Under the pieces are notes generated by a model, which worked only from the letters and a program-made list of their open reading frames with translations, was not told the DNA's origin and searched no databases. Below, in pieces: positions 1 to 64,000 of a stretch of 64,000 nucleotides of DNA (position 1 is its first letter; every line of letters starts with the position of its first letter). Source of the DNA: Hyphomicrobiales bacterium (lineage in GTDB: Bacteria > Pseudomonadota > Alphaproteobacteria > Rhizobiales > Beijerinckiaceae). The stretch lies in the NCBI GenBank assembly GCA_900466745.1, contig UBNE01000003.1, positions 310,001-374,000 of the forward strand, in the 5' to 3' direction. The translations under genes and the position numbers were made by a program.

Positions 1-1018
1 CGGTCTGCGCTTCCCGCCAGGGCACATCCGCGTAGCGATAGGAGCGCACGAAGCGCTGGATGACGTCGAGCGTGTGGTTGCTGGCCTCGTCGCTATCGGT
101 CGAGCCGGGGATGCTGCGGGCGGTGAGGTCTGCTCCCTCGGCCGGCGGCTTCAGGTCGGCGGCCATGCCGTAGCTGTCGAGGAACGGCACGAGCTGCAGC
201 TTGTCCTTGGCCGAGACTCCCCAGCTCATCACCCAGCGGCCATCCTTGGTGTAGCTGACATTGGGCGTGCGATTGGGCTTCTCGACGGCATGGCGCGCCG
301 TCTGGCGGAAGAGCGGTGCCCGCCGCATCACCCAGGACATCAGGTCGAGCTCGGTGTTCTTGGAGACCGCCTCGTGGACGGCCACCGAGACGTCCTGTCC
401 CTCGCCGTTGCGCAGCCGATGCAGCAAGGCTGCCGCGATGCCGATGGCGAGCTGCTCTCCGGCGATGTGATAGGCGTGCCAGAGCTGGGGTGCGATGGGC
501 GGCAGGTCATAGCCGTCCGGGGCGGCGTCGTAGCCGCAGTTCATCATGATGCCGCCAAGGGCCAGATGCACCAGGTCCGAACCCTTGAAATCCTTCCAGG
601 GGCCGGTGTCGCCGAAAGGCGTGATCTGCGCCGTGACGAGCCGCGGGAAACGGCTGTTCAGTTCGGCGAGCGCGATGCCGAAGGTCGAGAGCAGGCGGCC
701 GCCATCGCTGACGAGGAGGACGTCGGCGCCGGCGATCAGCGACAGCACAGCCTCCGCGTTCGGCGCGACCACCGATTTCTTGCCGCGGTTATAGGCCCAG
801 AAATGCAGGGAGGCTTCGGGATCGGGCTTGTCGTCGAGGAAGGGGCCGAAGCGGCGTGTCGGCGAGCCTTCCAGAGGCTCGATCTTGATGACCTCCGCGC
901 CCAGACCCATCAGGAGAAGGCCGCAATATTCCCCCAGCTCGTCGGCGCTCTCGACGACGCGCAGCCCGGCGAACATGCCCGGCTTGAGAGCCTGCCCGTC
1001 CGCTTCCTTCATAGCCAT
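1..1018 (-). CDS. CaiB/BaiF family III CoA-transferase (partial at window edge)
   Basis: The gene reads leftwards and is cut by the window edge, so only about 339 N-terminal residues are visible. It has the family III CoA-transferase fold markers: a GLGAEVIKIEPLEG CoA-binding strand near residue 40 and an NRGKKSVV segment near residue 78. Family members swap CoA between carboxylic acids through an aspartyl-CoA anhydride. Here the region that normally carries that Asp reads LWHAYHIAGEQLAIGI, with no Asp, so it may be a non-catalytic partner subunit. It is the last gene seen of the leftward operon that starts at 5179, 162 bp after the DUF35 gene. ATG 1018 and ATG 1012 are both in frame; the first is chosen. 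Confidence 0.88.
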   Translation of the reverse strand, partial: MAMKEADGQALKPGMFAGLRVVESADELGEYCGLLLMGLGAEVIKIEPLEGSPTRRFGPFLDDKPDPEASLHFWAYNRGKKSVVAPNAEAVLSLIAGADVLLVSDGGRLLSTFGIALAELNSRFPRLVTAQITPFGDTGPWKDFKGSDLVHLALGGIMMNCGYDAAPDGYDLPPIAPQLWHAYHIAGEQLAIGIAAALLHRLRNGEGQDVSVAVHEAVSKNTELDLMSWVMRRAPLFRQTARHAVEKPNRTPNVSYTKDGRWVMSWGVSAKDKLQLVPFLDSYGMAADLKPPAEGADLTARSIPGSTDSDEASNHTLDVIQRFVRSYRYADVPWREAQT

Positions 1019-1180
1019 GGTCTTCTCCCTGCCGGCGGGCTCATCGTCCCGCCCGTCCTTGCCTGCCGCCTTCCGCGAGCGTGGCATGTTCCTTCCGCTC
1101 CGGCGCTGCCGGCTGCTCCCGGGCGCGGCGTCTTCAGGATGGCGGGTGCTCTTCCGGGGGACGTCGCTCTTCCCGCGAGG

Positions 1181-1588
1181 TCATGCCGCCGGCGGGGCGG
1201 AAAGCTTCACCTTCGGAATGCTGCCCTGCTCCGCGTCGGGCTCGTAGCAGATCGTCACCTCGCGCCCGATCCAGCCGCCTTCCGGCTCCGGGCCGACCAG
1301 GTTGCTGATCACCAGGGGGCCTTCGGCGAGCTGCACCGCGACGACGTTGTAGGGAGGCTTGTAGTTGTCGAAATACTGACGGTGAAACACCACCCAGGAG
1401 ATGATCTTCCCCTTGCCCGAGAGGGGCTTCCAGCTCGCCGACATCCCCACGCAATGCGGGCAGCAGGGCCCCGGCGGATAGCGGTATTGCGAACAGTCGT
1501 CGCATTGCTGGAGTGCCCAACGCTGCGCGCGGATGCTCTCCCACATCGGCTCATCGTAGAACTGGATGAACGCTCGCGAATTCGCCAT
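1181..1588 (-). CDS. DUF35 OB-fold zinc-ribbon protein, partner of the adjacent thiolase-fold enzyme
   Basis: A 135-residue protein with a rubredoxin-like zinc ribbon near residues 28-46 (CDDC then CPHC, a C-x2-C...C-x2-C pattern) followed by an OB fold, the DUF35 layout. DUF35 proteins bind thiolase-fold enzymes and complete their acyl-CoA site; known pairs include BbsA-BbsB and ChsH2(DUF35)-Ltp2. The gene starts 8 bp after the thiolase-fold gene stops, as expected for a stoichiometric partner. ATG 1588 is chosen because it gives the standard N-terminus MANSRAFIQFYDEP; the frame is open further upstream but that part overlaps the thiolase-fold gene. The partnership is inferred from order and family. 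Confidence 0.92.
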   Translation of the reverse strand: MANSRAFIQFYDEPMWESIRAQRWALQQCDDCSQYRYPPGPCCPHCVGMSASWKPLSGKGKIISWVVFHRQYFDNYKPPYNVVAVQLAEGPLVISNLVGPEPEGGWIGREVTICYEPDAEQGSIPKVKLSAPPAA

Positions 1589-1596
1589 GGCGCGCC

Positions 1597-2763
1597 TCAC
1601 CGACCGTAGATGATGGAGACGGCCTTGCCGGCGACGTCCGAATTGTAGTGCACGAAGCGGCAATCCTCGACCTGCCGGGCGCCGCATTCGCCCCGCACCT
1701 GCCGCACCGCCTCGACCTGGTGGTTCCAGCCCTGCATGTAGGTTTCGGAGAGATGCCCGCCGGCGGTGTTGACCGGCAGCTTGCCCTTCAGCGAGATGCC
1801 GTCCTCGCGCATGAACCGGCCGGCCTCGCCGGAGCGGCAATAGCCGTAGCCTTCGAGCGCGAAGGGGACATGGCAGGAGAAGCTGTCGTAGATCTGGACG
1901 GCGTCCATGTCCTCCGGACCAAGCCCGGACATATTGAAGACCTGGCTCGCGCAGGCCTCCTGGGCGGGACGGTAGAAGTCCAGCAGGCGCGGTTCGAGGC
2001 TGGTCGCGCCGCGGTTGAGGTCGAAGCGGCCGACGCCATGGATCAGGACCGGCGGCTTCTTGGCGATGCGCTTCGCCCGCTCGGCCGAGGTCACGATCAG
2101 GGCGACGCCGCCATCGTTGATCAGGCAGTAGTCGAAGAGGTGCAGCGGCTCGCAGATATAGCGCGAGTCGAGATAGTCCTGCAGCGTGATCGGCTTGCGC
2201 ATCAGGGCATGGGGCGTGAGGCTCGCCGCCAGGCGCTGGGCCACGGCCACTTCGCCGAGCTCGGCCTCCGTGATGCCGGTCACCTCCATGAAGCGGCGGA
2301 ACATCATCGCGTAGAGCGCGCCCTGCGAGGTGTAGCCCCAGGGGGCATGGTAGACATAGGACAGGAAGAGGTTGCCGCCCATCGCTTCCGGCCCGCCATA
2401 CTGGACGGCGGCCGAGCGCTGGTCGTTGCCGTAGATCAGCGCGACGGTTTCCGCGAGGCCGGCCTTGATGGCGGCGCAGGCCTCGATCACGGCGAGCATC
2501 GCATCGGCCTGCGAACCCCAGCGCGGGTTGATGCCGAGGACCTCGCCGACGCGCTCATAGGCGACGGTGGGGCCGACGATCAGCCCGTCGATGTCGTTGC
2601 GGGTCAGCCCCGCATCGGCCAGCGCCGCGCGGAAGGCGATCGCGGCATAGCCATAGGAGTCATGCGGCTTCTCGCCGGCGCGGACCCTCGCATGGTCCGA
2701 AACATAGTCGCTCTGGCCGACGCCGATCACGGCGCCGACCTTGGCCAGATTGCCGGTCGTCAT
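1597..2763 (-). CDS. Thiolase-fold protein lacking the nucleophilic Cys; probable retro-aldolase subunit
   Basis: A 388-residue protein of the SCP-x/lipid-transfer thiolase group. The usual thiolase nucleophile (QCSSG segment) aligns without gaps to SQADAM, so Cys is replaced by Ala at about residue 86. The C-terminal NTAGGHLS motif is kept (about 332-339). Tyr292 (IYDSFS) and Tyr342 (ETYMQG) lie 50 residues apart, the spacing I recall for the catalytic tyrosines of the steroid side-chain aldolase Ltp2. The likely reaction is therefore retro-aldol cleavage of a beta-hydroxyacyl-CoA together with the DUF35 partner, not thiolysis. Its ATG overlaps the stop of the preceding CaiB gene (ATGA), indicating coupled translation. 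The substrate is unknown. Confidence 0.9.
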   Translation of the reverse strand: MTTGNLAKVGAVIGVGQSDYVSDHARVRAGEKPHDSYGYAAIAFRAALADAGLTRNDIDGLIVGPTVAYERVGEVLGINPRWGSQADAMLAVIEACAAIKAGLAETVALIYGNDQRSAAVQYGGPEAMGGNLFLSYVYHAPWGYTSQGALYAMMFRRFMEVTGITEAELGEVAVAQRLAASLTPHALMRKPITLQDYLDSRYICEPLHLFDYCLINDGGVALIVTSAERAKRIAKKPPVLIHGVGRFDLNRGATSLEPRLLDFYRPAQEACASQVFNMSGLGPEDMDAVQIYDSFSCHVPFALEGYGYCRSGEAGRFMREDGISLKGKLPVNTAGGHLSETYMQGWNHQVEAVRQVRGECGARQVEDCRFVHYNSDVAGKAVSIIYGR

Positions 2764-3977
2764 TCCAGGACACCTTCCGCCCGCAGGGCACTGATCCGTT
2801 CGGGCGCATAGCCGAGCACCTCGGCCAGGACCTCCTCCGTATGCTCGCCGATGAGCGGCGGCCGCTTCAGCGACACGCGCTCGCCGTCGAGGAGGAAAGG
2901 CGGGGAGGTGAAGCGGGCTTCGCCGATCTCGGGATGGTCGACGGTCTGCCAATAGCCGCGATGGCGCAACTGCGGGTCTTCGTCCATCAGGTAGCGGCAG
3001 CTCGCGACCAGGCCGGCCGGAACGCCGCGCGCCTGCAGCGCCTGCATGACGGAGACCGGATCGCGCGCGGCCGTCCAGGCGGCGACGGCGGCTTCGACGC
3101 GCTCAATCTGGGCGAGGCGGCCTTTCGCGGTGGCCAGCGTCGGGTCTGACGCCAGTTCACGGTCTCCGATGACCTCGCAGAGCGCCGCCCACTGGCTGTC
3201 CTTCAGCACCGTGATCGCGCACCACTCATCCTCGCCGGCGCAGCGGAAGATGTTGTGCGGGGCGAAATGGGGCGAGCGATTGCCCAGCCGCTCGCGCTCG
3301 ACGCCGGTGACGGCGTGCTCGACATAGGCGAGGCCCATGCAGTTGATGGTCGACTCGACCTGGGAGAGGTCGATCTTCATGCCCTTGCCCGTCGCGCGCT
3401 TGTAGCGCAGCGCCGCCATCACGGCGAAAGCCGCGTGATAGGGGTTCGCCGCATGGTCGGGAAAATGGGTGCCGGGGCCGATGGGGCCTTCGCCCTCGTA
3501 GCCGGTCTGCCACATCAGCCCGGTCACGGCGCTGATCGTCATGCCGACGCCGAGCAGGTTCGCGAGCGGGCCGTCCTCGCCATACATCGGCATGGCCAGG
3601 TAGATGATGTCGGGCTTGATCGCCTTGACGTCCTCATAGCCGAAGCCGAGCCTCTCCATGGCGCCGGGGCCGAAATTATTGCTGATCACATCCGACTGCC
3701 GGATGATGTCGTAGAGCGTCTCGCGGCTCTGCCCGTTCTTGAGATTGATCGCGACGCTGCGCTTGCCCGTGTTGCGGGAGGCGAAGTAGCCGCTGCGGTT
3801 GATGCCGTAGACGCCGTCCTTGAACGGGCCGCCGACTCGCACCGGGTCGGGCCGGGAGACGCCTTCGATCTTCAGGATCTCGGCACCGAAATCGCTGAAG
3901 AGCTTGGTCGAGAACGGGCCGGCTCCGGCCCAGGTGAAATCCGCGAAGCGGATGCCCTTGAGGAAATCGGGTTGCAT
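2760..3977 (-). CDS. CaiB/BaiF family III CoA-transferase, subunit with catalytic Asp
   Basis: A 405-residue full-length family III CoA-transferase. Visible markers are SDFGAEILKIEG near residue 32, SRNTGKRSVAINLKN near 66 and the active-site segment HFPDHAANPYHAAF, whose Asp fits the aspartate that carries the acyl anhydride in formyl-CoA transferase and CaiB. It lies between a second CaiB-type gene (11 bp upstream) whose aligned segment has no Asp and a thiolase-fold/DUF35 pair downstream. This is the gene set seen in the bbs operon, where BbsEF is a two-subunit CoA-transferase. I infer a heteromeric transferase with the 3989-5179 product. The acid substrate is not known. Confidence 0.92.
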   Translation of the reverse strand: MQPDFLKGIRFADFTWAGAGPFSTKLFSDFGAEILKIEGVSRPDPVRVGGPFKDGVYGINRSGYFASRNTGKRSVAINLKNGQSRETLYDIIRQSDVISNNFGPGAMERLGFGYEDVKAIKPDIIYLAMPMYGEDGPLANLLGVGMTISAVTGLMWQTGYEGEGPIGPGTHFPDHAANPYHAAFAVMAALRYKRATGKGMKIDLSQVESTINCMGLAYVEHAVTGVERERLGNRSPHFAPHNIFRCAGEDEWCAITVLKDSQWAALCEVIGDRELASDPTLATAKGRLAQIERVEAAVAAWTAARDPVSVMQALQARGVPAGLVASCRYLMDEDPQLRHRGYWQTVDHPEIGEARFTSPPFLLDGERVSLKRPPLIGEHTEEVLAEVLGYAPERISALRAEGVLE

Positions 3978-3988
3978 GAGGGCTGCCT

Positions 3989-5179
3989 CTAGCGATGCGC
4001 GATCTTCGAGCTGGCGCGCCCGAGGATGTCTTCGTCGTGCTCGCCGAGAGCGGGTGCGCCGCGGTCGATCCGCCAGACCGGTTCGGACAGCCGATACGGC
4101 GCGCCGGGGAAGGAGACCTCGCGCCCGAGACCCGGCATCGCGACCTTCTGGAAGTAGCGGCGGAAGACGAGCTGCGGGTCGGTGTGCAGGTCGGCGATGC
4201 GGCTGACGGGCGCCATCACGATCTTGCGGCGCAAGGCTTCGGCGCCGAGCTCGGCCTTGGTCTTGTCGGCGATGAAACGTTCGAACAATGCGCGGAACTC
4301 CGCCCGCATCGGTGCCTGCGCCCGCGTCGGCCGGTCGGCCCAGTCGGGTTCGCGCAGCCGCGCCAGCCCGTCGAAGCCCTCCTCCTCCATCCATTTCAGC
4401 AGGCCCGACCAGGAGGCGCTCAGCGCCAGGGGGGCTGCCAGGAAGACATAGCCATCCTTGCAGGTGAAGGCGCTCTCCGTCGCATCGCGGATCCCTTCGC
4501 CGCCGCGCGCCAGGATGCGGTTCTCGAGATCGTAGACTTGGACCGCGTTCTGCAGCGAATGGGCGATGCATTCCTGCGCGGAGATGTCGAGCACATGGCT
4601 GCCCCCGCTGCGCTCGCTGTCCCAGAGCGCGATGGCCGTTGCCGCGGCTGTGTAGAGGGAGGTCACGAAGAGGCTTTGCCGCGCGGGCAGCGCCAAGGGC
4701 GTCCTGCCCGGCTCGCCGGAGAGATAGGCGATGCCGCCGAGCGCCTGGACGACCAGATCGGATCCGGTGAAGCCGCTATAAGGGCCGTCCGTGCCGAAAT
4801 AGGAGACGACCGTCACGACCCTGTGCCCGGGAACGGCGATCAGCTCGGCGACGAGGTCCGGCTCGTCCGGGCCGGGCTCGCAGATCACGATCTGGGCGCT
4901 GGCGACGAGGTCCTCGAAGACGGCGCGGCCGGAAGGGGTCTTCCGGTCGATGACGATGCTCTTCTTGTTGAGGTTCAGGAAAGCGAACTGCACGCCGGTG
5001 GCGGTCGCCTGCTCGGAGCCACCCGTCGCGGCCGGGACCGGGCGATCCGGCCCGCCTTGAGGCGGCTCGATGCGGATGACCTCGGCGCCGAGGTCGGCGA
5101 AGAGGCGCGCGGCATAAAGGCCCAGTTCCCGGGTGAGGTCGATGATGCGGGTTCCGCCGTAGGGGCGTACCTGAGACAT
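3989..5179 (-). CDS. CaiB/BaiF family III CoA-transferase, Asp-less subunit
   Basis: A 396-residue CaiB/BaiF protein with the CoA-binding strand FADLGAEVIRIEPPQGG near residue 28 and an NLNKKSIVIDRK segment near 66. The region that normally holds the catalytic Asp reads ALPARQSLFVTSLYTA and contains none. Together with the Asp-bearing neighbour it probably forms a heteromer. The ATG at 5179 is chosen over ATG 5185 because the AAGGA ribosome site ends 6 bases before it. It is the first gene of a leftward operon running to the window edge. An ATGCAT-type operator lies about 85-100 bp upstream (5264-5280). Confidence 0.92.
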   Translation of the reverse strand: MSQVRPYGGTRIIDLTRELGLYAARLFADLGAEVIRIEPPQGGPDRPVPAATGGSEQATATGVQFAFLNLNKKSIVIDRKTPSGRAVFEDLVASAQIVICEPGPDEPDLVAELIAVPGHRVVTVVSYFGTDGPYSGFTGSDLVVQALGGIAYLSGEPGRTPLALPARQSLFVTSLYTAAATAIALWDSERSGGSHVLDISAQECIAHSLQNAVQVYDLENRILARGGEGIRDATESAFTCKDGYVFLAAPLALSASWSGLLKWMEEEGFDGLARLREPDWADRPTRAQAPMRAEFRALFERFIADKTKAELGAEALRRKIVMAPVSRIADLHTDPQLVFRRYFQKVAMPGLGREVSFPGAPYRLSEPVWRIDRGAPALGEHDEDILGRASSKIAHR

Positions 5180-5263
5180 GTCCATTCCTTGCCACCCGAC
5201 TTGCCGCGAGGGCGCCGAGCCGTGAGGGGTCGGCCCCGGAGTCGCTCTCGCTCTGGGCAAAAG

Positions 5264-5280
5264 AATGCATCATATAAAAA
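5264..5280 (-). promoter_or_regulatory. ATGCAT-family operator/promoter upstream of the leftward CaiB operon
   Basis: The sequence AATGCATCATATAAAAA is strikingly AT-rich in a GC-rich context. It shares the ATGCAT core and the adjacent TATA-like run with at least eight other intergenic sites in this window. On the minus strand it reads TTTTTATATGATGCATT, and TATGAT could serve as a -10 element. A GCAAATGCAA half-site follows at 5281-5290. Confidence 0.6.
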
Positions 5281-5462
5281 GCAAATGCAACCCTGCCGCG
5301 ACCTTGCCCGGGCTCGCGCGTTGCGGCGCGCAGGCGAAGAATCGCAGGGCGGGGCGGTCGGCCCAGCGGTTATCGTGACGCTGAGGGTGGAGGGTTGGCT
5401 CCCACAGGGGAGCGAGGCCGGAACGATGCCGCCCAGCCCGTGATCCTGATTCCGTGAGAAAG

Positions 5463-5481
5463 CCGCTCGCCTTGGGAGCGG
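5463..5481 (-). terminator. Weak hairpin after the GntR gene
   Basis: CCGCTC (5463-5468) pairs with GAGCGG (5476-5481) across a 7-base loop. Read leftwards it is followed by CTTTCTC, only a weak U-rich tail. It lies 40 bp past the stop of the GntR gene, so it could be a modest terminator. Confidence 0.3.
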
Positions 5482-5523
5482 AACGACGGCCCGCCGCCGA
5501 TATGCGGCGCCGGCAGCGGTCGC

Positions 5524-6159
5524 CTAGCCGGCCTTCGGGAGGTTGGCGGCGCGCCAGCCGTTGCGGATATGCTCCACCATGGCTTCGACGGCGCCTTCAT
5601 GGTCGCCCTGCGTGGCCTTTTGAAGGAAGCTTTCGTGCTCGGCCCGCATCCTCGTCGGCCGCTCACGCTTGATGTCCTGCAGGGTGAAGGGATACTTCGC
5701 CCAGAGCACGCGCACGAAATGCAATGTCTGCGGCCGCTCGGCCAGCTCATAGAGGCGGAAATGGAAGCGGACATTGGCTGTCCGGACCGCTTGCAGGTCT
5801 TCGGCCTCGATGGCTTTCGCGAGGCTGCGCTGGATCTCGTTCAGCTCCTCGAGCTTGTCGGCTGACAGCTTGGAAAGCGCCTTGGCGGTCAGCTCCCGCT
5901 CGAGCATCAGCCGCAGCTCGAAGATTTCCCCGAGCTGCTCGGGCACCAGCTCGGGGACGACGAGGCCCTTGTGCCGCACGCCCTTGATGTAGCCTTCCGC
6001 TTCGAGCGTCAGCAGCGCCTCGCGCACCGGCGTGATCGAGACCCCGAGCTGCTCGGCCAGCTCGGCCTGCTTGAGCTTCGCGCCGCGATCGTAATAGCCG
6101 ACGATGATGCGTTCGCGGAGGATGTCGCTGACCCAGTCCTGCTTGGTCTCGAATGTCAT
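5524..6159 (-). CDS. GntR-family transcriptional regulator, FCD (FadR) type
   Basis: A 211-residue regulator. An N-terminal winged helix-turn-helix (about 10-75) carries the GntR signature AELAEQLGVSITPVREALL. The C-terminal all-helical FCD domain (about 80-205) has ELRLMLERELTAKAL and the metal/ligand-site histidines in FHFRLYE and MVEHIRNGW. FCD-GntR proteins are usually repressors released by a small organic acid or acyl-CoA. It lies downstream of dhaKL in the same direction, 131 bp after dhaL. The ATGCAT operators at 5264, 7956 and elsewhere are the best candidates for its targets, by proximity and number. A weak related element (6255-6272) lies upstream of its own start. Confidence 0.93.
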   Translation of the reverse strand: MTFETKQDWVSDILRERIIVGYYDRGAKLKQAELAEQLGVSITPVREALLTLEAEGYIKGVRHKGLVVPELVPEQLGEIFELRLMLERELTAKALSKLSADKLEELNEIQRSLAKAIEAEDLQAVRTANVRFHFRLYELAERPQTLHFVRVLWAKYPFTLQDIKRERPTRMRAEHESFLQKATQGDHEGAVEAMVEHIRNGWRAANLPKAG

Positions 6160-6254
6160 GGGTATGCTCGCTAAGGTCGTAGCCCGCGTCGAATCCCGAC
6201 GGAAGGCTGAATCTGGCGGACCATGTCATCTGTCGATTGGAAGGGCAATCGCGT

Positions 6255-6272
6255 TTGCACAATGCAATGCAG
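6255..6272. promoter_or_regulatory. Possible weak ATGCA-type operator upstream of the GntR gene
   Basis: TTGCACAATGCAATGCAG carries two ATGCA half-sites in the dhaL-gntR gap, about 100 bp upstream of the regulator start. It lacks the AT-rich flanks of the stronger sites, so autoregulation here is only a suggestion. Confidence 0.3.
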
Positions 6273-6290
6273 CCGCTCCGACCTCCGAGA

Positions 6291-6890
6291 TTACCCGATG
6301 CTCTCCAGCATATGGCGGGCCGCGATCATGCCGGGATCGTCGAGTCCGCGCGATCTTTCGGCGAAGATGCGTGCCCGCCCGATTCTATTCTCGCGTCCGC
6401 GGAAATCGGCGATCGCGGCCTCCAGCGCGGCCTTCGCCGCCGACAATCGGCCTTCAGGCCCGGTTCCCTCCAGCCCGAGCCGGACGGCCTCGATCGCATC
6501 GAGCACCGTCTTGTCGCCGAGCCTGGCGCCGCCGCGCGCCGAAAGGGCATCGCGCACCGCCGCCAGCAGGCCCGGCCATTCCGCATCGCCGATTTGGTTC
6601 TTGCCTGCCGTTTCCTTGGTCAGCGTCATGAAAGCGACCGCCAGCAGCGTGCCCAGGCTCGAGCCCGAAGCCTTGGTGCAGGCGATGGCGCAGGCCTTGA
6701 AGATGCCGGGAATATCGGCGGGCGGCGGCGCGATGGCCTTGCGGATATTGGCGGCGCATTTGGAGAGCGTGGCGCCAAGGTCGCCGTCGCCGAGCTGTCC
6801 GTCGAGAGCGTTGAGCTCGGGCGCCGCGAGCTCCATGCGGTCCGCCCAGCGTCCCAGCGCCTCGACCAGCATGCGGGAATCCGTGCTCAT
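6291..6890 (-). CDS. dhaL: Dihydroxyacetone kinase L subunit (DhaL)
   Basis: A 199-residue DhaL protein, the nucleotide-binding subunit of two-subunit dihydroxyacetone-type kinases. The LDGQLGDGDLGATL segment near residue 29 is the DGD motif whose aspartates coordinate the magnesium ions of the nucleotide. A second family marker is SGSSLGTLLA near residue 76. Its ATG overlaps the stop of dhaK (ATGA), as in other dhaKL pairs. No dhaM or other PTS component is seen in the window, so the phosphoryl donor may be ATP or a distant DhaM. The true sugar could be dihydroxyacetone or another short ketose. Confidence 0.93.
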   Translation of the reverse strand: MSTDSRMLVEALGRWADRMELAAPELNALDGQLGDGDLGATLSKCAANIRKAIAPPPADIPGIFKACAIACTKASGSSLGTLLAVAFMTLTKETAGKNQIGDAEWPGLLAAVRDALSARGGARLGDKTVLDAIEAVRLGLEGTGPEGRLSAAKAALEAAIADFRGRENRIGRARIFAERSRGLDDPGMIAARHMLESIG

Positions 6891-7891
6891 GGCACGCTCC
6901 AGAACGGGCAGTCGGCCGGGGCGTCCAGCAGGGCCTCCAGCTCGGAGTCGAGTCTCAGCACGGTGAGCGAGGCGCCGGCCATCTCCATCGAGGTCACGTA
7001 GCGTCCGATGAGGGGCCGCACGACCGTGACGCCCTTGGCGGCGAGTTCGCGCGCCACATGGCGGTAGAGGATGTAGAGTTCCTCATGCGGCGTCGCGCCC
7101 AGCGAGTTGACCAGGACCGAGACGCGTTCGCCCCGGCCGAGGCCGAGATCGGCTCCGACCATCTCCAGCATTTCGCCGGCGAGCGCATCGGCGGGTTTGA
7201 GCGGACCGCGCCAGACGCCGGGCTCGCCGTGGATGCCCATCCCCATCTCGATCTCGTTCTCGGCGAGGGTGAAGGTCGGCTTGCCGGCCTCCGGCACGAT
7301 GCAGGGACCGAGCGCGACGCCCGTGGTGGCGCAGCCCCGGCCGGCCTTCTCGGCCGCCGCCGCGACCTCGCGCAGCGTGGCGCCCGGCTGGTCGGCCCTG
7401 GCTCCTGCGATCTTGTAGAGATAGATCAGCCCGGCGACGCCGCGCCGCTTGTGCCGTTCCGCGGCGTCCGCGCTGGCGACGTCGTCGGCGCCCAGCACGG
7501 TTGCCGTTTCGATGCCTTCCATATCGAGCATCTCGCCGGCCATGTCGAAGTTCATGCGGTCGCCGCCGTAATTGCCGTAGAGGCGCAGGATTCCGGCACC
7601 ACCATCGGCGGCACGCATCGCTTCGATGCAGTCGTCGACGCTTGGACCGGCGAAGACATTGCCGATGGCGCAGCTATCGATCAGTCCGCGGCCGACATAG
7701 CCGGTGAAGAGCGGCAGATGGCCGGAGCCGCCGCCGGAGACGATGCCGACCTTGCCGGAGACCGGGCCGTCGGTCCGCGCGACGACCCGGCCGGCCTCGC
7801 CGATCCGGCGGAAATATTGCGGATGAGCGGCGCAGAGCCCTTCCAGCATCTCGTCGACATAGGCGTTCGGCTCGTTGAGCAGTTTCTTCAT
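6887..7891 (-). CDS. dhaK: Dihydroxyacetone kinase K subunit (DhaK)
   Basis: A 334-residue DhaK subunit. The substrate-binding features are visible: GIVSGGGSGHLPLFTGYVG near residue 49 and GMGIHGEPG near residue 218, whose His forms a covalent hemiaminal with the ketose in known DhaK proteins. GNYGGDRMNFDMA near 107 is also typical. The start is supported by a GGGAGG ribosome site. It is the promoter-proximal gene of dhaK-dhaL(-gntR) and is divergent from the CaiB gene at 8191. The palindromic ATGCAT operator at 7956-7971 lies between them. The product would feed dihydroxyacetone phosphate or an analogue into central metabolism. Confidence 0.95.
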   Translation of the reverse strand: MKKLLNEPNAYVDEMLEGLCAAHPQYFRRIGEAGRVVARTDGPVSGKVGIVSGGGSGHLPLFTGYVGRGLIDSCAIGNVFAGPSVDDCIEAMRAADGGAGILRLYGNYGGDRMNFDMAGEMLDMEGIETATVLGADDVASADAAERHKRRGVAGLIYLYKIAGARADQPGATLREVAAAAEKAGRGCATTGVALGPCIVPEAGKPTFTLAENEIEMGMGIHGEPGVWRGPLKPADALAGEMLEMVGADLGLGRGERVSVLVNSLGATPHEELYILYRHVARELAAKGVTVVRPLIGRYVTSMEMAGASLTVLRLDSELEALLDAPADCPFWSVP

Positions 7892-7922
7892 GGTTCCTCC
7901 CGTCGTCAGCCGCAGTGGCCGT

Positions 7923-7950
7923 TTGACAAAACGGCTCCTTCGAACATAGT
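7923..7950 (+). promoter_or_regulatory. Candidate sigma-70 promoter for the 8191 operon
   Basis: TTGACA (7923-7928) is followed after 16 bp by CATAGT (7945-7950). The palindromic operator at 7956-7971 would then cover the transcription start, a classic repressor position. The -10 match is weak. Confidence 0.4.
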
Positions 7951-7955
7951 TTTAC

Positions 7956-7971
7956 ATATAATGCATTATAT
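7956..7971. promoter_or_regulatory. Perfect 16-bp ATGCAT operator between dhaK and the CaiB gene
   Basis: ATATAATGCATTATAT is a perfect 16-bp palindrome centred on ATGCAT, in the 299-bp gap between divergent units. It is the most symmetrical member of the ATGCAT family found across the window. I infer that it binds the FCD-GntR protein encoded at 5524-6159. Confidence 0.7.
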
Positions 7972-8190
7972 AAAAATAGAGGTAGAGTTGATAGGGAGGC
8001 AAGCTCTGGCGACGCCGGGATGCGAAGCGGCGGTGGCTGCATCGAGCGGCTGGCGCTCGGAGGCTGGCTGTGAGGGGAATGGGGTTCGCCAGCCGATCCG
8101 CAGCGCCTCTCCGAGCGGCTGGGCCGGTCGATGCATGGCCGCGCGAGCCCCTGCCTGCAGCTTCGGCCACCAGTGCCCTGCAAGGTGCCC

Positions 8191-9363
8191 ATGACAAATG
8201 CCCAGTCATCGAACCGGCCGGATTCCTCGATGCTCGCCGAGAAGCCGCTGAGCGGTGTCACGGTCGTCGAGCTCGGTCACAGCGTCGCGGCTCCCTATGC
8301 GGGGCTGATCCTGGCGGATCTCGGTGCGCGTGTGGTCAAGGTGGAGAATCCGGGCTTGGGCGACTATGCGCGCGGCTGGGGGCCGCCGTTCTGGAACGGG
8401 ATTGCGACGGCGTTCCACGCGCTGAATCGCGGCAAGGAAGGCGTGAGCGTCGATTTCCGCGACGAGGCCGAGGTCGGGGCGCTGAAGGACTTCATCCTGG
8501 CCGAGGCCGATGCCGTGATCCAGAATCTGAGGCCGGGCATCCTCGACAGGTTCGGCCTAACGGCGGAGGCCTTGCGGGACCGGAAGCCCGGGCTGATCTG
8601 GTGCGATATCGGAGCCTTCGGCGCGACGGGGCCTCTGGCCGCCAAGCCGGGCTACGACCCGCTGGCGCAGGCCTCGACCGGCATCATGAGCGTGACGGGC
8701 GAGGGCGGCCGGCCGCCGGTGCGCGTCGGCGTGTCCTTGATCGACATGGGTTCGGGCATGTGGAGCGTCATCGGCCTGCTCGCCGGTCTCATCGCCCGCC
8801 GGGAGACGGGCGAGGGACGGGTGGTCTCGACCTCGCTCTACGAAACGGGCCTGGCCTGGATGACGGTGCCGCTCGCGGGCTATGCTGCATCCGGCGAGGT
8901 GCGCAAGCCGTTCGGCTCGGGCACGGCGGAGATCGTGCCCTATCAGGCCTTCGAGACGTCGGATGGCTGGCTGATGATCGCGGCCGGCAACGACAACCTG
9001 TTCCGCAAGCTGTGCGAGGCGCTGAACCTGCCAAGCCTTGCCACCGATCCGGATTTCGCGACCAATGCCGCCCGTGTCGTCAATCGCGGCCGGCTGATCC
9101 CCCGGATCGCGGCGGCGACGGTCGGCTTTTCCGTCGAGGCGCTCGGCCAGCGCCTCGACGAGGCGGGCGTTCCCAATGCGCCGCTCCTGGACATCGCCCA
9201 GGTCGCCGGGCACCCGCAGACGCAGGCTCTGGACATGGTTGTGAAATCCTCGTCCGACGGCATCGAGCTCGTCGGCATGCCGCTATCGTTTGACGGCAAG
9301 CGTCCGCGCGCGCGTTCTGGGGCTCCGGCGCTCGGGCAGCACAACGGCGTTCTCGAGGAGTGA
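8191..9363 (+). CDS. CaiB/BaiF family III CoA-transferase
   Basis: A 390-residue family III CoA-transferase. It shows LADLGARVVKVENPGLGDYA in the N-terminal CoA-binding region, LNRGKEGVSVDFRD, and SLIDMGSGMWSVIG with the catalytic Asp at the expected spacing. It should be active as a homodimer. ATG 8191 is chosen because AAGGTG sits 4-5 bases upstream; the frame is open to an earlier ATG at 8131. It is the first gene of a rightward unit followed by a 2-hydroxyacid dehydrogenase (67 bp) and an iron alcohol dehydrogenase, so the acid moiety may carry hydroxyl groups. Control by the palindrome at 7956 is likely. Confidence 0.93.
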   Translation: MTNAQSSNRPDSSMLAEKPLSGVTVVELGHSVAAPYAGLILADLGARVVKVENPGLGDYARGWGPPFWNGIATAFHALNRGKEGVSVDFRDEAEVGALKDFILAEADAVIQNLRPGILDRFGLTAEALRDRKPGLIWCDIGAFGATGPLAAKPGYDPLAQASTGIMSVTGEGGRPPVRVGVSLIDMGSGMWSVIGLLAGLIARRETGEGRVVSTSLYETGLAWMTVPLAGYAASGEVRKPFGSGTAEIVPYQAFETSDGWLMIAAGNDNLFRKLCEALNLPSLATDPDFATNAARVVNRGRLIPRIAAATVGFSVEALGQRLDEAGVPNAPLLDIAQVAGHPQTQALDMVVKSSSDGIELVGMPLSFDGKRPRARSGAPALGQHNGVLEE

Positions 9364-9430
9364 GGCAAAACAAGGCCTGCCTCCGGATGCCGAGGCGGTG
9401 CCGGGCAGCAATCGAATCGAGGAAACGGTC

Positions 9431-10396
9431 ATGAAGGTTGCCGTTCTGGACGATTGGCAGCGCATTGCCGAGGCCAGCGTGGATTGGAGCACACTCCAGG
9501 CCCGCGCCGAAGTGGTGTTCTTTCACGAGGCCTTCGCCGGCGAGGACGAGGCAGCGGCGAAGCTGGCCGATTTCGATGTCGTCATGGCGATGCGCGAGCG
9601 CACCGCCTTTCCGCCCTCGCTGGTCGCGCGGCTGCCGAAGCTCACGCTGTTCGCGATGACCGGCCAGCGCGGTGCGACGATCGACCTCGCGGGCATGGCG
9701 GCGCGCGGCATCACCCTGACCTATACCAGCGGCAGCGAAACCGGGAACGGCACGGCCGAGCTCGCGCTCGGGCTGATGCTGGCCGCGGCGCGCAACATTC
9801 CGCGCGGCGATGCGGCCATCCGCTCCGGCTCCTTCCAGGAGGGAGTCTCCGCAGGGCCGGTGCTTGCCGGCAAGAAGCTCGGGCTGATCGGGCTCGGGCG
9901 GATCGGCTCGCATATGGCCCGCTACGGACAGGCGCTCGGAATGGAAGTCCTGGCCTGGAGCCCCAACCTCACCGAGGTCCGCGCCGCCACCGCCGGCGCG
10001 CGGCTTCGCAGCAGGGATGAACTTCTGGCCCAGGCGGACGTGGTCAGCCTGCATATCGTGCTGTCGGATCGCACGCGCGGCCTGCTGGGGAGCCGCGAGC
10101 TCGGCCTGATGAAGACCGGGGCGATTCTCGTCAATACCTCACGCGGACCGCTGGTCGACGAGGCCGCGCTGATCGCGGCGCTCGCGGCCGGCCGGCTGGT
10201 GGCGGCGCTCGACGTCTTCGATCGCGAGCCGCTGCCTTCGGACCATCCGCTGCGACGGCTTCCGAACACCGTGCTGACTCCACATCTGGGCTACGGCACG
10301 CGCGAGACCTTCGCCGAATTCTACGGACAGGGCATCGAGAACGTCCTGGCGTTCCTGGACGGGGCGCCGATCCGCCTGCTGAAACCGGATCGATGA
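9431..10396 (+). CDS. D-isomer-specific 2-hydroxyacid dehydrogenase
   Basis: A 321-residue NAD(P)-dependent dehydrogenase that interconverts a 2-hydroxyacid and a 2-oxoacid. The Rossmann motif GLIGLGRIGSHMA lies near residue 143. The catalytic triad of the family is present: Arg in NTSRGPLVDE, Glu in DVFDREPL and His in LTPHLGYG. A GAGGAAA ribosome site 6-7 bases upstream supports ATG 9431. The gene sits between a CaiB CoA-transferase and an iron alcohol dehydrogenase, so it probably oxidises or reduces a hydroxyacid intermediate of the same pathway. Family members also include phosphoglycerate and glyoxylate reductases; I cannot tell the substrate. Confidence 0.93.
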   Translation: MKVAVLDDWQRIAEASVDWSTLQARAEVVFFHEAFAGEDEAAAKLADFDVVMAMRERTAFPPSLVARLPKLTLFAMTGQRGATIDLAGMAARGITLTYTSGSETGNGTAELALGLMLAAARNIPRGDAAIRSGSFQEGVSAGPVLAGKKLGLIGLGRIGSHMARYGQALGMEVLAWSPNLTEVRAATAGARLRSRDELLAQADVVSLHIVLSDRTRGLLGSRELGLMKTGAILVNTSRGPLVDEAALIAALAAGRLVAALDVFDREPLPSDHPLRRLPNTVLTPHLGYGTRETFAEFYGQGIENVLAFLDGAPIRLLKPDR

Positions 10397-10428
10397 GAAC
10401 GGCAGCGGACGCTTGAAAGGGAAAGACC

Positions 10429-11577
10429 ATGATCAGTTTTCGCCTGAACAATCCCACGGAAATCCTGTTCGGCGCCGGGCAGATCGCCGGGCTCGCCACG
10501 CTCGTCCCGGCCGGCGCTCGCGTGCTGCTGCTCTATGGCGGCGGCAGCATCAAGGCCAATGGTGTCCATGATCAGGTGACGAAGGCGCTCTCCCATGTCG
10601 AGGTCGTCGAGTTCGGCGGCATCGAGTCCAATCCGGTCTACGAGACGATCATGAAGGCGGCCGCGCTGGTGCGCGAGACGGGCTGCAACTGGGTGCTGGG
10701 CGTCGGCGGCGGGTCGGTCGTCGATGCGGCCAAGTTCCTCGCCTATGTCGCGCCGCTCGACGTGACGGACCCCTGGGAGCATCTGGCCAGGGGCGGCGCG
10801 GTCACCACGATCCTGCCGGTCGGCGCCGTGCTGACGCTGCCGGCCACCGGCTCGGAGAGCAACCCCGTTTCGGTGATCTCGAACAAGGGCCGCCATCTCA
10901 AGCTGCCTTTCGCGCAGGACGGCGCGCGCCCGCGCTTCGCGGTGCTCGATCCGACGACGATGGCGAGCCTCAGCCGCAGGCAACTGGAGAACGGCGCGGT
11001 CGATGCCTTCACCCATGTCATAGAGCAATATCTCACCCTGCCGGTGAACGCGCCGGTGCAGTTCGGCTTCAGCGAGACGATCCTGCGCGTGCTGATCGAG
11101 TGGGGTCCGGTGCTGGTCGAGAAGAACACGCCCGAAGCGCGCGAGAACGTCATGTGGGCGGCTAACCAGGCCCTGAACGGCCTGATCGGCTCCGGGGTCC
11201 CGCAGGACTGGTCGACCCATATGATCGGCCATGCGCTGACCGCCCTCTACGACATCGACCACGCACGCACGCTTTCGATGGTGATGCCGAGCCTGCTGCG
11301 CCACAAGGCGGCGGACAAGCTGCCGATGCTGGTGCGCTACGCCCGCAATGTCTGGGGCATCGAGGAAGAGGACGAGGCCGTGGCGGCCGAGAAGGCGATC
11401 GCCGCGACGGCGGATTTCTTTGCCAGGATGGGGTGCCCGATCCGGACCTCGGACATGGCCGAGGTCGATATCGAGGCGGTCGTCTCGCATATCGCCGAGG
11501 CGGGCCAGTTGCCGCTCGGCGAGGACAAGGACATCGACGCCGACGCCATTCGCGCGATCCTGCGCGAAGCGGCCTGA
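10429..11577 (+). CDS. Iron-containing alcohol dehydrogenase (YqhD/BdhA-like)
   Basis: A 382-residue group III alcohol dehydrogenase. The nucleotide-binding GVGGGSVVDAAKF lies near residue 87, and GSESNPVSVI and MENGAVDAFTH-like segments are family markers. The metal ligands fit Asp and His in VDAFTHVIEQ, His in MIGHALT and His in YDIDHARTLS. The N-terminus (NPTEILFGAGQI) is typical of the YqhD/BdhA branch, which reduces or oxidises aldehydes with NADP. It is last in the rightward 8191-11577 unit and converges on the hydrolase gene ending at 11587. An inverted repeat (11573-11591) spans the two stops. It may handle an aldehyde released by the aldolase modules, which is inference. Confidence 0.94.
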   Translation: MISFRLNNPTEILFGAGQIAGLATLVPAGARVLLLYGGGSIKANGVHDQVTKALSHVEVVEFGGIESNPVYETIMKAAALVRETGCNWVLGVGGGSVVDAAKFLAYVAPLDVTDPWEHLARGGAVTTILPVGAVLTLPATGSESNPVSVISNKGRHLKLPFAQDGARPRFAVLDPTTMASLSRRQLENGAVDAFTHVIEQYLTLPVNAPVQFGFSETILRVLIEWGPVLVEKNTPEARENVMWAANQALNGLIGSGVPQDWSTHMIGHALTALYDIDHARTLSMVMPSLLRHKAADKLPMLVRYARNVWGIEEEDEAVAAEKAIAATADFFARMGCPIRTSDMAEVDIEAVVSHIAEAGQLPLGEDKDIDADAIRAILREAA

Positions 11578-11591
11578 AGCCGCCCTTCAGG
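11573..11591. terminator. Inverted repeat between convergent genes
   Basis: CCTGAA (11573-11578) and TTCAGG (11586-11591) form a hairpin spanning the stop codons of two convergent genes. There is no T-run on either side, so any termination role is uncertain. Confidence 0.25.
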
Positions 11592-12390
11592 GGCCGGTGC
11601 GCTCCAGGAACGCGGCGAGCTCGCGGTTGAAGGCGGCGGGGTTCTCGGCATTGGGTAGGTGCCCGGCATCGGGAATTTCGACATAGGTCGCGCCGGGCGC
11701 GGCCTCGGCCATCTGCTGCATGACGCCGGGCAGGGCGCCGTCCCCGGCGCCCGCCAGCATTGCTGCGGGACATGAGAGGCCGGCGAGGTCGCTAGTGAAG
11801 TCGAAGGCGCGCAGCGCCTCCGCCGCGCGGACGAAGCCGTCGAACGGGGTCGTCTCGACCATGCGCCGGACGCGCCGGGCGGCTGCCGTATCCGTATGGT
11901 GCGGGCGAAACCAGCGCTCGATCGTCGGGCCGGCCAGCGCCGTCATGCCTCCCGCCCGCGCCAGGCCGATGCGCTCGTCCCATGCGGCGCCGGCGCCGGG
12001 CATGGCCTTGACGGTGCAGTCGCAGGCCATCAGCGCCGTGACGCGCGAAGGATGGCGGCCGGCGAAGCGCAGCGCGGTGATTCCGCCGAGCGATACGCCG
12101 ACGACAACGGCGCGGGCGATCCCGAACGCATCGAACAGGCCGGCGAGATCCTGGGCCAGGGCCTCGAAATCGCAGGGACCGGGTGGCACCGAACTTAGGC
12201 CATGGCCGCGCTGATCGTAGCGCAGGATGCGATAGCGGTCGGACAAGGCCGCGACCTGATCGTCCCAGAGCGTCAGATCGGTCATCAGCGAATTGCTGAA
12301 GGCGAGCCAGGGAGCATCGGCACTGGCCGGTCCGTCGACGCGGCAGCGGAAGGCGAGGCCGCGCTGCTCGACGATCTGGTCTGCGGTCAT
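11587..12390 (-). CDS. Alpha/beta hydrolase (PcaD-like enol-lactonase family)
   Basis: A 267-residue alpha/beta hydrolase resembling 3-oxoadipate enol-lactonase. The oxyanion region is SNSLMTDLTLWDDQ near residue 32. The nucleophile Ser sits in VVGVSLGGIT (about 102), and DAGHLPNAENP (about 243) supplies the His. RYDQRGHGLSS is a family signature. It is the last gene of the leftward 15729-11587 unit and lies 54 bp after the EthD-like gene. It probably opens a lactone or cleaves an ester in that pathway. A distant homologue two genes upstream (13044) has lost the nucleophile. Confidence 0.9.
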   Translation of the reverse strand: MTADQIVEQRGLAFRCRVDGPASADAPWLAFSNSLMTDLTLWDDQVAALSDRYRILRYDQRGHGLSSVPPGPCDFEALAQDLAGLFDAFGIARAVVVGVSLGGITALRFAGRHPSRVTALMACDCTVKAMPGAGAAWDERIGLARAGGMTALAGPTIERWFRPHHTDTAAARRVRRMVETTPFDGFVRAAEALRAFDFTSDLAGLSCPAAMLAGAGDGALPGVMQQMAEAAPGATYVEIPDAGHLPNAENPAAFNRELAAFLERTGP

Positions 12391-12444
12391 GGTCGCCTCC
12401 GCGATGGCCGGTGAAACGAGGGAGATGTCGGGTCGCTCCGACTG

Positions 12445-13035
12445 CTATCGCGGCCGGGGAACATAGCTGTTGAACAGGTCGATCGCGCCGAAGAACCCGG
12501 CGAAGAGGCGCGGCTCCACGGGGGCGTCGTCCGGCACGGCCGCGGAGACGAAGCCGATATAGTCGACCGTTCCGCCGTTAGGGTAAGCGAAGACCCGGAC
12601 GCCGACCGTCGAGGGCCGGTCCTCGAAGGCCGCCCGCATCGCGGCGACGACACCGGCTTCGTCGGACGCGGCGAGGCCGCGGAAACGGACGATCGTGACG
12701 CGCGCGGCCATCGGCGTGAGAGCGTTGCCGGGATAGACCTGGTCGCCGACCGAGCGGTAGACATGGGTGCGCCCGGTGACGCGCTTGGTCCAGGGGCTGG
12801 AGCGATCGCCGGCGACCCGCAGATAGGCCTCGCTGTCGAGCACGGCTTTGTCGCTCAGGTCATAGATTGCCAGGTAATCGGGCACGCCCGCGATCGAGGA
12901 ATAGCGGCTCGCGGTCTCGACGCCGGGCACGGCCAGGCGCTCCGGCAGGTGCTCGCCGTCATACCAGGCGTTGAACTCCTCCTCCATCGCCGCCGGGGGC
13001 TGCATCAGCACCAGCAGAAAGCCTTTCTTGGACAT
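12445..13035 (-). CDS. EthD-like dimeric alpha-beta barrel protein
   Basis: A 196-residue protein with the segment EEEFNAWYDGEHLPERLAVP near residue 18, the signature of ferredoxin-like (dimeric alpha-beta barrel) proteins such as EthD and related families. A second, weaker barrel repeat may lie in the C-terminal half, where ARVTIVRFRGL begins. Such proteins are often small isomerases, decarboxylases or monooxygenase accessories in catabolic operons. It sits 8 bp after the alpha/beta hydrolase gene at 13044 and upstream of another hydrolase, so it is part of the operon. No catalytic residue can be assigned. Confidence 0.8.
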   Translation of the reverse strand: MSKKGFLLVLMQPPAAMEEEFNAWYDGEHLPERLAVPGVETASRYSSIAGVPDYLAIYDLSDKAVLDSEAYLRVAGDRSSPWTKRVTGRTHVYRSVGDQVYPGNALTPMAARVTIVRFRGLAASDEAGVVAAMRAAFEDRPSTVGVRVFAYPNGGTVDYIGFVSAAVPDDAPVEPRLFAGFFGAIDLFNSYVPRPR

Positions 13036-13043
13036 GGGCTACC

Positions 13044-13814
13044 TCATCGGGATGTCGAGGCCAGGAAGCTGTCGACCAGCGCGGCAAAGGCCTCGGGGCG
13101 CTGGTAGGGAAGGAAATGGGCCGCGCCCTGCATGATCTCGAAGCGTGCGCCGGGAATCAGCGCGGCGGCTTCCTGCCCGAGCGCCGGCGTCAGGAGCACG
13201 TCGTGCTCGCCGGCGACGACGAGGCTCGGGCACCTGACCGCGGGCAGCAGCGCGCTGGCGTCGAAGGTCGCGCTGGCGAGGCAGGCGAAGGCGTAGTCTT
13301 CCGCCGATTGCCGGCCGAAGGCGGCGAGGTATGCGTCGTAGCGACGGTCCTTGGGCAGGTTCAGGAAGGCGCGCTCCACCGCCTGCGGCAGGATCGCGGC
13401 CATGCCGCCGGCGCGAACGGCTTCCGCGCGCTCGGCGAGCATCGACGCAGCCTGCGGCAGGGAGCGCGCGGTCGCGTTGGCGAGCACCAGCGCGGCCGTC
13501 CGCTCGGGATGGCGAGCGGCATAGCAGGCCGCGGCCATGGTGCTGATCGCCGAGCCGACAGGCACCACGCGCTCGAAGCCCAGCGCGGCGCGCAGCGTTT
13601 CGAGGTCGGAAGCCTGTTCCTCCAGGGTGACCGGCCGCGGCCTCTGCCCGTCGACGCGGTGGCGCAGATTGGGCGCGAGGCAACTGATCTTGCCGCGCCA
13701 TTGCGCGATGCAGGCGTCCCAGTAGCGCAGATCGGCGCCGAGCGGGGGCAGCAGCAGCAGGCCGAGGCGGCGATCGTCGCCCGTGACCTCGTATTCCAGC
13801 AAGGGTGATGACAT
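13044..13814 (-). CDS. Alpha/beta hydrolase with apparent Ser-to-Ala change at the nucleophile
   Basis: A 256-residue alpha/beta hydrolase of the PcaD-like group. It aligns without gaps around the nucleophile elbow with the hydrolase at 11587: VVVGVSLGGIT there is VVPVGSAISTM here. The catalytic Ser position is therefore Ala, with serines at the -1 and +2 positions. The acid (GEHDVL) and His (GAAHFLPYQRPEAF) positions are kept. It may be inactive, use the neighbouring Ser, or have a non-hydrolytic role. It lies between the MaoC gene (26 bp upstream) and the EthD-like gene (8 bp downstream). This is a point worth testing. Confidence 0.88.
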   Translation of the reverse strand: MSSPLLEYEVTGDDRRLGLLLLPPLGADLRYWDACIAQWRGKISCLAPNLRHRVDGQRPRPVTLEEQASDLETLRAALGFERVVPVGSAISTMAAACYAARHPERTAALVLANATARSLPQAASMLAERAEAVRAGGMAAILPQAVERAFLNLPKDRRYDAYLAAFGRQSAEDYAFACLASATFDASALLPAVRCPSLVVAGEHDVLLTPALGQEAAALIPGARFEIMQGAAHFLPYQRPEAFAALVDSFLASTSR

Positions 13815-13840
13815 CGCGATGGTCCGGAACGGGTTCGGGG

Positions 13841-14368
13841 TCAGGCGTCCGGCACGATGTCCGGCAGGTGGGCGGCGGGAGAATGGCCGCGCCGATAGAC
13901 CATCATGGTGCGCAGGAAGGTGAGCACCACCTTGCCGTGCTGGTTGTAGCCCTGGGTGCTGACGTCGACGATGCCGACCGAGGGGCGCTTGGCGGAAGGG
14001 CGCGCGGCGAGGATCGTGGTGCGGGCATAGAGCGTGTCGCCGGCGAAGACCGGGCGCGGCAGCGTCACCTCCTTCCAGCCGAGATTGGCCATGGTGTTCT
14101 GGCCGAAATCCATGGTGGAGAGCCCCGTGACCACCGCCAGCGTCAGCGGGCTCGGCATGATCGCCTTTCCGAAGGAGGTGCGTTTCGCATAGTCCTCGTT
14201 GAAATGGACCTGGTTCATGCCGAGGGTGAGCAGGCAGAACCAGCTATTGTCCGTCTCCGTCAGGGTGCGGCCGAAGGGATGGCGATAGACCTGCCCGGCG
14301 GCGAAATCCTCGAAGAAGAGCCCGCTCTCCGAGCGGGCTGCCGGGGCGGCTATGGCGGTGTCGGTCAC
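13841..14368 (-). CDS. MaoC-family (R)-specific enoyl-CoA hydratase
   Basis: A 175-residue hot-dog-fold hydratase. FEDFAAGQVYRHPFGRTLTE near residue 19 is the usual MaoC entry strand, and NQVHFNEDYAKRTSFGK near 53 contains the hydratase motif with catalytic Asn/His-type residues. It resembles the mesaconyl-CoA hydratase branch. It starts at GTG 14368 and overlaps the stop of the upstream CaiB gene (GTGA), so the two are coupled. The pair CoA-transferase plus hydratase suggests activation of an unsaturated acid followed by addition of water. A mesaconate or citramalate substrate is possible but is inference. Confidence 0.92.
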   Translation of the reverse strand: MTDTAIAAPAARSESGLFFEDFAAGQVYRHPFGRTLTETDNSWFCLLTLGMNQVHFNEDYAKRTSFGKAIMPSPLTLAVVTGLSTMDFGQNTMANLGWKEVTLPRPVFAGDTLYARTTILAARPSAKRPSVGIVDVSTQGYNQHGKVVLTFLRTMMVYRRGHSPAAHLPDIVPDA

Positions 14369-15729
14369 GGAGCGGCCTTTCGCGGATCAGGAGGGAGGTC
14401 GATCGCGCCCTGTGCGGCGAGCGCGGCAAGCTCCGCGGCGGAAAGAGCGAGATCCGCGGCCAGCACGGCGGCGGTGTCGGCTCCGACCATCGTCGGCCCC
14501 GGTCGCGGCGGCTGCCGCTCATGCCCCTCGAAGCGGGGGATCACGCCGGTCATGCGGAGCGGCCCGAGATCGGGGTCGGGAACGGTCACGACCGCCTCCC
14601 GCGCCAGGACCTGGGGATTGGACAGGAGCGTGCGGACGGTCTCGACGGGCCCGGCCGCGCAGCCGGCCGCGCTCATGCGGGCGATCGCCTCCTCGCGGCT
14701 GTATTGCGCGCACCAGTCCTGGATGATGGCGTCGAGAGCGGCGATGTTGCGGACCCTCAGCGCATTGTTGGCGAAGCGCGGGTCGCGGGCGAGTTCCTCG
14801 CCGCCGACCAGTGTCAGGATGCGTTCGGCGACTGGCTGGGCGCTCCCCGAAAGGGCCATCCATTCGTCGTTCTTGCAGCGATACATGCCGCGCGGCGCGG
14901 AATCGGCATAGCGCTCCTCGACGAAGCTCGGCGAAGGCGGCGCGGTCTCGTCATGCTGCAGCAGCTCGATCTCCATGAACTTGAGCAGCGATTCATAGAT
15001 GGCGAGATCGACCGTCTCGCCCCTGCCGGTGCGCTCGCGCTGGACCAGGGCGGCGAGCGTTCCGTTGACCGCCATCATCGCCGCCGAGACGTCCCCCAGC
15101 GGGAAGGAGGTCAGCGCCGGCCGGTCCTTCGGGAAGCCGCGCATGTCGCGCACGAGCACCGAGGCGACGCCGCTCATGGTCTCGGCGAGCGTGCCGAAAC
15201 CCTGCCGCGTGCTGTAGGGGCCGGTCTGGCCGAAGCCGGTGACGCGCAGGATCACCAGCGAGGGATTGACCTCGCGCAGGCGGGCTTCAGAGAGATTCCA
15301 GCGATCCAGCGTGCCGGGGCGGAAGTTCTCGATCAGCACGTCGAATTGCGGCAGCCAGCGCAGGAAGAGTTCCTGCCCCGCCGGGCGGCGAAGATCGAGC
15401 GCGACGCTGCGCTTGTTGCGGCTCAGCGTCTTCCAGTAGAGGCCGACACCGTCGCGCTGCTCGCCGAGCTTGCGCACGGTGTCGCCCGTGCCCGGCAGCT
15501 CGACCTTGACGACGTCGGCGCCGTAATCGCCGAGGATCGAGCCGGCCAGCGGCGCCGCGATCATGGTGGCGATGTCGAGAACCCGGATGCCGGCCAGGGG
15601 GCCCGGCCGATGTGGCGGCGAGCCGGTCGGGCTCTTGTCCGGGGCGTCGCGGTTCGGGTGTGCGGACTGAGGCAAGGCGGGATGTCCGGAATGGGAGAAT
15701 CTACTCTGCGGCGGCTTCGGCGGAGCCAT
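14365..15729 (-). CDS. CaiB/BaiF family III CoA-transferase (citramalate-transferase-like)
   Basis: A family III CoA-transferase of 454 residues if ATG 15729 is used; the frame is also open from 15807. The conserved fold begins only at about residue 43 (GPLAGIRVLDIATMIAAPLA), so the first 40 Pro/Ser-rich residues are unusual and the true start may be later. It shows [43 protein letters not shown] and FPLGDVSAAMMAV, with the catalytic Asp in the last. The GFGTLAE form is common in citramalate/mesaconate transferases. It heads the leftward CaiB-MaoC-hydrolase-EthD-hydrolase operon, with operators at 15811 and 15955 upstream. Confidence 0.9.
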   Translation of the reverse strand: MAPPKPPQSRFSHSGHPALPQSAHPNRDAPDKSPTGSPPHRPGPLAGIRVLDIATMIAAPLAGSILGDYGADVVKVELPGTGDTVRKLGEQRDGVGLYWKTLSRNKRSVALDLRRPAGQELFLRWLPQFDVLIENFRPGTLDRWNLSEARLREVNPSLVILRVTGFGQTGPYSTRQGFGTLAETMSGVASVLVRDMRGFPKDRPALTSFPLGDVSAAMMAVNGTLAALVQRERTGRGETVDLAIYESLLKFMEIELLQHDETAPPSPSFVEERYADSAPRGMYRCKNDEWMALSGSAQPVAERILTLVGGEELARDPRFANNALRVRNIAALDAIIQDWCAQYSREEAIARMSAAGCAAGPVETVRTLLSNPQVLAREAVVTVPDPDLGPLRMTGVIPRFEGHERQPPRPGPTMVGADTAAVLAADLALSAAELAALAAQGAIDLPPDPRKAAP

Positions 15730-15810
15730 GCCGCTTTCTGCGATTCGCCGCCTGTTCGGAGTTTCGCCGCCATCCGCGCGGCTTGGCGTCTGGGCGGGCA
15801 AGCGCATAGT

Positions 15811-15820
15811 GTGTCGACAC
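15811..15820. promoter_or_regulatory. TGTCGACA-family operator upstream of the CaiB operon
   Basis: GTGTCGACAC is a perfect 10-bp palindrome. The same TGTCGACA core recurs at 16016, 30259, 37510 and 37681, always between genes of one putative regulon (leuCD, the nicX-like gene, TRAP). The FCD-GntR gene at 31456 is the likely cognate regulator. Confidence 0.65.
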
Positions 15821-15950
15821 TTTAAGGGCTCCCAAAAGGCACTATCAAGCTTTGGAGAGCTCCCTCAAGCTACCCCACGAGCGGAGAGAAAGGGTGTAAG
15901 GCCCGATCACCGCCGGTCGATTCTCAAAAAGCCGTTTCAGTCTCTCCTAA

Positions 15951-15969
15951 TTTTATGCATGATGCAATC
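15951..15969. promoter_or_regulatory. Doubled ATGCAT-family operator upstream of leuC
   Basis: TTTTATGCATGATGCAATC holds ATGCAT and ATGCAA separated by one base, the same doubled layout as at 39151 and 51870. It lies about 140 bp upstream of the leuC start. Confidence 0.6.
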
Positions 15970-16015
15970 TTTCACGCGGCCCTGCCATGGTGCTGGCTGG
16001 AACGTCGTTCCGGCC

Positions 16016-16023
16016 TGTCGACA
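16016..16023. promoter_or_regulatory. TGTCGACA-family operator upstream of leuC
   Basis: TGTCGACA, extended to CTGTCGACACAG at 16015-16026, lies 85 bp upstream of the leuC GTG start. It is the second such site in this intergenic region. Confidence 0.6.
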
Positions 16024-16107
16024 CAGGGCTTCGACGCCGCATCGCGCTTTCGGAACGGTGGCCTCCGCCTTCCGGTGCGACGCCGCGGGAATCCGGAGGG
16101 CAGGATT

Positions 16108-17538
16108 GTGGATGATGCAGCGGATCATGGACCCCGGACGCTCCTCGACAAGATCTGGGATCGGCACCGCATTCTCGCGCGGGAGGACGGCCAGGATCTG
16201 CTCTTCATCGACCGGCATTTCATCCATGACGTGACGGCCCCGGCCTTCGAGATCCTGCGTGCGCGTGGGTTGAAGCCCCATGCCCCGGCGCGGACCTTCG
16301 GCACGGCCGACCATTATGTGCCGACCCATAGCCGCGACATGTCGGCGGTGAACCATCCCGAGCGGCGCACGATGATCGAGGCCTTGACGCGCGATGCGGG
16401 CGAGGCCGGCATCGAGATGTTCGGGCTCGGCGACCCGCGGCAGGGGATCGTGCATGTGGTCGGGCCCGAGCAGGGGCTGAGCCTGCCGGGCATGACCATC
16501 GTCTGCGCCGACAGCCACACCTCGACGCATGGCGCCTTCGGTGCGCTGGCCTTCGGCATCGGGGCCACCGAGGTCGGGCATGTGCTGGCGACGCAGTCGC
16601 TCTGGCAGCGCAAGCCGCAATGGATGCGCGTCCTGATCGAAGGCAGATTGCCCGAAGGCGTCACCGCCAAGGACGTGGTGCTCGCGCTGATCGCGAATAT
16701 CGGGGTCGCGGGCGCCGCCGGGCACGCCATCGAATATGCCGGCTCGACCATTGCCGCGCTCTCGATGGAAGGGCGGCTGACGATCTGCAACATGACGATC
16801 GAGGCCGGCGGACGGGCCGGCGTCATCGCGCCCGACGAGACGACTTTCGCCTATCTCCAGGGACGTCCCCATGCGCCGCAGGGTGCGGATTGGAAGCGCG
16901 CGGTCGCGCAATGGCGCGGCCTGCATTCCGATCCGGGCGCGGTCTTCAGCCGCGAAGTCGTGCTCGACGCCAGTGCCATCGCACCGATGGTGACTTGGGG
17001 CACCACGCCCGAGGATGCCTCTCCGATCGATGGTCGCGTGCCCGATCCGGCCGCCGCCGCGACGGCGGAACGGCGCGAAGCGATGGGCCGCGCGCTGGCC
17101 TATATGGGGTTGAGCCCGGGCACGGCGCTGGAGGAGGTGGCGATCGACCGGGTCTTCATCGGCTCCTGCACCAATGGGCGCATCGAGGATCTGCGCGCGG
17201 CCGCCGCGGTGGTGCAGGGGCGCAAGGTCGCCGAGGGCGTCGAGGCCTGGGTCGTGCCGGGTTCGGGGCTCGTCAGGGCGCAGGCCGAGGCGGAAGGTCT
17301 CGACAAGGTCTTCGTCCGGGCCGGCTTCGAGTGGCGCTTCGCCGGCTGCTCGATGTGCCTGTCCACCAATGGCGACACGGTCGCGCCGGGCGAGCGCTGC
17401 GCCTCGACCTCGAACCGCAACTTCGTCGGCCGGCAGGGCCCCGGCGCGCGGACGCATCTGATGAGCCCGGCCATGGCCGCGGCCGCGGCCGTGACGGGAC
17501 GACTGAGCGATGTGCGCCGGCTGATGGCGAAGGGCTGA
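16108..17538 (+). CDS. leuC: LeuC-like dehydratase large subunit (isopropylmalate/maleate/citraconate hydratase family)
   Basis: A 476-residue large subunit of an aconitase-superfamily dehydratase. Iron-sulfur cysteines are visible in [13 protein letters not shown] and [15 protein letters not shown] 16108 is chosen because GGAGG lies 8 bases upstream and the N-terminus then matches LeuC ([11 protein letters not shown]); the frame is open further upstream without homology. The usual CGDSHT and TSEVEHVLATQ motifs read [10 protein letters not shown] and [11 protein letters not shown] here. These changes, together with the catabolic context, suggest a substrate other than isopropylmalate, such as maleate or citraconate. 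leuD follows after 2 bp. Confidence 0.93.
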
Positions 17539-17540
17539 TC

Positions 17541-18131
17541 ATGGAACGTTTCGACCGTCTCGAGGCCGTGGCCCTGCCGATCGCGCAGGTCAACTGCGAC
17601 ACCGACCAGATCATCCCGGCGCGCTATCTGCAGAAGCCGCGCTCGGACAATTTCGGCAATTATCTCTTCGCCGACAGCCGTCTGGGCAGGGACGGTACGC
17701 CGTCGCCCGAGCTGCCGTTCAACCAGCCGGCTTATGCGTTGGCGAAGATCGTCGTGGCCGAGCGCAATTTCGGCTGCGGCTCCTCGCGCGAGCACGCGGT
17801 CTGGGCGCTTTACGACTACGGTATGCGCGCCGTGATCGCCCCGAGCTTCGGCGATATCTTCGCCAGCAACAGCCTGAAGAACGGCCTGCTGCCGATCGTC
17901 CTGCCCGAAGATGTCGTGACCGGGCTGATCGCCGGGCTGCTCGCCTATCCCGGCGCATCGGTGACGGTCGATCTTCCGGCGCAGACGGTGACCTTGCCGG
18001 ACGGGACGGGCCACGCCTTCACCGTCGATCCCTTCGCCAAGCATTGCCTCGTCAACGGCATCGACGAGCTCGGCTACACGCTCGGGCTGGCGGGAGAGAT
18101 CGCCGCCTTCGAGAGATCTTACGGGAGTTGA
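17541..18131 (+). CDS. leuD: LeuD-like dehydratase small subunit
   Basis: A 196-residue small (swivel) subunit partnering the LeuC-like protein. CDTDQIIPARYL near residue 19, ERNFGCGSSREHAVWAL near 74 and SFGDIFASNSLKNGLLPI near 105 are family signatures that shape the substrate pocket and interface. The ATG is 2 bp after the leuC stop, so the subunits are made together. In biosynthesis LeuCD isomerises isopropylmalate. In catabolism homologues hydrate maleate to D-malate or citraconate to citramalate. A leuB-like gene at 37714 may share the pathway and carries related operators. Confidence 0.94.
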   Translation: MERFDRLEAVALPIAQVNCDTDQIIPARYLQKPRSDNFGNYLFADSRLGRDGTPSPELPFNQPAYALAKIVVAERNFGCGSSREHAVWALYDYGMRAVIAPSFGDIFASNSLKNGLLPIVLPEDVVTGLIAGLLAYPGASVTVDLPAQTVTLPDGTGHAFTVDPFAKHCLVNGIDELGYTLGLAGEIAAFERSYGS

Positions 18132-18215
18132 TCCCCGGCTTGGGGAATCGGCGACGCGATCCTGGCCCGTGCCTGACGCGCGGCATTTCCGGGGTCGCTC
18201 CGGCGGCCCGCACGC

Positions 18216-18243
18216 TTGACAGTTCGGCGGTCACAAATAGAAT
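18216..18243 (+). promoter_or_regulatory. Sigma-70 promoter of the SMP-30/aldolase operon
   Basis: TTGACA (18216-18221) and TAGAAT (18238-18243) are separated by 16 bp. The ATGCAT element at 18241-18257 overlaps the -10 box, as expected for a repressor site. The next gene starts at 18380. Confidence 0.6.
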
Positions 18244-18257
18244 GCATCTTATAAAAT
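18241..18257. promoter_or_regulatory. ATGCAT-family operator upstream of the SMP-30 gene
   Basis: AATGCATCTTATAAAAT matches the site at 5264 in 13 of its first 16 bases (AATGCATC, then TATAAAA) and overlaps the promoter -10 element. Confidence 0.65.
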
Positions 18258-18379
18258 AGAGCCTGACCGGCTTCCGAATGCAGGTTTCGGCCTGCATCGC
18301 GGGTTGCGGTCTGCGCCCTTCATGCGGCCTCGCATGGCGGAAGCCGGAACCGGGTCCCCGCGCCAATGGAAACGCCAGA

Positions 18380-19291
18380 ATGAGCCCCGAATTCGAGATC
18401 ATCGACCATAAGCGCTTCAGATCGGCCATCGTCGCCAATGCGCGCGTGGAGCTGATTCATTCCGGCATGCGCTGGTCCGAGGGGCCTGTCTACTTCGCCG
18501 ATGGCGACTATTATCTCTGGAGCGACATCCCCAATGATCGCATGCTGCGCTGGGTCGACGGCGGCGGCGTCAGCGTCTTCCGTTCGCCGTCCAACCATGC
18601 CAACGGCAATACGCGCGACCGGCAGGGTCGCCTCGTTACCTGCGAGCATGGCGGGCGGCGCGTCACGCGCACCGAGCCCGATGGCAGCATCACCGTCCTG
18701 GCCGATCGCTTTCAGGGAAAGCGCCTGAATTCGCCCAACGACGTGGTGGTGAAGTCCGACGACACGGTCTGGTTCACCGATCCCGACTACGGCATCCTCA
18801 GCGACTACACCGGCAATCGCGGCGAAGGAGAGCTCGGAGCCAACCATGTCTTCCGACTCGACCCGGCGACGGGGGAACTCGAATCCGCCACGGCCGCGAT
18901 GATCAAGCCGAACGGCCTCGCCTTCTCGCCGGACGAGAGCATCCTCTACATCGCCGACACCTCGATCACCCATGACCCCGAAGGTCATCACCACATCATG
19001 GCCTGGGACGTCGTCGATGGCCGGAAGCTCGCCAATCCGCGCGTCTTCGCGGTGATCGAGCCGGGCATCTCGGACGGCTTCCGCGTCGATGCCGACGGCA
19101 ATGTCTGGACGAGCGCCGGAGACGGGGTCCAATGCTATGCGCCCGACGGAGCGCTGATCGGCAAGATCCGCCTGCCGGAGCAATGCGTGAACCTCACCTT
19201 CGGCGGCCCCAAGCGCAACCGGCTGTTCATCGCCTGCGCCTCGAGCGTCTACGCCGTCTATGTCGGACAGCGCGGCGCGCAATACCCCTGA
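18380..19291 (+). CDS. SMP-30/gluconolactonase-type beta-propeller lactonase
   Basis: A 303-residue six-bladed beta-propeller enzyme of the SMP-30/gluconolactonase/LRE family, which hydrolyses sugar or other lactones with a divalent metal. Family motifs are WSEGPVYF near residue 34 (metal Glu), RLNSPNDVVV near 114 (Asn), and KPNGLAFSPDES near 176 with downstream ISDGFRVDADGNVW (Asp). ATG 18380 is chosen because the SMP-30 fold starts soon after; an earlier in-frame ATG at 18278 adds an unrelated Arg/Pro-rich stretch. It is first in the operon lactonase - thiolase-fold - DUF35 - hydrolase (- flavin reductase). It may open a lactone before CoA activation. Confidence 0.92.
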   Translation: MSPEFEIIDHKRFRSAIVANARVELIHSGMRWSEGPVYFADGDYYLWSDIPNDRMLRWVDGGGVSVFRSPSNHANGNTRDRQGRLVTCEHGGRRVTRTEPDGSITVLADRFQGKRLNSPNDVVVKSDDTVWFTDPDYGILSDYTGNRGEGELGANHVFRLDPATGELESATAAMIKPNGLAFSPDESILYIADTSITHDPEGHHHIMAWDVVDGRKLANPRVFAVIEPGISDGFRVDADGNVWTSAGDGVQCYAPDGALIGKIRLPEQCVNLTFGGPKRNRLFIACASSVYAVYVGQRGAQYP

Positions 19292-19358
19292 ACCCGGACA
19301 CGACCGAAACCGCCTTCTCCGCTGCCATGCGGCGCGGGCCATCCTCCCGGACGATGCC

Positions 19359-20489
19359 ATGACTTCGATGAACCATCTCAGGAACAAGGTCGCCGTCGTC
19401 GGCGTCGGCAACACGCCCTACGGCAATTTCCCGCACAAGAGCGACTATGCGCTCGGCGCCGACGCCTTCAAGGCCGCGCTGGTCGATAGCGGCCTGGAAA
19501 AGCACGAGATCGACGGGCTGGTGACCTGCCGCGTTCCGTATTACGCCCGGATGGGCGAGGTGCTCGGCCTCGATCCGCGCTGGACGCTCGCCATGCCGGG
19601 CCATGGCCGCATGTCCGGCATGGCGATCATCGAGGCGATGCTCGCCATCGAGAGCGGCGCCGCCGACCATGTCGCGCTGATCTACACCAATATCGGCCGG
19701 TCGCGCCGGATGAACTATGGCGGCGACGATTCCGCCAGCGTCTGGGACCCGTGGGGCTTCACCTCGCCGGGCGCGGCGCATGCGATGATGTTCCGCATGC
19801 ACATGCAGCGCTACGGCACGACGACGCGCCAGCTCGCCGAGGTCTCCGTCGCCTTCCGCCAGCACGCGATCCTCAACCCGGACGCGGTGATGAAGAAGCC
19901 GATGACCATCGACGACCATGAGGAGGCCCGCCCCATCGCCGAGCCGCTGCGGCTCCTGGACTACTGCCTGATCAACGACGGCGCGGTCTGCATGATCCTG
20001 ACCAGCGCCGAGCGGGCCAAGGACCTGCGCAAGCCGCCGGTGCTGATCACCGGGGCCGGCGGGCGCGATGCCTTCCGCCGCTCGGCCGTGGCGAACTTCG
20101 ATCCCGATATGTGGTTCACCGAGGCGCAGGACACGTCGCGCCAGGTCTATGAGATGGCCGGCGTCGGCCCGGATGATGTCGACGCGCTGATGTGCTACGA
20201 CAATTTCAGCCCGACCGTGCTCTTCAGCCTGGAAGGCTTCGGCTACTGCAAGCGCGGCGAGAGCGGCGCCTTCGTCGAGGGCGGTCGCCTCGCGCTCGGC
20301 GGTGCGCTGCCGACCAATACCGATGGCGGCCACCTCTCCAATTCCTACATGCAGGGCTGGGCGCTGAACATCGAGGCGGTGCGCCAGTTGCGTGGCGAAT
20401 GCGGCATCCGCCAGGTGCCCGGTTGCGAGGTCGTGCATTATGTCGCGACCACGCCCTGCACGCGCTCGATCATCTATACGCGGGCCTGA
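19359..20489 (+). CDS. Thiolase-fold protein lacking the nucleophilic Cys; second probable retro-aldolase subunit
   Basis: A 376-residue SCP-x-type thiolase-fold protein related to that at 1597-2763. The nucleophile segment aligns as GHGRMSGMA, so Cys is replaced by Gly at about residue 83. NTDGGHLSNSYMQG (320-333) is kept. Tyr280 (CYDNFS) and Tyr330 (NSYMQG) are again 50 residues apart, the arrangement expected for Ltp2-type aldolases. ATG 19359 is chosen because an earlier in-frame ATG (19260) overlaps the upstream gene. The DUF35 gene follows after 11 bp with a strong ribosome site. The likely reaction is retro-aldol cleavage of a hydroxyacyl-CoA; the substrate is unknown. Confidence 0.9.
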   Translation: MTSMNHLRNKVAVVGVGNTPYGNFPHKSDYALGADAFKAALVDSGLEKHEIDGLVTCRVPYYARMGEVLGLDPRWTLAMPGHGRMSGMAIIEAMLAIESGAADHVALIYTNIGRSRRMNYGGDDSASVWDPWGFTSPGAAHAMMFRMHMQRYGTTTRQLAEVSVAFRQHAILNPDAVMKKPMTIDDHEEARPIAEPLRLLDYCLINDGAVCMILTSAERAKDLRKPPVLITGAGGRDAFRRSAVANFDPDMWFTEAQDTSRQVYEMAGVGPDDVDALMCYDNFSPTVLFSLEGFGYCKRGESGAFVEGGRLALGGALPTNTDGGHLSNSYMQGWALNIEAVRQLRGECGIRQVPGCEVVHYVATTPCTRSIIYTRA

Positions 20490-20500
20490 AGGAGGCATCG

Positions 20501-20905
20501 ATGAGCTACGGTACCCCGGTTCCGGACGGCGATCCGCTGATGGAGCCGTTCTGGCAGAACGCCCGCGAGCACCGGCTCTCGGTGCAATGCTGCCGCGACT
20601 GCGGCGACCGGCACTTTCCGCCGAGCCCGGTCTGCCCGTCCTGCCTTTCGGAGGAACAGGATTGGGAGGTCGTCAGCGGCAAGGCCACGCTGATTTCCTG
20701 GGTGACGTTCCACCGTGCCTATTGGGACGTGCTGCAGTCGCAGTTGCCTTACGATGTCTGCCTCGTCGCGCTGGAGGAAGGGCCGCTGCTGATGAGCAAT
20801 TTCCTCGGCCCAAGGCCGGAGAATGCGCGGGAGGGCCTGCCGCTGCGCGTCGCCTTCGATGCGGTGTCGGACCATCTCACCTTGCCGAAATTCGTGGCGG
20901 CCTGA
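20501..20905 (+). CDS. DUF35 OB-fold zinc-ribbon protein, partner of the second aldolase-like enzyme
   Basis: A 134-residue DUF35 protein. The zinc ribbon is CRDCGDRHFPPSPVCPSC near residues 32-49 and the OB fold follows (LISWVTFHRAYW). It resembles the 1181-1588 product in length and layout, so the two thiolase-fold/DUF35 pairs are probably paralogous modules. A GAAGGAGG ribosome site 5-6 bases upstream of the ATG suggests strong expression. It is likely the obligate partner that shapes the CoA site of the 19359-20489 enzyme. Confidence 0.93.
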   Translation: MSYGTPVPDGDPLMEPFWQNAREHRLSVQCCRDCGDRHFPPSPVCPSCLSEEQDWEVVSGKATLISWVTFHRAYWDVLQSQLPYDVCLVALEEGPLLMSNFLGPRPENAREGLPLRVAFDAVSDHLTLPKFVAA

Positions 20906-20917
20906 GCCGGCCGACGC

Positions 20918-21766
20918 ATGGCTTCTTCGATCATCGACGCCCTGCCGGCCGACATTCTGGAGCGCCTCGACGCGACGGCCGCTCGCGCCGAAACCGCCTG
21001 CGGCGCCGGGCGGATGGTCTGGCGCATCTGGGGTTCCGGACGCCCGCTGGTGCTGCTGCATGGCGGCTACGGCTCCTGGCAGCACTGGGTCCGGAACATT
21101 CCGCATTTCCAGCGCTCGCACCGGCTCTTCGTGCCCGATATCCCGGGCCTCGGCGAGTCGGACGACGCCGACGATCCGACGCCCGCAGGGATCGGCGCGA
21201 CGGTCGCCGCCGGAATGGCGGAACTGATCCCGGCCGGGGACGCGATCGATCTCGTCGGCTTCTCCTTCGGCGCGCTCATCGCCGGCCATGCCGCCACGCA
21301 ATTTCCCCGCGCCCTCGCCTCGCTGACGCTCGTGGGGCCGGGCGCGCTCGGCCTGCCGCGCAGCAATATCGTGCTGCAACGGACCGACGGCGAGATGTCG
21401 GAGGCTGCGCGGCGGGAGGCCAACCGGGCCAACCTCGCCATGCTGATGATCGCCGACGAGAGCCGGATCGACGCGCTCGCCATCGATATCCAGGCGCGCA
21501 ATGTCGGGCTCGCGCGGGTGAAGAGCCGCCGCTTCGCCAACTCGCCCTCGCTGACCGATGCCCTCAGGCAATCGCGGCCGGGGCGGCTGAACGCGATCTG
21601 GGGCGACAAGGATGTCGTCGCCAGCGGCCGTTTCGCCGAGCGCGAGGCGCTGCTCAGGGAGATCCGGCCGGACGTCTCCTTCAACCTCGTGCGGGATGCC
21701 GGGCACTGGGTCGCCTATGAGAGGCCGGAAGCCTTCAACGCCTTGCTGGAGAGCCTGATCGACTAG
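20918..21766 (+). CDS. Alpha/beta hydrolase (MhpC-like)
   Basis: A 282-residue alpha/beta hydrolase. The oxyanion loop is LLHGGYGSWQHWVRN near residue 47, the nucleophile Ser is in LVGFSFGALIAG near 111, the acid is in WGDKDVV and the His in RDAGHWVAYERPEAF near 262. It closely resembles the hydrolase at 54005 (HGGAGSWLHWLR, AGFSYGGVLAG, AAGHWVAYEAP), so the window carries two paralogues. MhpC-like enzymes cleave C-C bonds of ring-fission products, and relatives hydrolyse amides such as N-formylmaleamate. It starts 12 bp after the DUF35 gene. Confidence 0.92.
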   Translation: MASSIIDALPADILERLDATAARAETACGAGRMVWRIWGSGRPLVLLHGGYGSWQHWVRNIPHFQRSHRLFVPDIPGLGESDDADDPTPAGIGATVAAGMAELIPAGDAIDLVGFSFGALIAGHAATQFPRALASLTLVGPGALGLPRSNIVLQRTDGEMSEAARREANRANLAMLMIADESRIDALAIDIQARNVGLARVKSRRFANSPSLTDALRQSRPGRLNAIWGDKDVVASGRFAEREALLREIRPDVSFNLVRDAGHWVAYERPEAFNALLESLID

Positions 21767-21850
21767 CTCCTTTTGCGGGAAGGCCTCCCCGGGGTGCTTC
21801 GCCTCCGCCGATCGGCGGTGCCGGATGGGATATCGCATCTGCCGGCTCCA

Positions 21851-21885
21851 AATGCATCCAGCAGATTACGAAATTATGCCGGCAA
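21851..21885. promoter_or_regulatory. Possible degenerate ATGCAT-type element before the flavin reductase gene
   Basis: AATGCATCC followed by the AT-rich GATTACGAAATTATG lies 25-60 bp upstream of the flavin reductase start. It has the AATGCATC half of the operator but not the TATAAAA tail, so it may be a weak member of the family. Confidence 0.3.
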
Positions 21886-21910
21886 ATGATTTGCGGGCGA
21901 GGGGGACGCC

Positions 21911-22540
21911 ATGAAGTTCGATTTCTCGACGCTCAGCCCGATCGAGCGCTACAAGCTGATCTCCTCGACGGTGGTGCCGCGGCCGATCGCCTGGGTCTCG
22001 ACCTGTGACGCTGAGGGACGGCCGAATGCCGGCCCGTTCTCCTTCTTCAACGCTTTCGGCGAGGACCCGCCCGTTCTCGGCTTCGCGATCAACGACCGCC
22101 GCCCCGGCGACCGCAAGGATACCGGCCGCAACATCCGGGAGACGGGCGACTTCGTCGTCAATATGGTCGCCGACCACCAGGCGGAGGAGATGAACATCAC
22201 CGCCGCCGAGTTCCGGCCCGAAGTCGACGAGTTCGCGGAGGCCGGGCTGGAGGCGGTGCCATCCGAGATGGTCAGGGCGCCGCGTATCGGCGGCAGCCCG
22301 GTCTCATTCGAGTGCGAGCTGCTGCAGATCGTCGAGCTGGGCCCGCATCGCTCCCTGGTGCTCGGCCGTATCGTGCTGATGCATGTGGTCGACGAGGCGG
22401 TGCGCGACGCTGCGCGCTATCATATCGACACGCCCGGATTGCGGCTGCTCGGTCGCATGCAGGGCAACTGGTACGTCCGGACCGCCGATGCGCTCGAAAT
22501 CCCGCGCATCATCCCCGGCCCCGGCAAGATCGCCGAATAG
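21911..22540 (+). CDS. Flavin reductase-like FMN-binding split-barrel protein
   Basis: A 209-residue protein of the DIM6/NTAB flavin reductase-like family, which binds FMN in a split beta-barrel. ERYKLISSTVVPRPIAWVST near residue 12 and GPFSFFNAFGEDPPVLGF near 41 are typical, and DTGRNIRETGDFVVNMV near 70 is the flavin-binding region. Such proteins supply reduced flavin to monooxygenases or act on nitro or quinone compounds. No partner monooxygenase is seen nearby. It lies 144 bp after the hydrolase gene and may have its own weak promoter. Confidence 0.9.
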   Translation: MKFDFSTLSPIERYKLISSTVVPRPIAWVSTCDAEGRPNAGPFSFFNAFGEDPPVLGFAINDRRPGDRKDTGRNIRETGDFVVNMVADHQAEEMNITAAEFRPEVDEFAEAGLEAVPSEMVRAPRIGGSPVSFECELLQIVELGPHRSLVLGRIVLMHVVDEAVRDAARYHIDTPGLRLLGRMQGNWYVRTADALEIPRIIPGPGKIAE

Positions 22541-22573
22541 GCGCGCCTGCGCGGGACCGGGCAGCAGCGCGGT

Positions 22574-23308
22574 TCAGCGCCCGCCGGAAACCGTGACTTC
22601 CGTGCCGGTGACGTAGGAGGCTTCGTCCGAGAGCAGGAAGAGGATCACCTGCGCGATCTCGATCGGCTGCGCGACGCGGCCGATCGGCACGACGGGCAGA
22701 ATGCGCTCGATGCGCGCGGCCGGGTTCATCTCGGTTTCGGTGAGGCCGGGGCTGACGCAGTTGACCCGCACCCCTTCCTTGATCGCTTCCCGGCCGAGGC
22801 CCTGGGTGAAGCTCAGGACCGCCCCCTTCGAGGCCGAATAGTGCACGCGCTCGCCGGCACTGCCGAGGCGGGCCGAGACCGAGCCCAGATTGACGATCGC
22901 CCCGCCCTGTCCGCCGCGGCTTCTGGCCATGCGGGTGATCGCCTCGCGGGCGCAGAGCATGCAGCCGAAGATGTTGGTGTCGATCAGGCGGCGCAGTTCG
23001 TCGACCGGGGTATCGATCAGGTTCGACGGGCCGCCATTCATGCCGGCATTGTTGACCAGGCCGGTCACGCGGCCGAAACGCTTCTCCGTCTCGTCGAAGA
23101 GCTTGCTGACGTCCTCCGGCCTCGAGGTGTCCGCCTGCATGGTCGCGGCCTTGCCGCCGGCGGCAAGGATCGCCTGTACCACGTCTTCGGCCGGCTCGCG
23201 CCGTTCGAGATAGGTCGTCATGACGCTCCAGCCGCGCTCGGCCGCCAGCTTCGCGGTGGCCGCGCCGATCCCCCGGCTGCCGCCGGTGACGATAAGAACC
23301 TTGTCCAT
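22574..23308 (-). CDS. Short-chain dehydrogenase/reductase (SDR)
   Basis: A 244-residue classical SDR. The NAD(P) motif is [16 protein letters not shown] near residue 6 and [10 protein letters not shown] near 83. The catalytic Ser is in [11 protein letters not shown] and the Tyr/Lys pair in HYSASKGAV near 152. [13 protein letters not shown] is the usual post-active-site motif. ATG 23308 gives the standard SDR N-terminus; ATG 23326 adds six residues and also has a possible ribosome site (GAGGG). It is divergent from the ABC transporter operon and shares the ATGCAT operator region. It probably oxidises a hydroxyacyl-CoA or alcohol in the same pathway. Confidence 0.93.
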
Positions 23309-23449
23309 GCCTGCGTTCTCTCCCATCGGCCCTCATTTCGGGCGCTCAAAACTCATTCCGGGGCGTTGCCCTTCTCGTGCCGCCGACCATCGTTTCCAAC
23401 CCGCGGCGGTTTCAGGGACCGGCTCGGCGACCACGGATCGCGAGTCCGC

Positions 23450-23478
23450 TTGTCGGAGGCGAATTCATCTTATATAAT
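23450..23478 (+). promoter_or_regulatory. Sigma-70 promoter of the ABC importer operon
   Basis: TTGTCG (23450-23455) and a perfect TATAAT (23473-23478) are separated by 17 bp. The ATGCAT core (23477-23482) overlaps the -10 box. Confidence 0.6.
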
Positions 23479-23490
23479 GCATTTTACATT
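23466..23490. promoter_or_regulatory. ATGCAT-family operator between the SDR and ABC genes
   Basis: The AT-rich stretch contains TTATATAATGCATTTTA with the ATGCAT core at 23477-23482. It overlaps promoter elements in both directions, so one bound repressor could silence both divergent units. Confidence 0.65.
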
Positions 23491-23498
23491 CTTGACAA
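23469..23498 (-). promoter_or_regulatory. Candidate promoter of the SDR gene
   Basis: On the minus strand TTGTCA (23498-23493) and TATAAG (23474-23469) are separated by 18 bp, with the ATGCAT core inside the spacer. Confidence 0.45.
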
Positions 23499-23647
23499 AA
23501 ACAATGAAAAACAAGAGGCGCCAGTCGGTTAGAGCGCCTCGAAGCCAGGGCAGAGGAACGCGTGCGGACAAACCACACTCGAATTCCGTCTACCGTCGGT
23601 GCGCAGGATCTCGCGGCCTTTTCCGTCATGGCCGGAGGGTGGCGGGT

Positions 23648-25696
23648 TTGCTGAACACGCTCGATATCGCAAGGCCGGTGGCGGCTCGGCCCTCGGCCCA
23701 GGCCCCGCTTCTGTCCGTTGAAAACCTGCGGGTCGAGTTCGACACGTCGCGCGGCCGGGTCCGTGCCGTCGATGGCGTGAGCTGGAACGTCTACCCCGGC
23801 GAGACGATGGCGATCGTCGGCGAATCGGGTTGCGGGAAATCCGTCTCGGCCCTTGCCGTGATGGGTCTTCTGGCCAAGCCCGCGGGGCGGGTGGCCGGCG
23901 GCAGGATCATGTTCGGGGACCGCGACCTGACCAAGCTGTCGACGTCGCAGTTGCGCGAGCTGCGCGGGCGCGACATCGCCATGGTCTTCCAGGAGCCGAT
24001 GACGAGCCTGAACCCGGTGCTGTCGATCGGGATGCAGCTTGCCGAGCCGCTCAGGATCCATCTCGGCATGAATGCGCAGGAGGCGCGCGAGCGTTCCATC
24101 GAGCTGCTCGGCTTGGTCGGCATCGCCGATGCGGCGCGGCGGCTCGACCAGTATCCGCATCAGTTCTCCGGGGGCATGCGCCAGCGCGTGATGATCGCGA
24201 TTGCGCTCACCTGCAATCCCAAGCTGATCATCGCCGACGAGCCGACCACGGCGCTGGACGTCACCATCCAGGCCCAGGTCCTGGAGCTGATGAAGGAGCT
24301 GTCGCAGAAGCTCGGCATCGCGCTGGTGATCATCACGCACAATCTCGGCATCGTCGCCCGCTACGCCGACCGGCTGACGGTGATGTATGCCGGGCGCGTC
24401 GTGGAGGAGGGCACGGCCGAGCAGCTCTTCGCCCGGCCGCGCCATCCCTATACGTTGGGACTGCTGCGTTCGGTGCCGCGGCTCGACCGGCCTCGTGCCG
24501 GCCTGCTCGACACCATCGACGGCTTGCCGCCCAATCTACTGGCCCCGCCGACCGGCTGCCGCTTCGCCGAACGCTGCTTCCTGCGCGCCGCCGCCTGCGA
24601 GGCCGACCCGCCGCTCTTCGACCTTGCCGAGGGGCAGCGCAGCGCCTGCCATCGCCATGCGAAGCTGGAGCAGGCGCTGGCGGCACGGCCGGCGGCGCCC
24701 CCGCTGCCCGAGGCGGCGCCGAGCGATGGCGAGGCTCCGCTTCTGTCGGTTCGCGCGCTGCGCAAGGATTTCCACGTTCCGGTCGGGCAGGGGCGCCACG
24801 GGCTGGTACGCGCCGTCGACGATGTCTCCTTCGACGTCCCACGCGGGACGACGCTCGGGGTGGTCGGCGAATCCGGCTGCGGCAAGACGACCGTTGGCCG
24901 GATGATCCTGAGACTGACGCCGCAGACCAGCGGCGAGGTGCTGTTCGAGGGGACCGATATCGCGTCCGCCTCGGCCGAGGCGATGCGGAAGCTGCGCCTG
25001 CGGATGCAGGTGGTGTTCCAGGACCCGTTCAGCTCGCTCAATCCGCGCATGTCGATCGGCGATACGTTGAACGAGCCGCAGCTCGTCTATCGCAAGGCCC
25101 GTAACCGGCGCGAGGCGGACGAGCGCAGCGCGGAGCTCCTGCGCCGCGTCGGCCTCGTTCCCGAGATGGCGTCGCGCTATCCGCACCAGCTATCGGGTGG
25201 GCAGCGCCAGCGCGTCGGCATCGCCCGCGCGCTCGCGATGCAGCCGAGCTTCATCGTCTGCGACGAGCCGGTCTCGGCGCTCGACGTCTCGGTCCAGGCG
25301 CAGATCATGAACCTGCTGACGGATCTGCAGAATTCGCTGGGCATGACCTTCCTGTTCATCGCCCATGACCTCGCCGTCGTCCGCCACATCTCCCAGCGCA
25401 TCGTGGTGATGTATCTCGGCCGCGTCGTCGAGGCGGCCGATTGCGACGATCTCTATCGCGAGCCGCTGCACCCCTACACGCAGGCGCTGCTCGATGCCGC
25501 GCCGGTGCCCGATCCGACGATCGAGAGACAGCGGGCCGCGCGCGTGCTGAAGGGGGAACCTCCATCGCCGCTCAACCCGCCGAGCGGCTGCACCTATCAC
25601 ACGCGCTGCCCCCGGGCGACAGCGGAATGCGCAGGCATCGTGCCGCCCTTGCGGGAGGTCCGCCCCGGCCATTTCGCCGCCTGCATCAAGCTCTGA
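23648..25696 (+). CDS. Double ABC ATPase (DppD-DppF fusion) of a peptide/opine/nickel-type importer
   Basis: A 682-residue protein with two complete ABC domains. Domain 1 (about 20-330) has [28 protein letters not shown] and LIIADEPT. Domain 2 (about 365-680) has [27 protein letters not shown] and FIVCDEPV. Each ends in the oligopeptide-type Cys-rich tail ([15 protein letters not shown] and [15 protein letters not shown]). TTG 23648 is chosen because GGAGG lies about 9 bases upstream and the frame before it has no homology; this start is uncertain. It powers the permeases at 25708-27563 and may also serve the ATPase-less importer at 42409-45849. Confidence 0.92.
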
Positions 25697-25707
25697 GGGG
25701 CCCCGCC

Positions 25708-26661
25708 ATGCTGCGTTACATCGTCAAGCGCCTCGCCCTGATGATCCCGATGCTGTTCACGGTGGCGCTGCTGACCTTCTTCCTGCTGCGCGTCATCCCC
25801 GGCGACATCGTGGAGGTGAAGCTGCGCGCCGATGGCGGCAACGTCTCACAGGAAGTCATCGAGCGCGAGCGCGTCCGGCTCGGGCTCGACAAGCCGCTGG
25901 TGGTGCAGTTCGGCGACTGGATGAAGGGCATCGTCACCTTCGATTACGGCACCTCGATGTGGACCGGCCAGCCGATCTCCCGCGAGATCGGCATCCGGCT
26001 GGGGCTCTCGATGCAGGTCGCGGTGATGGCGGCGATCGTCGCGGTGCTCATCGCGGTGCCGCTCGGAACCGTCTCGGCGCTGTTCAGAGATAGCTGGATC
26101 GATTACCTCGTCAGGATCGTCACCATCGCAGGCCTGGCCGTGCCCTCCTTCTGGCTCGGCATGCTGATCATCCTCGGGCTTCTGAGCCTGTTCAACTGGT
26201 CGCCGCCGGTGACCTACACGTCCTTCTTCACCGATCCGATCGCCAATCTCTCGCAACTGATCTGGCCGGCGCTGGCCGTGGGCTACCGCTATGCCGCGGT
26301 CGTGGCGCGCATGCTGCGCTCCTCGGTGCTGGAGGCGCTGCAGGAAGATTACATCCGCACGGCGCGGGCCAAGGGCGTGTTCGAGCGGCTGGTGATCGTG
26401 CGCCATACGCTGCCGAATGCGCTGCTGCCGGCCATCACCGTGATCGGTCTCGAACTCGCCTTTCTGATGGGCGGGCTGGTGGTGACCGAACAGGTGTTCA
26501 ACCTGAACGGAATCGGCCGGCTCTTCGTCGAGGCGGTGACGCGCAACGATTTCACTCTGATCCAGACGCTCGTGATGATGATCGCGGTCATGTTCGCCGT
26601 CGTGAACCTGATCGTCGACCTGCTCTATGGCGTGCTCGACCCGCGGGTGACGAACCAGTGA
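25708..26661 (+). CDS. ABC importer permease, DppB type
   Basis: A 317-residue inner-membrane permease with six predicted membrane segments. The N-terminus MLRYIVKRLALMIPMLFTVA is the typical first DppB helix. The cytoplasmic EAA loop EALQEDYIRTARAKGVFE near residue 210 docks to the ATPase. The ATG lies 11 bp after the ATPase stop, and the gene ends overlapping the next permease (GTGA). It forms the translocation channel with the DppC-type protein. Substrates of this class range from peptides to opines, glutathione and plant-derived solutes. Confidence 0.95.
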   Translation: MLRYIVKRLALMIPMLFTVALLTFFLLRVIPGDIVEVKLRADGGNVSQEVIERERVRLGLDKPLVVQFGDWMKGIVTFDYGTSMWTGQPISREIGIRLGLSMQVAVMAAIVAVLIAVPLGTVSALFRDSWIDYLVRIVTIAGLAVPSFWLGMLIILGLLSLFNWSPPVTYTSFFTDPIANLSQLIWPALAVGYRYAAVVARMLRSSVLEALQEDYIRTARAKGVFERLVIVRHTLPNALLPAITVIGLELAFLMGGLVVTEQVFNLNGIGRLFVEAVTRNDFTLIQTLVMMIAVMFAVVNLIVDLLYGVLDPRVTNQ

Positions 26662-27563
26662 CGACGCTCAGCCAGACCGCCCTTCGGCCCAGCCCAGCCC
26701 GCCGTCGCTGGCGCGACAATCCGGTCGTCGACTTCGCCGTCAGCCAGCCGCTCGGCGTCGCCGGGCTGGTTGCCGTCCTGGCGATGGTGGTGGCCGCGGT
26801 CCTTGCCGACTTCATCGCGCCCTACGATCCGGTCGCGATCGATTTCGAGGCGATGCTGGCGCCGCCCTCGCTGGCGCATCCCTTCGGGACCGACAGCTTC
26901 GGCCGCGACATCCTCACCCGCATCATGTACGGCGCGCGCACGGCGCTGACGATCGGCTTCATCTCCTCCTTCATCGGCTGCACGATTGGCGCGCTCATCG
27001 GGCTGGCCTCGGCCTATTACGGCGGCTGGCGGGACATGATCGTCCAGCGCGGCATCGATCTCCTGCTTTCCTTCCCGATCATCGTTCTCGCGCTGGTGGT
27101 GGTGGCGATGGTCGGCCGCAACCGCGTCGGCGGCATCGACGTCAACCTGATCTGCGCCATCACCGTGCCGATCATCCCGCGCGCGGCGCGCGTCGTGCGC
27201 TCCGCCGGCCTGTCGATCCGCGAGATGCCCTATGTCGATGCGGCGCGAGCGGCCGGCTATTCCTCGGCCCGCATCATCCTGCGCCACATGGCGCCGAACG
27301 TGCTCGGACCCTATCTCATCCTGCTGACGGCCTATATCGCGCAGGCGATCCTGCTCGAGGCGTCGCTCTCTTTCCTCGGCCTGGGCGTCAACGAGCCCAC
27401 ACCGGCCTGGGGCCTGATGCTCTCGGGCAATTCCGCCAATTTCTACCAGACCGCGCCGTGGATGATCCTGTTCCCCGGCGCCGCCATCTCGCTTGCCGTG
27501 TTCGGCTTCAACCTGGTCGGCGACGCGTTGCGCGACTGGCTCGACCCGCGACTGAAGACCTGA
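26658..27563 (+). CDS. ABC importer permease, DppC type
   Basis: A 301-residue second permease. It shows the DppC-specific GTDSFGRDILTRIMYGAR segment near residue 77, the EAA-type loop YVDAARAAGYSSARIILRH near 193, and the C-terminal GDALRDWLDPRLK. It starts at GTG 26658 overlapping the upstream TGA, so the two permeases are translationally coupled. The solute-binding protein gene follows after 48 bp. Confidence 0.95.
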   Translation: MTTLSQTALRPSPARRRWRDNPVVDFAVSQPLGVAGLVAVLAMVVAAVLADFIAPYDPVAIDFEAMLAPPSLAHPFGTDSFGRDILTRIMYGARTALTIGFISSFIGCTIGALIGLASAYYGGWRDMIVQRGIDLLLSFPIIVLALVVVAMVGRNRVGGIDVNLICAITVPIIPRAARVVRSAGLSIREMPYVDAARAAGYSSARIILRHMAPNVLGPYLILLTAYIAQAILLEASLSFLGLGVNEPTPAWGLMLSGNSANFYQTAPWMILFPGAAISLAVFGFNLVGDALRDWLDPRLKT

Positions 27564-27611
27564 GGTTCCGACGACCGACAATCATAAGAAAACAAGAGGA
27601 GGAGACCCATC

Positions 27612-29219
27612 ATGACCGATCTATCCGCATTCCGGCCGAGCCGCCGGGCCGTGCTGCAATCCGGTGCGGCGGGCATGGCGCTGATGGCTGCGGGGCCGCA
27701 GGCTTTCGCGCAGGAGACGCCCAAGCGGGGCGGCATCCTGTCCTTCGCCATCGCTGCCGAGCCGCCGACCTACGACCTGCATGGCTCGCAGACCTTCGCG
27801 GTCATGCAGCGGGTGGCACCGCATTACTCGACGCTGCTGCGCTACAAGGGCGGCGCCTATCCCGAGATCGTCGGCGATCTCGCTGAAAGCTGGACCAGCG
27901 CTCCCGATGGGCTGACCCACACCTTCAAATTGCGCTCGGGCGTGCTGTTCCATGACGGCACGCCCATGACTTCTGCCGATGTCAAGGCGAGCTACGAGCG
28001 CATCCGCAACCCGCCCAAGGGCGTGGTGTCGTCGCGGCAGGCTTCGCTAGGCAAGGTCGGCAGCATCGAAACGCCGGATCCCCAGACCGTGGTCTTCAAG
28101 ATGTCGGCGGTCTCCTCCTCCTTCATCGACGAGGTCGCCGCCTCGCCCTGGAACGCGATCTACAGCGCCGCGCGGCTGGAAAAGGATCCCGCCTGGCCGA
28201 TCCGCAACGTGATGGGCACGGGGCCGTTCGAGTTTGTCGAGCACGTCGCGGGCTCGCATTGGGTCGGCAAACGTTTCGAGAAGTATTTCCGTCAGGGCTA
28301 TCCGTTCCTGGATGGCTTCCGTGCCATCACCATGTCGCCGGCCGCGACGGTCAACGCGTTGGTCGGCAAGCAGATCCAGGCGGAGTTCCGCGGGTTCTCG
28401 CCGGCGGAGCGCGATCGCCTGATCAAGGGCATGGGCGCCGACGCGAAGGTCCAGGAAGGAGGCTGGCTGCTCCATCAGGACATCAGCTTCAACCCCAAGC
28501 GCAAGCCCTTCGACGACCCACGCGTGCGCCGGGCGCTCTCGCTGGCGATCGATCGCTGGAGCGCTTCGCGCTCGCTCGGCCGCATCTCGGTGCTGCGCGA
28601 TATCGGCGGCGTGATGATGCCGGGCGGTCAGTGGGCGGCGACGGAAGCCGAACTCGAGAAGCTGCCGGGCTTCGGCAAGGACATGGCGGCGAACCGCGCC
28701 GAGGCCAAGCGGCTGCTCAAGGAAGCGGGTGCCGAGAACCTGAAGATCCAGCTCCTCAACCGCGCCATCGAGCCCTACATCACCGCAGGCATCTACCTGA
28801 TCGACCAATGGCGCCAGATCGGCGTGACGGTCGAGAACCACGATGCCGAGACGGCGGCTTGGTACGCCTCGATCGGCGGCGACAATTTCGACGTCGTCAT
28901 GGACAGCTACACCGACTACACCGACGACCCGACCACCGGACTGCCGAAGTTCCTGTCGGCCGAGAAATGGCCGATCGCTGCGCCGAAGTTCAACGATCCC
29001 GAGCTCGACGACCTCTATGCCAGGCAGGGCGCGACGAACGACAAGGCCGAGCGCCGCAAGCTGGTGCGCGCCTTCGAGGCCCGGACCATGGAGCAGGCAT
29101 ATACGGTGCCGATCCTGTGGTGGCGCCGCATCGTGGTGATGCAGGACGCCGTGAAGGGTTGGACCATGTCGCCGACCCACATGCTCTACCAGGATCTGGC
29201 GGAAGTCTGGCTGGCTTGA
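27612..29219 (+). CDS. Periplasmic solute-binding protein of the Dpp-type importer (SBP_bac_5)
   Basis: A 535-residue family 5 solute-binding protein. The N-terminus carries a twin-arginine signal (PSRRAVLQSGAAGMALMAAG) ending near AFAQE at about residue 36, so export is probably by the Tat system, which is less common for this family. The mature part has the family signature GLTHTFKLRSGVLFHDGTPM near residue 101. A good intrinsic terminator follows the stop, closing the ATPase-permease-permease-SBP operon. Ligand specificity cannot be read from the sequence. Catabolic neighbours suggest an organic acid, amide or glycoside. Confidence 0.94.
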   Translation: MTDLSAFRPSRRAVLQSGAAGMALMAAGPQAFAQETPKRGGILSFAIAAEPPTYDLHGSQTFAVMQRVAPHYSTLLRYKGGAYPEIVGDLAESWTSAPDGLTHTFKLRSGVLFHDGTPMTSADVKASYERIRNPPKGVVSSRQASLGKVGSIETPDPQTVVFKMSAVSSSFIDEVAASPWNAIYSAARLEKDPAWPIRNVMGTGPFEFVEHVAGSHWVGKRFEKYFRQGYPFLDGFRAITMSPAATVNALVGKQIQAEFRGFSPAERDRLIKGMGADAKVQEGGWLLHQDISFNPKRKPFDDPRVRRALSLAIDRWSASRSLGRISVLRDIGGVMMPGGQWAATEAELEKLPGFGKDMAANRAEAKRLLKEAGAENLKIQLLNRAIEPYITAGIYLIDQWRQIGVTVENHDAETAAWYASIGGDNFDVVMDSYTDYTDDPTTGLPKFLSAEKWPIAAPKFNDPELDDLYARQGATNDKAERRKLVRAFEARTMEQAYTVPILWWRRIVVMQDAVKGWTMSPTHMLYQDLAEVWLA

Positions 29220-29228
29220 TCCGCTGCA

Positions 29229-29260
29229 GGCCTTCCGCGCGATCATGCGGAGGGCCTTTT
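29229..29260 (+). terminator. Rho-independent terminator after the ABC importer operon
   Basis: GGCCTTCCGC (29229-29238) pairs with GCGGAGGGCC (29247-29256) across an 8-base loop with one G-U pair, followed by TTTT. It lies 10 bp past the stop of the solute-binding protein gene. Confidence 0.75.
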
Positions 29261-29301
29261 CGCACAGGGGGCGTTTGTTTCCACAGCGAAGGAGAAGGCT
29301 G

Positions 29302-30081
29302 ATGACTTCAGGCAAAGCGCAGGCGCCGAGCGCCGACCGATTCCGCTTCTTCTGGCAGCCCGGCTGTTCGAGCTGCGTCAGGGTCAAGGAACTGCTGACC
29401 GAGATGGCGGTCGACTTCGACTCCGTCAACATCCTCGACGACGAGGAAGGCCTCGCGGAACTGACCCGCCGCGGTATCCGCGCCGTGCCGGTCCTGATCA
29501 AGGGCGACGAGATCCTCTTCACGCAGTCGCTGGAGGATGTCGCGAAATTCGTCGGCAAGACGCGCGACGTCCAGCGCCTGGCTCCAGCCGCGCTTTACGA
29601 GCGCTGGCAGTATTTCCTCGACACCGCGCTCGGCCTGATCGCGCAGATCCCGCCGGAGCGGCTGCCGGAGTTCCCGATCGCCAGGCGCCCTCGCACGGTC
29701 TGCAACCTCGCCTATCACATCTTCCAGGTTCCCGAGGGCGTGATGGCGATGACCGAGGGGCGCACGCTCGATTCGCGCGACTACGACAACGCGATCTATG
29801 ACCACCTGACCACGGTCGAGCAGATCCTCGACTTCGGCCGCGGCGTCGTCGAGCAGCACCGGCAATGGTGGGCGCGCAGCGACCAGACCGGACAGAAGCT
29901 GATCGCCACCTATTACGGCGAGCAGCCGCTGCACCAGATCCTCGAACGCGGCACCTGGCATTCGGCGCAGCATACGCGCCAGCTTAACCATGTGCTTGAC
30001 GGCTTCGGCGTCGCGGTCGCGCGGCCGATCGACCCGAAGGCTTATGACGGCCTGCCGATGCCGAAGGCGCTTTGGGCTTAA
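29302..30081 (+). CDS. Glutaredoxin domain fused to a DinB/MDMPI-like metal-binding domain
   Basis: A 259-residue two-domain protein. Residues 10-90 form a glutaredoxin-like thioredoxin fold with the redox motif PGCSSC and the cis-Pro segment RAVPVLIKG. Residues 100-255 look like a DinB four-helix bundle: CNLAYHIFQVPEG supplies one His and GTWHSAQHTRQLNHVL supplies two more, the usual three-His metal site. DinB-type enzymes include thiol-dependent S-transferases and isomerases (maleylpyruvate isomerase). A fusion to glutaredoxin suggests glutathione-linked chemistry. GAAGGAGAAGG precedes ATG 29302. The gene is flanked by terminators on both sides, so it is monocistronic. Confidence 0.88.
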   Translation: MTSGKAQAPSADRFRFFWQPGCSSCVRVKELLTEMAVDFDSVNILDDEEGLAELTRRGIRAVPVLIKGDEILFTQSLEDVAKFVGKTRDVQRLAPAALYERWQYFLDTALGLIAQIPPERLPEFPIARRPRTVCNLAYHIFQVPEGVMAMTEGRTLDSRDYDNAIYDHLTTVEQILDFGRGVVEQHRQWWARSDQTGQKLIATYYGEQPLHQILERGTWHSAQHTRQLNHVLDGFGVAVARPIDPKAYDGLPMPKALWA

Positions 30082-30124
30082 GCTACCTTCCGTCTCCTGC
30101 TTTTCCGCGCACCTTCCAGCTCTT

Positions 30125-30166
30125 CGCGCATCGTTCGCCCAAGCGATGCGCGAGGCGTCTTTCTTT
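30125..30166 (+). terminator. Rho-independent terminator after the glutaredoxin-DinB gene
   Basis: CGCGCATCG (30125-30133) and CGATGCGCG (30144-30152) form a perfect 9-bp stem with a 10-base loop, followed by the T-rich TCTTTCTTT ending at 30166. Confidence 0.65.
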
Positions 30167-30195
30167 GCGCTGCGCCTCGACGCTGTTTGTATAAA

Positions 30196-30203
30196 TGTCC
30201 ACA
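30196..30203. promoter_or_regulatory. Imperfect TGTCGACA-family site
   Basis: TGTCCACA differs by one base from the TGTCGACA core and lies 63 bp from the perfect site at 30259, upstream of the nicX-like gene. Confidence 0.4.
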
Positions 30204-30258
30204 CTTATGTCGGTTAATGCTCAATTTTGCTTCACTAACAGTACACAATATGATTGGC

Positions 30259-30266
30259 TGTCGACA
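30259..30266. promoter_or_regulatory. TGTCGACA-family operator upstream of the nicX-like gene
   Basis: CTGTCGACATTAATGG holds the perfect TGTCGACA core 45 bp before the ATG at 30311. It is the same element found before leuCD and the TRAP operon. Confidence 0.65.
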
Positions 30267-30310
30267 TTAATGGCGGAGTGGCAATCCTGCACAGGCCAGG
30301 GAGAGCGGAA

Positions 30311-31360
30311 ATGTCGGCAGGTTCACTCATGACGGGAAGCATGGAGCATCTGCGTCGCCCGCTCGTGCGCAACATCAAGGCGGGCGACAAGGTGCTCGTG
30401 CTCTCGGACACGGCGCACGATCCGCGGGTCTGGCAGGCGGTGATGAGCATTCTGCAGGAGATCGGTGCCGATACGACGGTCACGCTCTTCGAGCGGCGGC
30501 CGGCCGACTACTACGATCCGCCGGCGGCCGTCTGCGAGGCGATGATGAAGTCGGATGCCAACATCCTCATCGCATCGACGGGGATGCTGCATTGCGCCGC
30601 GAGCCTGCGCTCGATGGAGGCCGGCATTCCCTCGATCTGCCTGGATGGCGGCATGCAGCTCGAATGGCTGCAGTCCGGCGCCATCGCCGACGACATGCGC
30701 CAGATCGCCGTGCGCAAGCATTATGTCGGCGAGCGCGTCTTCGGGGCGGGCGCGAAGACCTGCCGCGTCACCTCGCGCTACGGCACCGACTTCACCTACA
30801 GCGTCGACGGCCAGATCTGGATTCCGCCGCTGCCGAAGCCGGATTACGATCCCTACAAGATCATCAACTTCCAGAAGGACGAGAACCGCCCTGCCGGCAA
30901 GCTCTACTATTACCTGTACCCGACCGGGGAGTTCAACGTCGCCCCGCACGAAGGCACCGCCGAGGGCAAGCTGGTCATCGACCTGACGATGCATCATCTC
31001 GGCCGGCTTTCGACCCCGATCGAGCTGACCGTCAGGAAGGGCCGGGTGGTCCAGATCGACGGCGGCGCCGATGCCCGGATCCTGCGCGACTTCCTCGAAG
31101 CCTATGGCGACGAGAACGCCTATATGTGCCCGGCCGAAGCCTCGGTCGGCGTTAACGCGAAGGCCGTGATCCGCGGCATTCAGCGCGAGGACAAGAACAT
31201 CATGGGGACGATGCATTTCGGCCTCGGCACCAATGTCGATGTCGGCGGCTCGATCTTCTCCAAGATCCATATGGACGGCGTGATCCTGCACCCGACGCTC
31301 TATGTCGACGGGGTCAAGCGGATCGAGGACGGCCGCTTCCTGGTCGACATCGAAGGCTGA
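30311..31360 (+). CDS. NicX-like 2,5-dihydroxypyridine 5,6-dioxygenase / M29 aminopeptidase-like metalloprotein
   Basis: A 349-residue protein of the M29 aminopeptidase-like superfamily. Its length and the segments EFNVAPHEGTAEG (about 207-219), MHFGLGTN (His302) and KIHMDGV (His320-x-Asp322) fit NicX, the iron(II) dioxygenase that opens 2,5-dihydroxypyridine to N-formylmaleamate; from memory NicX uses an H-x-D ligand pair at nearly the same position. An M29 peptidase or other amide-cleaving enzyme remains possible. ATG 30311 follows a GGGAGAG ribosome site; an in-frame ATG at 30254 overlaps the operator. The TGTCGACA site upstream and the GntR gene downstream suggest local regulation. Confidence 0.75.
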   Translation: MSAGSLMTGSMEHLRRPLVRNIKAGDKVLVLSDTAHDPRVWQAVMSILQEIGADTTVTLFERRPADYYDPPAAVCEAMMKSDANILIASTGMLHCAASLRSMEAGIPSICLDGGMQLEWLQSGAIADDMRQIAVRKHYVGERVFGAGAKTCRVTSRYGTDFTYSVDGQIWIPPLPKPDYDPYKIINFQKDENRPAGKLYYYLYPTGEFNVAPHEGTAEGKLVIDLTMHHLGRLSTPIELTVRKGRVVQIDGGADARILRDFLEAYGDENAYMCPAEASVGVNAKAVIRGIQREDKNIMGTMHFGLGTNVDVGGSIFSKIHMDGVILHPTLYVDGVKRIEDGRFLVDIEG

Positions 31361-31455
31361 GCCGCAACCGGAGGCGGCTCCTCGGCTTCCGCCCGCACTT
31401 TCGGGCTGGTAGGGTCGGGACGATGCTTCCGGGGAGGTGAGTCATAGCAACGCAG

Positions 31456-32193
31456 GTGGAACTGGCTGCAGCCACGCAGGCCCAGATCGACAGCCGCTCC
31501 CTGGCGCATGCCCAGGCTCTCGTGCAGCGTATCGTCGCCGAGCGTCACGACCGGCCGTCGCTGGTCTCGCGCATCGCGATCGAAGTCGGCGCCGAGATCA
31601 TCGAGGGGATCAGGCAGCCCGGCGACGACCTCAATTCGGTCGAACTCTCGAAGCGCTACCGCACCAGCCGGACGCCGATCCGCGAAGCGCTGATGCTGCT
31701 CGAAAAGGAGGGGCTGGTCGACGTGCCGCCGCGCAAGCGGCCGCGCGTCGCCTCGCCAGGCCTCGACGAGATCCGCGAAATCTACCGCGCCAGGGCGACG
31801 CTTTTCGCGATGGTCGCCGCCGAGACCGCGCGCTCGATCGACCAGAAGGGGCTGGATCGGCTGAGGGCCGGCTTCCGGGACATGGAGCTGGCTTACCGGG
31901 CAGGCGACTTCAACGCCTTCGTCTGGGCCAATGTCGATTTCTACGAGCTGAACACCCAGCTCGCCGGTAATCTGACGGTGAAGCGCATCCTCGATTCACT
32001 GCTGCTGCGCACGGCGCGGCTACGCCGGCTCAGCCTGGCGCGCCCGGGCCGGATGGCGCGCTCCTATGACGATCACGCCCGGCTGATCGCCGCCTATGAG
32101 GATCGCGATGCGCAGCTCGCGGCCGCGCTGATCCAGTCCAACCACATCAATGCGCTGGCGGCGCTCGAGAGCCATCTGGCTCCAGAGGCGTGA
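31456..32193 (+). CDS. GntR-family transcriptional regulator, FCD type (second)
   Basis: A 245-residue FCD-type GntR protein. The winged helix-turn-helix (about 40-105) has ELSKRYRTSRTPIREALMLL. The helical FCD ligand domain (about 110-235) has EIYRARATLFAMVAAETA, and DFYELNTQLAG and DDHARLIAAY at metal-site positions. GTG 31456 is used; a strong GGGGAGG site sits 16-19 bases upstream and points to ATA 31444, so the start is uncertain. It is probably the regulator of the TGTCGACA sites, because it lies inside that group of genes and the other FCD-GntR lies among the ATGCAT sites. Its 3' end overlaps the convergent MFS gene by 47 bp. Confidence 0.9.
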   Translation: MELAAATQAQIDSRSLAHAQALVQRIVAERHDRPSLVSRIAIEVGAEIIEGIRQPGDDLNSVELSKRYRTSRTPIREALMLLEKEGLVDVPPRKRPRVASPGLDEIREIYRARATLFAMVAAETARSIDQKGLDRLRAGFRDMELAYRAGDFNAFVWANVDFYELNTQLAGNLTVKRILDSLLLRTARLRRLSLARPGRMARSYDDHARLIAAYEDRDAQLAAALIQSNHINALAALESHLAPEA

Positions 32194-33424
32194 GCGAGCC
32201 CCGCGGCCTGGCGCCGCCAGGAAGCAGGATGGAAGCCGCCGTCAGCGCCGCGACGGCGAGCAGCGGGGCCGTATAGTCGCCGCTGCTTTTCACCGCGAGC
32301 GCGAAGAGCGCAGGGCCGACGACATAGCCTGAGAAGAGCAGCAGCGTCGCGCCGGCCGAGGCTTCCCTGACGCGGCCGGGAGGCGAAAGACGCGCCACCT
32401 CCGCGACCTGCACCCCGTTCCAGCCGGTCACCGTCGCGCCGGCCACGAGGGCGAGCATCACGAGCAGAGGCCAGGAGGTGCCCGGTCCGATCAGCGCGAG
32501 GATCAGGGTGCAGATCGCCGAGAGCGCGATGGCGGCCTTCAGCGTCACGGCGGCGGAGCCGATCCGGTCGGAGACCCAGCCGAGCGCGATCCGGCCGATG
32601 ATGCCGGCGGCCTGCATGATCGCGAACAGCGTCCCGGCGGCGACGAGGCTCAGGCCCAGCTTCTCGACGAGGATCGTGACGAGGAAGGCGAGCCAGACGC
32701 CCTGGCTGATCGCGAGCGTCAGCCCGCTGAGCGACAGGCGGACGAGGCCGCCGGTGCCGAGCAGGACCCGGATGGGCACCGTCAGGTTGTCGGCCGAGAG
32801 AAAGCTGCGCAGCGTCAGCGGGGCTCCGCCAGCCTCCTCCGGCTCGATGTGCTTGCGGACGGGCTCGATGCAGGCGGCGATCGCCAGCGCGACGATGCCC
32901 GAGGCGACGAGACAGGCCGCGAGCCCGCCGAGCCCGATCAGCGGCGGCAGCAGCGCCCCGCCGAGCATGCCGCCGATCGGCACGCCCGATTGCTTGACCG
33001 AGAAGAGCAGCGTCTGCCGATCCCGCGGCGCGGCGCGCCGCAGGATGTCGCTGCTGGCCGGTACGGAAGGGCCGTATCCCAGCCCCATCAGGAAGACGCC
33101 CGCGATGAGCAGGGCGGGCGAGGGGATCGCGATCAGGACGACGCCGAGCGCTCCGCCGACCAGGCCGAGCTGGAGCGTGCGGACCGATCCGACCCGCGCC
33201 ATCAGCAGCGCGCCCATCAGCAGGAACGTCATCGAGCCCACCATGCCGATGCCGGCGAGATAGCCGATGGCCGAACTGTCGATACCCCGGTCCATGAACA
33301 GGATGGGCGCCACCACCGGCGGCAGGCGGATCAGGAACGAGCAGGCGGACTGGACCGCGAGTGTCATCAGCAGAGGCGCAAGCCAGTCGTTGCCGCCTCC
33401 GGCCGATCCGGAATCCGCCTTCAT
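32147..33424 (-). CDS. MFS transporter
   Basis: A 425-residue major facilitator superfamily carrier with about 12 hydrophobic segments. The loop 2-3 region reads GALLMARVGSVRTL, near the usual GxxxDRxGRR position, and the second-half motif ALGWVSDRIGSAAV (about residue 285) matches it well. It probably imports or exports a small organic acid or drug-like compound. It lies 3 bp after the quinone oxidoreductase gene in the leftward TRAP operon, whose promoter region carries TGTCGACA sites. Its 3' end overlaps the oppositely oriented GntR gene. Confidence 0.9.
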   Translation of the reverse strand: MKADSGSAGGGNDWLAPLLMTLAVQSACSFLIRLPPVVAPILFMDRGIDSSAIGYLAGIGMVGSMTFLLMGALLMARVGSVRTLQLGLVGGALGVVLIAIPSPALLIAGVFLMGLGYGPSVPASSDILRRAAPRDRQTLLFSVKQSGVPIGGMLGGALLPPLIGLGGLAACLVASGIVALAIAACIEPVRKHIEPEEAGGAPLTLRSFLSADNLTVPIRVLLGTGGLVRLSLSGLTLAISQGVWLAFLVTILVEKLGLSLVAAGTLFAIMQAAGIIGRIALGWVSDRIGSAAVTLKAAIALSAICTLILALIGPGTSWPLLVMLALVAGATVTGWNGVQVAEVARLSPPGRVREASAGATLLLFSGYVVGPALFALAVKSSGDYTAPLLAVAALTAASILLPGGARPRGSLTPLEPDGSRAPPAH

Positions 33425-33427
33425 CGT

Positions 33428-34414
33428 TCAGGGGATCAGGACGGTGGCGCCGAGGGTGCGACGAGCTTCCAGCGCCCGGTGAGCCTCGGCGGCTTCGCTC
33501 AACGGCATGGTGGCGCCGACATGGACCTTGACCGCTCCCCGCAGCACGACGTCCAGCACATCGGCGGCGCGCATGAGCAGTTCGTTGCGGTCGCGGACAA
33601 ACCAGGCGAAGGCTGCGCTGGTGACGAAAAGCGATCCCCGGCTGTTGAGGGTGAAGAGGTCGAAAGGCGGAATGTTCCCCGACGCCGAGCCGAAGGAGAC
33701 GAGAAGGCCGCGCGGCCGCAGGCAGGCGAGTGAAGCGTCGAACGTATCCTTGCCCACGGAATCGTAGACGACCGGGACCCCTTCTCCCGCCGTCAAGGCC
33801 CGCACCTGGCGGGGGGTCTCGGGATCGCTGCCGAGCAGGACATGGTGGCAGCCGTTCTCGCGCGCGAGCGCCGCCTTCTCGGCCGAGGAGACGATGCCGA
33901 TGACGCGCGCGCCGAGATGGCGGGCCCATTGGGTCATGAAGGAACCGACGCCGCCTGCCGCGGCATGGACGAGGATGGTTTCTCCCGGCCGGACAGCATG
34001 CACGGCCTTGAGCAGATATTGGGCCGTGATGCCCTTGGTGAAGAGCGCTCCGGCTACGATATCGTCGATCTCGTCGGGGATGCGGATCAGCCTGTCGGCC
34101 GGGAAGAGCCGTTCTTCGGCGTAGGCGCCGGGAGCGAAGTCGGGACCGCCGGCGGCATAGGCGACGCGGTCGCCGACGGACACGGCCGTCACGCCCGGCC
34201 CGATGGCCGCGACGACGCCCGCTGCCTCGCCGCCGAGCACATGGGGCAAGTGGGGCAGGGGATAACGCCCGGCCCGATTGTGCAGATCGGCGAAGTTCAG
34301 CCCGATGGCGCTATGCCGGATAAGCGCCTCGCCCGGGGCGGGAGCGCCGATCGCGATGTCCTCATAGCGGAGTTGCTCCGGCCCGCCATAGGCGTGGACC
34401 CGTACGGCCTTCAT
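33428..34414 (-). CDS. Zinc-type NADPH:quinone oxidoreductase (MDR superfamily)
   Basis: A 328-residue medium-chain dehydrogenase/reductase of the quinone oxidoreductase branch. IGLNFADLHNRAGRYPLPHL near residue 37 and the NADP-binding VHAAAGGVGSFMTQWARHLG near 149 are signatures. No catalytic zinc cysteine/histidine set is present, as expected for quinone/enone reductases. ATG 34414 is preferred to GTG 34417 because GGAG lies 7 bases upstream of it. It follows the TRAP genes by 12 bp, so it probably reduces an enone or quinone arising from the imported compound. Confidence 0.92.
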   Translation of the reverse strand: MKAVRVHAYGGPEQLRYEDIAIGAPAPGEALIRHSAIGLNFADLHNRAGRYPLPHLPHVLGGEAAGVVAAIGPGVTAVSVGDRVAYAAGGPDFAPGAYAEERLFPADRLIRIPDEIDDIVAGALFTKGITAQYLLKAVHAVRPGETILVHAAAGGVGSFMTQWARHLGARVIGIVSSAEKAALARENGCHHVLLGSDPETPRQVRALTAGEGVPVVYDSVGKDTFDASLACLRPRGLLVSFGSASGNIPPFDLFTLNSRGSLFVTSAAFAWFVRDRNELLMRAADVLDVVLRGAVKVHVGATMPLSEAAEAHRALEARRTLGATVLIP

Positions 34415-34426
34415 CACGACACTCCG

Positions 34427-35737
34427 TCAGCGCATCGACATCGGAAGATAGGTCGCCATCTGCGGGAACAGCACCAGCAGCAGAAGCATCAGCGCGCAGG
34501 TGGCGATGAACGGCCAGAGCCCGCGGAATATCTCCTCCAGGCGGACGAGGTCCCCGGCAGCCCCCTTGACGACGAAACAGTTCATGCCGACCGGCGGCGT
34601 GATGGCCCCGATCTCGGCCAGGACGATGACGTAGACGCCGAACCAGAGCGGGTCGAAGCCGAGGCTCATCATCACCGGATGGGTGATCGGAAGCGAGATC
34701 GCCAGGAGCGAGGGAGCATCCATCAGCATGCCGAAGATCAGGTAGATCACCGTCACGATCAGCAGGACGACCCAGACATCGAGGCCGTTATCCGTCAGGA
34801 GGCTCTTGATCTCGTCCGAGACGCCGCTCAACGCCAGGAAGCGCGCGAAGAGCAGGCCTCCGATGATGATCGCGAAGATCATCGCCGTCAGGTTGACCGT
34901 TTCGAGCAGCGTTTGAACAAGGATGCGGGGCTTAAGGCCGCGATTGCGGATCACGGCCATGATAAAGGTCACGACGGCGCCGATGCCGCCTGCTTCGGTC
35001 GGTGTGAAATAGCCGCCGTAGAGCCCTCCGATCATCACCAGGATGACGATGAAGAGCGGAATGATCAGGCGCAGCGACCAGAGCTTCTCCCGCAACGAAT
35101 AGCGCTTGTCGAGCCTGGGTGCATAGGCCGGGCGGAGCGTGGCGACGGCGAGAATCGTCAATCCGATCAGGGCTGAGAAGATGATGCCGGGAATGATGCC
35201 GGCGATCAGCAATTCGCCGATCGAGGAGTTGGTCAGGATGCCGTAGACGACCATCAGGGCGCTGGGCGGGATCAGGACGGCGAGCGTGCCGGCGATGGCG
35301 ATGCAGGCTGCGGCGAAGCCGCGATTATAGCCGCGCGCCGCCATTTCGGGCAGGGCGAGCTTGGTGAACAGCATGGCCGAGCCGACGCTCGATCCCGATG
35401 CGGCGCCGAAGGAGGCCGCGGCGCCGGTGGTGGCGACCGCCAGGCCGCCCGGCAACCGGCCGAGCCACTTGGTGCAGGCGTCGAAGAGGTCGTTGCCGAT
35501 GCCTGCCTGCATGGCGAAGAAACCCATCAGGAGGAACATCGGGATGACGCTGAAATGGAACGAGTTGACGGTGTCGAAATAGATCGTTCCAAGGATGGAC
35601 AGCGCCGGCCCCAGAGCGGTGAGCAGGATCAGTCCGACAAAGCCGGTGGTCGTCAGCGCCAGCATGATGGGAGCGCCGAGGAAGATGGAGCCCAGCAGGA
35701 CGGCGATGCCGCTGAAGCCGATGGCGACATCAGACAT
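34427..35737 (-). CDS. TRAP transporter large permease (DctM type)
   Basis: A 436-residue large membrane subunit of a tripartite ATP-independent periplasmic transporter. It has about 12 hydrophobic segments and the family signatures GAAASFGAASGSSVGSAMLF near residue 97, IPPSALMVVYG near 143 and GAITPPVGMNCFVVKG near 380. ATG 35737 is used because it overlaps the dctQ 3' end by 8 bp; the frame extends upstream only into dctQ. It drives sodium-coupled uptake of the organic acid captured by DctP. Confidence 0.94.
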   Translation of the reverse strand: MSDVAIGFSGIAVLLGSIFLGAPIMLALTTTGFVGLILLTALGPALSILGTIYFDTVNSFHFSVIPMFLLMGFFAMQAGIGNDLFDACTKWLGRLPGGLAVATTGAAASFGAASGSSVGSAMLFTKLALPEMAARGYNRGFAAACIAIAGTLAVLIPPSALMVVYGILTNSSIGELLIAGIIPGIIFSALIGLTILAVATLRPAYAPRLDKRYSLREKLWSLRLIIPLFIVILVMIGGLYGGYFTPTEAGGIGAVVTFIMAVIRNRGLKPRILVQTLLETVNLTAMIFAIIIGGLLFARFLALSGVSDEIKSLLTDNGLDVWVVLLIVTVIYLIFGMLMDAPSLLAISLPITHPVMMSLGFDPLWFGVYVIVLAEIGAITPPVGMNCFVVKGAAGDLVRLEEIFRGLWPFIATCALMLLLLVLFPQMATYLPMSMR

Positions 35738-36284
35738 GGAGGAGGGCCTTTTCGGGATCGGGGTCCGCCGCGGACAGGTCGCCGTCGTCACCGGTGACCA
35801 GAGACAGGACGGCGTCGAGCGCAAACTGGATCGCAATCAGCGCGGTGCCGAGCGAAACCGCGAATTTGGCCGGATAGAGCGGGAAGCGAATGGTCGCCCC
35901 CCAGACCTGCTCGTTCATATGGTAGGAGCGCAAGGCGAACAGGAACGTGCCGTAGGTGACGGCTGCGAAGACGATGCAGCCGGTGCTCATCCAGAAGGCG
36001 TGCAGCCAGCGCGTGACCGATCGCGGAAAATTCGAGGTGAGAAAGATCGTGTTCACATGTTCGCGCCGGTACAGGACGTAGCCGAAAGGCAGCATGATCG
36101 CGAAGGTAAGAAGGGATTGGGTCAGCTCGACGCCGGCCGGAACGGGCGCGTTGAAGACCTTTCGCGACAAGGCGTTGGCGTCGATCAGCCACATCATGGC
36201 GAAGGTGATGACGCCGGCGGCCAGCGATGCGGCGTAAAGTATGCGGCCCATCAGGCGTCGGGCCGCCAGCATGTGGTGCTTCAC
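35730..36284 (-). CDS. TRAP transporter small permease (DctQ type)
   Basis: A 184-residue small TRAP membrane subunit with four predicted helices. VNTIFLTSNFPRSVTRWLHA near residue 77 matches the DctQ family loop. It starts at GTG 36284. It links DctP delivery to DctM and overlaps dctM, so the two are coupled. A strong stem-loop (36338-36358) separates it from dctP. Confidence 0.9.
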   Translation of the reverse strand: MKHHMLAARRLMGRILYAASLAAGVITFAMMWLIDANALSRKVFNAPVPAGVELTQSLLTFAIMLPFGYVLYRREHVNTIFLTSNFPRSVTRWLHAFWMSTGCIVFAAVTYGTFLFALRSYHMNEQVWGATIRFPLYPAKFAVSLGTALIAIQFALDAVLSLVTGDDGDLSAADPDPEKALLHV

Positions 36285-36337
36285 GAAAGAGGTCTCCCTC
36301 TGGCCGGTGCGACTGGCATCGCGGTCATTCGGTTGGG

Positions 36338-36358
36338 GCCGCCCGCGCTGCGGGCGGC
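36338..36358 (-). other. Strong stem-loop between dctP and dctQ
   Basis: GCCGCCCGC (36338-36346) and GCGGGCGGC (36350-36358) form a perfect 9-bp stem with a 3-base loop and no T-run. In binding-protein operons such a hairpin often protects the upstream mRNA and lets the binding protein be made in excess over the membrane subunits. Confidence 0.55.
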
Positions 36359-36403
36359 GGGTTCCATCTGGGTCGGATCTGTCGCCGCGCCGTTCGCAGC
36401 GGA

Positions 36404-37423
36404 TTATTGGGTGATGTCCTCGACGACTTGTCTGGCGTCGGCCTCGGGCATCCCCGCCGCCGTCGCGCGCTTGATCCAGCTATCGCGTACGGCCTGAACC
36501 TTTGGGTTTTCCAGCGTCGCCTTGGTGAATTCGGCTTCGGGAATCTTGATGACCTCGACCTTGCCGTTTGCCTTCCAATCGGCGAGCGTGTCCTTGATCG
36601 ACTTCTCGTAAGTCGAGAGGAACTCCGCCAAATAGTCCTGCTTCATGTCGTCGATGATCTTTTTCAAATCCGGCGGCAGGGCGTTGTATCTGTCGAGATT
36701 CATCACGAAGATGTGGCCCCAGGAGGCACCCATCGGGACGTCGATGTAATATTTGGCGACATCGGTCCATTTCCAACCGACCGTCAGAGGCGGATCGCCG
36801 GGCGAGCAGTCGAGAATGCCGTTGCTGAGCGCTTCGTAGCCGTCGACATCGGCCATCGAGACGGGCACGGCGCCGATCGCCTCGAGCATCGCGGGTAGTG
36901 CGATGCCGTAGGAGCGGATGCGCAGGCCCTTGAAATCGGCCATGCTCCGCACGGGCTTGTTGCAGATAAGGCCATAGCTGGGCAGGGGGCGGACGCTGAC
37001 CAGCTTGAGCTTGAACTTGGCGAGCTCGTCGGCGAAGGCGGGATATTTGTCATGCCATTTCAGCATGAGCGCGCCGAGCTGAGCCTGCGTTTTCGGTTGG
37101 GGCCAGAAGAAGGGAATGGCGTTGTTGATCGGGAACTGGTCGGGGAAATAGGGGGTGACGAGCGGGCCCATGTCGATGACTCGGTTCTCGACGGCCGTCG
37201 GCATTTCGCCGACTTTCGCGACGGTGCCGCCCCACAGCATGGTGACCGTATGTTTGCCGGCCGCCCGCTTGTTGATCTCGTTACCCATCCATTCGGCGGT
37301 GCGGGAATACTCGTTGGCTCCTTGCGGCATATAATCGCCATAGCGAAGGCGTTCCGCTTGAGCGGTGCTGGAAAGCCCTATGGCGAGAGCTATGACCAGG
37401 GCCAGAGACGCGGTCGTCTTCAT
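36404..37423 (-). CDS. TRAP transporter substrate-binding protein (DctP type)
   Basis: A 339-residue periplasmic receptor. The N-terminus is a Sec signal peptide (KTTASLALVIALAIGLSSTA, cleaved near AQA at about 23). The family positions are visible: FADFKGL-like MADFKGLRIRSYG near residue 156, whose Arg binds the substrate carboxylate, then ALPAMLEAIGAVPVSM. The ATG has a GGGAGG ribosome site 6 bases upstream. It is the first gene of the dctP-dctQ-dctM-qor-MFS operon and lies downstream of TGTCGACA sites at 37510 and 37681. The ligand is probably a carboxylic acid. Confidence 0.94.
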   Translation of the reverse strand: MKTTASLALVIALAIGLSSTAQAERLRYGDYMPQGANEYSRTAEWMGNEINKRAAGKHTVTMLWGGTVAKVGEMPTAVENRVIDMGPLVTPYFPDQFPINNAIPFFWPQPKTQAQLGALMLKWHDKYPAFADELAKFKLKLVSVRPLPSYGLICNKPVRSMADFKGLRIRSYGIALPAMLEAIGAVPVSMADVDGYEALSNGILDCSPGDPPLTVGWKWTDVAKYYIDVPMGASWGHIFVMNLDRYNALPPDLKKIIDDMKQDYLAEFLSTYEKSIKDTLADWKANGKVEVIKIPEAEFTKATLENPKVQAVRDSWIKRATAAGMPEADARQVVEDITQ

Positions 37424-37509
37424 GTTGTCCTCCCTTGTTCTTCCGGTTCGTTCCCGCCGGGTCGATTGTGCTGCGACGTTCTCATGGTCCATGTGGGTCA
37501 GTCAATAAC

Positions 37510-37517
37510 TGTCGACA
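37510..37517. promoter_or_regulatory. TGTCGACA-family operator upstream of dctP
   Basis: AACTGTCGACATTTAAATGC contains the perfect TGTCGACA core 87 bp upstream of the dctP ATG. Confidence 0.65.
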
Positions 37518-37680
37518 TTTAAATGCTTGGAATCGCAAGGAATCCGGCGAAAGTGGCGATTTGATCTTCCGATCTTGCTTCCTCGATGCTCGAAACGCTG
37601 GCAGATGGCGATATTTCTGGTTAATAGCGCCATTCTCGTGGATTCGACGGCTCGCCCTTTGAGGGGGTGGTTCATATATC

Positions 37681-37688
37681 TGTCGACA
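37681..37688. promoter_or_regulatory. Second TGTCGACA-family operator upstream of dctP
   Basis: ATATCTGTCGACACTATAG holds the core palindrome 171 bp from the site at 37510, an even number of helical turns (about 16), so looping between the two is possible. It lies 25 bp beyond the 3' end of the leuB-like gene. Confidence 0.6.
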
Positions 37689-37713
37689 CTATAGCGAGGG
37701 ATTGTCGAGAACC

Positions 37714-38793
37714 TCAGCGCGGAGGATTCCGTATCGCTGCGACCACGGCATCGCCCATCTCCCTGGTCCCGACCTTGCGCGAACCCGGCTCGAAAATGTC
37801 GGTGGTGCGATAGCCGTCCGAAAGCACCGTGCTGACCGCGGCCTGGATCTTCTCGTCGAGATCGGGGCGGTCGAAGGAGTAGCGCAGCATCAGCGCCACG
37901 GAGAGGATGGCGGCAAGCGGGTTGGCGATGTCCTTGCCTGCAATGTCGGGGGCGGTTCCGTGCACGGGCTCGTAGAGGCCGAAACTCCCGCCGGCCAGCG
38001 AGGCGGAGGGCAGCATGCCGATCGACCCGGTTAGCATGGCTGCGCAATCCGAGAGAATGTCGCCGAAGATGTTGCCCGTGACGACGACGTCGAACTGTTT
38101 AGGGGCGCGGATCAGCATCATGCTGGCGGCGTCGACGAACATGTGCGTCAGCTCGACGTCCGGATATTCCTGGCCGACGCGGATGAAGATCTCGCGCCAG
38201 AGTTGCGAACATTCGAGCACGTTCGCCTTTTCCACGGAGCAGAGCTTGCGGCGGCGTCCACGCGCGGCCCGGAAGCCGACATGGGCGATCCGCTCGACCT
38301 CCGATTCCGAGTAGACCATCGTGTTGAAGCCCTGCCGCTCGCCGGAGGCGGAGGTGCGGAAGCCGCGGGGCTCGCCGAAATAGATGTCTCCGGTGAGCTC
38401 GCGCAGGATCAGCAGGTCGAGCCCCTCGACCACCTCCGGCCGCAGCGTCGAGGCGCCGACGAGCTGAGGGAACATGATGGCCGGGCGGAAATTGGCGAAG
38501 AGGTCGAGATGCTTGCGCAGGCGCAGCAGGCTGGCGCCGGGCCGCATCGCATAGGGAATCTGCTCGTCGCCCGGAACGCCTGCCGCGCCGAAGAGGATGG
38601 CGTCCGCCTTCCTCGCGATAGCGAGCGTCTCCTGTGGCAGCGGGTCGCCGGCAGCGTCGACGCCGGCCTGACCGATCGGTGCCTCGACGAGTTCCAGCGC
38701 GGCGGAATCCCCCACGACGGCCTTCAGGACCCTGACGGCCTCGGCCGTCACCTCCGGCCCGATGCCGTCACCCGCCAGAACCGCGATCTTCAT
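37714..38793 (-). CDS. leuB: LeuB-like isopropylmalate/alkylmalate dehydrogenase
   Basis: A 359-residue NAD-dependent beta-decarboxylating dehydrogenase. [17 protein letters not shown] near residue 7, [16 protein letters not shown] near 94, [13 protein letters not shown] near 136, [12 protein letters not shown] near 238 and [20 protein letters not shown] near 272 match LeuB well. Leucine-pathway enzymes convert 3-isopropylmalate to oxoisocaproate; homologues oxidise D-malate, tartrate or methylmalates. With the LeuCD-like genes at 16-18 kb and related operators nearby (TGTCGAGA at 38996), a catabolic role on D-malate or a methylmalate is a reasonable inference. A plain leucine-biosynthetic role cannot be excluded. 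Confidence 0.92.
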
Positions 38794-38975
38794 GCTCGTC
38801 TCCCGATGGCGTTGATGATGTCCGCAACCCGGTTGCGGAAGGGCTCGTCCGCTCGGCGCCATCCAGCCATCGATCAGGGCGCCGGGATAGCGGCTCGCGC
38901 CCGTGGGGTCGGGGCGCCTGCTTCGTTCCATGCCGCCGATCGTCGGATAGGGCGTCTTGTTCGCTGAGCTGCCTC

Positions 38976-38993
38976 ATATTGCATTTTATAAAT
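38976..38993. promoter_or_regulatory. ATGCAT-family-like operator upstream of leuB
   Basis: ATATTGCATTTTATAAAT keeps the TGCATTTTATA part of the family (as at 23479 and 45923). It sits about 185 bp upstream of the leuB start, next to TGTCGAGA at 38996. Confidence 0.5.
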
Positions 38994-38995
38994 TA

Positions 38996-39003
38996 TGTCG
39001 AGA
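38996..39003. promoter_or_regulatory. Near-match to the TGTCGACA operator upstream of leuB
   Basis: TGTCGAGA differs by one base from TGTCGACA and directly follows an ATGCAT-type element. It would place leuB in the same regulon as leuCD if functional. Confidence 0.35.
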
Positions 39004-39145
39004 CTGCGTCAGGGGCGCATCAGGTGCAATCGAATTCCGTGCGTCCCTGCGAGAGCGATGATCTTATCCCCGCATCTCCGGCGCTGACATGCAAAGGCCG
39101 CGTTGCTCGGCCGTGCGCGCTCCGCTCAGGCTATGCGCTTGCTCG

Positions 39146-39170
39146 TTATAATGCATGATGCATATTATAT
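39146..39170. promoter_or_regulatory. Doubled ATGCAT-family operator upstream of the enoyl-CoA hydratase operon
   Basis: The core ATGCATGATGCAT (39151-39163) is two ATGCAT boxes with one spacer base, flanked by TATA-like runs on both sides. It is the clearest doubled site of the family, about 140 bp before the first gene. Confidence 0.7.
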
Positions 39171-39299
39171 CGAAAAGTTGGCGGGCGCCGACATGACGGA
39201 GGAGGGACGACGCATGGAGGATCGGGTTCGCCGCGGTGGCGGCGGGATGCGCTGGCGGCGATTGCAGCCTTGCTCCGGTCGCGCTTGGGGAGGCGCGGC

Positions 39300-40115
39300 G
39301 TGATTGAGTTTCCGGGTGCAGGCGACGACCTGATCCAGCTCGAGGATCGGGGTGCATACGCGCTGCTGCGCTTCAACCGTCCCGACAAGCGCAACGCGAT
39401 GAATTCCGCCGCGCGCAAGGCATTTCTGGCGCGGCTGGCGCAGCTTCACGGCACTCATAAGGTCGTGGTGCTCACCGGCAACGGACCCGGCTTCTGCAGC
39501 GGCGTCGACCTCAAGGAGGCGGCAGCGGCCGAGGCGGCCGGCACCGACTATGACCGCGAGGCGCTGGAGCGCGAATGGATGTCGGTGCTGCTGGCCATCC
39601 ACCGGCATCCGGCCGTGTTCATCGCCGCCGTGAACGGCTTTGCGCTGGGCGGCGGCAGCTCGCTGATCCATGTCTGCGACCTGGCGATCGCGGCCGACGA
39701 AGCCGAAATCGGCATGCCGGAGATGGGCTTCGGCACCTATCCCGGCATGGCCGGACCGGCGACCCAGTTGCGCCTCCTTCCCAAGCATGCCGCCTATATG
39801 ATCCTGACGGCGAGCCGCATCGACGGCCGGACGGCGGAGCGCTGGGGCATGGTCAACAAGAGCGTGCCGCTGGCACGCCTGCTGGACGAGGCCGATGCGC
39901 TGGCGCGACGGATCGGCCAGTTCGACACCACGGCGCTGGCGGAAAGCCGCAAGGCGCTCGGCCTGGTTCCGGGACAGATCAGCGATCTCGCGGGCGGCTT
40001 CGAGCTTGGCCTGTCGGTGAATGCCGGCATCCGTGCGAGGAGCAGCGCCCGGCGTGACGGTCTCGGCCGGTTCGCCGCCGGCGAAAAGAATCCAGGCCAG
40101 GGCAGGCAGTCTTGA
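39300..40115 (+). CDS. Enoyl-CoA hydratase/isomerase family protein
   Basis: A 271-residue crotonase-fold protein. The oxyanion-hole segments are GPGFCSGVDLKEA near residue 63 and NGFALGGGSSLIHVCD near 110. Of the two hydratase glutamates, the first (GGGCE in classical enzymes) is Ser here, while the second is kept in MPEMGFGTYPG near 138. A one-Glu active site is common in isomerases and other crotonases, so simple enoyl hydration is not assured. GTG 39300 is chosen because GGGGAGG lies 6 bases upstream. Its stop overlaps the TTG start of the fused CaiB gene. Confidence 0.9.
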   Translation: MIEFPGAGDDLIQLEDRGAYALLRFNRPDKRNAMNSAARKAFLARLAQLHGTHKVVVLTGNGPGFCSGVDLKEAAAAEAAGTDYDREALEREWMSVLLAIHRHPAVFIAAVNGFALGGGSSLIHVCDLAIAADEAEIGMPEMGFGTYPGMAGPATQLRLLPKHAAYMILTASRIDGRTAERWGMVNKSVPLARLLDEADALARRIGQFDTTALAESRKALGLVPGQISDLAGGFELGLSVNAGIRARSSARRDGLGRFAAGEKNPGQGRQS

Positions 40116-42400
40116 CGCGCCCGCTGGCCGGCCTGCGCATCGTCGAATGCGCCGGGCCGACGGCCCGGCCCGGCGAGCGCCTGGCCGTGGCGTTCGCAGG
40201 GCGCCTGGCCGCCGATCTCGGCGCGACGGTACTGAAGCTCGAACCGGCCGGCGGCGACCCACTGCGCGCCGATGGCGGCGATGGGTCCTTCGCCTTCCTC
40301 AATGCCGGCAAACAATCCTGTCCCCTCGAAGAGGGCCAGCCTGAGACGCTCGCACAGTTTCTGAGCGCCGCCGACGCGGTTCTCGGCGATGCCGCTTCTC
40401 CCGCGCTCGCGCAGGCCGCGGCGACGGGGCTGCGGTCGCATCGTCCCGGCGCGATGGTCGCGGTCTCTCTTCTCGGCCCGCTCGTGCCGCCGGAGACGCC
40501 GGCCAGCGAATTCACCGTCATGGCTTTGAGCGGCCTGCTCGACATCGTGGGCGATCCAGCCCGCGAGCCGTTGCGGCTGGGTGGACATCAGCTCGCCTAT
40601 TCGGCCGGTCTCTCGGCGCTGACGGGCCTGGTCGCCGCGCTATGCCTGCCGGCGCGCGGCGAGGATGGTTTGGGCGTTCCGGAACGGGTGCAGGTCAGCC
40701 TTCTCGAGACGGCGATCTGGCTGAACTGGAAAAGCGTGGCCTGCGCAGCGGCCGGAGAGCCGGTGCCGCATCGCTCGGGCCAGTCGGGCGACTGGCCGGT
40801 GGTGCGCTGCGCCGATGGCTGGGTCGCGCTGGTCTATCAGGATGCCGACTGGCCGGCGCTGCGGAAGCTCGCCGGCGACGATCGGCGCCTGGCCGATCCT
40901 GCCTTGGCGACCGCTGCCGGGCGAGCCGGGCGCACCGGCGAGATCGGCCGCATCGTCGAGGAATATCTGCGCGGGCTCACCCGGAGCGAGATTCATGCGC
41001 TGGCGCGGGCGGCGCGGCTGCCGCTCGGGCCGGTCTCCAGCGTGGCCGAGCTGATCGCGGATCCGCATCTCGTGGCACGGAATTTCATGCAGACGGTTCG
41101 TTTCGGCGAAGGGCGCACCGTCCTGACGAGGCCGCGCCTGCCCGTGCTCTGGGATGGCGAGGTGCTCGCGCCCGGCCCGGTGCCGCCCTTCGGCGGCGAC
41201 GGAACACCGCTTGCCCGTTCGCCCGCCTTGCCGAAACGGGAGGCACCTTCGCGTCCGCTTCCGGGCAAGCGCAGCCTGCCGCTGACCGGCTGCCGGGTTC
41301 TCGACCTCGGCATCATCACGGCCGGCGCGGCGACCAGCGCTCTGCTGGCCGATCTCGGTGCCGAGGTCATCAAGATCGAATCCCCGGGCTATCGCGACCC
41401 CTTCCGTGCCTGGCAGGGCGGTGAGGGCGGCGTCGACAGCGATCTGCCGACCTTCTTCCGTTACACCAACCGCAACAAGATCGGTGCCAGCATCGACCTC
41501 AAGCAGCCGGCCGGGCGCGAGGCGTTCGTCCGGCTCGCAGCCCGGTGCGACGTGGTGGTGGAGAATTTCCGACGCGGCGTGATGGCCCGTCTCGGCATCG
41601 ACTATCCCGCTCTGAAGGCCGTGAATGCCGGCTTGATCTTCGCCTCCCTGTCGAGCCAGGGGGAGAGCGGTCCGGAGGCGGGCTACGTCTCCTATGGCAC
41701 GACGCTGGAGGCCATGGCCGGCCTCGCCTGGCTCACCGGCTATGCCGGCGGCGGGCCCGTCGTTTCCGGCAAGGATCTGAACTATCCCGACCAGGTCGTG
41801 GCGATCTTCGCGGCCGGCATGGTGGCCGCCGCCTGGCTCCAGCGCCGGCGGACCGGGCAGGGCGCCCATCTCGATATCTCACAGCGCGAGCTCACCGCTT
41901 TCCTCGTCGGCGAAGCTTTCGTGAGCCCTCCCGCGCAACCGCGCCGCGGCAATGCCGAGAATGCCTATGCGCTGCAGGATTGCTTTCGGGCGCGCGACGG
42001 TTGGGTCGCGCTCAGCCTGTCGTCGGAGCAGGTCGCGACACTGGCGCGAAATGGCCTCGACACGGCGGCGCTGGCGGGCAGGATCGCCGCGATGAGCCGC
42101 GAGGAGGCCGCGCGGATGCTGACCGCACGGGGGATCGCGGCTGCGCCGGTACTCGACGGGGCCGAGGTTCTGGCGCGGCGCGGCGAAAGCTGGCGGGACG
42201 CGCTGGCCGAGGGGCCGGGCCGGCGCCTCGCCAAGGGCTTTCCGTTCCGTTTCGATGATGTGCCGCTGTCGATCTTCGCCGATGCGCCGCATGTCGGGGC
42301 CGACACGGCGCGGGTGCTCGGCGAGATCGGCGGCTTTTCCGCGCAGGAGATCGCGGAACTGGTTGCGACCGGGGCGGCGGAGTGCTGGCGCAAGTCCTGA
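40112..42400 (+). CDS. Tandem-fused CaiB/BaiF CoA-transferase (two family III domains)
   Basis: A 762-residue protein made of two complete CaiB/BaiF domains joined by a Pro/Arg-rich linker (about residues 365-388). The first half (about 1-365) has ADLGATVLKLEPAGGDPL but its active-site segment LRLGGHQLAYSAGLSALTG has no Asp. The second half (about 390-760) has ADLGAEVIKIESPGYRDPF, NRNKIGASIDLKQ and LNYPDQVVAIFAAGMV with the Asp in place. It looks like a fusion of the same inactive/active pair encoded separately at 3989-5179 and 2760-3977. The start is TTG 40112, overlapping the upstream stop (TTGA). Confidence 0.92.
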   Translation: MTRPLAGLRIVECAGPTARPGERLAVAFAGRLAADLGATVLKLEPAGGDPLRADGGDGSFAFLNAGKQSCPLEEGQPETLAQFLSAADAVLGDAASPALAQAAATGLRSHRPGAMVAVSLLGPLVPPETPASEFTVMALSGLLDIVGDPAREPLRLGGHQLAYSAGLSALTGLVAALCLPARGEDGLGVPERVQVSLLETAIWLNWKSVACAAAGEPVPHRSGQSGDWPVVRCADGWVALVYQDADWPALRKLAGDDRRLADPALATAAGRAGRTGEIGRIVEEYLRGLTRSEIHALARAARLPLGPVSSVAELIADPHLVARNFMQTVRFGEGRTVLTRPRLPVLWDGEVLAPGPVPPFGGDGTPLARSPALPKREAPSRPLPGKRSLPLTGCRVLDLGIITAGAATSALLADLGAEVIKIESPGYRDPFRAWQGGEGGVDSDLPTFFRYTNRNKIGASIDLKQPAGREAFVRLAARCDVVVENFRRGVMARLGIDYPALKAVNAGLIFASLSSQGESGPEAGYVSYGTTLEAMAGLAWLTGYAGGGPVVSGKDLNYPDQVVAIFAAGMVAAAWLQRRRTGQGAHLDISQRELTAFLVGEAFVSPPAQPRRGNAENAYALQDCFRARDGWVALSLSSEQVATLARNGLDTAALAGRIAAMSREEAARMLTARGIAAAPVLDGAEVLARRGESWRDALAEGPGRRLAKGFPFRFDDVPLSIFADAPHVGADTARVLGEIGGFSAQEIAELVATGAAECWRKS

Positions 42401-42408
42401 GGGCCCCC

Positions 42409-43293
42409 TCAGAACCGCCGGGCTAATCTTGGATCGAGCATGTCGCGCAGGCCGTCGCCGAGCATGTTGATCGCCAGCACCATGAAGCCGAGGAACATGC
42501 CGGGGAAGAAGATGATCCAGAAGGCGAGCTGCACATAGCTGCGGCCGTCGGAGAGGATGTTGCCCCAACTCGGAATCTCAGGGGGAATGCCGACGCCGAG
42601 GAAGCCGAGATAGGACTCGATCAGCACGGCCGAGGCGCAGACATAGGTCGCCTGGATAATGATCGGCGTCAGCGCGTTGGGCAGGATGTGGCGCAGCAGC
42701 AGGCGCGGCATGCGGGCGCCGATCGCGGTCGCGGCCTCGACATAGGGCAATTCGCGGATCACCAGCACGACCGAGCGCACCAGCCGGACCATGCGGGGCA
42801 CCTCCGGTACGGTGATGGCGATGACGACGGTGAGCAGCCCCGGGCGTGCCAGCGCCATCATGGCGACGGCGAGCAGAATGGCCGGGATCGCCATGAGCCC
42901 GTCCATGATCCGCATGATCACGCTGTCGAACCAACGATACATGCCGGCGAGCAGGCCGAGAACGCTGCCGATCAGCGTGGTCAGCGCGGCGACCCCGAGG
43001 CCGACGAGAAGCGAGATGCGCCCGCCATAGACTGTGCGGCTGAAGACGTCGCGACCGAGATTGTCCGTGCCGAACCAGTGCTCGGCGCTGGGCGCGCGGA
43101 GCCGATGCGCGACATTGAGCGCGAGCGGATCATGCGTCGCCAGCACGGGGGCGAGGAGCGCGGTGCCGACGAGCAGCGTGATCAGCATGCCGCCGATCAC
43201 GACCGTGACATGGCGCTGGGCGCCGCGCAGCAGCCAATGCCGTTTCGTGCGCGAGAAGGCCAGCCGGGGCGTTGCGATATCGGCGCTGGTCAT
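42409..43293 (-). CDS. ABC importer permease, DppC type (second importer)
   Basis: A 294-residue DppC-type permease. GTDNLGRDVFSRTVYGGR near residue 74 and the EAA-type loop YVEAATAIGARMPRLLLRH near 187 are diagnostic, and the C-terminus GDGLRDMLDPRLARRF matches the family. It overlaps the upstream permease by one base. The operon SBP-DppB-DppC stops here and has no ATPase gene; the double ATPase at 23648 is the only Dpp-type ATPase in the window and is a plausible energiser. It converges on the fused CaiB gene. Confidence 0.94.
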   Translation of the reverse strand: MTSADIATPRLAFSRTKRHWLLRGAQRHVTVVIGGMLITLLVGTALLAPVLATHDPLALNVAHRLRAPSAEHWFGTDNLGRDVFSRTVYGGRISLLVGLGVAALTTLIGSVLGLLAGMYRWFDSVIMRIMDGLMAIPAILLAVAMMALARPGLLTVVIAITVPEVPRMVRLVRSVVLVIRELPYVEAATAIGARMPRLLLRHILPNALTPIIIQATYVCASAVLIESYLGFLGVGIPPEIPSWGNILSDGRSYVQLAFWIIFFPGMFLGFMVLAINMLGDGLRDMLDPRLARRF

Positions 43294-44240
43294 CAGGGGA
43301 TGCTCCTGATGCGCGGATCGAACAGCCCGTAGCTGAGGTCCACGAGAAGGTTGATCAGGACATAGGCGAGCGACGCGAGCAGCAGCACGCCCTGGATCAC
43401 GGGATAGTCGCGCTGGGTCACGGCCTCGATGGTCAGGCGGCCGACGCCGGGAATGGCGAAGACGCTCTCGGCGACGACGACGCCGCCGATCAGCAGGGCG
43501 ATGCCGCTGCCGATGGTGGTGACGATCGGGACCGCGGCGTTGCGCAGTGCGTGCTTGAACAGGATCGGGAGCTGGCTGAGGCCCTTCGACCGGGCGGTAC
43601 GGATGTAATCTTCCCCGAGCACCTCGATCATGGTCGAGCGGGTCATGCGCGTCAGCAGCGCCATGAAGACCAGGCCGAGCGTCAGCGACGGCAGCACGAG
43701 ATGGGTCAGGTACGGCGCCGGCCCCTGCGACAAGGGCCTGAAGCCCTGCACCGGCAGCCAGCGCAGCTTCAGCGCGAAGCCCCAGACCAGCCCGTAGCCG
43801 ATGATGAAGATCGGGAAGGAGAAGGCCACGGTCGCCAGCGCCATGACGGCCCGGTCGATCCAGCGGCCGACCTGCCAGGCGGCGACGATGCCGAGCGGGA
43901 TCGCGCTGCACACGGCGAAGGTCATCGTGGTCGCCGCCAGCGACAGTGTCGGTTCGAGGCGGCCGGCGATCAGTTCCAGCACCGGCTTGCGGCTGAACAG
44001 CGACTGCCCGAGATCGCCGCCGAGCAGCCGGCCGATCCAATGCAGGAACTGGTAGAGCATGGGCTCGTCGAGGCCGAGGCTCCTGCGGATACGATCGATA
44101 TCCTCGCTGGTGGCGTGATCGCCCGCGATCACCGCGGCCGGATCGCCCGGGCCGACGCGGATCATCACGAAGACGATGACTGCGACCACCATCATGACGA
44201 TGGCGGTCGAGCCGATTTTTCGCAGGACGAAGTTGATCAT
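43293..44240 (-). CDS. ABC importer permease, DppB type (second importer)
   Basis: A 315-residue DppB-type permease with six predicted helices. GPGDPAAVIAGDHATSEDID near residue 31 is the typical periplasmic loop, and EVLGEDYIRTARSKGLSQ near 209 is the ATPase-docking EAA loop. It starts 22 bp after the solute-binding protein gene and ends overlapping dppC by one base. With its partner it forms the channel of the second importer. Confidence 0.95.
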   Translation of the reverse strand: MINFVLRKIGSTAIVMMVVAVIVFVMIRVGPGDPAAVIAGDHATSEDIDRIRRSLGLDEPMLYQFLHWIGRLLGGDLGQSLFSRKPVLELIAGRLEPTLSLAATTMTFAVCSAIPLGIVAAWQVGRWIDRAVMALATVAFSFPIFIIGYGLVWGFALKLRWLPVQGFRPLSQGPAPYLTHLVLPSLTLGLVFMALLTRMTRSTMIEVLGEDYIRTARSKGLSQLPILFKHALRNAAVPIVTTIGSGIALLIGGVVVAESVFAIPGVGRLTIEAVTQRDYPVIQGVLLLASLAYVLINLLVDLSYGLFDPRIRSIP

Positions 44241-44262
44241 CGGACGGCCGGCCCCCGTCCGC

Positions 44263-45849
44263 TCACTGCTTCTCGATGTTCCAGTAGACCGGCACGCCGG
44301 CCTTCAGCACGCCCTTGATGTTCGAGCGGAAGGCGATCGGCTGGACGTATTGCCCCAGATTCACATAGGGCACGGAAACGAAGGCGCGGGTCTGGATGGC
44401 GTCGACCATGGTGCGGCGCTTCGCAGGATCGGATTCCTGCGCCCAGGCCGAGACCAGCTTCGTCAACTCCTCGTCGCAGGCCCAGCCGATATTGGCCTTG
44501 TCGCATTGCGAGTTGAACCAGATGTTCGCCAGCGGCGAAGCGGGGTCCGGCCCGCCCTGCGAGGTGACGAACAGGTTCCATCCGCCCTTGTCCGGGGCGT
44601 CCTTCTTGGCGCGCCGGGCGGTGATCGTCGCCCAGTCCTGCGACTGGACGTCGACATTGAGGCCGGCCTTGCGCATCGCGGCGATCAGGACGTTTTCGGC
44701 GGCCTGGTATTGCGGCCGGTCGGTCGGCAGCATGACGACGATCGGCTCGCCCTTGTAGCCAGCCTCCTTGAACAGCGCCTTGGCTTTCTCGATGTCGACG
44801 GTCAGCCCGACGACACCGGCCTTGGTCTCGTTCTCGGAACCGCACATGAAATAGGTGACGCAGCTCTTGAGGTAGTAGTCCGGGTCGCCGACAACGGCCT
44901 GCATCGCTTCCGCCTGGTTCGTCAGGTAGAGCAGGGCCTGGCGCGCCTTATAGTTGTCGAAGGGCGGGAACAGCGAGTTCGGGCGCGCCATCATCTGGAC
45001 GCCGAGCAGGTCGATGGTGAGGACGGTGATGTTCGGGTCGCTCTTCATCAACTGGACGAAATCGAGCGGCGGCGCCTCGAAATAATCGATCTCGCCGGCC
45101 TGCAGCGCCGAGAGCGTCGTGTTGTTGTCGGGGATGTAGAGCCACTCGACGCGGTCGAGCTTGGCGACCTTGCCGCCGGCGAGATAGTCGGCCGGCTCGT
45201 TGCGCGGGATGTAGTCCGGGTTGCGGACATAGACCGCCTTGGCGCCGGGCTGCCATTCGTCGCGCTTCATGATGAAGGGGCCGGAACCGATCGGGTCGGT
45301 GATCTGCTTGTCGATCGGCTGCTCGGCGATGCGCTTGGGCATCATGAAGGCCGGCGCCTCGGCGCCGGCGAGGGCTTCCAGCACGAGGCCGAACTTCTCC
45401 TTGAGCTTGATCCGGAAGGTGAGGTCGTCGACGATCTCGTAGCCTTCCATCGCCCGGGTCATGTGCTGGCCCATGGCGTTGCGCTGCGCCCAGCGCTTGA
45501 GCGAGGCGACGCAGTCGGCCGCGGTCACCGGGGTACCGTCATGCCACTTCATGCCCTTCCGCAGCGTGAAGCTGTAGATCATGCGGTCCGGGCTGACGGT
45601 GTAGCTGTCGACCATCTGCGGCTTCGGCTCGAATTTCGAGTTCAGCGCGAACAGGTTGTCATAGACGAGATAGCTGTGCCGGATCGTGACGTAGGCCGTC
45701 GACCAGGTCGGGTCGATGATCTTGAGGTCCGCGTTGACCACGGCGCGCAAGGTCTTGTCCGAAGCCAGGGCCGGACAGGCCGCCGCCGCGATTCCTGCGA
45801 TCAGCAGCGATGCCGACGCGATTTTCCGAATGGCGCGTTTGAAGACCAT
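44263..45849 (-). CDS. Periplasmic solute-binding protein of the second Dpp-type importer (SBP_bac_5)
   Basis: A 528-residue family 5 solute-binding protein with a Sec-type signal peptide (SASLLIAGIAAAACPALAS, cleaved near residue 30), unlike the Tat-type signal of its counterpart at 27612. MIYSFTLRKGMKWHDGTPVT near residue 90 is the family signature. Two cysteines (CVTYFMCGSEN) may form a disulfide. An ATGCAT-family operator lies about 70-90 bp upstream, so this importer and the first one appear to be co-regulated. Confidence 0.94.
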   Translation of the reverse strand: MVFKRAIRKIASASLLIAGIAAAACPALASDKTLRAVVNADLKIIDPTWSTAYVTIRHSYLVYDNLFALNSKFEPKPQMVDSYTVSPDRMIYSFTLRKGMKWHDGTPVTAADCVASLKRWAQRNAMGQHMTRAMEGYEIVDDLTFRIKLKEKFGLVLEALAGAEAPAFMMPKRIAEQPIDKQITDPIGSGPFIMKRDEWQPGAKAVYVRNPDYIPRNEPADYLAGGKVAKLDRVEWLYIPDNNTTLSALQAGEIDYFEAPPLDFVQLMKSDPNITVLTIDLLGVQMMARPNSLFPPFDNYKARQALLYLTNQAEAMQAVVGDPDYYLKSCVTYFMCGSENETKAGVVGLTVDIEKAKALFKEAGYKGEPIVVMLPTDRPQYQAAENVLIAAMRKAGLNVDVQSQDWATITARRAKKDAPDKGGWNLFVTSQGGPDPASPLANIWFNSQCDKANIGWACDEELTKLVSAWAQESDPAKRRTMVDAIQTRAFVSVPYVNLGQYVQPIAFRSNIKGVLKAGVPVYWNIEKQ

Positions 45850-45919
45850 CGAGCACTCCTCCCATGTTGCATTCTGTTCGATGCCGTCCCGGGCGGCGTT
45901 GCCGGCGGCCAGACATTCG

Positions 45920-45940
45920 ATGATGCATTTTATATGAAAT
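45920..45940 (-). promoter_or_regulatory. ATGCAT-family operator upstream of the second importer
   Basis: ATGATGCATTTTATATGAAAT carries GATGCATTTTATAT, the same arrangement as the left part of 23479-23490 and 38981-38990. On the minus strand it provides TATAAA as a possible -10 element. Confidence 0.6.
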
Positions 45941-46021
45941 AAGATTGGAGGGAGCGGCAGCCGCTGTCAAGCGCGGCCCGGCACCATGACCGGAGGCCGC
46001 GCGAGGCGGTCGAAAGCTGGC

Positions 46022-47554
46022 TTAGCGCGCCACCAGTTTGGGATGAGGGCCGTCGAGCAGCGCGTACTGCGCCAGCACGCGTTCCCGAACCGCCTTGTGG
46101 CTGACCTTCAACATGGCGTTGCGCGGCAATTCGTCGAGGGCGATCAAGGCGCGCGGGCGCTTGTAGCCGGTCATCGCCGCGATGGTGCCCGATAGCCTGT
46201 CCTCCCAGCCCGGCGGCGGATTCTCTGCGACGGCGACGATGACCTCGCCCCAATATTCCGAGGGCAGGCCGAAGGCGACGATCTCGCCTCCGCCGAGCGC
46301 CGCCGCGAGTGGCCGCTCCACCTCCTCGGGCGCGACCTTGTAACCGCCGGTCTTGATCATGTTGGCGCTGCGCCCGACGAGGTGAAGGCGACCACGCTCG
46401 TCGAGATAGCCAAGGTCGCCGGTCTCGTGGAACGCGTCGGGCGGCAGTGCCGCATAGCCCCCGTCCGCGGTGATCGTGCCGGCCATCATCTGGTGAGCAC
46501 GCAGCAGGATCTCGCCGACCTCGCCGCAAGCCGCCCGGCGGCCATCGTCCGACCGGATCACGACCTCGACCCCGGGCGCCGGCCAGCCGACGCAGGCATC
46601 AGCGTCGGCGCCGCCCTCGGCATACCAGGCGTCCGTCTCGGGCGGCTCGAGCACCGTGATCGGGTTGACTACCTCCGTCTTGCCGTAGGTGACGCGGATG
46701 ACCGGGCCGAAGATGGCACGGGCGCGGGCATAGAGCGTCGGCGAAAGCGTCGCCGTGCCGCAATAGATCGTCTTGAGGCCGGACAGCGACCGCCCTTTCG
46801 CCGCCGCGACGATCTTTGCGAGCACGGTCGGCGGCGCGAACATCTCGTCCGCCTCGCCCCGCTCGAGGATGCCGAGCACGGCATCGGTGTCGACGCCGTC
46901 GAGCAGCGTCACCGCGCCGCCGAGGTCGAGATAGGCATAGGTCAGCAGCCCGGCGCCGTGCGAAAACGGCGTCATCAGCAGCAGGCGGCTGTCGGGGCCG
47001 GGCTTGTGCGGCATCGCTGCCCGCTGCAGCAGGTTGGCGGCGAAGCGTCCGGCCTGGCTGGTGACGATGCCCTTCGGCGGACCGGTCGTGCCCGAGGTGA
47101 AGCCGATCCGGGCCCAGTCGTCGAGCCGGACATGCGGAAAGCTGCCGGTGCCGAATGTGGCGGTGCCGATGCTCTCGATCGCATGCACCTGCGCGCCCAT
47201 GCGCTCGAACCGGGGCGCCTGCGCGCGTGTCGTCACGATGTGGCGCAGGCCGGCGAGCGCGATGCAGTGGCGCAGATCGGCATCGGCGAGGCCGGGATTG
47301 AGCGCGACTTCCGCCGCCCCCGACATGACGATGCCGATGCTGGTCCAGACGGCCGGAATGCCGTTGCGCACGAAGCTCGCCACCGGCTCGCCGGGTGCGA
47401 TGCCCTTCTCCCCCAACGCGAAGCCGAGTGCCGCTGCCCTTTCTCCGAGCGCGCGATAGGTGATCGTGCCGCCGGCGTCCTCGATCGCGATGCGGTCGCC
47501 GAAGCGCTGGCAGAGCGTGGCGAAGCTGTCGCCGTGGCAGAAGGTCTCCGGCAT
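46022..47554 (-). CDS. AMP-forming acyl-CoA synthetase
   Basis: A 510-residue ANL-superfamily adenylating enzyme that would activate a carboxylic acid to its CoA thioester with ATP. The phosphate loop is GFTSGTTGPPKG near residue 151, the A5 motif is VTYGKTEV near 291, A7-A8 is HETGDLGYLDERG and KTGGYKVAPEEVE near 377 and 400, and the catalytic Lys lies in MLKVSHKAVRE near 485. It is the last gene of the leftward livH-livM-livG-livF-ECH-ligase run, 8 bp after the enoyl-CoA hydratase gene. It probably activates the acid imported by the Liv transporter. Confidence 0.93.
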   Translation of the reverse strand: MPETFCHGDSFATLCQRFGDRIAIEDAGGTITYRALGERAAALGFALGEKGIAPGEPVASFVRNGIPAVWTSIGIVMSGAAEVALNPGLADADLRHCIALAGLRHIVTTRAQAPRFERMGAQVHAIESIGTATFGTGSFPHVRLDDWARIGFTSGTTGPPKGIVTSQAGRFAANLLQRAAMPHKPGPDSRLLLMTPFSHGAGLLTYAYLDLGGAVTLLDGVDTDAVLGILERGEADEMFAPPTVLAKIVAAAKGRSLSGLKTIYCGTATLSPTLYARARAIFGPVIRVTYGKTEVVNPITVLEPPETDAWYAEGGADADACVGWPAPGVEVVIRSDDGRRAACGEVGEILLRAHQMMAGTITADGGYAALPPDAFHETGDLGYLDERGRLHLVGRSANMIKTGGYKVAPEEVERPLAAALGGGEIVAFGLPSEYWGEVIVAVAENPPPGWEDRLSGTIAAMTGYKRPRALIALDELPRNAMLKVSHKAVRERVLAQYALLDGPHPKLVAR

Positions 47555-47562
47555 GGTCCGCG

Positions 47563-48357
47563 TCAGCGTCCCCGGAACCGCGGCTTGCGCCTCTCGCCGA
47601 AGGCGGCGACGCCCTCGCGCCGGTCCTCGGTCGGCACCATCCGGTTATAGGCCTCGATCTCGAAGAGCAGCCCATCCGCGAGACTCAGCGACAGGCCGTG
47701 ATGCATCGCGCGCTTCGCCTGCCGGATCGCGATCGGTGCGTTGTCGGCGATGATCTTCGCAGTCGCGACCGCTTCCGGGATCAGGCTTTCGGGCTCGCAG
47801 ACACGGTTGACCATGCCCCAGCTCGCGGCTTCCTCGGCCGACCATGGCTTACCGGACAGGAGAAGCTCCTTGGCACGGCGTTCGCCCACCGCGCGCGGCA
47901 GGTTCTGCGTGCCGCCCGCGCCGGGCATGATGCCGAGGGTCACCTCCGGCAGCGCGAAGCGGGCATTGCGCGAGGCATAGATGAAATCGCAGCACAGGGC
48001 GGTCTCGCAGCCGCCGCCATAGGCGGGGCCGTTGACGGCGGCGATGACCGGTACCGGGCAGTCGATGATCGCGCGCACCATGCGCTCGAAGATGTGGTGC
48101 TGCGCCTGCCAGGCCGCATCGGTCATGCCGTTGCGCTCCTTCAGGTCGCCACCGGCGCAGAAGACCTTCTCGCCGGCGCCGGTCAGGACGATGGCGCGGG
48201 AATCGGACGGGTCCGCCAGCATCGTCTCGAAGATGTCGAGCAGGTCGAGCCCCATCCGGGTGTTCATGGCGTTCGCCGCCTGCGGGCGGTTCAGCGTGAC
48301 GAGGAGGACCTCCGGCTCCGGCCGGGCGACCAGAAGCGTTTCGTAAGCGTCGCGCAT
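47563..48357 (-). CDS. Enoyl-CoA hydratase
   Basis: A 264-residue crotonase with both classical catalytic glutamates: GGGCETALCCD near residue 107 and PEVTLGIMPGAGGTQ near 129. The oxyanion segments are EKVFCAGGDLKER near 62 and NGPAYGGGCE. ATG 48357 gives the usual length; an earlier in-frame start at 48390 overlaps livF. Lying 4 bp from livF and 8 bp before the ligase gene, it very likely hydrates an enoyl-CoA derived from the ligase product. Confidence 0.93.
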   Translation of the reverse strand: MRDAYETLLVARPEPEVLLVTLNRPQAANAMNTRMGLDLLDIFETMLADPSDSRAIVLTGAGEKVFCAGGDLKERNGMTDAAWQAQHHIFERMVRAIIDCPVPVIAAVNGPAYGGGCETALCCDFIYASRNARFALPEVTLGIMPGAGGTQNLPRAVGERRAKELLLSGKPWSAEEAASWGMVNRVCEPESLIPEAVATAKIIADNAPIAIRQAKRAMHHGLSLSLADGLLFEIEAYNRMVPTEDRREGVAAFGERRKPRFRGR

Positions 48358-48361
48358 GGCT

Positions 48362-49054
48362 CTAAAGATACTCCTCGACCAACGCTGCATCGCCGATATC
48401 GGCGACGCTGCCGCTGCGCCTGACCTCGCCGCCGCGCATGATGTAGCCGCGCGTGGCGAGCTTCAGCGCAGGGCGGGCCATCTGCTCGGTCATCAGGATG
48501 GTGGTCCCGCGCCGCTGGATCTCGCGGATGGCGTCGCTGATCCGCTGGATCCAGACGGGGGCGAGGCCGAGGAAGGGTTCGTCGAGCAGGAGCAGCTTCG
48601 GGTAGGAGCTCATGGCGCGGGCGAAGGCGACGATCTGCTGCTGGCCGCCGCTGAGCTGCCCTGCGGGCTGCTCGGCTCTCTCCGCCAGGATCGGGAAGAC
48701 CGAGCTGAGCCAGTCGAAGGCTTCCTTCTGGTGCCTGCGGCCCATGCCGAAGGCGCCGGACAGGACGTTGTCTGCGACCGAGAGCGTGCCGAAGACCTTC
48801 CGCCCTTCCGGCGAGTAGCCGATGCCGGCACGCGCCCGCCGGTCGGCGCTGAGGCCGCCGATATCCTGCCCCTTGAAGCGGATCCGGCCGCCGCAGGTCT
48901 GGGTCGCGCCGATGACGGCGTTGATCAGGCTCGACTTGCCGGCGCCGTTGGCGCCGATCAGCAGGACGGTCTCGCCTTCCTCGACCTCGATCGAGACCTT
49001 GTGCAGCGCGGTGATGCCGCCATAGCGGACCTCGATATCCTCGACGGAAAGCAT
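48362..49054 (-). CDS. livF: Branched-chain amino acid-type ABC importer ATPase (LivF)
   Basis: A 230-residue ABC ATPase of the LivF branch. Walker A is GANGAGKSSL near residue 34, the signature is LSGGQQQIVAFARAM near 134, and Walker B is KLLLLDEPFLGLAP near 155. GIGYSPEGRKVFGTLSVADN near 78 is the LivF-specific Q-loop region. It overlaps the livG stop by one base. Transporters of this family also import aromatic and dicarboxylic acids; the adjacent ligase and hydratase genes point to a catabolised acid and not an amino acid. Confidence 0.94.
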   Translation of the reverse strand: MLSVEDIEVRYGGITALHKVSIEVEEGETVLLIGANGAGKSSLINAVIGATQTCGGRIRFKGQDIGGLSADRRARAGIGYSPEGRKVFGTLSVADNVLSGAFGMGRRHQKEAFDWLSSVFPILAERAEQPAGQLSGGQQQIVAFARAMSSYPKLLLLDEPFLGLAPVWIQRISDAIREIQRRGTTILMTEQMARPALKLATRGYIMRGGEVRRSGSVADIGDAALVEEYL

Positions 49055-49812
49055 CAGGCGGCCTCCTCGTCCTCGACGATGCCCATATAGGCGGCGATGA
49101 CGTCCGGCCGCGCCAGCACCTCGGCGGGCGGGCCCTCGGCCAGGATGCGGCCGGCATCGAGCACCAGGATGCGCGGGCAGAGCCGCTTGATCAGGTCCAT
49201 GTCGTGCTCGACGATCAGCACGGCGCAGCCATGGTCGGCCTGGACGGCCTGGACGAAGGCGTCGACCTGCTGGCGCTCGCGCCGCTCCAGGCCGGCGGCG
49301 GGCTCGTCGAGCAGCAGCACGCGCGGCGAGGTGGTGTAGGCCAGGACCAGGCCCAGCATCTTCTGCAGGCCGTAGGGCAGCTTGTCGCTGGGTATGTCGA
49401 GGCGGGGCGCGAGGTCGAACTGCCTCAGCATGCCGTCGAGCTTGTCCCAGATCGAGGGCGGGCTGCCGCTGAAGCGGATCGCGCGGGCGAGATTCTCGCG
49501 CACCGTCGCGCTCTTGAAGGTGTTGGTCTGCTGGAAGCTGCGCACCAGGCCGAGCCGGCTCAATGTGTGGAACGGCATGCCGCCGATCTCGCGGCCGTCG
49601 AGCAGGATGCTGCCGGCGCTCGGCGGAAGCTTGCCCGAGATCACGTTGATCAGCGTCGTCTTGCCGGCTCCGTTGGGGCCGATGACGCCCATCAGTTCGC
49701 CAGGCGCGAGCCTGAAGCTGACATCGCTGAACACATGCAGGCCGCCGAAGCTCTTCGTGATCGACCTGACGTCGAGGGAGCCGCTCCGCTCCGGGGCGTT
49801 ATCCGCGCTCAT
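49054..49812 (-). CDS. livG: Branched-chain amino acid-type ABC importer ATPase (LivG)
   Basis: A 252-residue ABC ATPase of the LivG branch. Walker A is GPNGAGKTTLINVISG near residue 43 and Walker B is RVLLLDEPAAGLERRE near 163. The signature segment reads LPYGLQKMLGL, the usual LivG variant of LSGGQ. The N-terminal SITKSFGGLHVFSDVSF is typical. It overlaps livM by 14 bp and livF by 1 bp, so the transporter genes are tightly coupled. Confidence 0.94.
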   Translation of the reverse strand: MSADNAPERSGSLDVRSITKSFGGLHVFSDVSFRLAPGELMGVIGPNGAGKTTLINVISGKLPPSAGSILLDGREIGGMPFHTLSRLGLVRSFQQTNTFKSATVRENLARAIRFSGSPPSIWDKLDGMLRQFDLAPRLDIPSDKLPYGLQKMLGLVLAYTTSPRVLLLDEPAAGLERRERQQVDAFVQAVQADHGCAVLIVEHDMDLIKRLCPRILVLDAGRILAEGPPAEVLARPDVIAAYMGIVEDEEAA

Positions 49813-50814
49813 GGGCGGCCTCCTTCACCGTGCCGACGATCGGGGCGGCGCTGCCGCCGGCGCGCCACTGCCCGGACAGGCGGCGATAGCCCGCGGCCAG
49901 GGTGCCGACGATGCCGCCGCGCGCGGCCAGAACCACCACCACGATCAAAAGGCCGTAGAGCCCTTCGGAGAACTCGCCATGCGTGCTGAAGATGCTCGAC
50001 ATCCAGACCAGCAGCGTGGCGCCGACCAATGGCCCGAGCATCGAGCCGCGGCCGCCGATGATGGTGTAGGCGATGTAATTGACCGAGGATTGCGGTGAGA
50101 AGGATGTCGGATGCGCGGTCAGCAGCATGTTGACCAGCGAGAAGCCCGCCATGCCGGCGAGGCCCGCAGCGGCGACGAAGCCGATCACCTTGTAGCGCCA
50201 GACCACGAGGCCGAGGCTTTGCGCCAGCACCTCGTTCTCCTCGATCGCCGCGAATTCCCGGCGGAGCCAGACGGAAACGAGGGCGGTGATGACGGCGGCG
50301 GCGAACGCGACGCCGATGGCCAGCAGCAGCACCGCGCGGTTGTCGGCGAGCTCGATGCCGAACAGGGTCGTCGCCGGCATGCCGACGAGGCCGTTGGTGC
50401 CGCCGGTGAGATCGGGCGTCTCGAAGATCAGGAGCTGCAGGATCTGCGTCAGCAGGAAGGTGACGAGCACGAAATAGATGCCGCGCAGGCGCAGGATGAG
50501 GATGCCGAGGGGCAGGGCGACGAGCGCGGGGGCGATGAAGCTCAGCGCCGTCAGGGCGAAGCTGTGACGATGCCGCCCTTCAGCCCGGCGATGGCCGCGG
50601 CATAGCCGCCGATCGCCATGAAGGCCGGAACGGCGAAGGTCAGCAGGTCCATGCGCAGCATGATGTAGACGCTGAACGCCGCCGTCACCGCGACCGCGAT
50701 CAGGTTCTGCGTCGAGTAGACGAAGGGGCTGTCGGTGACGAAGGGGACGAGGAAGCTCAAGCCCAGGATGGCGATCGCGGCGATCTCGCCGCCGAACTGA
50801 TTGAGACGCGCCAT
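49799..50814 (-). pseudogene. livM: livM permease gene with an apparent single-base frameshift
   Basis: Two frames together encode one LivM permease. From ATG 50814 the protein reads normally for 87 residues, from MARLNQFGGEIAAIAILGLS to LKGGIVTASP, and then meets a TGA at 50551. The remaining two-thirds continue in another frame from about 50560: HSFALTALSFIAPALVALPL, then LILRLRGIYFVLVTFLLTQ and onward to 49799. Re-reading one base at the GTC ACA junction (about 50560-50565) restores a 338-residue protein of normal length. A sequencing error, a real mutation or programmed frameshifting could explain it. If real, the Liv importer would lack a channel subunit. Confidence 0.75.
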
Positions 50815-50816
50815 GG

Positions 50817-51683
50817 TCAGGCTCCTCGGGCTTCTTTGCCGAAGAGGCCCGAGGGCCGCACGATCAGCACGACGAGCACCAGCACGAACAGCGCGAGCGC
50901 GCCCTTCGAGCCACCGAGATAGACGACCGAATAGGCCTCGATCAGCCCGACCAGGAAGGCCGCGACGGTCGCCCCGATGATCGAGCCGAAGCCGCCGAGG
51001 ATGACCGTGAGAAAGGCCATGGCCAGCACCGGCTCGCCGACCAGGGGGCCGAGCGACAGGATCGGCGTGACGAGCGCGCCGGTCAGGCCCGCAAGCCCGC
51101 AGGAGAGCGCGAAGGCCAGAGGAAAGAGCAGCTTCGGGCGCAGGCCCTGCGTGGCTGCGACCTGGCGGTTGTCGGCCAGCGCCCGCAAGCCCCGTCCGAG
51201 ATCGGTGCGGTACATCAGCGCGTAGACCCCGGCGATCGCGACGAGGCAGACGGCCAGAACGACGAGGTTCTCGAGCGGCATGTAGAAGCCGGCGAAGCGC
51301 AGCGTACCGGTGACCGGGAAACCGAATTGCGGCGATTCGGGACCGTAGACGGCCTGGATGCCGGTTCCGATCATCAGGTAGAGGCCGAGCGTCAGCATCA
51401 GCGTCGCGAGGTGGTCGTCGACGACGCGCTCGACCACGAAAAGCTCGAAGACGTAGCCGAGGGCGCCCGTGGCGAGCATCGCCGCGACCACCGCCAGGGG
51501 ATAGGGCAGGCCGAGGAAGGTGACGCAGCTATAGGCGGCGTAGCCGCCCAGGACATAGAAGCCGCCATGAGCGAAGTTGACGACGCCGAGGATGCCGAAG
51601 ATCAGCGTGAAGCCGAGCGCCAGCAGCGCGTATTGCGCGCCGAGACTGATGCCGATCAAGCCGGCCGACACGAAGCTGGCCAT
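50817..51683 (-). CDS. livH: Branched-chain amino acid-type ABC importer permease (LivH)
   Basis: A 288-residue LivH permease with about eight predicted helices. GAQYALLALGFTLIFGILG near residue 16, VNFAHGGFYVLGGY near 35 and the cytoplasmic loop GRGLRALADNRQVAATQGLR near 165 are family markers, as is VILGGFGSIIGATVAA near 229. It is the first gene of the livH-livM-livG-livF-ECH-ligase run. The doubled ATGCAT operator at 51853-51888 lies about 170-200 bp upstream, while the binding protein gene is on the far side of that operator. Confidence 0.94.
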   Translation of the reverse strand: MASFVSAGLIGISLGAQYALLALGFTLIFGILGVVNFAHGGFYVLGGYAAYSCVTFLGLPYPLAVVAAMLATGALGYVFELFVVERVVDDHLATLMLTLGLYLMIGTGIQAVYGPESPQFGFPVTGTLRFAGFYMPLENLVVLAVCLVAIAGVYALMYRTDLGRGLRALADNRQVAATQGLRPKLLFPLAFALSCGLAGLTGALVTPILSLGPLVGEPVLAMAFLTVILGGFGSIIGATVAAFLVGLIEAYSVVYLGGSKGALALFVLVLVVLIVRPSGLFGKEARGA

Positions 51684-51991
51684 GTGCCGTTACTCCCTGA
51701 TCCGTTTCGACCAGCGTGCGCGTCGGGCTGCGGGCGCTGGACTGGTTGCGACGTTTCCCTGCGCTCTTCCGGCACGTTCTCGCCGCTCGGGCCGGCGGCA
51801 TCCTCCGGCTTGGCGGCCTGCTCGCTCTCTCCGGCGATCCAGACCGGCGGAGCATGCATGATATTTTTAATGCATCATGCATTTTTTACGATGCAAAGAC
51901 CAGCTTCGCGATCCGGCTCGCGGCGTTGCGTCTTCGCGAGGACACGCTGGCGCGGCTCGCCGGCTGCCATTGCGGGCCGCGCCTCGCCTCG
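51684..51991. other. Intergenic region between livK-type and livH genes
   Basis: A 308-bp gap that contains the doubled ATGCAT operator region (51853-51888) and otherwise nothing recognisable. It gives livH and the genes after it their own regulated promoter, separate from the binding-protein gene. Confidence 0.55.
51853..51888. promoter_or_regulatory. Doubled ATGCAT-family operator upstream of livH
   Basis: ATGCATCATGCAT (51870-51882) is two ATGCAT boxes with one spacer base between TTTTTA and TTTTTT runs. An additional CATGCATGAT element lies just to the left (51853-51862). It is the mirror image of the site at 39151. Confidence 0.65.
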
Positions 51992-53176
51992 TCAGTCGAC
52001 CTCGGGCACCTCGGCGCGCAGGATCGGCTGAACCTTGCCGTCGACGATCAGGCCGATGCCGAAGGGGAAGGAGACTTCCTGCTGAATGCCGAAGAAGGAC
52101 TTGCCGGTCCAGCGGCCCTTGCCGAGGTTCTTGTCGTCGATCGGCAGCTTGCGCAGCACCTCGGCGACCTTTTCGGTATCCGTGATCGTGCCGGCATCCG
52201 AAATCGCCTTGAACAGCAGGCGCCCGACGCCGACCCAGAGATACAGCATCGTGTTCTCCGGCGGGTCGGCGTTCATCAGCTTCTTATAGTCGGTGGCGAT
52301 GGCGCGGATGTTGGGGTCTTCGAGCGGCACGTTCTCGTACCAGTAGAAGTTCTTCAGCACTTCCGGCCCGCCGGCGACGCGCAGGATCTCGTCGGTCGCC
52401 GGGCCGCCGAGGCGGCCGATCGTGCCGGTGAAGCCGGCCTGGCGGAGCTGCTTGACGAGCACACCGGCATCGCCCGGCGCCGTCGAGGAGGTGTCGACCG
52501 TATCGGGATTCTGCGCGAGGACGCGGGCCACTACCGCCGCGAAGTTCGGGTTGCCGCGCTGGTAGAACTCCTCCGTCGCCTCGATACCGTTGGCCTTGTA
52601 GGCCTCGATATCGACCGAGGTGATGTCGGTGCCGCCCTGGTCGTTGGGCGCCACGAGCACGACCTTCTTGATGTTGAACTTCTCCTTGGCGAGCTTGGCG
52701 ATCGCTCCCGCCCAGACGCTCGGGCCGGGACCTTCGTGGAACACCAGCGGCCAGCGCGGTCCGATCGCATCCTTGGCGAAGCTGTTCTGGAAGACCAGCA
52801 GCTTGTTGCGCAGCGCGATCGGCTTGATGCCGGTCGCTTCCGGCGTCACCACCGGGCCGAGGATGAACTTCACATTCTGGCTGACGAGCTGGTTCGTCGC
52901 CGAGGCGGCGCCTTCCGCCGTCGCCTTGCTGTCGACGGCGATGGTCGTGACCTTGCAGGTCTCGCTCCCAACCTTGAGGCCGCCGCCACCGGCGGCATTG
53001 GCCTCTGCCGCGATGTATTCGGCGGCGCCCTTCAGGGCCAGGCCCCATTGGGCCGTCGCGCCCGAAAGGCCGCCGATGACGCCGATCTTGAGCTCGCAGG
53101 CCGCGAGCACGGGGGTCGCGGCGAGCAGGGCCGCTGCGGCGGCGCCGGCAAACAATGTCTTCTTCAAGGACTTCAT
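51992..53176 (-). CDS. Branched-chain amino acid-type ABC substrate-binding protein (LivK family)
   Basis: A 394-residue periplasmic binding protein of the Leu/Ile/Val (type 1) family. The Sec signal KTLFAGAAAAALLAATPVLA is cleaved near residue 26 before ACELKIGVIGGLSG. QLVSQNVKFILGPVVTPEA near residue 93 is the usual ligand-lobe region. A GGGAGGAAG ribosome site supports ATG 53176. It lies 144 bp after the MaoC gene and 308 bp before livH, so it could be transcribed from the IclR-type promoter at 53921 or its own. Ligands in this family include aromatic and aliphatic acids. Confidence 0.94.
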   Translation of the reverse strand: MKSLKKTLFAGAAAAALLAATPVLAACELKIGVIGGLSGATAQWGLALKGAAEYIAAEANAAGGGGLKVGSETCKVTTIAVDSKATAEGAASATNQLVSQNVKFILGPVVTPEATGIKPIALRNKLLVFQNSFAKDAIGPRWPLVFHEGPGPSVWAGAIAKLAKEKFNIKKVVLVAPNDQGGTDITSVDIEAYKANGIEATEEFYQRGNPNFAAVVARVLAQNPDTVDTSSTAPGDAGVLVKQLRQAGFTGTIGRLGGPATDEILRVAGGPEVLKNFYWYENVPLEDPNIRAIATDYKKLMNADPPENTMLYLWVGVGRLLFKAISDAGTITDTEKVAEVLRKLPIDDKNLGKGRWTGKSFFGIQQEVSFPFGIGLIVDGKVQPILRAEVPEVD

Positions 53177-53320
53177 TGATCTTCCTCCCGATGGTCGGCG
53201 CGTCTTCTGCGGAGGCGCCGGAATTGGCCGAACTCTGTCGAGCCAGGCAAAGGCCCTTGCTGGTTGGCGGGCGGCCGGCATGCGGCGCCAAGCTGCGCTT
53301 CAGGCGCTTGGCCGACCGGC

Positions 53321-53836
53321 TCAGCCGGTCGGGGCCATGAATGGATAGGGAACCGCCGGGCCGTCGCGGAACGGCAGGGCGACGATGGCGGCGCCGGGCG
53401 TGGATTCGAGGCCGGCTTCGTTCCTGATGCCGAGATCGAGGTCGACGAGCCCGTATTCCGCAGCCTCGCGCAGGGCCGTGACCTTGCCCCAGACCGACAG
53501 CGTTTCGCCGACGAGGTTCATCGCCCGGAACTGGAAGCGCAGCTTCCAGAGCCAGCCTTCCCGGCCGGCCCAGTCCTTCAGGAGTTGGGCGAGGAATTGC
53601 TGCTTGAGCGAGCCGTTGATCAAGAGGCCCGGCAGCTTGTCGTGCCCCGTCGCGAACGGCAGATCGTAATGGATCTTGTGCCAGTTCTCCATGGCGGCCG
53701 ACCAGCGCATGAGATGCGCCGTGGTCAGGGGCCCCTTGAACAGCGGACCGATCTCGTCGCCGACCGCGATGTCCTCGAAGACGCGGCGCAAAGGGCGGGC
53801 CGTCCCCTCAAATGGAGCCGAGGCGGCGAGGTTCAT
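53321..53836 (-). CDS. MaoC-family hydratase/dehydratase
   Basis: A 171-residue hot-dog-fold protein. The hydratase-type segment is MRWSAAMENWHKIHYDLPFA near residue 43, whose His and Asp fit the R-hydratase active site, followed by HDKLPGLLINGSLKQQFLA. ATG 53836 is preferred to GTG 53842 because AGGAG lies 7-8 bases upstream. A second, FAS1-like hot-dog protein is encoded at 56155, so the two may form a heteromeric hydratase as ChsH1-ChsH2 or HadAB do. It sits just inside the IclR-type operator at 53921. Confidence 0.88.
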   Translation of the reverse strand: MNLAASAPFEGTARPLRRVFEDIAVGDEIGPLFKGPLTTAHLMRWSAAMENWHKIHYDLPFATGHDKLPGLLINGSLKQQFLAQLLKDWAGREGWLWKLRFQFRAMNLVGETLSVWGKVTALREAAEYGLVDLDLGIRNEAGLESTPGAAIVALPFRDGPAVPYPFMAPTG

Positions 53837-53920
53837 GGCCACGCTCCTGCGGCTCGTCCTGAACGGAACCCGGGCTGGCCGAGCGGCAATGCTTCTGCAA
53901 TCACCCTGGCGCCTCCCATT

Positions 53921-53935
53921 ATTCGCATTGCGAAT
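53921..53935. promoter_or_regulatory. Perfect IclR-type operator ATTCGCA-T-TGCGAAT
   Basis: ATTCGCATTGCGAAT is a perfect 15-bp palindrome around a central T, upstream of the MaoC gene. It is followed by ATTCATTCG, a further half-site. Related elements lie at 57983 and 62003, all within the cluster that encodes two IclR regulators. Confidence 0.65.
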
Positions 53936-54004
53936 TATTCATTCGTTATTGGTCACGATCCCATGCTCGGCCCGGATCGTCAAGATCGAATCACCGTGAA
54001 TTCG

Positions 54005-54898
54005 TCAGCACGGGCCGAGAACCGCGCGCAGGATTGCCGCGAAGGCGTTCGGCGCCTCATAGGCGACCCAGTGCCCGGCGGCGGGAATGGTATGGAAGGC
54101 CATCTCCGGCCGGATCGCGCGCAGCGTGCGCTCGACCTCGCCCAGCAAGCCGCGCACGGCATGGTCCTGCTCGCCCCAGATGCCGGTGACGGGAATGCCG
54201 AGCTTGCGCAATTCGTCGGGCAGGAGCGAGCCGCGGCCGATCGGCCGGCTGTCGAAGCGGGCGTGGCGGCTGTTCCAGTCCTGGATGGCGAGGGCCTGCG
54301 CGTCGATCCGGGCCGGATCGGCGATCATCCAGCGCAGCAGATTGGTCCGGTTGGCGGCATCGCGTTCCGCCCCGTTCTTGTCGCGGACCCTTTCCAGGGC
54401 GATCTTGTGGATGGGAACGCCGAGCCCGCCGGAGCCAACCAGCGTCAGCGAACGGGCGTGCGCTCCGGCCTGCCCGGCGAGGAAACCGGCAAGCACGCCA
54501 CCATAAGAGAAGCCGGCGATATCGAAGCGCTCTCGCTGGTCCTTGTCCTGGACACCATGGCCGAGAACCTGCTCGAGACCTTCGAGAATGACGCCGGCAA
54601 TCGCCGCAGGGGTGGAGTCCGGCGGGGCGGCCGAGCTTCCGAGGCCGGGGATGTCCGGCGCGATCACCATCCGGTCCGCCGCGAAGGCGGGGATCGTGCG
54701 CAGCCAATGGAGCCAGCTTCCGGCGCCGCCGTGCAGCAGCACGAGCGGCGTGCCGCCTTCGCCCCAGCAGCGCCAGACCATCTCGCCTGCGCCGCAGGAC
54801 GTCCGGAACCGGCGCGCGGCGGCGTCGAGGGCGGCCCAGGGCACCGGGTCGTCCGGGGCCGCATTACGCGGGCGGTCGGTCTGCACGCTGCTGCTCAT
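54005..54898 (-). CDS. Alpha/beta hydrolase (MhpC-like), paralogue of the 20918 gene
   Basis: A 297-residue alpha/beta hydrolase. The oxyanion loop is LLHGGAGSWLHWLRT near residue 53, the nucleophile Ser is in IAGFSYGGVLAG near 127, the acid is in WGEQDHAV and the His in IPAAGHWVAYEAP near 275. It is clearly related to the 20918 hydrolase. Its ATG overlaps the stop of the acyl-CoA dehydrogenase gene (ATGA). It is the last gene of the leftward CaiB-FAS1-like-dehydrogenase-hydrolase operon and may release free acid or cleave a C-C bond at the end of the pathway. Confidence 0.92.
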   Translation of the reverse strand: MSSSVQTDRPRNAAPDDPVPWAALDAAARRFRTSCGAGEMVWRCWGEGGTPLVLLHGGAGSWLHWLRTIPAFAADRMVIAPDIPGLGSSAAPPDSTPAAIAGVILEGLEQVLGHGVQDKDQRERFDIAGFSYGGVLAGFLAGQAGAHARSLTLVGSGGLGVPIHKIALERVRDKNGAERDAANRTNLLRWMIADPARIDAQALAIQDWNSRHARFDSRPIGRGSLLPDELRKLGIPVTGIWGEQDHAVRGLLGEVERTLRAIRPEMAFHTIPAAGHWVAYEAPNAFAAILRAVLGPC

Positions 54899-56121
54899 GC
54901 CAGCAGCTTGCGGGCGATCAGCACGCGCTGGATTTCGCTGGTGCCGCCGCCGATCTGGGCATGGCGCAGCACGCGGTAGAACAGCGTCAGCGGCAGCTCG
55001 AGCGACTCGCCCATGGCGCCATGGATCTGGATGGCGTGGTCGAGGCAGCGCGCGCCCCACTCGGTCGAGGTCATCTTGATCAGCGCCGCCTCGGCGCGGA
55101 CATCCTCGCCGGCATCGGCGCGGGCGGCCATCTCGTAGGTCATCGAGCGCAGCGCCTGGATGTCGACAAACATGTCGACCAGCTTCCACTGGATGGCCTG
55201 GCGTTCGGCGATCGGCTTGCCGAAGGTCCTGCGCTGCTTGGCCCATTCGGTCGACATGTCCAGCGCGCGCTGCATCTTGCCGAGCGCATAGGGCCCGCGC
55301 ATCAGCCGGTCATGGATCGTCAGCCATTGCTGGCCGAGCACGAAGCCCTTGCCGACCTCGCCGAGCACGTCGGAATCGGGCACGCGGCAATTGTCGAAAT
55401 GGATGATGTGCTGCGAGGCGCGCGGGCCGAGCCAGGTGGCGATGCCCGGGACTTCGACCTTCATGCCGGGGTTGTCGCGTCTCACCAGGAACATGGTGAT
55501 GCCGCCGCGCTGGCGCTTCTCGGAATCGGTGACGGCCTGGACCATGACCAGCTCGCAGTCCCCGGCGTTGGAGATCCACATCTTGGTGCCGTTGAGCAGC
55601 CAGCCATCGCCGTCGCGGGTCGCGCGCGTCGTCATCATGCCGCCGGGGTCGGAGCCGGCGCCGGGCTCGGTCTGGGCGAAGGCGGTGGTCCATTCGCCGC
55701 TGACGACCGGCTTCAGGAAGCGCTCGATCTGGTCGCCGCGGCACTCGTAGAGGATGTTGGGCACGCTGGCATAGGGGAAGGGCACGGGCGAGTAGTTGAA
55801 CTCCTCCTCCAGCACCACCTGCGCCAGCAGCGAAAGCCCGGGCCCGCCGAACGCCTCGGGCACCAGCACGTTGAACAGGCCGCTGTCGCGCGCGACGCCT
55901 TCGAGCCGGTCGGCGGTCTTCTTGTCGAAGACCGAGCGGATATTGACCGTCGGCGGCAGGCCATAGGCGTGGTTGGGGCTCGCCAGGAATTCGCGCTCCA
56001 GCGGCATCAGCTCCTCGCGCACGATGCGGCGCGCGAGATCGCGATATTCACGCACCGAGGGCGGAAGCTGGAAGGCGCCGATCTCGTCCTCGGCGCGCGA
56101 ATGGGCGGAGTGCATGTTCAC
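54895..56121 (-). CDS. Acyl-CoA dehydrogenase
   Basis: A 408-residue FAD-dependent acyl-CoA dehydrogenase. FAQTEPGAGSDPGGMMTTRA near residue 148 is the flavin/substrate loop, MWISNAGDCELVMVQA near 180, and QIHGAMGESLELPLTLFYR near 369 is the C-terminal signature. The usual catalytic Glu region near 370 reads GAMGESLELPL, as in the longer-chain and CaiA/FadE-like branches. It starts at GTG 56121 with GGGAGC upstream. It follows the FAS1-like hydratase gene by 33 bp; dehydrogenation followed by hydration is the expected order of reactions. Confidence 0.93.
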   Translation of the reverse strand: MNMHSAHSRAEDEIGAFQLPPSVREYRDLARRIVREELMPLEREFLASPNHAYGLPPTVNIRSVFDKKTADRLEGVARDSGLFNVLVPEAFGGPGLSLLAQVVLEEEFNYSPVPFPYASVPNILYECRGDQIERFLKPVVSGEWTTAFAQTEPGAGSDPGGMMTTRATRDGDGWLLNGTKMWISNAGDCELVMVQAVTDSEKRQRGGITMFLVRRDNPGMKVEVPGIATWLGPRASQHIIHFDNCRVPDSDVLGEVGKGFVLGQQWLTIHDRLMRGPYALGKMQRALDMSTEWAKQRRTFGKPIAERQAIQWKLVDMFVDIQALRSMTYEMAARADAGEDVRAEAALIKMTSTEWGARCLDHAIQIHGAMGESLELPLTLFYRVLRHAQIGGGTSEIQRVLIARKLLA

Positions 56122-56154
56122 GGGGTCGCTCCCTGAATGAAGGCGTTCGGCGGC

Positions 56155-56676
56155 TCAGCGCCGGATCGCGGTCTTGCGCACGCGCAGCAGCAGATCGCCG
56201 TCGGCGGCGCGGTATTCGGTTTCGGTGACCACGAGGAGCATCGGCCCGCTCTTCGACACGCGTTCGTAGATGTCGGCGTAATGCGAGCGCTGGATCACCG
56301 TCTCGCCATGGCGGGCGTAGCGGAAGAACTCGACCTCGGAACCGGCGTTGAGCATGGCGAGCCCCGGCAAGGGCAGTTCCGGCAGCCCGTCGCCGGCTCC
56401 CAGCGACAGCCCGTCGAAATCGGGATCCCGGGCGTGCTCGGTCAGAGGATCGGGCTCGCCGAAGGGGCGACGGAACATGAAGGATGGATAGAGTGGCGGT
56501 GCCACCGGTCCGCGATGGCGCGCATTGCCGGCGCCGGGCGCATAGTCCGGGTCGTCGTCCATGATCGCCTGGGCATAGCGGCGGACCGCGCCGGGCTCGA
56601 CGCCGTCGCAGGCGGTGATCGCTTCGCTTCTCAGCCCGATATAGCCTCGGATCTCATCGGTCAGCAGGGTGCTCAT
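56155..56676 (-). CDS. FAS1-like (MaoC N-terminal-type) dehydratase domain protein
   Basis: A 173-residue hot-dog-fold protein with the layout of the FAS1-like dehydratase domain: an N-terminal [20 protein letters not shown] segment near residue 26 and [13 protein letters not shown] near 55. It lacks the catalytic His/Asp hydratase motif seen in the 53321 product, so it probably supplies the structural half of a two-subunit enoyl-CoA hydratase. Its ATG overlaps the CaiB stop (ATGA). Confidence 0.85.
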
Positions 56677-57908
56677 CGCGTTTCTCCTCGGGGTCGGGAG
56701 GGCCGGCGCAGGCTGCGCAGGCCGATCGCGCCACGTTCCGCCAGCGCGGCGACCTTGGTCTCGTCGTATCCGAGCTCGCGCAGGACCTCGGCGGTGTGCT
56801 CGCCCAGATGCGGCGGGTGGCGCCTGATCTCGCCCGGCGTCTGCGAGAATTTCAGCGGCAAGCCCGCGACCTTGATGCGGCCGAGCTCGGGCACGTCGAT
56901 CTCGACGATCATGTCGCGCGCCCGCACCTGCTCGTCCTCGACGATCTGGTCGATGCGATTGACGAGGGTGCAGGGCACGCCGGCGGCCTCGAGCCGCGCG
57001 ATCCAATGGCGGGCCGGCTGCGTGCCGAGATGGTCGCCGATCAGGCCGACCAGCAGCTCGCGGTTGTCGCCGCGGTCGCTGGCGCGGGCGAAGCGCGGGT
57101 CGCGCTCCCAGTCCTGGCGTCCGACGGCCTCGCAGAAGCCCGTCCACATCCGGTCGTTGAAGGCCGCGATCACGAGCCAGTCGTCGGTGGCCTTGAAGGC
57201 CTGGTAGGGCACGGAGAGCGGAGCGCCGCTGCCGCTCGGCTGCGGGATCCGCCCGCTCGCGAAATAGCGGGTCAGGTGATAGGACAGCATCGCGATCTGC
57301 CCTTCCAGCAGGGAGGTGTCGACGCGCTGGCCGCGTCCCGTGCGATGCCGCGCCTCCAGCGCCATCAGGACGCCGGTGGTGCCGAGGAAGCCGGCGCCGA
57401 GATCGGCCACGGACAGCCCCATCTTCATCGGCCCGCCGCCGATCTCGCCGGTGATGCTCATGCCGCCGCTGAAGGCCTGCATGAACAGGTCGTTGGCTGG
57501 ATCCCCGCGCCGCGGCCCGCTGGCGCCGAAGCCGCTGATCGAGCAGTAGATCAGGCGCGGGTTGCGGGCCGACAGGGTCTCGTAGTCCAGCCCCGCCCGG
57601 GCCAGGGCGCCGAAGCGGTAATTGTCGATCACGACATCGGCCCGGTCGATCAGCCCGAGCGCGATCGCGACGCCTTCCGGCGATTTCAGGTCGAGCGCGA
57701 CGCTGCGCTTGTTGCGATTGGCCGAAGCGTAATAATGCGACATCTCGCCGTCGAAATGCGGGGGCCATTCGCGGCTGTCGTCGCCCTTGCCGACACGCTC
57801 GATCTTGGTGACCTCGGCGCCGTAATCGGCCAGCATCATCCCGCAGAATGGCCCCGCCATCGCGACGCTGATCTCCACGACCTTGATGTGATCAAGGGGC
57901 CCCGCCAT
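56673..57908 (-). CDS. CaiB/BaiF family III CoA-transferase
   Basis: A 411-residue family III CoA-transferase. [19 protein letters not shown] near residue 27, [14 protein letters not shown] near 63 and [15 protein letters not shown] near 164 with the catalytic Asp are all present. It is the first gene of the leftward operon CaiB - FAS1-like - acyl-CoA dehydrogenase - hydrolase, and so probably loads the imported acid with CoA. An IclR-type operator (57983-58008) lies in the gap shared with the divergent iclR genes. Confidence 0.93.
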
Positions 57909-57982
57909 GCCCTGGCACTCCTCCGTAGTTTTTGTTCCGGCCGAAGAGGCTGGCGGCTCAGGCCCGCTTCTTGACGGTATTT

Positions 57983-58008
57983 ATTCGCTATGCGAGTAGA
58001 TCACTCGC
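57983..58008. promoter_or_regulatory. IclR-type operator between the CaiB operon and the iclR pair
   Basis: ATTCGCTATGCGAGT (57983-57997) matches the perfect palindrome at 53921 in 12 of 15 positions, and ACTCGC (58003-58008) adds a further half-site. TTGACG at 57971-57976 could be a -35 element for the iclR genes. The position fits autoregulation plus control of the divergent operon. Confidence 0.6.
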
Positions 58009-58067
58009 TAATTTCGACCGTATTGATTTTTGCGCTGCTTGTAAATGGCGGATAGGACTGCGAATCG

Positions 58068-58889
58068 ATGCGAAGCCCGGACCTTCCCAAACAAGCGCGG
58101 CGTACGAAGTCGGCACAGCATGGCGCTGTGCCGGACCGGCAATTCGTCGCGGCTTTGGCGCGCGGCCTCGAGATTCTCGGCTGTTTCAGCGAGGCTCGCC
58201 CGAGCCTGACCGTGACCGAGATCGCCCATCTGCTCGGCATTCCCCAGCCCAGCGTCTGGCGGCTGTGCCACACGCTGATCAAGCTCGGCTATCTGACGGC
58301 CGATGCCGGCGACCGGCTGCGCCCGGCGCTGGCGGTGCTGCGGCTCGGCTACATGGTGCTGTCGGACCTGACGACCGCCGAGCTGGCCAAGCCCTATCTC
58401 CAGGACCTCGCCGACCGCTATTTCGCCGCTTCCGGCATCGCCGTCTGCGAAGACAGGGGCATGCGGCTCCTGATGCGCTGCGAGGGCGGTTCCGAACTGG
58501 TGCTGAACCTGCAGACCGGATCGCGGGTCTCGCTGGCAACCTCCTCCCTCGGCTGGGGTTATCTGGCGGATCTGTCGCCCGAGGAGCGCGAGGCGGCGCT
58601 GGGCGACAGCGACGTCGCCCGCCGAAGCTGGAAAGCCGCCGAGCCGGCCTTCCTCGAAGCCTGCGAGGGCTACCGGCAGCATGGCTTCATCATCAATGCC
58701 GGCGTCTTCCATCCCGGCTACAACACGGCCGCCGTCCCGGTGCGGGATGGCGACGGGCGTACCGCCTTCGTGATCAATTGCGGCGGCGAGGCCTCGCTGC
58801 TGCCGATGTCGGTGCTCGAAGGCGAGGTCGGACCGCGTCTCAAAGACCTCGCCCGCATGCTGGAAGGCGTGGCGGAGCGCAAGCCATGA
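58068..58889 (+). CDS. IclR-family transcriptional regulator (first of a tandem pair)
   Basis: A 273-residue IclR regulator. The winged helix-turn-helix (about 22-85) starts with DRQFVAALARGLEILGCF and has the recognition segment GIPQPSVWRLCHTLIKLGYL. The effector-binding GAF-like domain (about 95-265) contains NAGVFHPGYNTAAVPV. IclR proteins of the Pca/Pob group act as activators or repressors of aromatic and organic acid operons. Its stop overlaps the ATG of a paralogue (ATGA), so both are made from one message. Confidence 0.94.
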   Translation: MRSPDLPKQARRTKSAQHGAVPDRQFVAALARGLEILGCFSEARPSLTVTEIAHLLGIPQPSVWRLCHTLIKLGYLTADAGDRLRPALAVLRLGYMVLSDLTTAELAKPYLQDLADRYFAASGIAVCEDRGMRLLMRCEGGSELVLNLQTGSRVSLATSSLGWGYLADLSPEEREAALGDSDVARRSWKAAEPAFLEACEGYRQHGFIINAGVFHPGYNTAAVPVRDGDGRTAFVINCGGEASLLPMSVLEGEVGPRLKDLARMLEGVAERKP

Positions 58890-59803
58890 CGGACTCTGTG
58901 AAACCGCCGCGGAAGCGCCCCGCAAAGGCAGGGGCTGCCAACGGCACGAGGGCGGCCAGGGCGGCAGCGAGCGTGCCGGAGCGCCGCGAGTCGCTGCTCG
59001 ACGACGAGGCCCATCAGAACGATCGCCAGTTCGTCACGGCCCTGGCGCGCGGGCTGGAGATCCTGAGCTGCTTCGGCCCGCGCAAGGCCGAGATCGGCGG
59101 CACGCAGCTCGCGGCGATGACCGGGCTGCCGCAGCCGACCGTCTGGCGGCTGTGCCATACGCTTTCCAAGATGGGCTATCTGATCCCGGCCGAGGGCGAC
59201 AAGCTGCGTCCCGGCATTCCGGTGCTGAAGCTCGGGCGCGCGGCGCTGGCCTGCGTGCCGCTGGCGGAGAAGGCGCGGGCGCGCATGCAGGCGCTCGCCG
59301 ACAGCACGGGGTCCGCGAGCGGCCTCGCCGCACGCGATGGCGGCCGGATCGTCTTCGTCCAGCAATGCCTGAGCGAGGCGCAGCTCGTCATGAACCTGCG
59401 CGTCGGGACGCGGCTGTCACTGATCACCTCGGCGGCCGGCTGGGGGCTGCTCGCCGGCTTCCCCGAGGCGGAGCGCGAGAAGCTGATCGCGACCCACGCC
59501 TTGCCGGACCCGCGCTGGCCCCAGGTGGAGCCGGCTTTTCGCGAGGCGATGCAGGATTTCGCCGCACGCGGCTACATCCTCAATATCGGCGTGTTCCACA
59601 AGAGCTACAATACGGCGGCCGTGCCGATCTACGGGCGGGACGGCCTGCCGGCCTATGCGCTGACCTGTGCCGGCTCGTCGGCGACCCACAGCCCCGCCTT
59701 CCTGCGCAAGGTGATCGTGCCGGAGCTGATGAAGCTGGCCGGCGAGCTGCAGGCCGATCTGCGCGCGTTCGAGGCGGCGGCCTCGCCGCCCCGTCGGGGC
59801 TGA
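58886..59803 (+). CDS. IclR-family transcriptional regulator (second of the pair)
   Basis: A 305-residue IclR regulator, paralogous to the preceding gene. Its recognition segment GLPQPTVWRLCHTLSKMGYL differs at only a few positions, so both proteins probably bind the same ATTCGC-type palindrome. The effector domain repeats NIGVFHKSYNTAAVPI. It has an extra Lys/Arg/Ala-rich N-terminal tail of about 40 residues (PPRKRPAKAGAANGTRAARA), likely flexible and DNA-contacting. Heteromer formation or competition between the two is possible. Confidence 0.94.
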   Translation: MTDSVKPPRKRPAKAGAANGTRAARAAASVPERRESLLDDEAHQNDRQFVTALARGLEILSCFGPRKAEIGGTQLAAMTGLPQPTVWRLCHTLSKMGYLIPAEGDKLRPGIPVLKLGRAALACVPLAEKARARMQALADSTGSASGLAARDGGRIVFVQQCLSEAQLVMNLRVGTRLSLITSAAGWGLLAGFPEAEREKLIATHALPDPRWPQVEPAFREAMQDFAARGYILNIGVFHKSYNTAAVPIYGRDGLPAYALTCAGSSATHSPAFLRKVIVPELMKLAGELQADLRAFEAAASPPRRG

Positions 59804-59828
59804 GCCACCCGAAACCGAGCGCGCCGCT

Positions 59829-60716
59829 TCAGATCTCGTAGCTCCAGGGTTCCGGCAGCAGCCGGTACTGGCCGTCGACCTCCGCCATCCGGGCGAAGCC
59901 CGGGAAATGCACATGCATTCCGGCGACCAGAAGCCCGTCGCGCACCACCGTCTCGAAGATCATCCGGCGCGAGGCGGCCGCCATCGGCGGCTCGGTGTCG
60001 TAGAGCATGGTGATCTCGGGGCGCGGCACCTGGATTTCCGGAATGTGCACGGTATCGCCCCAGATCATCAGGTCGGGCCCGCCCTGGCCGCTGGCGATGC
60101 GATAGGACGCATGGCCGGGGGTGTGGCCGGGGCAGAGGATGCCGGTGATGCCGGGCAGGACCTCCTCGCCGTCGCGGAAGGTGCGAAGGCGGCCCTTATA
60201 GGGGGCGAGGCGGAAACGCGCCGCGGCGAAGTAGCGGGTCTTCGACCGCTCGGTCGCGACCGCCATCGCGGCATCGTCGAACCAATGCGACAGCTCGGTT
60301 TCGTGGACGATTACCTCGGCCCGGGGGAAGAGGGCTTCGCCCTCGTCACTGGTCAGCCCATTCGAATGGTCCGGATGGACATGGGTGAGCAGGATGGCGT
60401 CGACGTCTTCCGGTGCGATTCCGGCGACCTCGAGCGTTTCCGGCAGCCGGCCGCAGCTCGGCCCCATGGTGGTGCCGGAGCCGGCATCGAAGAGATAGGT
60501 TCTTCCGTGCCCGCGCAGCGCGAACATGTTGACCGAGGTGCGGATCGCGGGCGTGCCCTGCGCGGCCACCATCAGGCGGTCGACCTCCTCCTGGCTGAGG
60601 GACGGGATCGCGCCGGGGGGCGAGTCGACATAGCCGTCGCTGACGGTGGAAACCAGCCAGTCGCCGAAGCGGCGATGGTGGACGGCAGGCACCTGCCGGG
60701 CGGGAAGTCTCGACAT
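59829..60716 (-). CDS. Metallo-beta-lactamase-fold hydrolase
   Basis: A 295-residue MBL-fold hydrolase. The metal motif LTHVHPDHSNGL near residue 106 (H-x-H-x-D-H), PGHTPGHASY near 192 and GDTVHIPEIQ near 216 give the two-metal site; AGMHVHFPGFARM near 266 supplies the last His. It resembles quorum-lactonase-like and AHL-type members. ATG 60716 is chosen for its spacing to a GAGAGAG ribosome site; ATG 60722 is also in frame. It lies just past the corrected end of the reductase gene (60739), so both form one leftward operon. It may hydrolyse a lactone or thioester. Confidence 0.9.
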   Translation of the reverse strand: MSRLPARQVPAVHHRRFGDWLVSTVSDGYVDSPPGAIPSLSQEEVDRLMVAAQGTPAIRTSVNMFALRGHGRTYLFDAGSGTTMGPSCGRLPETLEVAGIAPEDVDAILLTHVHPDHSNGLTSDEGEALFPRAEVIVHETELSHWFDDAAMAVATERSKTRYFAAARFRLAPYKGRLRTFRDGEEVLPGITGILCPGHTPGHASYRIASGQGGPDLMIWGDTVHIPEIQVPRPEITMLYDTEPPMAAASRRMIFETVVRDGLLVAGMHVHFPGFARMAEVDGQYRLLPEPWSYEI

Positions 60717-61930
60717 CTGCATCTCTCTCTCGAAGCGGTCAGCGGGACGGGCGGCGCTCGCCGGGGGCATCGATGCCGGCGCGCCAGGTCGAGGGCTGGA
60801 CGGCGACGCGCGCGCGCGCCCGCTTCTCCAGGCCAGTAGCCATAGGCCGAGGGGATTTGGTCGAAGCCCGGCTTCACGCCGAGCTTCTGGGCGGCGTCGA
60901 TCGGCCAGTTCGGGTTGTGCAGCATCTCGCGGCCGATCGCGACGAGGTCGGCCCGGCCGTCGCGCAGGATCGCCTCGGCCTGATCGGCATGGACGATGTG
61001 ACCGACCGCCATGGTCATCACATCTGCCTCGCGGCGGATGCGTTCGGCATGCGGAACCTGATAGCCATAGCCGTAGCCGGTCGCGCCGGACGTCCCCGCG
61101 ACATGGTTCATGTCGGCGAGCCCGCCCGAGCTGCAATCGACGACGTCGACGCCGACGGCCTTGAGGCGCTTGGCCAGTTCGACGCTGTGCTCGATCTCCC
61201 AGCCGGCGCTGTCGATGGCGGAAATCCGCATGAAGAGCGGCTTGTGCTCCGGCCAGCAGCGCCGGGTCTCGGTCGCCACCTCGACGGCGAAGCGCATCCG
61301 GTTCTCCAGCGAGCCGCCATATTCGTCCTCCCGCCGGTTGGCCGCGGGCGAGAGGAACTGGTGGATCAGGTAGCCATGGGCGGCGTGGATCTCGACGACC
61401 TCGAAGCCGGCTTTGTCGGCGCGGACCGCCGCCTTGCCCCAGGCCTGGACCAGTTCGCGGATGCCCTCGCGCGTCAGCGCGCTCGGCACGGGATGGTCGG
61501 GCTCGTGCGGCACGGCGCTGGGAGCGACCAGTTCCCAGGGGCCGCCGCCGGGTAGGTCCGGAACGATGTCCAGCGGGCCGCGCCCCTCCCAGGGGCGGGC
61601 ATGGCGGGATTTGCGCCCGGAATGGCTGAGCTGGATGCCGGGGACCGCGCCGAACTGCTTGATGAAGGCGGTGATGCGCCGCATCGGCGCGATGAAGCGG
61701 TCGTCCCAGAGGCCGGGGTCGGCCGGGGTGGTGCAGCCGCGCGGGTCGACCTTGGTCGATTCCATGAAGACGAGGCCGGTGCCACCGGCGGCATATTTGC
61801 CGAGATGGACCAGATGCCAGTCGCTCAGATTCCCGTCGACGCAGGAATAGGTCAGCATCGGCGACAGCACGATGCGGTTCTTGAGCCGGATGCCCCGCAG
61901 CTCGATCGGGGTGAACAGCAAGCTATCCAC
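60572..61930 (-). CDS. Old-yellow-enzyme-family NADH:flavin oxidoreductase with an apparent C-terminal frameshift
   Basis: An FMN-dependent ene-reductase of the YqjM/NemA type. LFTPIELRGIRLKNRIVLSP at the start, LTYSCVDGNLSDWHLVHLGK with the YqjM-type Cys, QLSHSGRKS, EIHAAHGYLIHQFLSP with the His pair, and VAIGREMLHNPNW near 337 are diagnostic. It starts at GTG 61930. As sequenced the frame runs to 60572, 145 bp into the MBL gene, with a nonsense Arg/Pro-rich tail. Dropping one base of the CC at 60833-60834 gives YGYW followed by LEKRARARVAVQPSTWRA and a stop at 60739, a normal 396-residue length. Confidence 0.85.
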   Translation of the reverse strand: MDSLLFTPIELRGIRLKNRIVLSPMLTYSCVDGNLSDWHLVHLGKYAAGGTGLVFMESTKVDPRGCTTPADPGLWDDRFIAPMRRITAFIKQFGAVPGIQLSHSGRKSRHARPWEGRGPLDIVPDLPGGGPWELVAPSAVPHEPDHPVPSALTREGIRELVQAWGKAAVRADKAGFEVVEIHAAHGYLIHQFLSPAANRREDEYGGSLENRMRFAVEVATETRRCWPEHKPLFMRISAIDSAGWEIEHSVELAKRLKAVGVDVVDCSSGGLADMNHVAGTSGATGYGYGYQVPHAERIRREADVMTMAVGHIVHADQAEAILRDGRADLVAIGREMLHNPNWPIDAAQKLGVKPGFDQIPSAYGYWPGEAGARARRRPALDLARRHRCPRRAPPVPLTASRERCRCRDFPPGRCLPSTIAASATGWFPPSATAMSTRPPARSRPSARRRSTA

Positions 61931-61953
61931 GGCGCTTCCTCGTCATTGTCGTT

Positions 61954-62019
61954 TTCGCGAATAGACACGCTTCGGGGATGGATTTCAATAAGCGAATAGG
62001 TTATTTGCATTGCGAGAAT
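61954..62019. promoter_or_regulatory. IclR-type operator region between the reductase and HMG-CoA-lyase-type genes
   Basis: The gap holds ATTTGCATTGCGAGA (62003-62017), which keeps the TTGCATTGCGA core of the perfect site at 53921, plus a GCGAAT half-site (61992-61997) and a TTCGCGAA palindrome (61954-61961). One regulator could control both divergent units. Confidence 0.5.
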
Positions 62020-62069
62020 TGGCCCGCGACGAGGCCTCCCCGGGACGAACGCGCGCAAGAGGATCAGGC

Positions 62070-63026
62070 ATGTTCGATCTGCCCAAGCAGGTGAAGATGG
62101 TGGAGGTCGGGCCGCGTGACGGGCTGCAGATCGAGCCGAAGATTCTCTCGACGGAACAGAAGCTTCGCATGGTCGATGCGCTGGCCGGGGCAGGGCTCGG
62201 CGAGATCGAGGTCGGCTCCTTCGTCAATCCCAAGGCGGTGCCGCAAATGGCCGATACGGCCGAGGTCTTCGCGCAGCTCGGCAAGCGGCCCGGCGTGCGC
62301 TACACGGCGCTCTGGCTCAATCCGAAGGGGCTCGAGCGGGCGCTCGAAAGCGGCCGGGTCGACATCGACGGCAAGCTGACGCTGACCGCCAGCGAAACCT
62401 TCGTGAAGCGCAACACCAACCGCAGCATCGACGAGACCTTCGCCGAGATGCCGGACTGGATCGCGCGCTACCGGCAGGCCGGCATCGCGACCGACGGGCT
62501 CGGCGTGATGGCCGCCTTCGGCTGCAATTTCGAGGGCTATATCCCGGAGGAGAAGGTCGTCGGGCTGGTCGCGCGCGCCATGCAGCTCATGGCCGACAAC
62601 GACAGCACGCTGAGCAAGCTGCTGCTCGCCGACACGATGGGCTGGGGCACGCCGCGCCAGATCAAGAGCCTGGTCGGCAAGATCCGCGACAAATGGCCGG
62701 AGCTCGACATCAGCCTGCATCTGCACGACACACGCGGCTGCGCCGTGGCCAATGCGGTGGCGGCGATGGAGCTCGGCGTCGCGACCTTCGATTCCTCGGT
62801 CGGTGGCCTCGGCGGCTGTCCTTTCGCCGGCCACAAGGGCGCGGCCGGCAATGTCTGCACCGAGGATCTGGTCTTCGCCTGCGGCGAGATGGGCATCGAG
62901 ACCGGCATCGACCTCGACGCGCTGGTCGAGGCGGCCAAGCTGGCGGAAGATCTCGTCGGCCATCCCTTGCCCGGCAAGGTGATGAAGGGCGGAACCCTGA
63001 CGCGGTTCAAGATGCCCCGCGCCTGA
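62070..63026 (+). CDS. HMG-CoA lyase-family enzyme
   Basis: A 318-residue DRE-TIM metallolyase of the hydroxymethylglutaryl-CoA lyase branch, which cleaves a 3-hydroxy-3-methylglutaryl-type CoA ester into acetyl-CoA and a ketoacid. EVGPRDGLQIEPKIL near residue 11 holds the metal Asp and catalytic Arg, HLHDTRGCAVANAVAAM near 220 the metal histidines, and VGGLGGCPFAGHKGAAGN near 250 the catalytic Cys. ATG 62070 follows an AGAGGA ribosome site; the frame is open upstream without homology. The acyl-CoA dehydrogenase gene starts 13 bp downstream. The cluster may end in a branched hydroxyacyl-CoA cleaved here. Confidence 0.94.
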   Translation: MFDLPKQVKMVEVGPRDGLQIEPKILSTEQKLRMVDALAGAGLGEIEVGSFVNPKAVPQMADTAEVFAQLGKRPGVRYTALWLNPKGLERALESGRVDIDGKLTLTASETFVKRNTNRSIDETFAEMPDWIARYRQAGIATDGLGVMAAFGCNFEGYIPEEKVVGLVARAMQLMADNDSTLSKLLLADTMGWGTPRQIKSLVGKIRDKWPELDISLHLHDTRGCAVANAVAAMELGVATFDSSVGGLGGCPFAGHKGAAGNVCTEDLVFACGEMGIETGIDLDALVEAAKLAEDLVGHPLPGKVMKGGTLTRFKMPRA

Positions 63027-63039
63027 CGGAGAACGAGCG

Positions 63040-64000
63040 ATGACCAGCCATCACCCTTCCACATCCTTCGATGGCGACGTGGTCGTCGCGCTGGGGGAAG
63101 ACTATCCGGAGCTGCGCGAGTCGGTGCGGCGGATCTGCGCCGGCTTTCCCGGAGAATACTGGCGCGACCTCGACAACCGCAGCGGCTACCCGACGGAATT
63201 CGTCAAGGCGCTGACGGAGGCGGGCTATCTCGGCGCGCTCATCCCCGAGGAATATGGCGGCTCCGGCCTGCCCCTGCGGGCCGCGGCCGTGATCCTCGAG
63301 GAGATCAACGCCAGCGGCTGCACGGCGAGCCCGGCGCATGCGCAGATGTACATCATGGGCACGCTGCTGCGGCATGGCAGCGAGGAGCAGAAGCGGCGCT
63401 ACCTCCCGGGGATCGCCTCCGGCGAATTGCGGCTCCAGGCCTTCGGCGTGACGGAGCCGACCACGGGTTCCGACACGACGCAGCTCAAGACGCGGGCCGA
63501 GCGGCAGGGCAACGGCCACTACATCGTCAACGGCCAGAAGGTCTGGACTTCGCGCGCTCTCCATTCCGACCTGATGCTGCTGCTGGCGCGCACCACGCCG
63601 CTCGACCAGGTGAAGAAGCGAACCGACGGACTCTCGGTCTTCCTGGTCGATCTGCGCGAGGCGAAGGGCAAGGGCATCGATATCCGCCCGATCAAGGCGC
63701 TGATCAATCACAACACCACCGAGGTCTTCATCGAGAACCTCGTGGTGCCGGCGGAGAACCTGATCGGCGAGGAGGGGCAGGGCTTCCGCTACATCCTCGA
63801 CGGGATGAACGCCGAGCGCATCCTGGTGGCCTCCGAATGCGTGGGCGACGGACGCTGGCTGCTGAAGAAGGGCGTGGCCTATGCCAATGAGCGGGTCGTG
63901 TTCGGCCGCCCGATCGGGCAGAATCAGGGGATTCAGTTCCCGCTGGCGCGCGCCTATGCTGAGCTGGAAGCGGCGGACATGATGTGCCGGCGGGCGGCGG
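63040..64000 (+). CDS. Acyl-CoA dehydrogenase (partial at window edge)
   Basis: The gene runs off the right edge; about 320 residues are visible. It shows the FAD/substrate loops AFGVTEPTTGSDTTQLKTRA near residue 136 and VNGQKVWTSRALHSDLMLLL near 164, plus GMNAERILVASECVGDGRWL near 255 and ANERVVFGRPIGQNQGIQFP near 285. It differs from the 54895 dehydrogenase in these loops, so the two probably act on different acyl-CoAs. It is coupled to the HMG-CoA-lyase-type gene, as in leucine or isovalerate-type catabolic operons. Confidence 0.94.
   Translation, partial: MTSHHPSTSFDGDVVVALGEDYPELRESVRRICAGFPGEYWRDLDNRSGYPTEFVKALTEAGYLGALIPEEYGGSGLPLRAAAVILEEINASGCTASPAHAQMYIMGTLLRHGSEEQKRRYLPGIASGELRLQAFGVTEPTTGSDTTQLKTRAERQGNGHYIVNGQKVWTSRALHSDLMLLLARTTPLDQVKKRTDGLSVFLVDLREAKGKGIDIRPIKALINHNTTEVFIENLVVPAENLIGEEGQGFRYILDGMNAERILVASECVGDGRWLLKKGVAYANERVVFGRPIGQNQGIQFPLARAYAELEAADMMCRRAA

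Follow-up and report, generated by a model that had tools for sequence, protein, structure and literature searches.

A thiolase-fold/DUF35 pair without the thiolase nucleophile cysteine, a probable retro-aldolase encoded among CoA-transferase genes

The window, i.e., the whole stretch of 64,000 nucleotides of contig UBNE01000003.1 (Hyphomicrobiales bacterium) that was analysed, carries near its start a group of minus-strand genes. In the order of that strand, these are two CoA-transferase genes (3989-5185 and 2760-3977), P0001, P0002 and the gene for a double-domain CoA-transferase. P0001 (1597..2763, minus strand) encodes a thiolase-fold subunit of 388 aa with a Thiolase_C_1 domain, a probable retro-aldolase. 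P0002 (1181..1588, minus strand) encodes its DUF35 partner of 135 aa with the Pfam domains OB_ChsH2_C and zf-ChsH2. Both single-domain CoA-transferases belong to family III (PF02515). The gene at 2760..3977 (minus strand) overlaps the start of P0001 by 4 bp, and the one at 3989..5185 adjoins it on the same strand. The N-terminal part of the double-domain family III CoA-transferase occupies 1..1087 (minus strand), and the rest lies beyond the window; its domains are found at contig positions 308505-309689 and 309807-310970 in a single open frame, and it may in fact start closer to 1018. A GntR-family regulator is encoded upstream of these genes on the same strand (5524..6159, minus strand).

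A second thiolase-fold/DUF35 pair (19359-20905, plus strand) is present in the window, which an earlier sequence-only reading of this DNA had not mentioned. Its thiolase-fold protein (19359..20489, plus strand) is of the G-Y-N-Y type, belongs to the Tyr-pair clade described below and is 51% identical to P0001 over residues 17-386; the gene of its DUF35 partner (20501..20905, plus strand) follows directly. When the 4.49 Mb genome was searched for relatives of P0001 at E 1e-5, this protein was the one closer paralog, and one distant relative was found on another contig.

The AlphaFold2 model of P0001, made with 92 sequences, reached a pLDDT of 93.3 and a pTM of 0.93. In a phmmer search against the PDB, P0001 matched 4u4e (E 9e-51), Ltp2 of 6ok1 (2e-48) and Sal of 9myr (2e-39), and Foldseek gave TM values of 0.83, 0.85 and 0.83 for the model, respectively. 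With VIA-align, 4u4e (Z 49.9) and Ltp2 (Z 49.7) were tied at the top; the superposition on Ltp2 gave 2.0 Å over 365 residues of the predicted model. They were followed by Sal (Z 47.8), two archaeal thiolases that do carry the Cys (6esq, Z 46.7; 7yvy, Z 45.1), PhlC and BbsB (Z 43-44) and the bacterial Zoogloea-type thiolases (about Z 32). 4u4e is a putative thiolase of Sphaerobacter thermophilus for which there is a structure only. It shares the YDSF motif with P0001, but has His at the Tyr342 column and Gly at the nucleophile position and falls outside the Tyr-pair clade. Among solved structures of assigned function, those of the aldolases Ltp2 and Sal are nearest. Ltp2-ChsH2(DUF35) of Thermomonospora curvata is a steroid C3 side-chain aldolase, and Sal-Shy(DUF35) is a bile-acid C5 side-chain aldolase. 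As the archaeal thiolases are nearly as close as Sal, the fold suits an aldolase without singling out aldolases.

To follow single residues, we scanned 84,980 genomes and found 244 loci that encode relatives. The best 80 of these 244 were kept (identity 64-85%), and together with loci from other searches they gave 84 distinct orthologs (identity of at least 58%) and 80 other family members (about 50% or below). Only stop-free ORFs of at least 300 aa were used, and three of 167 sequences were removed as duplicates. Identities between 50 and 60% form a gap in the sample, into which one protein met later, L139, falls at 57%. By host class as named, 46 orthologs are from Alphaproteobacteria, 27 from Betaproteobacteria, one from Myxococcia, one from Nitriliruptoria (a MAG) and nine from hosts with no named class. 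Orthologs are uncommon, as they occurred in 5 of 297 genomes in a survey of the order and in 2 of 385 in a survey of the class, the P0001 genome itself aside. Residue columns were mapped in one alignment of the 164 family members and four PDB fragments, and the numbering agrees with that in the available text of PMC12329534. The residues Q85/Q147/Y292/S294/H337/Y342 of P0001 correspond to G83/P148/Y294/H296/Q339/Y344 in Ltp2 and to G89/Q161/Y302/C304/Q347/Q352 in Sal.

Tyr292 (codon 1888..1890, minus strand) is aligned with Tyr294 of Ltp2, the Tyr of its YDHF motif in the HMMER alignment, and with Tyr302 of Sal. Tyr342 (codon 1738..1740, minus strand) is aligned with Tyr344 of Ltp2, the Tyr of GGQLGEAY, with Gln352 of Sal and with the His of the thiolase GHP motif. 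In Ltp2, Tyr294 is described as the base, Tyr344 as the acid and His296 as the oxyanion hole in the part of PMC12329534 that was accessible. The proposal that Tyr292 and Tyr342 form an Ltp2-like pair thus held, as both lie in active-site columns. We also looked in the alignment for a Cys at the nucleophile site and for tyrosines outside the active-site columns, and neither was seen. Both tyrosines are present in all 84 sampled orthologs. Since Tyr342 is part of one of the two scan patterns, the orthologs found independently of it were counted separately, and here Tyr342 is present in 50 of 50. Among the 80 other members, Tyr292 occurs in 78 and Tyr342 in 30.

Gln85 (codon 2509..2511, minus strand) occupies the column of the thiolase nucleophile, which is Cys in the Pyrococcus thiolase 7yvy and corresponds to Gly89 in Sal. 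The sequence-only reading had placed a Cys-less nucleophile site at Ala86; Cys is indeed absent, but the position was one off. The signature of SCP2-type thiolases and acetyl-CoA acetyltransferases (nucleophile Cys plus GHP His) is replaced by Gln85 and Tyr342. In the 84 orthologs, column 85 holds Gln in 78, Glu in two and Val, Ser, Asn or Ala in one each, and column 86 is Ala in 71. No ortholog has Cys at either column, and the GHP His is absent from all 84. In one ortholog (L083), a Cys is found at column 88. The other members have Gly at column 85 in 79 of 80 cases. The stretch before column 85 has five residues in every ortholog, compared with at least ten in 79 of the 80 other members and seven in the remaining one. 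In the model of P0001, strand 82-85 ends and helix 88-101 begins at this shortened nucleophile loop.

The flanking pairs of CoA-transferases, which resemble the bbsEF genes, would suit an enzyme like PhlABC or BbsAB, a C-acyltransferase or Claisen-type catalyst whose nucleophile is unusual. PhlABC and BbsAB appear among the structural matches, and the accessible part of PMC12329534 describes them as combining a thiolase fold with a DUF35-type partner. However, none of the 84 orthologs has the nucleophile Cys or the GHP His, and PhlC and BbsB align less well than Ltp2 (Z 43-44 against 49.7), which makes this reaction quite improbable for P0001. Identity with the benzoylsuccinyl-CoA thiolase BbsAB itself was rejected, as the scores were 102.8 bits against an NCBIfam cut-off of 750 for BbsB and 19.7 bits against 250 for BbsA.

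In KSQ loading domains of polyketide synthases, a Gln at the nucleophile position holds the thioester for decarboxylation, and the catalytic His pair is retained. P0001 might be a decarboxylase of a malonyl-CoA type substrate in which Gln85 works in the same way. The Gln in 78 of 84 orthologs would fit, and a relative, TbSLP, decarboxylates malonyl-CoA very slowly (PMC12329534, available text). But column 85 is not strict (Glu, Asn, Ser, Val and Ala occur), Tyr342 occupies the place of the KSQ His pair at least in part, and the same text reports no malonyl-CoA decarboxylation by Sal. We therefore consider a decarboxylase unlikely.

Gln147 (codon 2323..2325, minus strand) is aligned with Gln161 of Sal, where Ltp2 has Pro148. 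It is found in 84 of 84 orthologs and in none of the 80 other family members. Ser294 (codon 1882..1884, minus strand) is the third residue of the YDSF motif, corresponds to His296 of Ltp2 and Cys304 of Sal, and is likewise present in all 84 orthologs. For Sal, Tyr302 and Cys304 are given as catalytic residues and Gln161 plus a backbone amide as the proposed oxyanion hole (PMC12329534, in the part seen). P0001 shares the fold, the first Tyr (302) and this Gln with Sal, but has Ser294 and Tyr342 instead of Cys304 and Gln352, and Sal lies elsewhere on the tree. A Sal-type mechanism was rejected because P0001 has neither Cys304 nor Gln352. The residue mapping hence indicates that P0001 combines the acid-base pair of Ltp2 with the oxyanion-hole Gln of Sal, without the Ltp2 His or the Sal Cys. 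Judged by its sequence, the active site is a new mix of the Ltp2 Tyr pair, the Sal Gln, Ser for His and Gln at the nucleophile position. Compared with Ltp2, with which P0001 shares the fold, the DUF35 partner, the Tyr pair and the missing nucleophile Cys, the Ser in place of His296, the Gln in place of the nucleophile Gly and a loop shorter by about five residues suggest a different pocket. P0001 was classed neither as a Sal nor as a thiolase.

The loss of the canonical thiolase residues could also mean that P0001 is a non-catalytic scaffold or an inactive thiolase relative kept for complex formation. Yet the residues that replace them (Tyr292, Ser294, Tyr342 and Gln147) are invariant in 84 of 84 orthologs, which argues against a dead enzyme, as it would not need them; we regard a scaffold as very improbable. 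Three proteins from other searches, L136 (75% identity), L137 (68%) and L139 (57%), have all four residues as well, with Glu at column 85 in L136 and Met at column 337 in L139. The fourth protein from these searches, L138 (50%), belongs to the G-Y-N-Y type. The conservation within the clade counts as one evolutionary event, not 84.

In a tree of 92 rows, a clade of 46 rows received an SH-aLRT support of 91. Besides the focal clade (support 100), it includes Ltp2 with two relatives, IpfD, a single G-Y-N-F row and the G-Y-N-Y group, to which the second pair of the window belongs. Three further rows of the clade form a G-Y-A-H subgroup that has His at column 342. The Tyr pair requires two changes on this tree when the Tyr/Phe row (L132) is counted with the Tyr-pair rows, which is consistent with one gain and one loss. 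The tree used 11 of the 84 orthologs and omitted four long-branch rows, among them the Tyr-pair row L121. A first tree of 103 rows with 19 of the 84 orthologs and without IpfD had a corresponding clade with a support of 90. The support for the Tyr-pair clade is moderate, and the exact place of IpfD is unsure because of its long branch.

IpfD is assigned a substrate that, like the one predicted for P0001, is not a steroid. The protein encoded on plasmid pRW412a (L133:5749-6933) is annotated as 'hypothetical protein', and we named it IpfD from the order of the genes and the accession it shares. Its gene lies between dioxygenase and OB-fold/AMP-ligase genes with IS6100 flanking, and the same protein accession is found on pIBU218. 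The available part of PMC9195938 states that these strains share a highly conserved ipf cluster and that a retro-aldolase splits the CoA-linked dihydrodiol of ibuprofen; it attributes propionyl-CoA to the product of ipfDE, which it elsewhere terms a thiolase. IpfD-IpfE shares with P0001 the pairing with DUF35, the Tyr pair, the His at column 337 and the clade. The two proteins are 37.6% identical, and IpfD differs by Ala at the His296 column and Gly at the nucleophile position. For Ltp2, the role as aldolase was demonstrated by mutants (PMC12329534, part of the text). As far as these sources go, the Tyr-pair clade thus holds one aldolase shown by mutants and one member with an attributed non-steroid retro-aldol step. 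In the part of the literature searched, we found no described non-steroid member besides IpfD.

The DUF35 protein P0002 has a zinc ribbon (C29-x2-C32-x10-C43-x2-C46) and an OB fold, and phmmer against the PDB matched it best to the DUF35 chain of ChsH2 in 6ok1 (E 7e-20). The gene spacing of 8 bp in the sequence-only reading was confirmed, and the partner gene lies directly downstream in all 83 orthologs with room for it; one more is interrupted by a contig end. Of the 83 ortholog partners, 65 have the C4 zinc motif. DUF35 also follows directly in 28 of 28 G-Y-N-Y and 21 of 21 G-Y-S-H members. For the 21 G-Y-A-H members, it is downstream in three, upstream in 16 and not found in two, and for the two Ltp2-like G-Y-H-Y members it is upstream in one and not found in the other. 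The single Cys-bearing relative (L003) is without a DUF35 gene.

We counted neighbouring genes at the 54 of 84 orthologs that have more than 5 kb on each side. With our own profile, a family III CoA-transferase gene was found within 9.9 kb in 50 of 54 loci and within 5 kb in 42. The remaining four (L039, L052, L053 and L089) have a PcaI-type CoA-transferase gene, so that a CoA-transferase of either kind is present within 9.9 kb in 54 of 54. As a control, 388 PF02515 matches were counted in the 125.7 Mb of 20 of the host genomes, or about 3.1 per Mb; the expected chance of a family III gene per 21 kb is about 6%, and about 17% in the densest genome (39 in 4.3 Mb). The following counts come from phmmer searches with one to three queries and are lower bounds: an AMP ligase near one of 54 loci, MaoC near one (two at a laxer threshold), an acyl-CoA dehydrogenase near six (seven) and lactonase-type hydrolases near 28. 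Hydratases and dehydrogenases of the steroid type are thus seldom found in the neighbourhood. A ring dioxygenase was found in none of the 54 loci with one phmmer query. IpfD has a ring dioxygenase gene and an AMP ligase gene as neighbours, which occur in 0 and 1 of the 54 loci, respectively, and an ibuprofen-like substrate was rejected on the ring dioxygenase missing in this one-query search.

A second, non-orthologous thiolase-fold gene accompanies 29 of the 54 orthologs; 16 of these are G-Y-S-H, 12 are G-Y-N-Y, and one locus has two others. The 16 carry a second pair with His at column 342. A second putative Tyr-pair aldolase is encoded close by in this window, as well as at 12 of the 54 other loci, so that two cleavages could occur in succession. 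Enoyl-CoA hydratase/isomerase genes lie near 28 of the 54, and a substrate hydrated on site is therefore also possible. Other neighbours vary by sub-group and include TRAP, TTT or ABC transporters, lactonase-type hydrolases and genes of the IlvD and PrpD/PrpF types. They do not point to one substrate. We infer that CoA is transferred to an acid, which then undergoes cleavage, with the hydroxyl present from the start or added by the neighbouring hydratase.

The context of P0001 differs from that of Ltp2, as it is one of CoA-transferases and no steroid marker was found. HsaD, the single steroid marker tested, reached at best 58.5 bits in the P0001 genome against a cut-off of 400 bits, and no steroid gene was noticed among the annotated neighbours. 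This agrees with the statement in the sequence-only reading that no steroid genes surround the pair, and a steroid pathway was rejected on these grounds. As P0001 lacks His296 and nothing found here ties it to steroids, it was not classed as an Ltp2.

A Tyr-pair aldolase could also work in the synthetic direction and couple a ketone or keto acid with an acyl-CoA, as aldol reactions are reversible and the direction is not readable from sequence. The context, however, looks catabolic, with transporters, regulators, lactonase-type hydrolases (28 of 54) and CoA-transferases, and we think synthesis very improbable. Within the thiolase superfamily, P0001-P0002 is probably an aldolase that depends on its DUF35 subunit and cleaves, or is able to form, the Cα-Cβ bond of a β-hydroxyacyl-CoA. 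The sequence-only reading had likewise proposed a retro-aldolase, which the missing Cys, the Tyr columns, the DUF35 partner, the Ltp2 and Sal structures and the clade support. It had further expected a new substrate class. A non-steroid retro-aldolase for a small β-hydroxyacyl-CoA is our best reading, but non-steroid substrates have a precedent among such enzymes, given what the accessible text on IpfD reports. With the thiolase Cys lost and a two-tyrosine aldolase site in place, P0001 most likely acts on a small hydroxy acid linked to CoA, which it would split, and not on a steroid.

In such a retro-aldolase, Tyr292 would remove the proton from the β-hydroxyl, and the bond would break to give a ketone or aldehyde and an acyl-CoA enolate, which Tyr342 would protonate. 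Gln147, perhaps with Gln85, may hold the enolate oxygen and so replace His296 of Ltp2, and the DUF35 subunit of the presumed complex would wall the substrate pocket. The acid is probably small, polar and hydroxylated and would be loaded with CoA by the flanking CoA-transferases. If so, the acyl-CoA product can hand its CoA to the next acid. Citrate lyase offers an analogy for such a ligase-free cleavage cycle. We put forward, tentatively, that the operon is a ligase-free system like citrate lyase but built from unrelated parts. CoA-transferases would load the substrate, an aldolase with a hybrid site would cleave it, and the acyl-CoA product would pay for the next round. This could be a widespread, unnamed route of Alpha- and Betaproteobacteria for a small hydroxylated di- or tricarboxylic acid or the lactone of such an acid.

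Public plasmid records list relatives of P0001 under the names thiolase, acetyl-CoA acetyltransferase or lipid-transfer protein, and such annotation misleads pathway predictions. P0001 allows a direct test of which residue can stand in for the oxyanion-hole His of Ltp2. If the aldolase reading is true, Tyr at two alignment columns would be a simple rule for recognizing carbon-carbon lyases in the thiolase superfamily, well beyond steroids, and the clade with Gln85, Gln147 and Ser294 would give aldol chemistry with CoA esters a new scaffold.

The C-x2-C-x10-C-x2-C motif is missing from 18 of the 83 DUF35 partners encoded beside orthologs of the focal thiolase-fold protein, namely those at loci L040, L048, L053, L054, L055, L057, L066, L072, L076, and L077 of other genomes and eight more. 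Because at least one zinc cysteine is substituted in each of the ten named partners while the flanking sequence is retained, zinc may be dispensable in these partners.

A second thiolase-fold/DUF35 pair lies at window positions 19359-20905. It has the Tyr pair and a YDNF motif, and its neighbors include one gene of SMP-30 lactonase-like type and another for an alpha/beta hydrolase. Relatives of this pair with G-Y-N-Y at columns 85, 292, 294, and 342 of the focal protein are again found next to the first pair at 12 of the 54 loci. G-Y-S-H pairs (thio9 genes, e.g., L072:6815-7981) adjoin it in 16 of the 54 and are separate from both Ltp2 and Sal in the tree. These pairs are frequently accompanied by genes for GST, PcaI-type CoA-transferase, or dienelactone hydrolase.

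The ibuprofen plasmid pIBU218 carries a second lipid-transfer protein/OB-fold pair (L135:1539-5157), neighbored by enoyl-CoA hydratase and CaiB-type CoA-transferase genes. On pDK3 of Rhodococcus sp. DK17 (L130:3388-13436), two thiolase-fold/DUF35 pairs lie within about 10 kb, and the interval between them contains an F420-dependent oxidoreductase gene; the Tyr342 column holds Tyr in one and His in the other.

The protein encoded at window positions 30254-31360 scored 26.8 bits against Peptidase_M29, marginally below the 27-bit cut-off, and an NCBIfam search at 1e-10 returned no match for it. By eye, it resembles a gene of cluster c46, which in some loci is close to the focal pair and to TRAP transporter genes.

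Eight of the genome's 13 family III CoA-transferase domains are inside or extend into the 64-kb window, which therefore looks like an acid-catabolism island.
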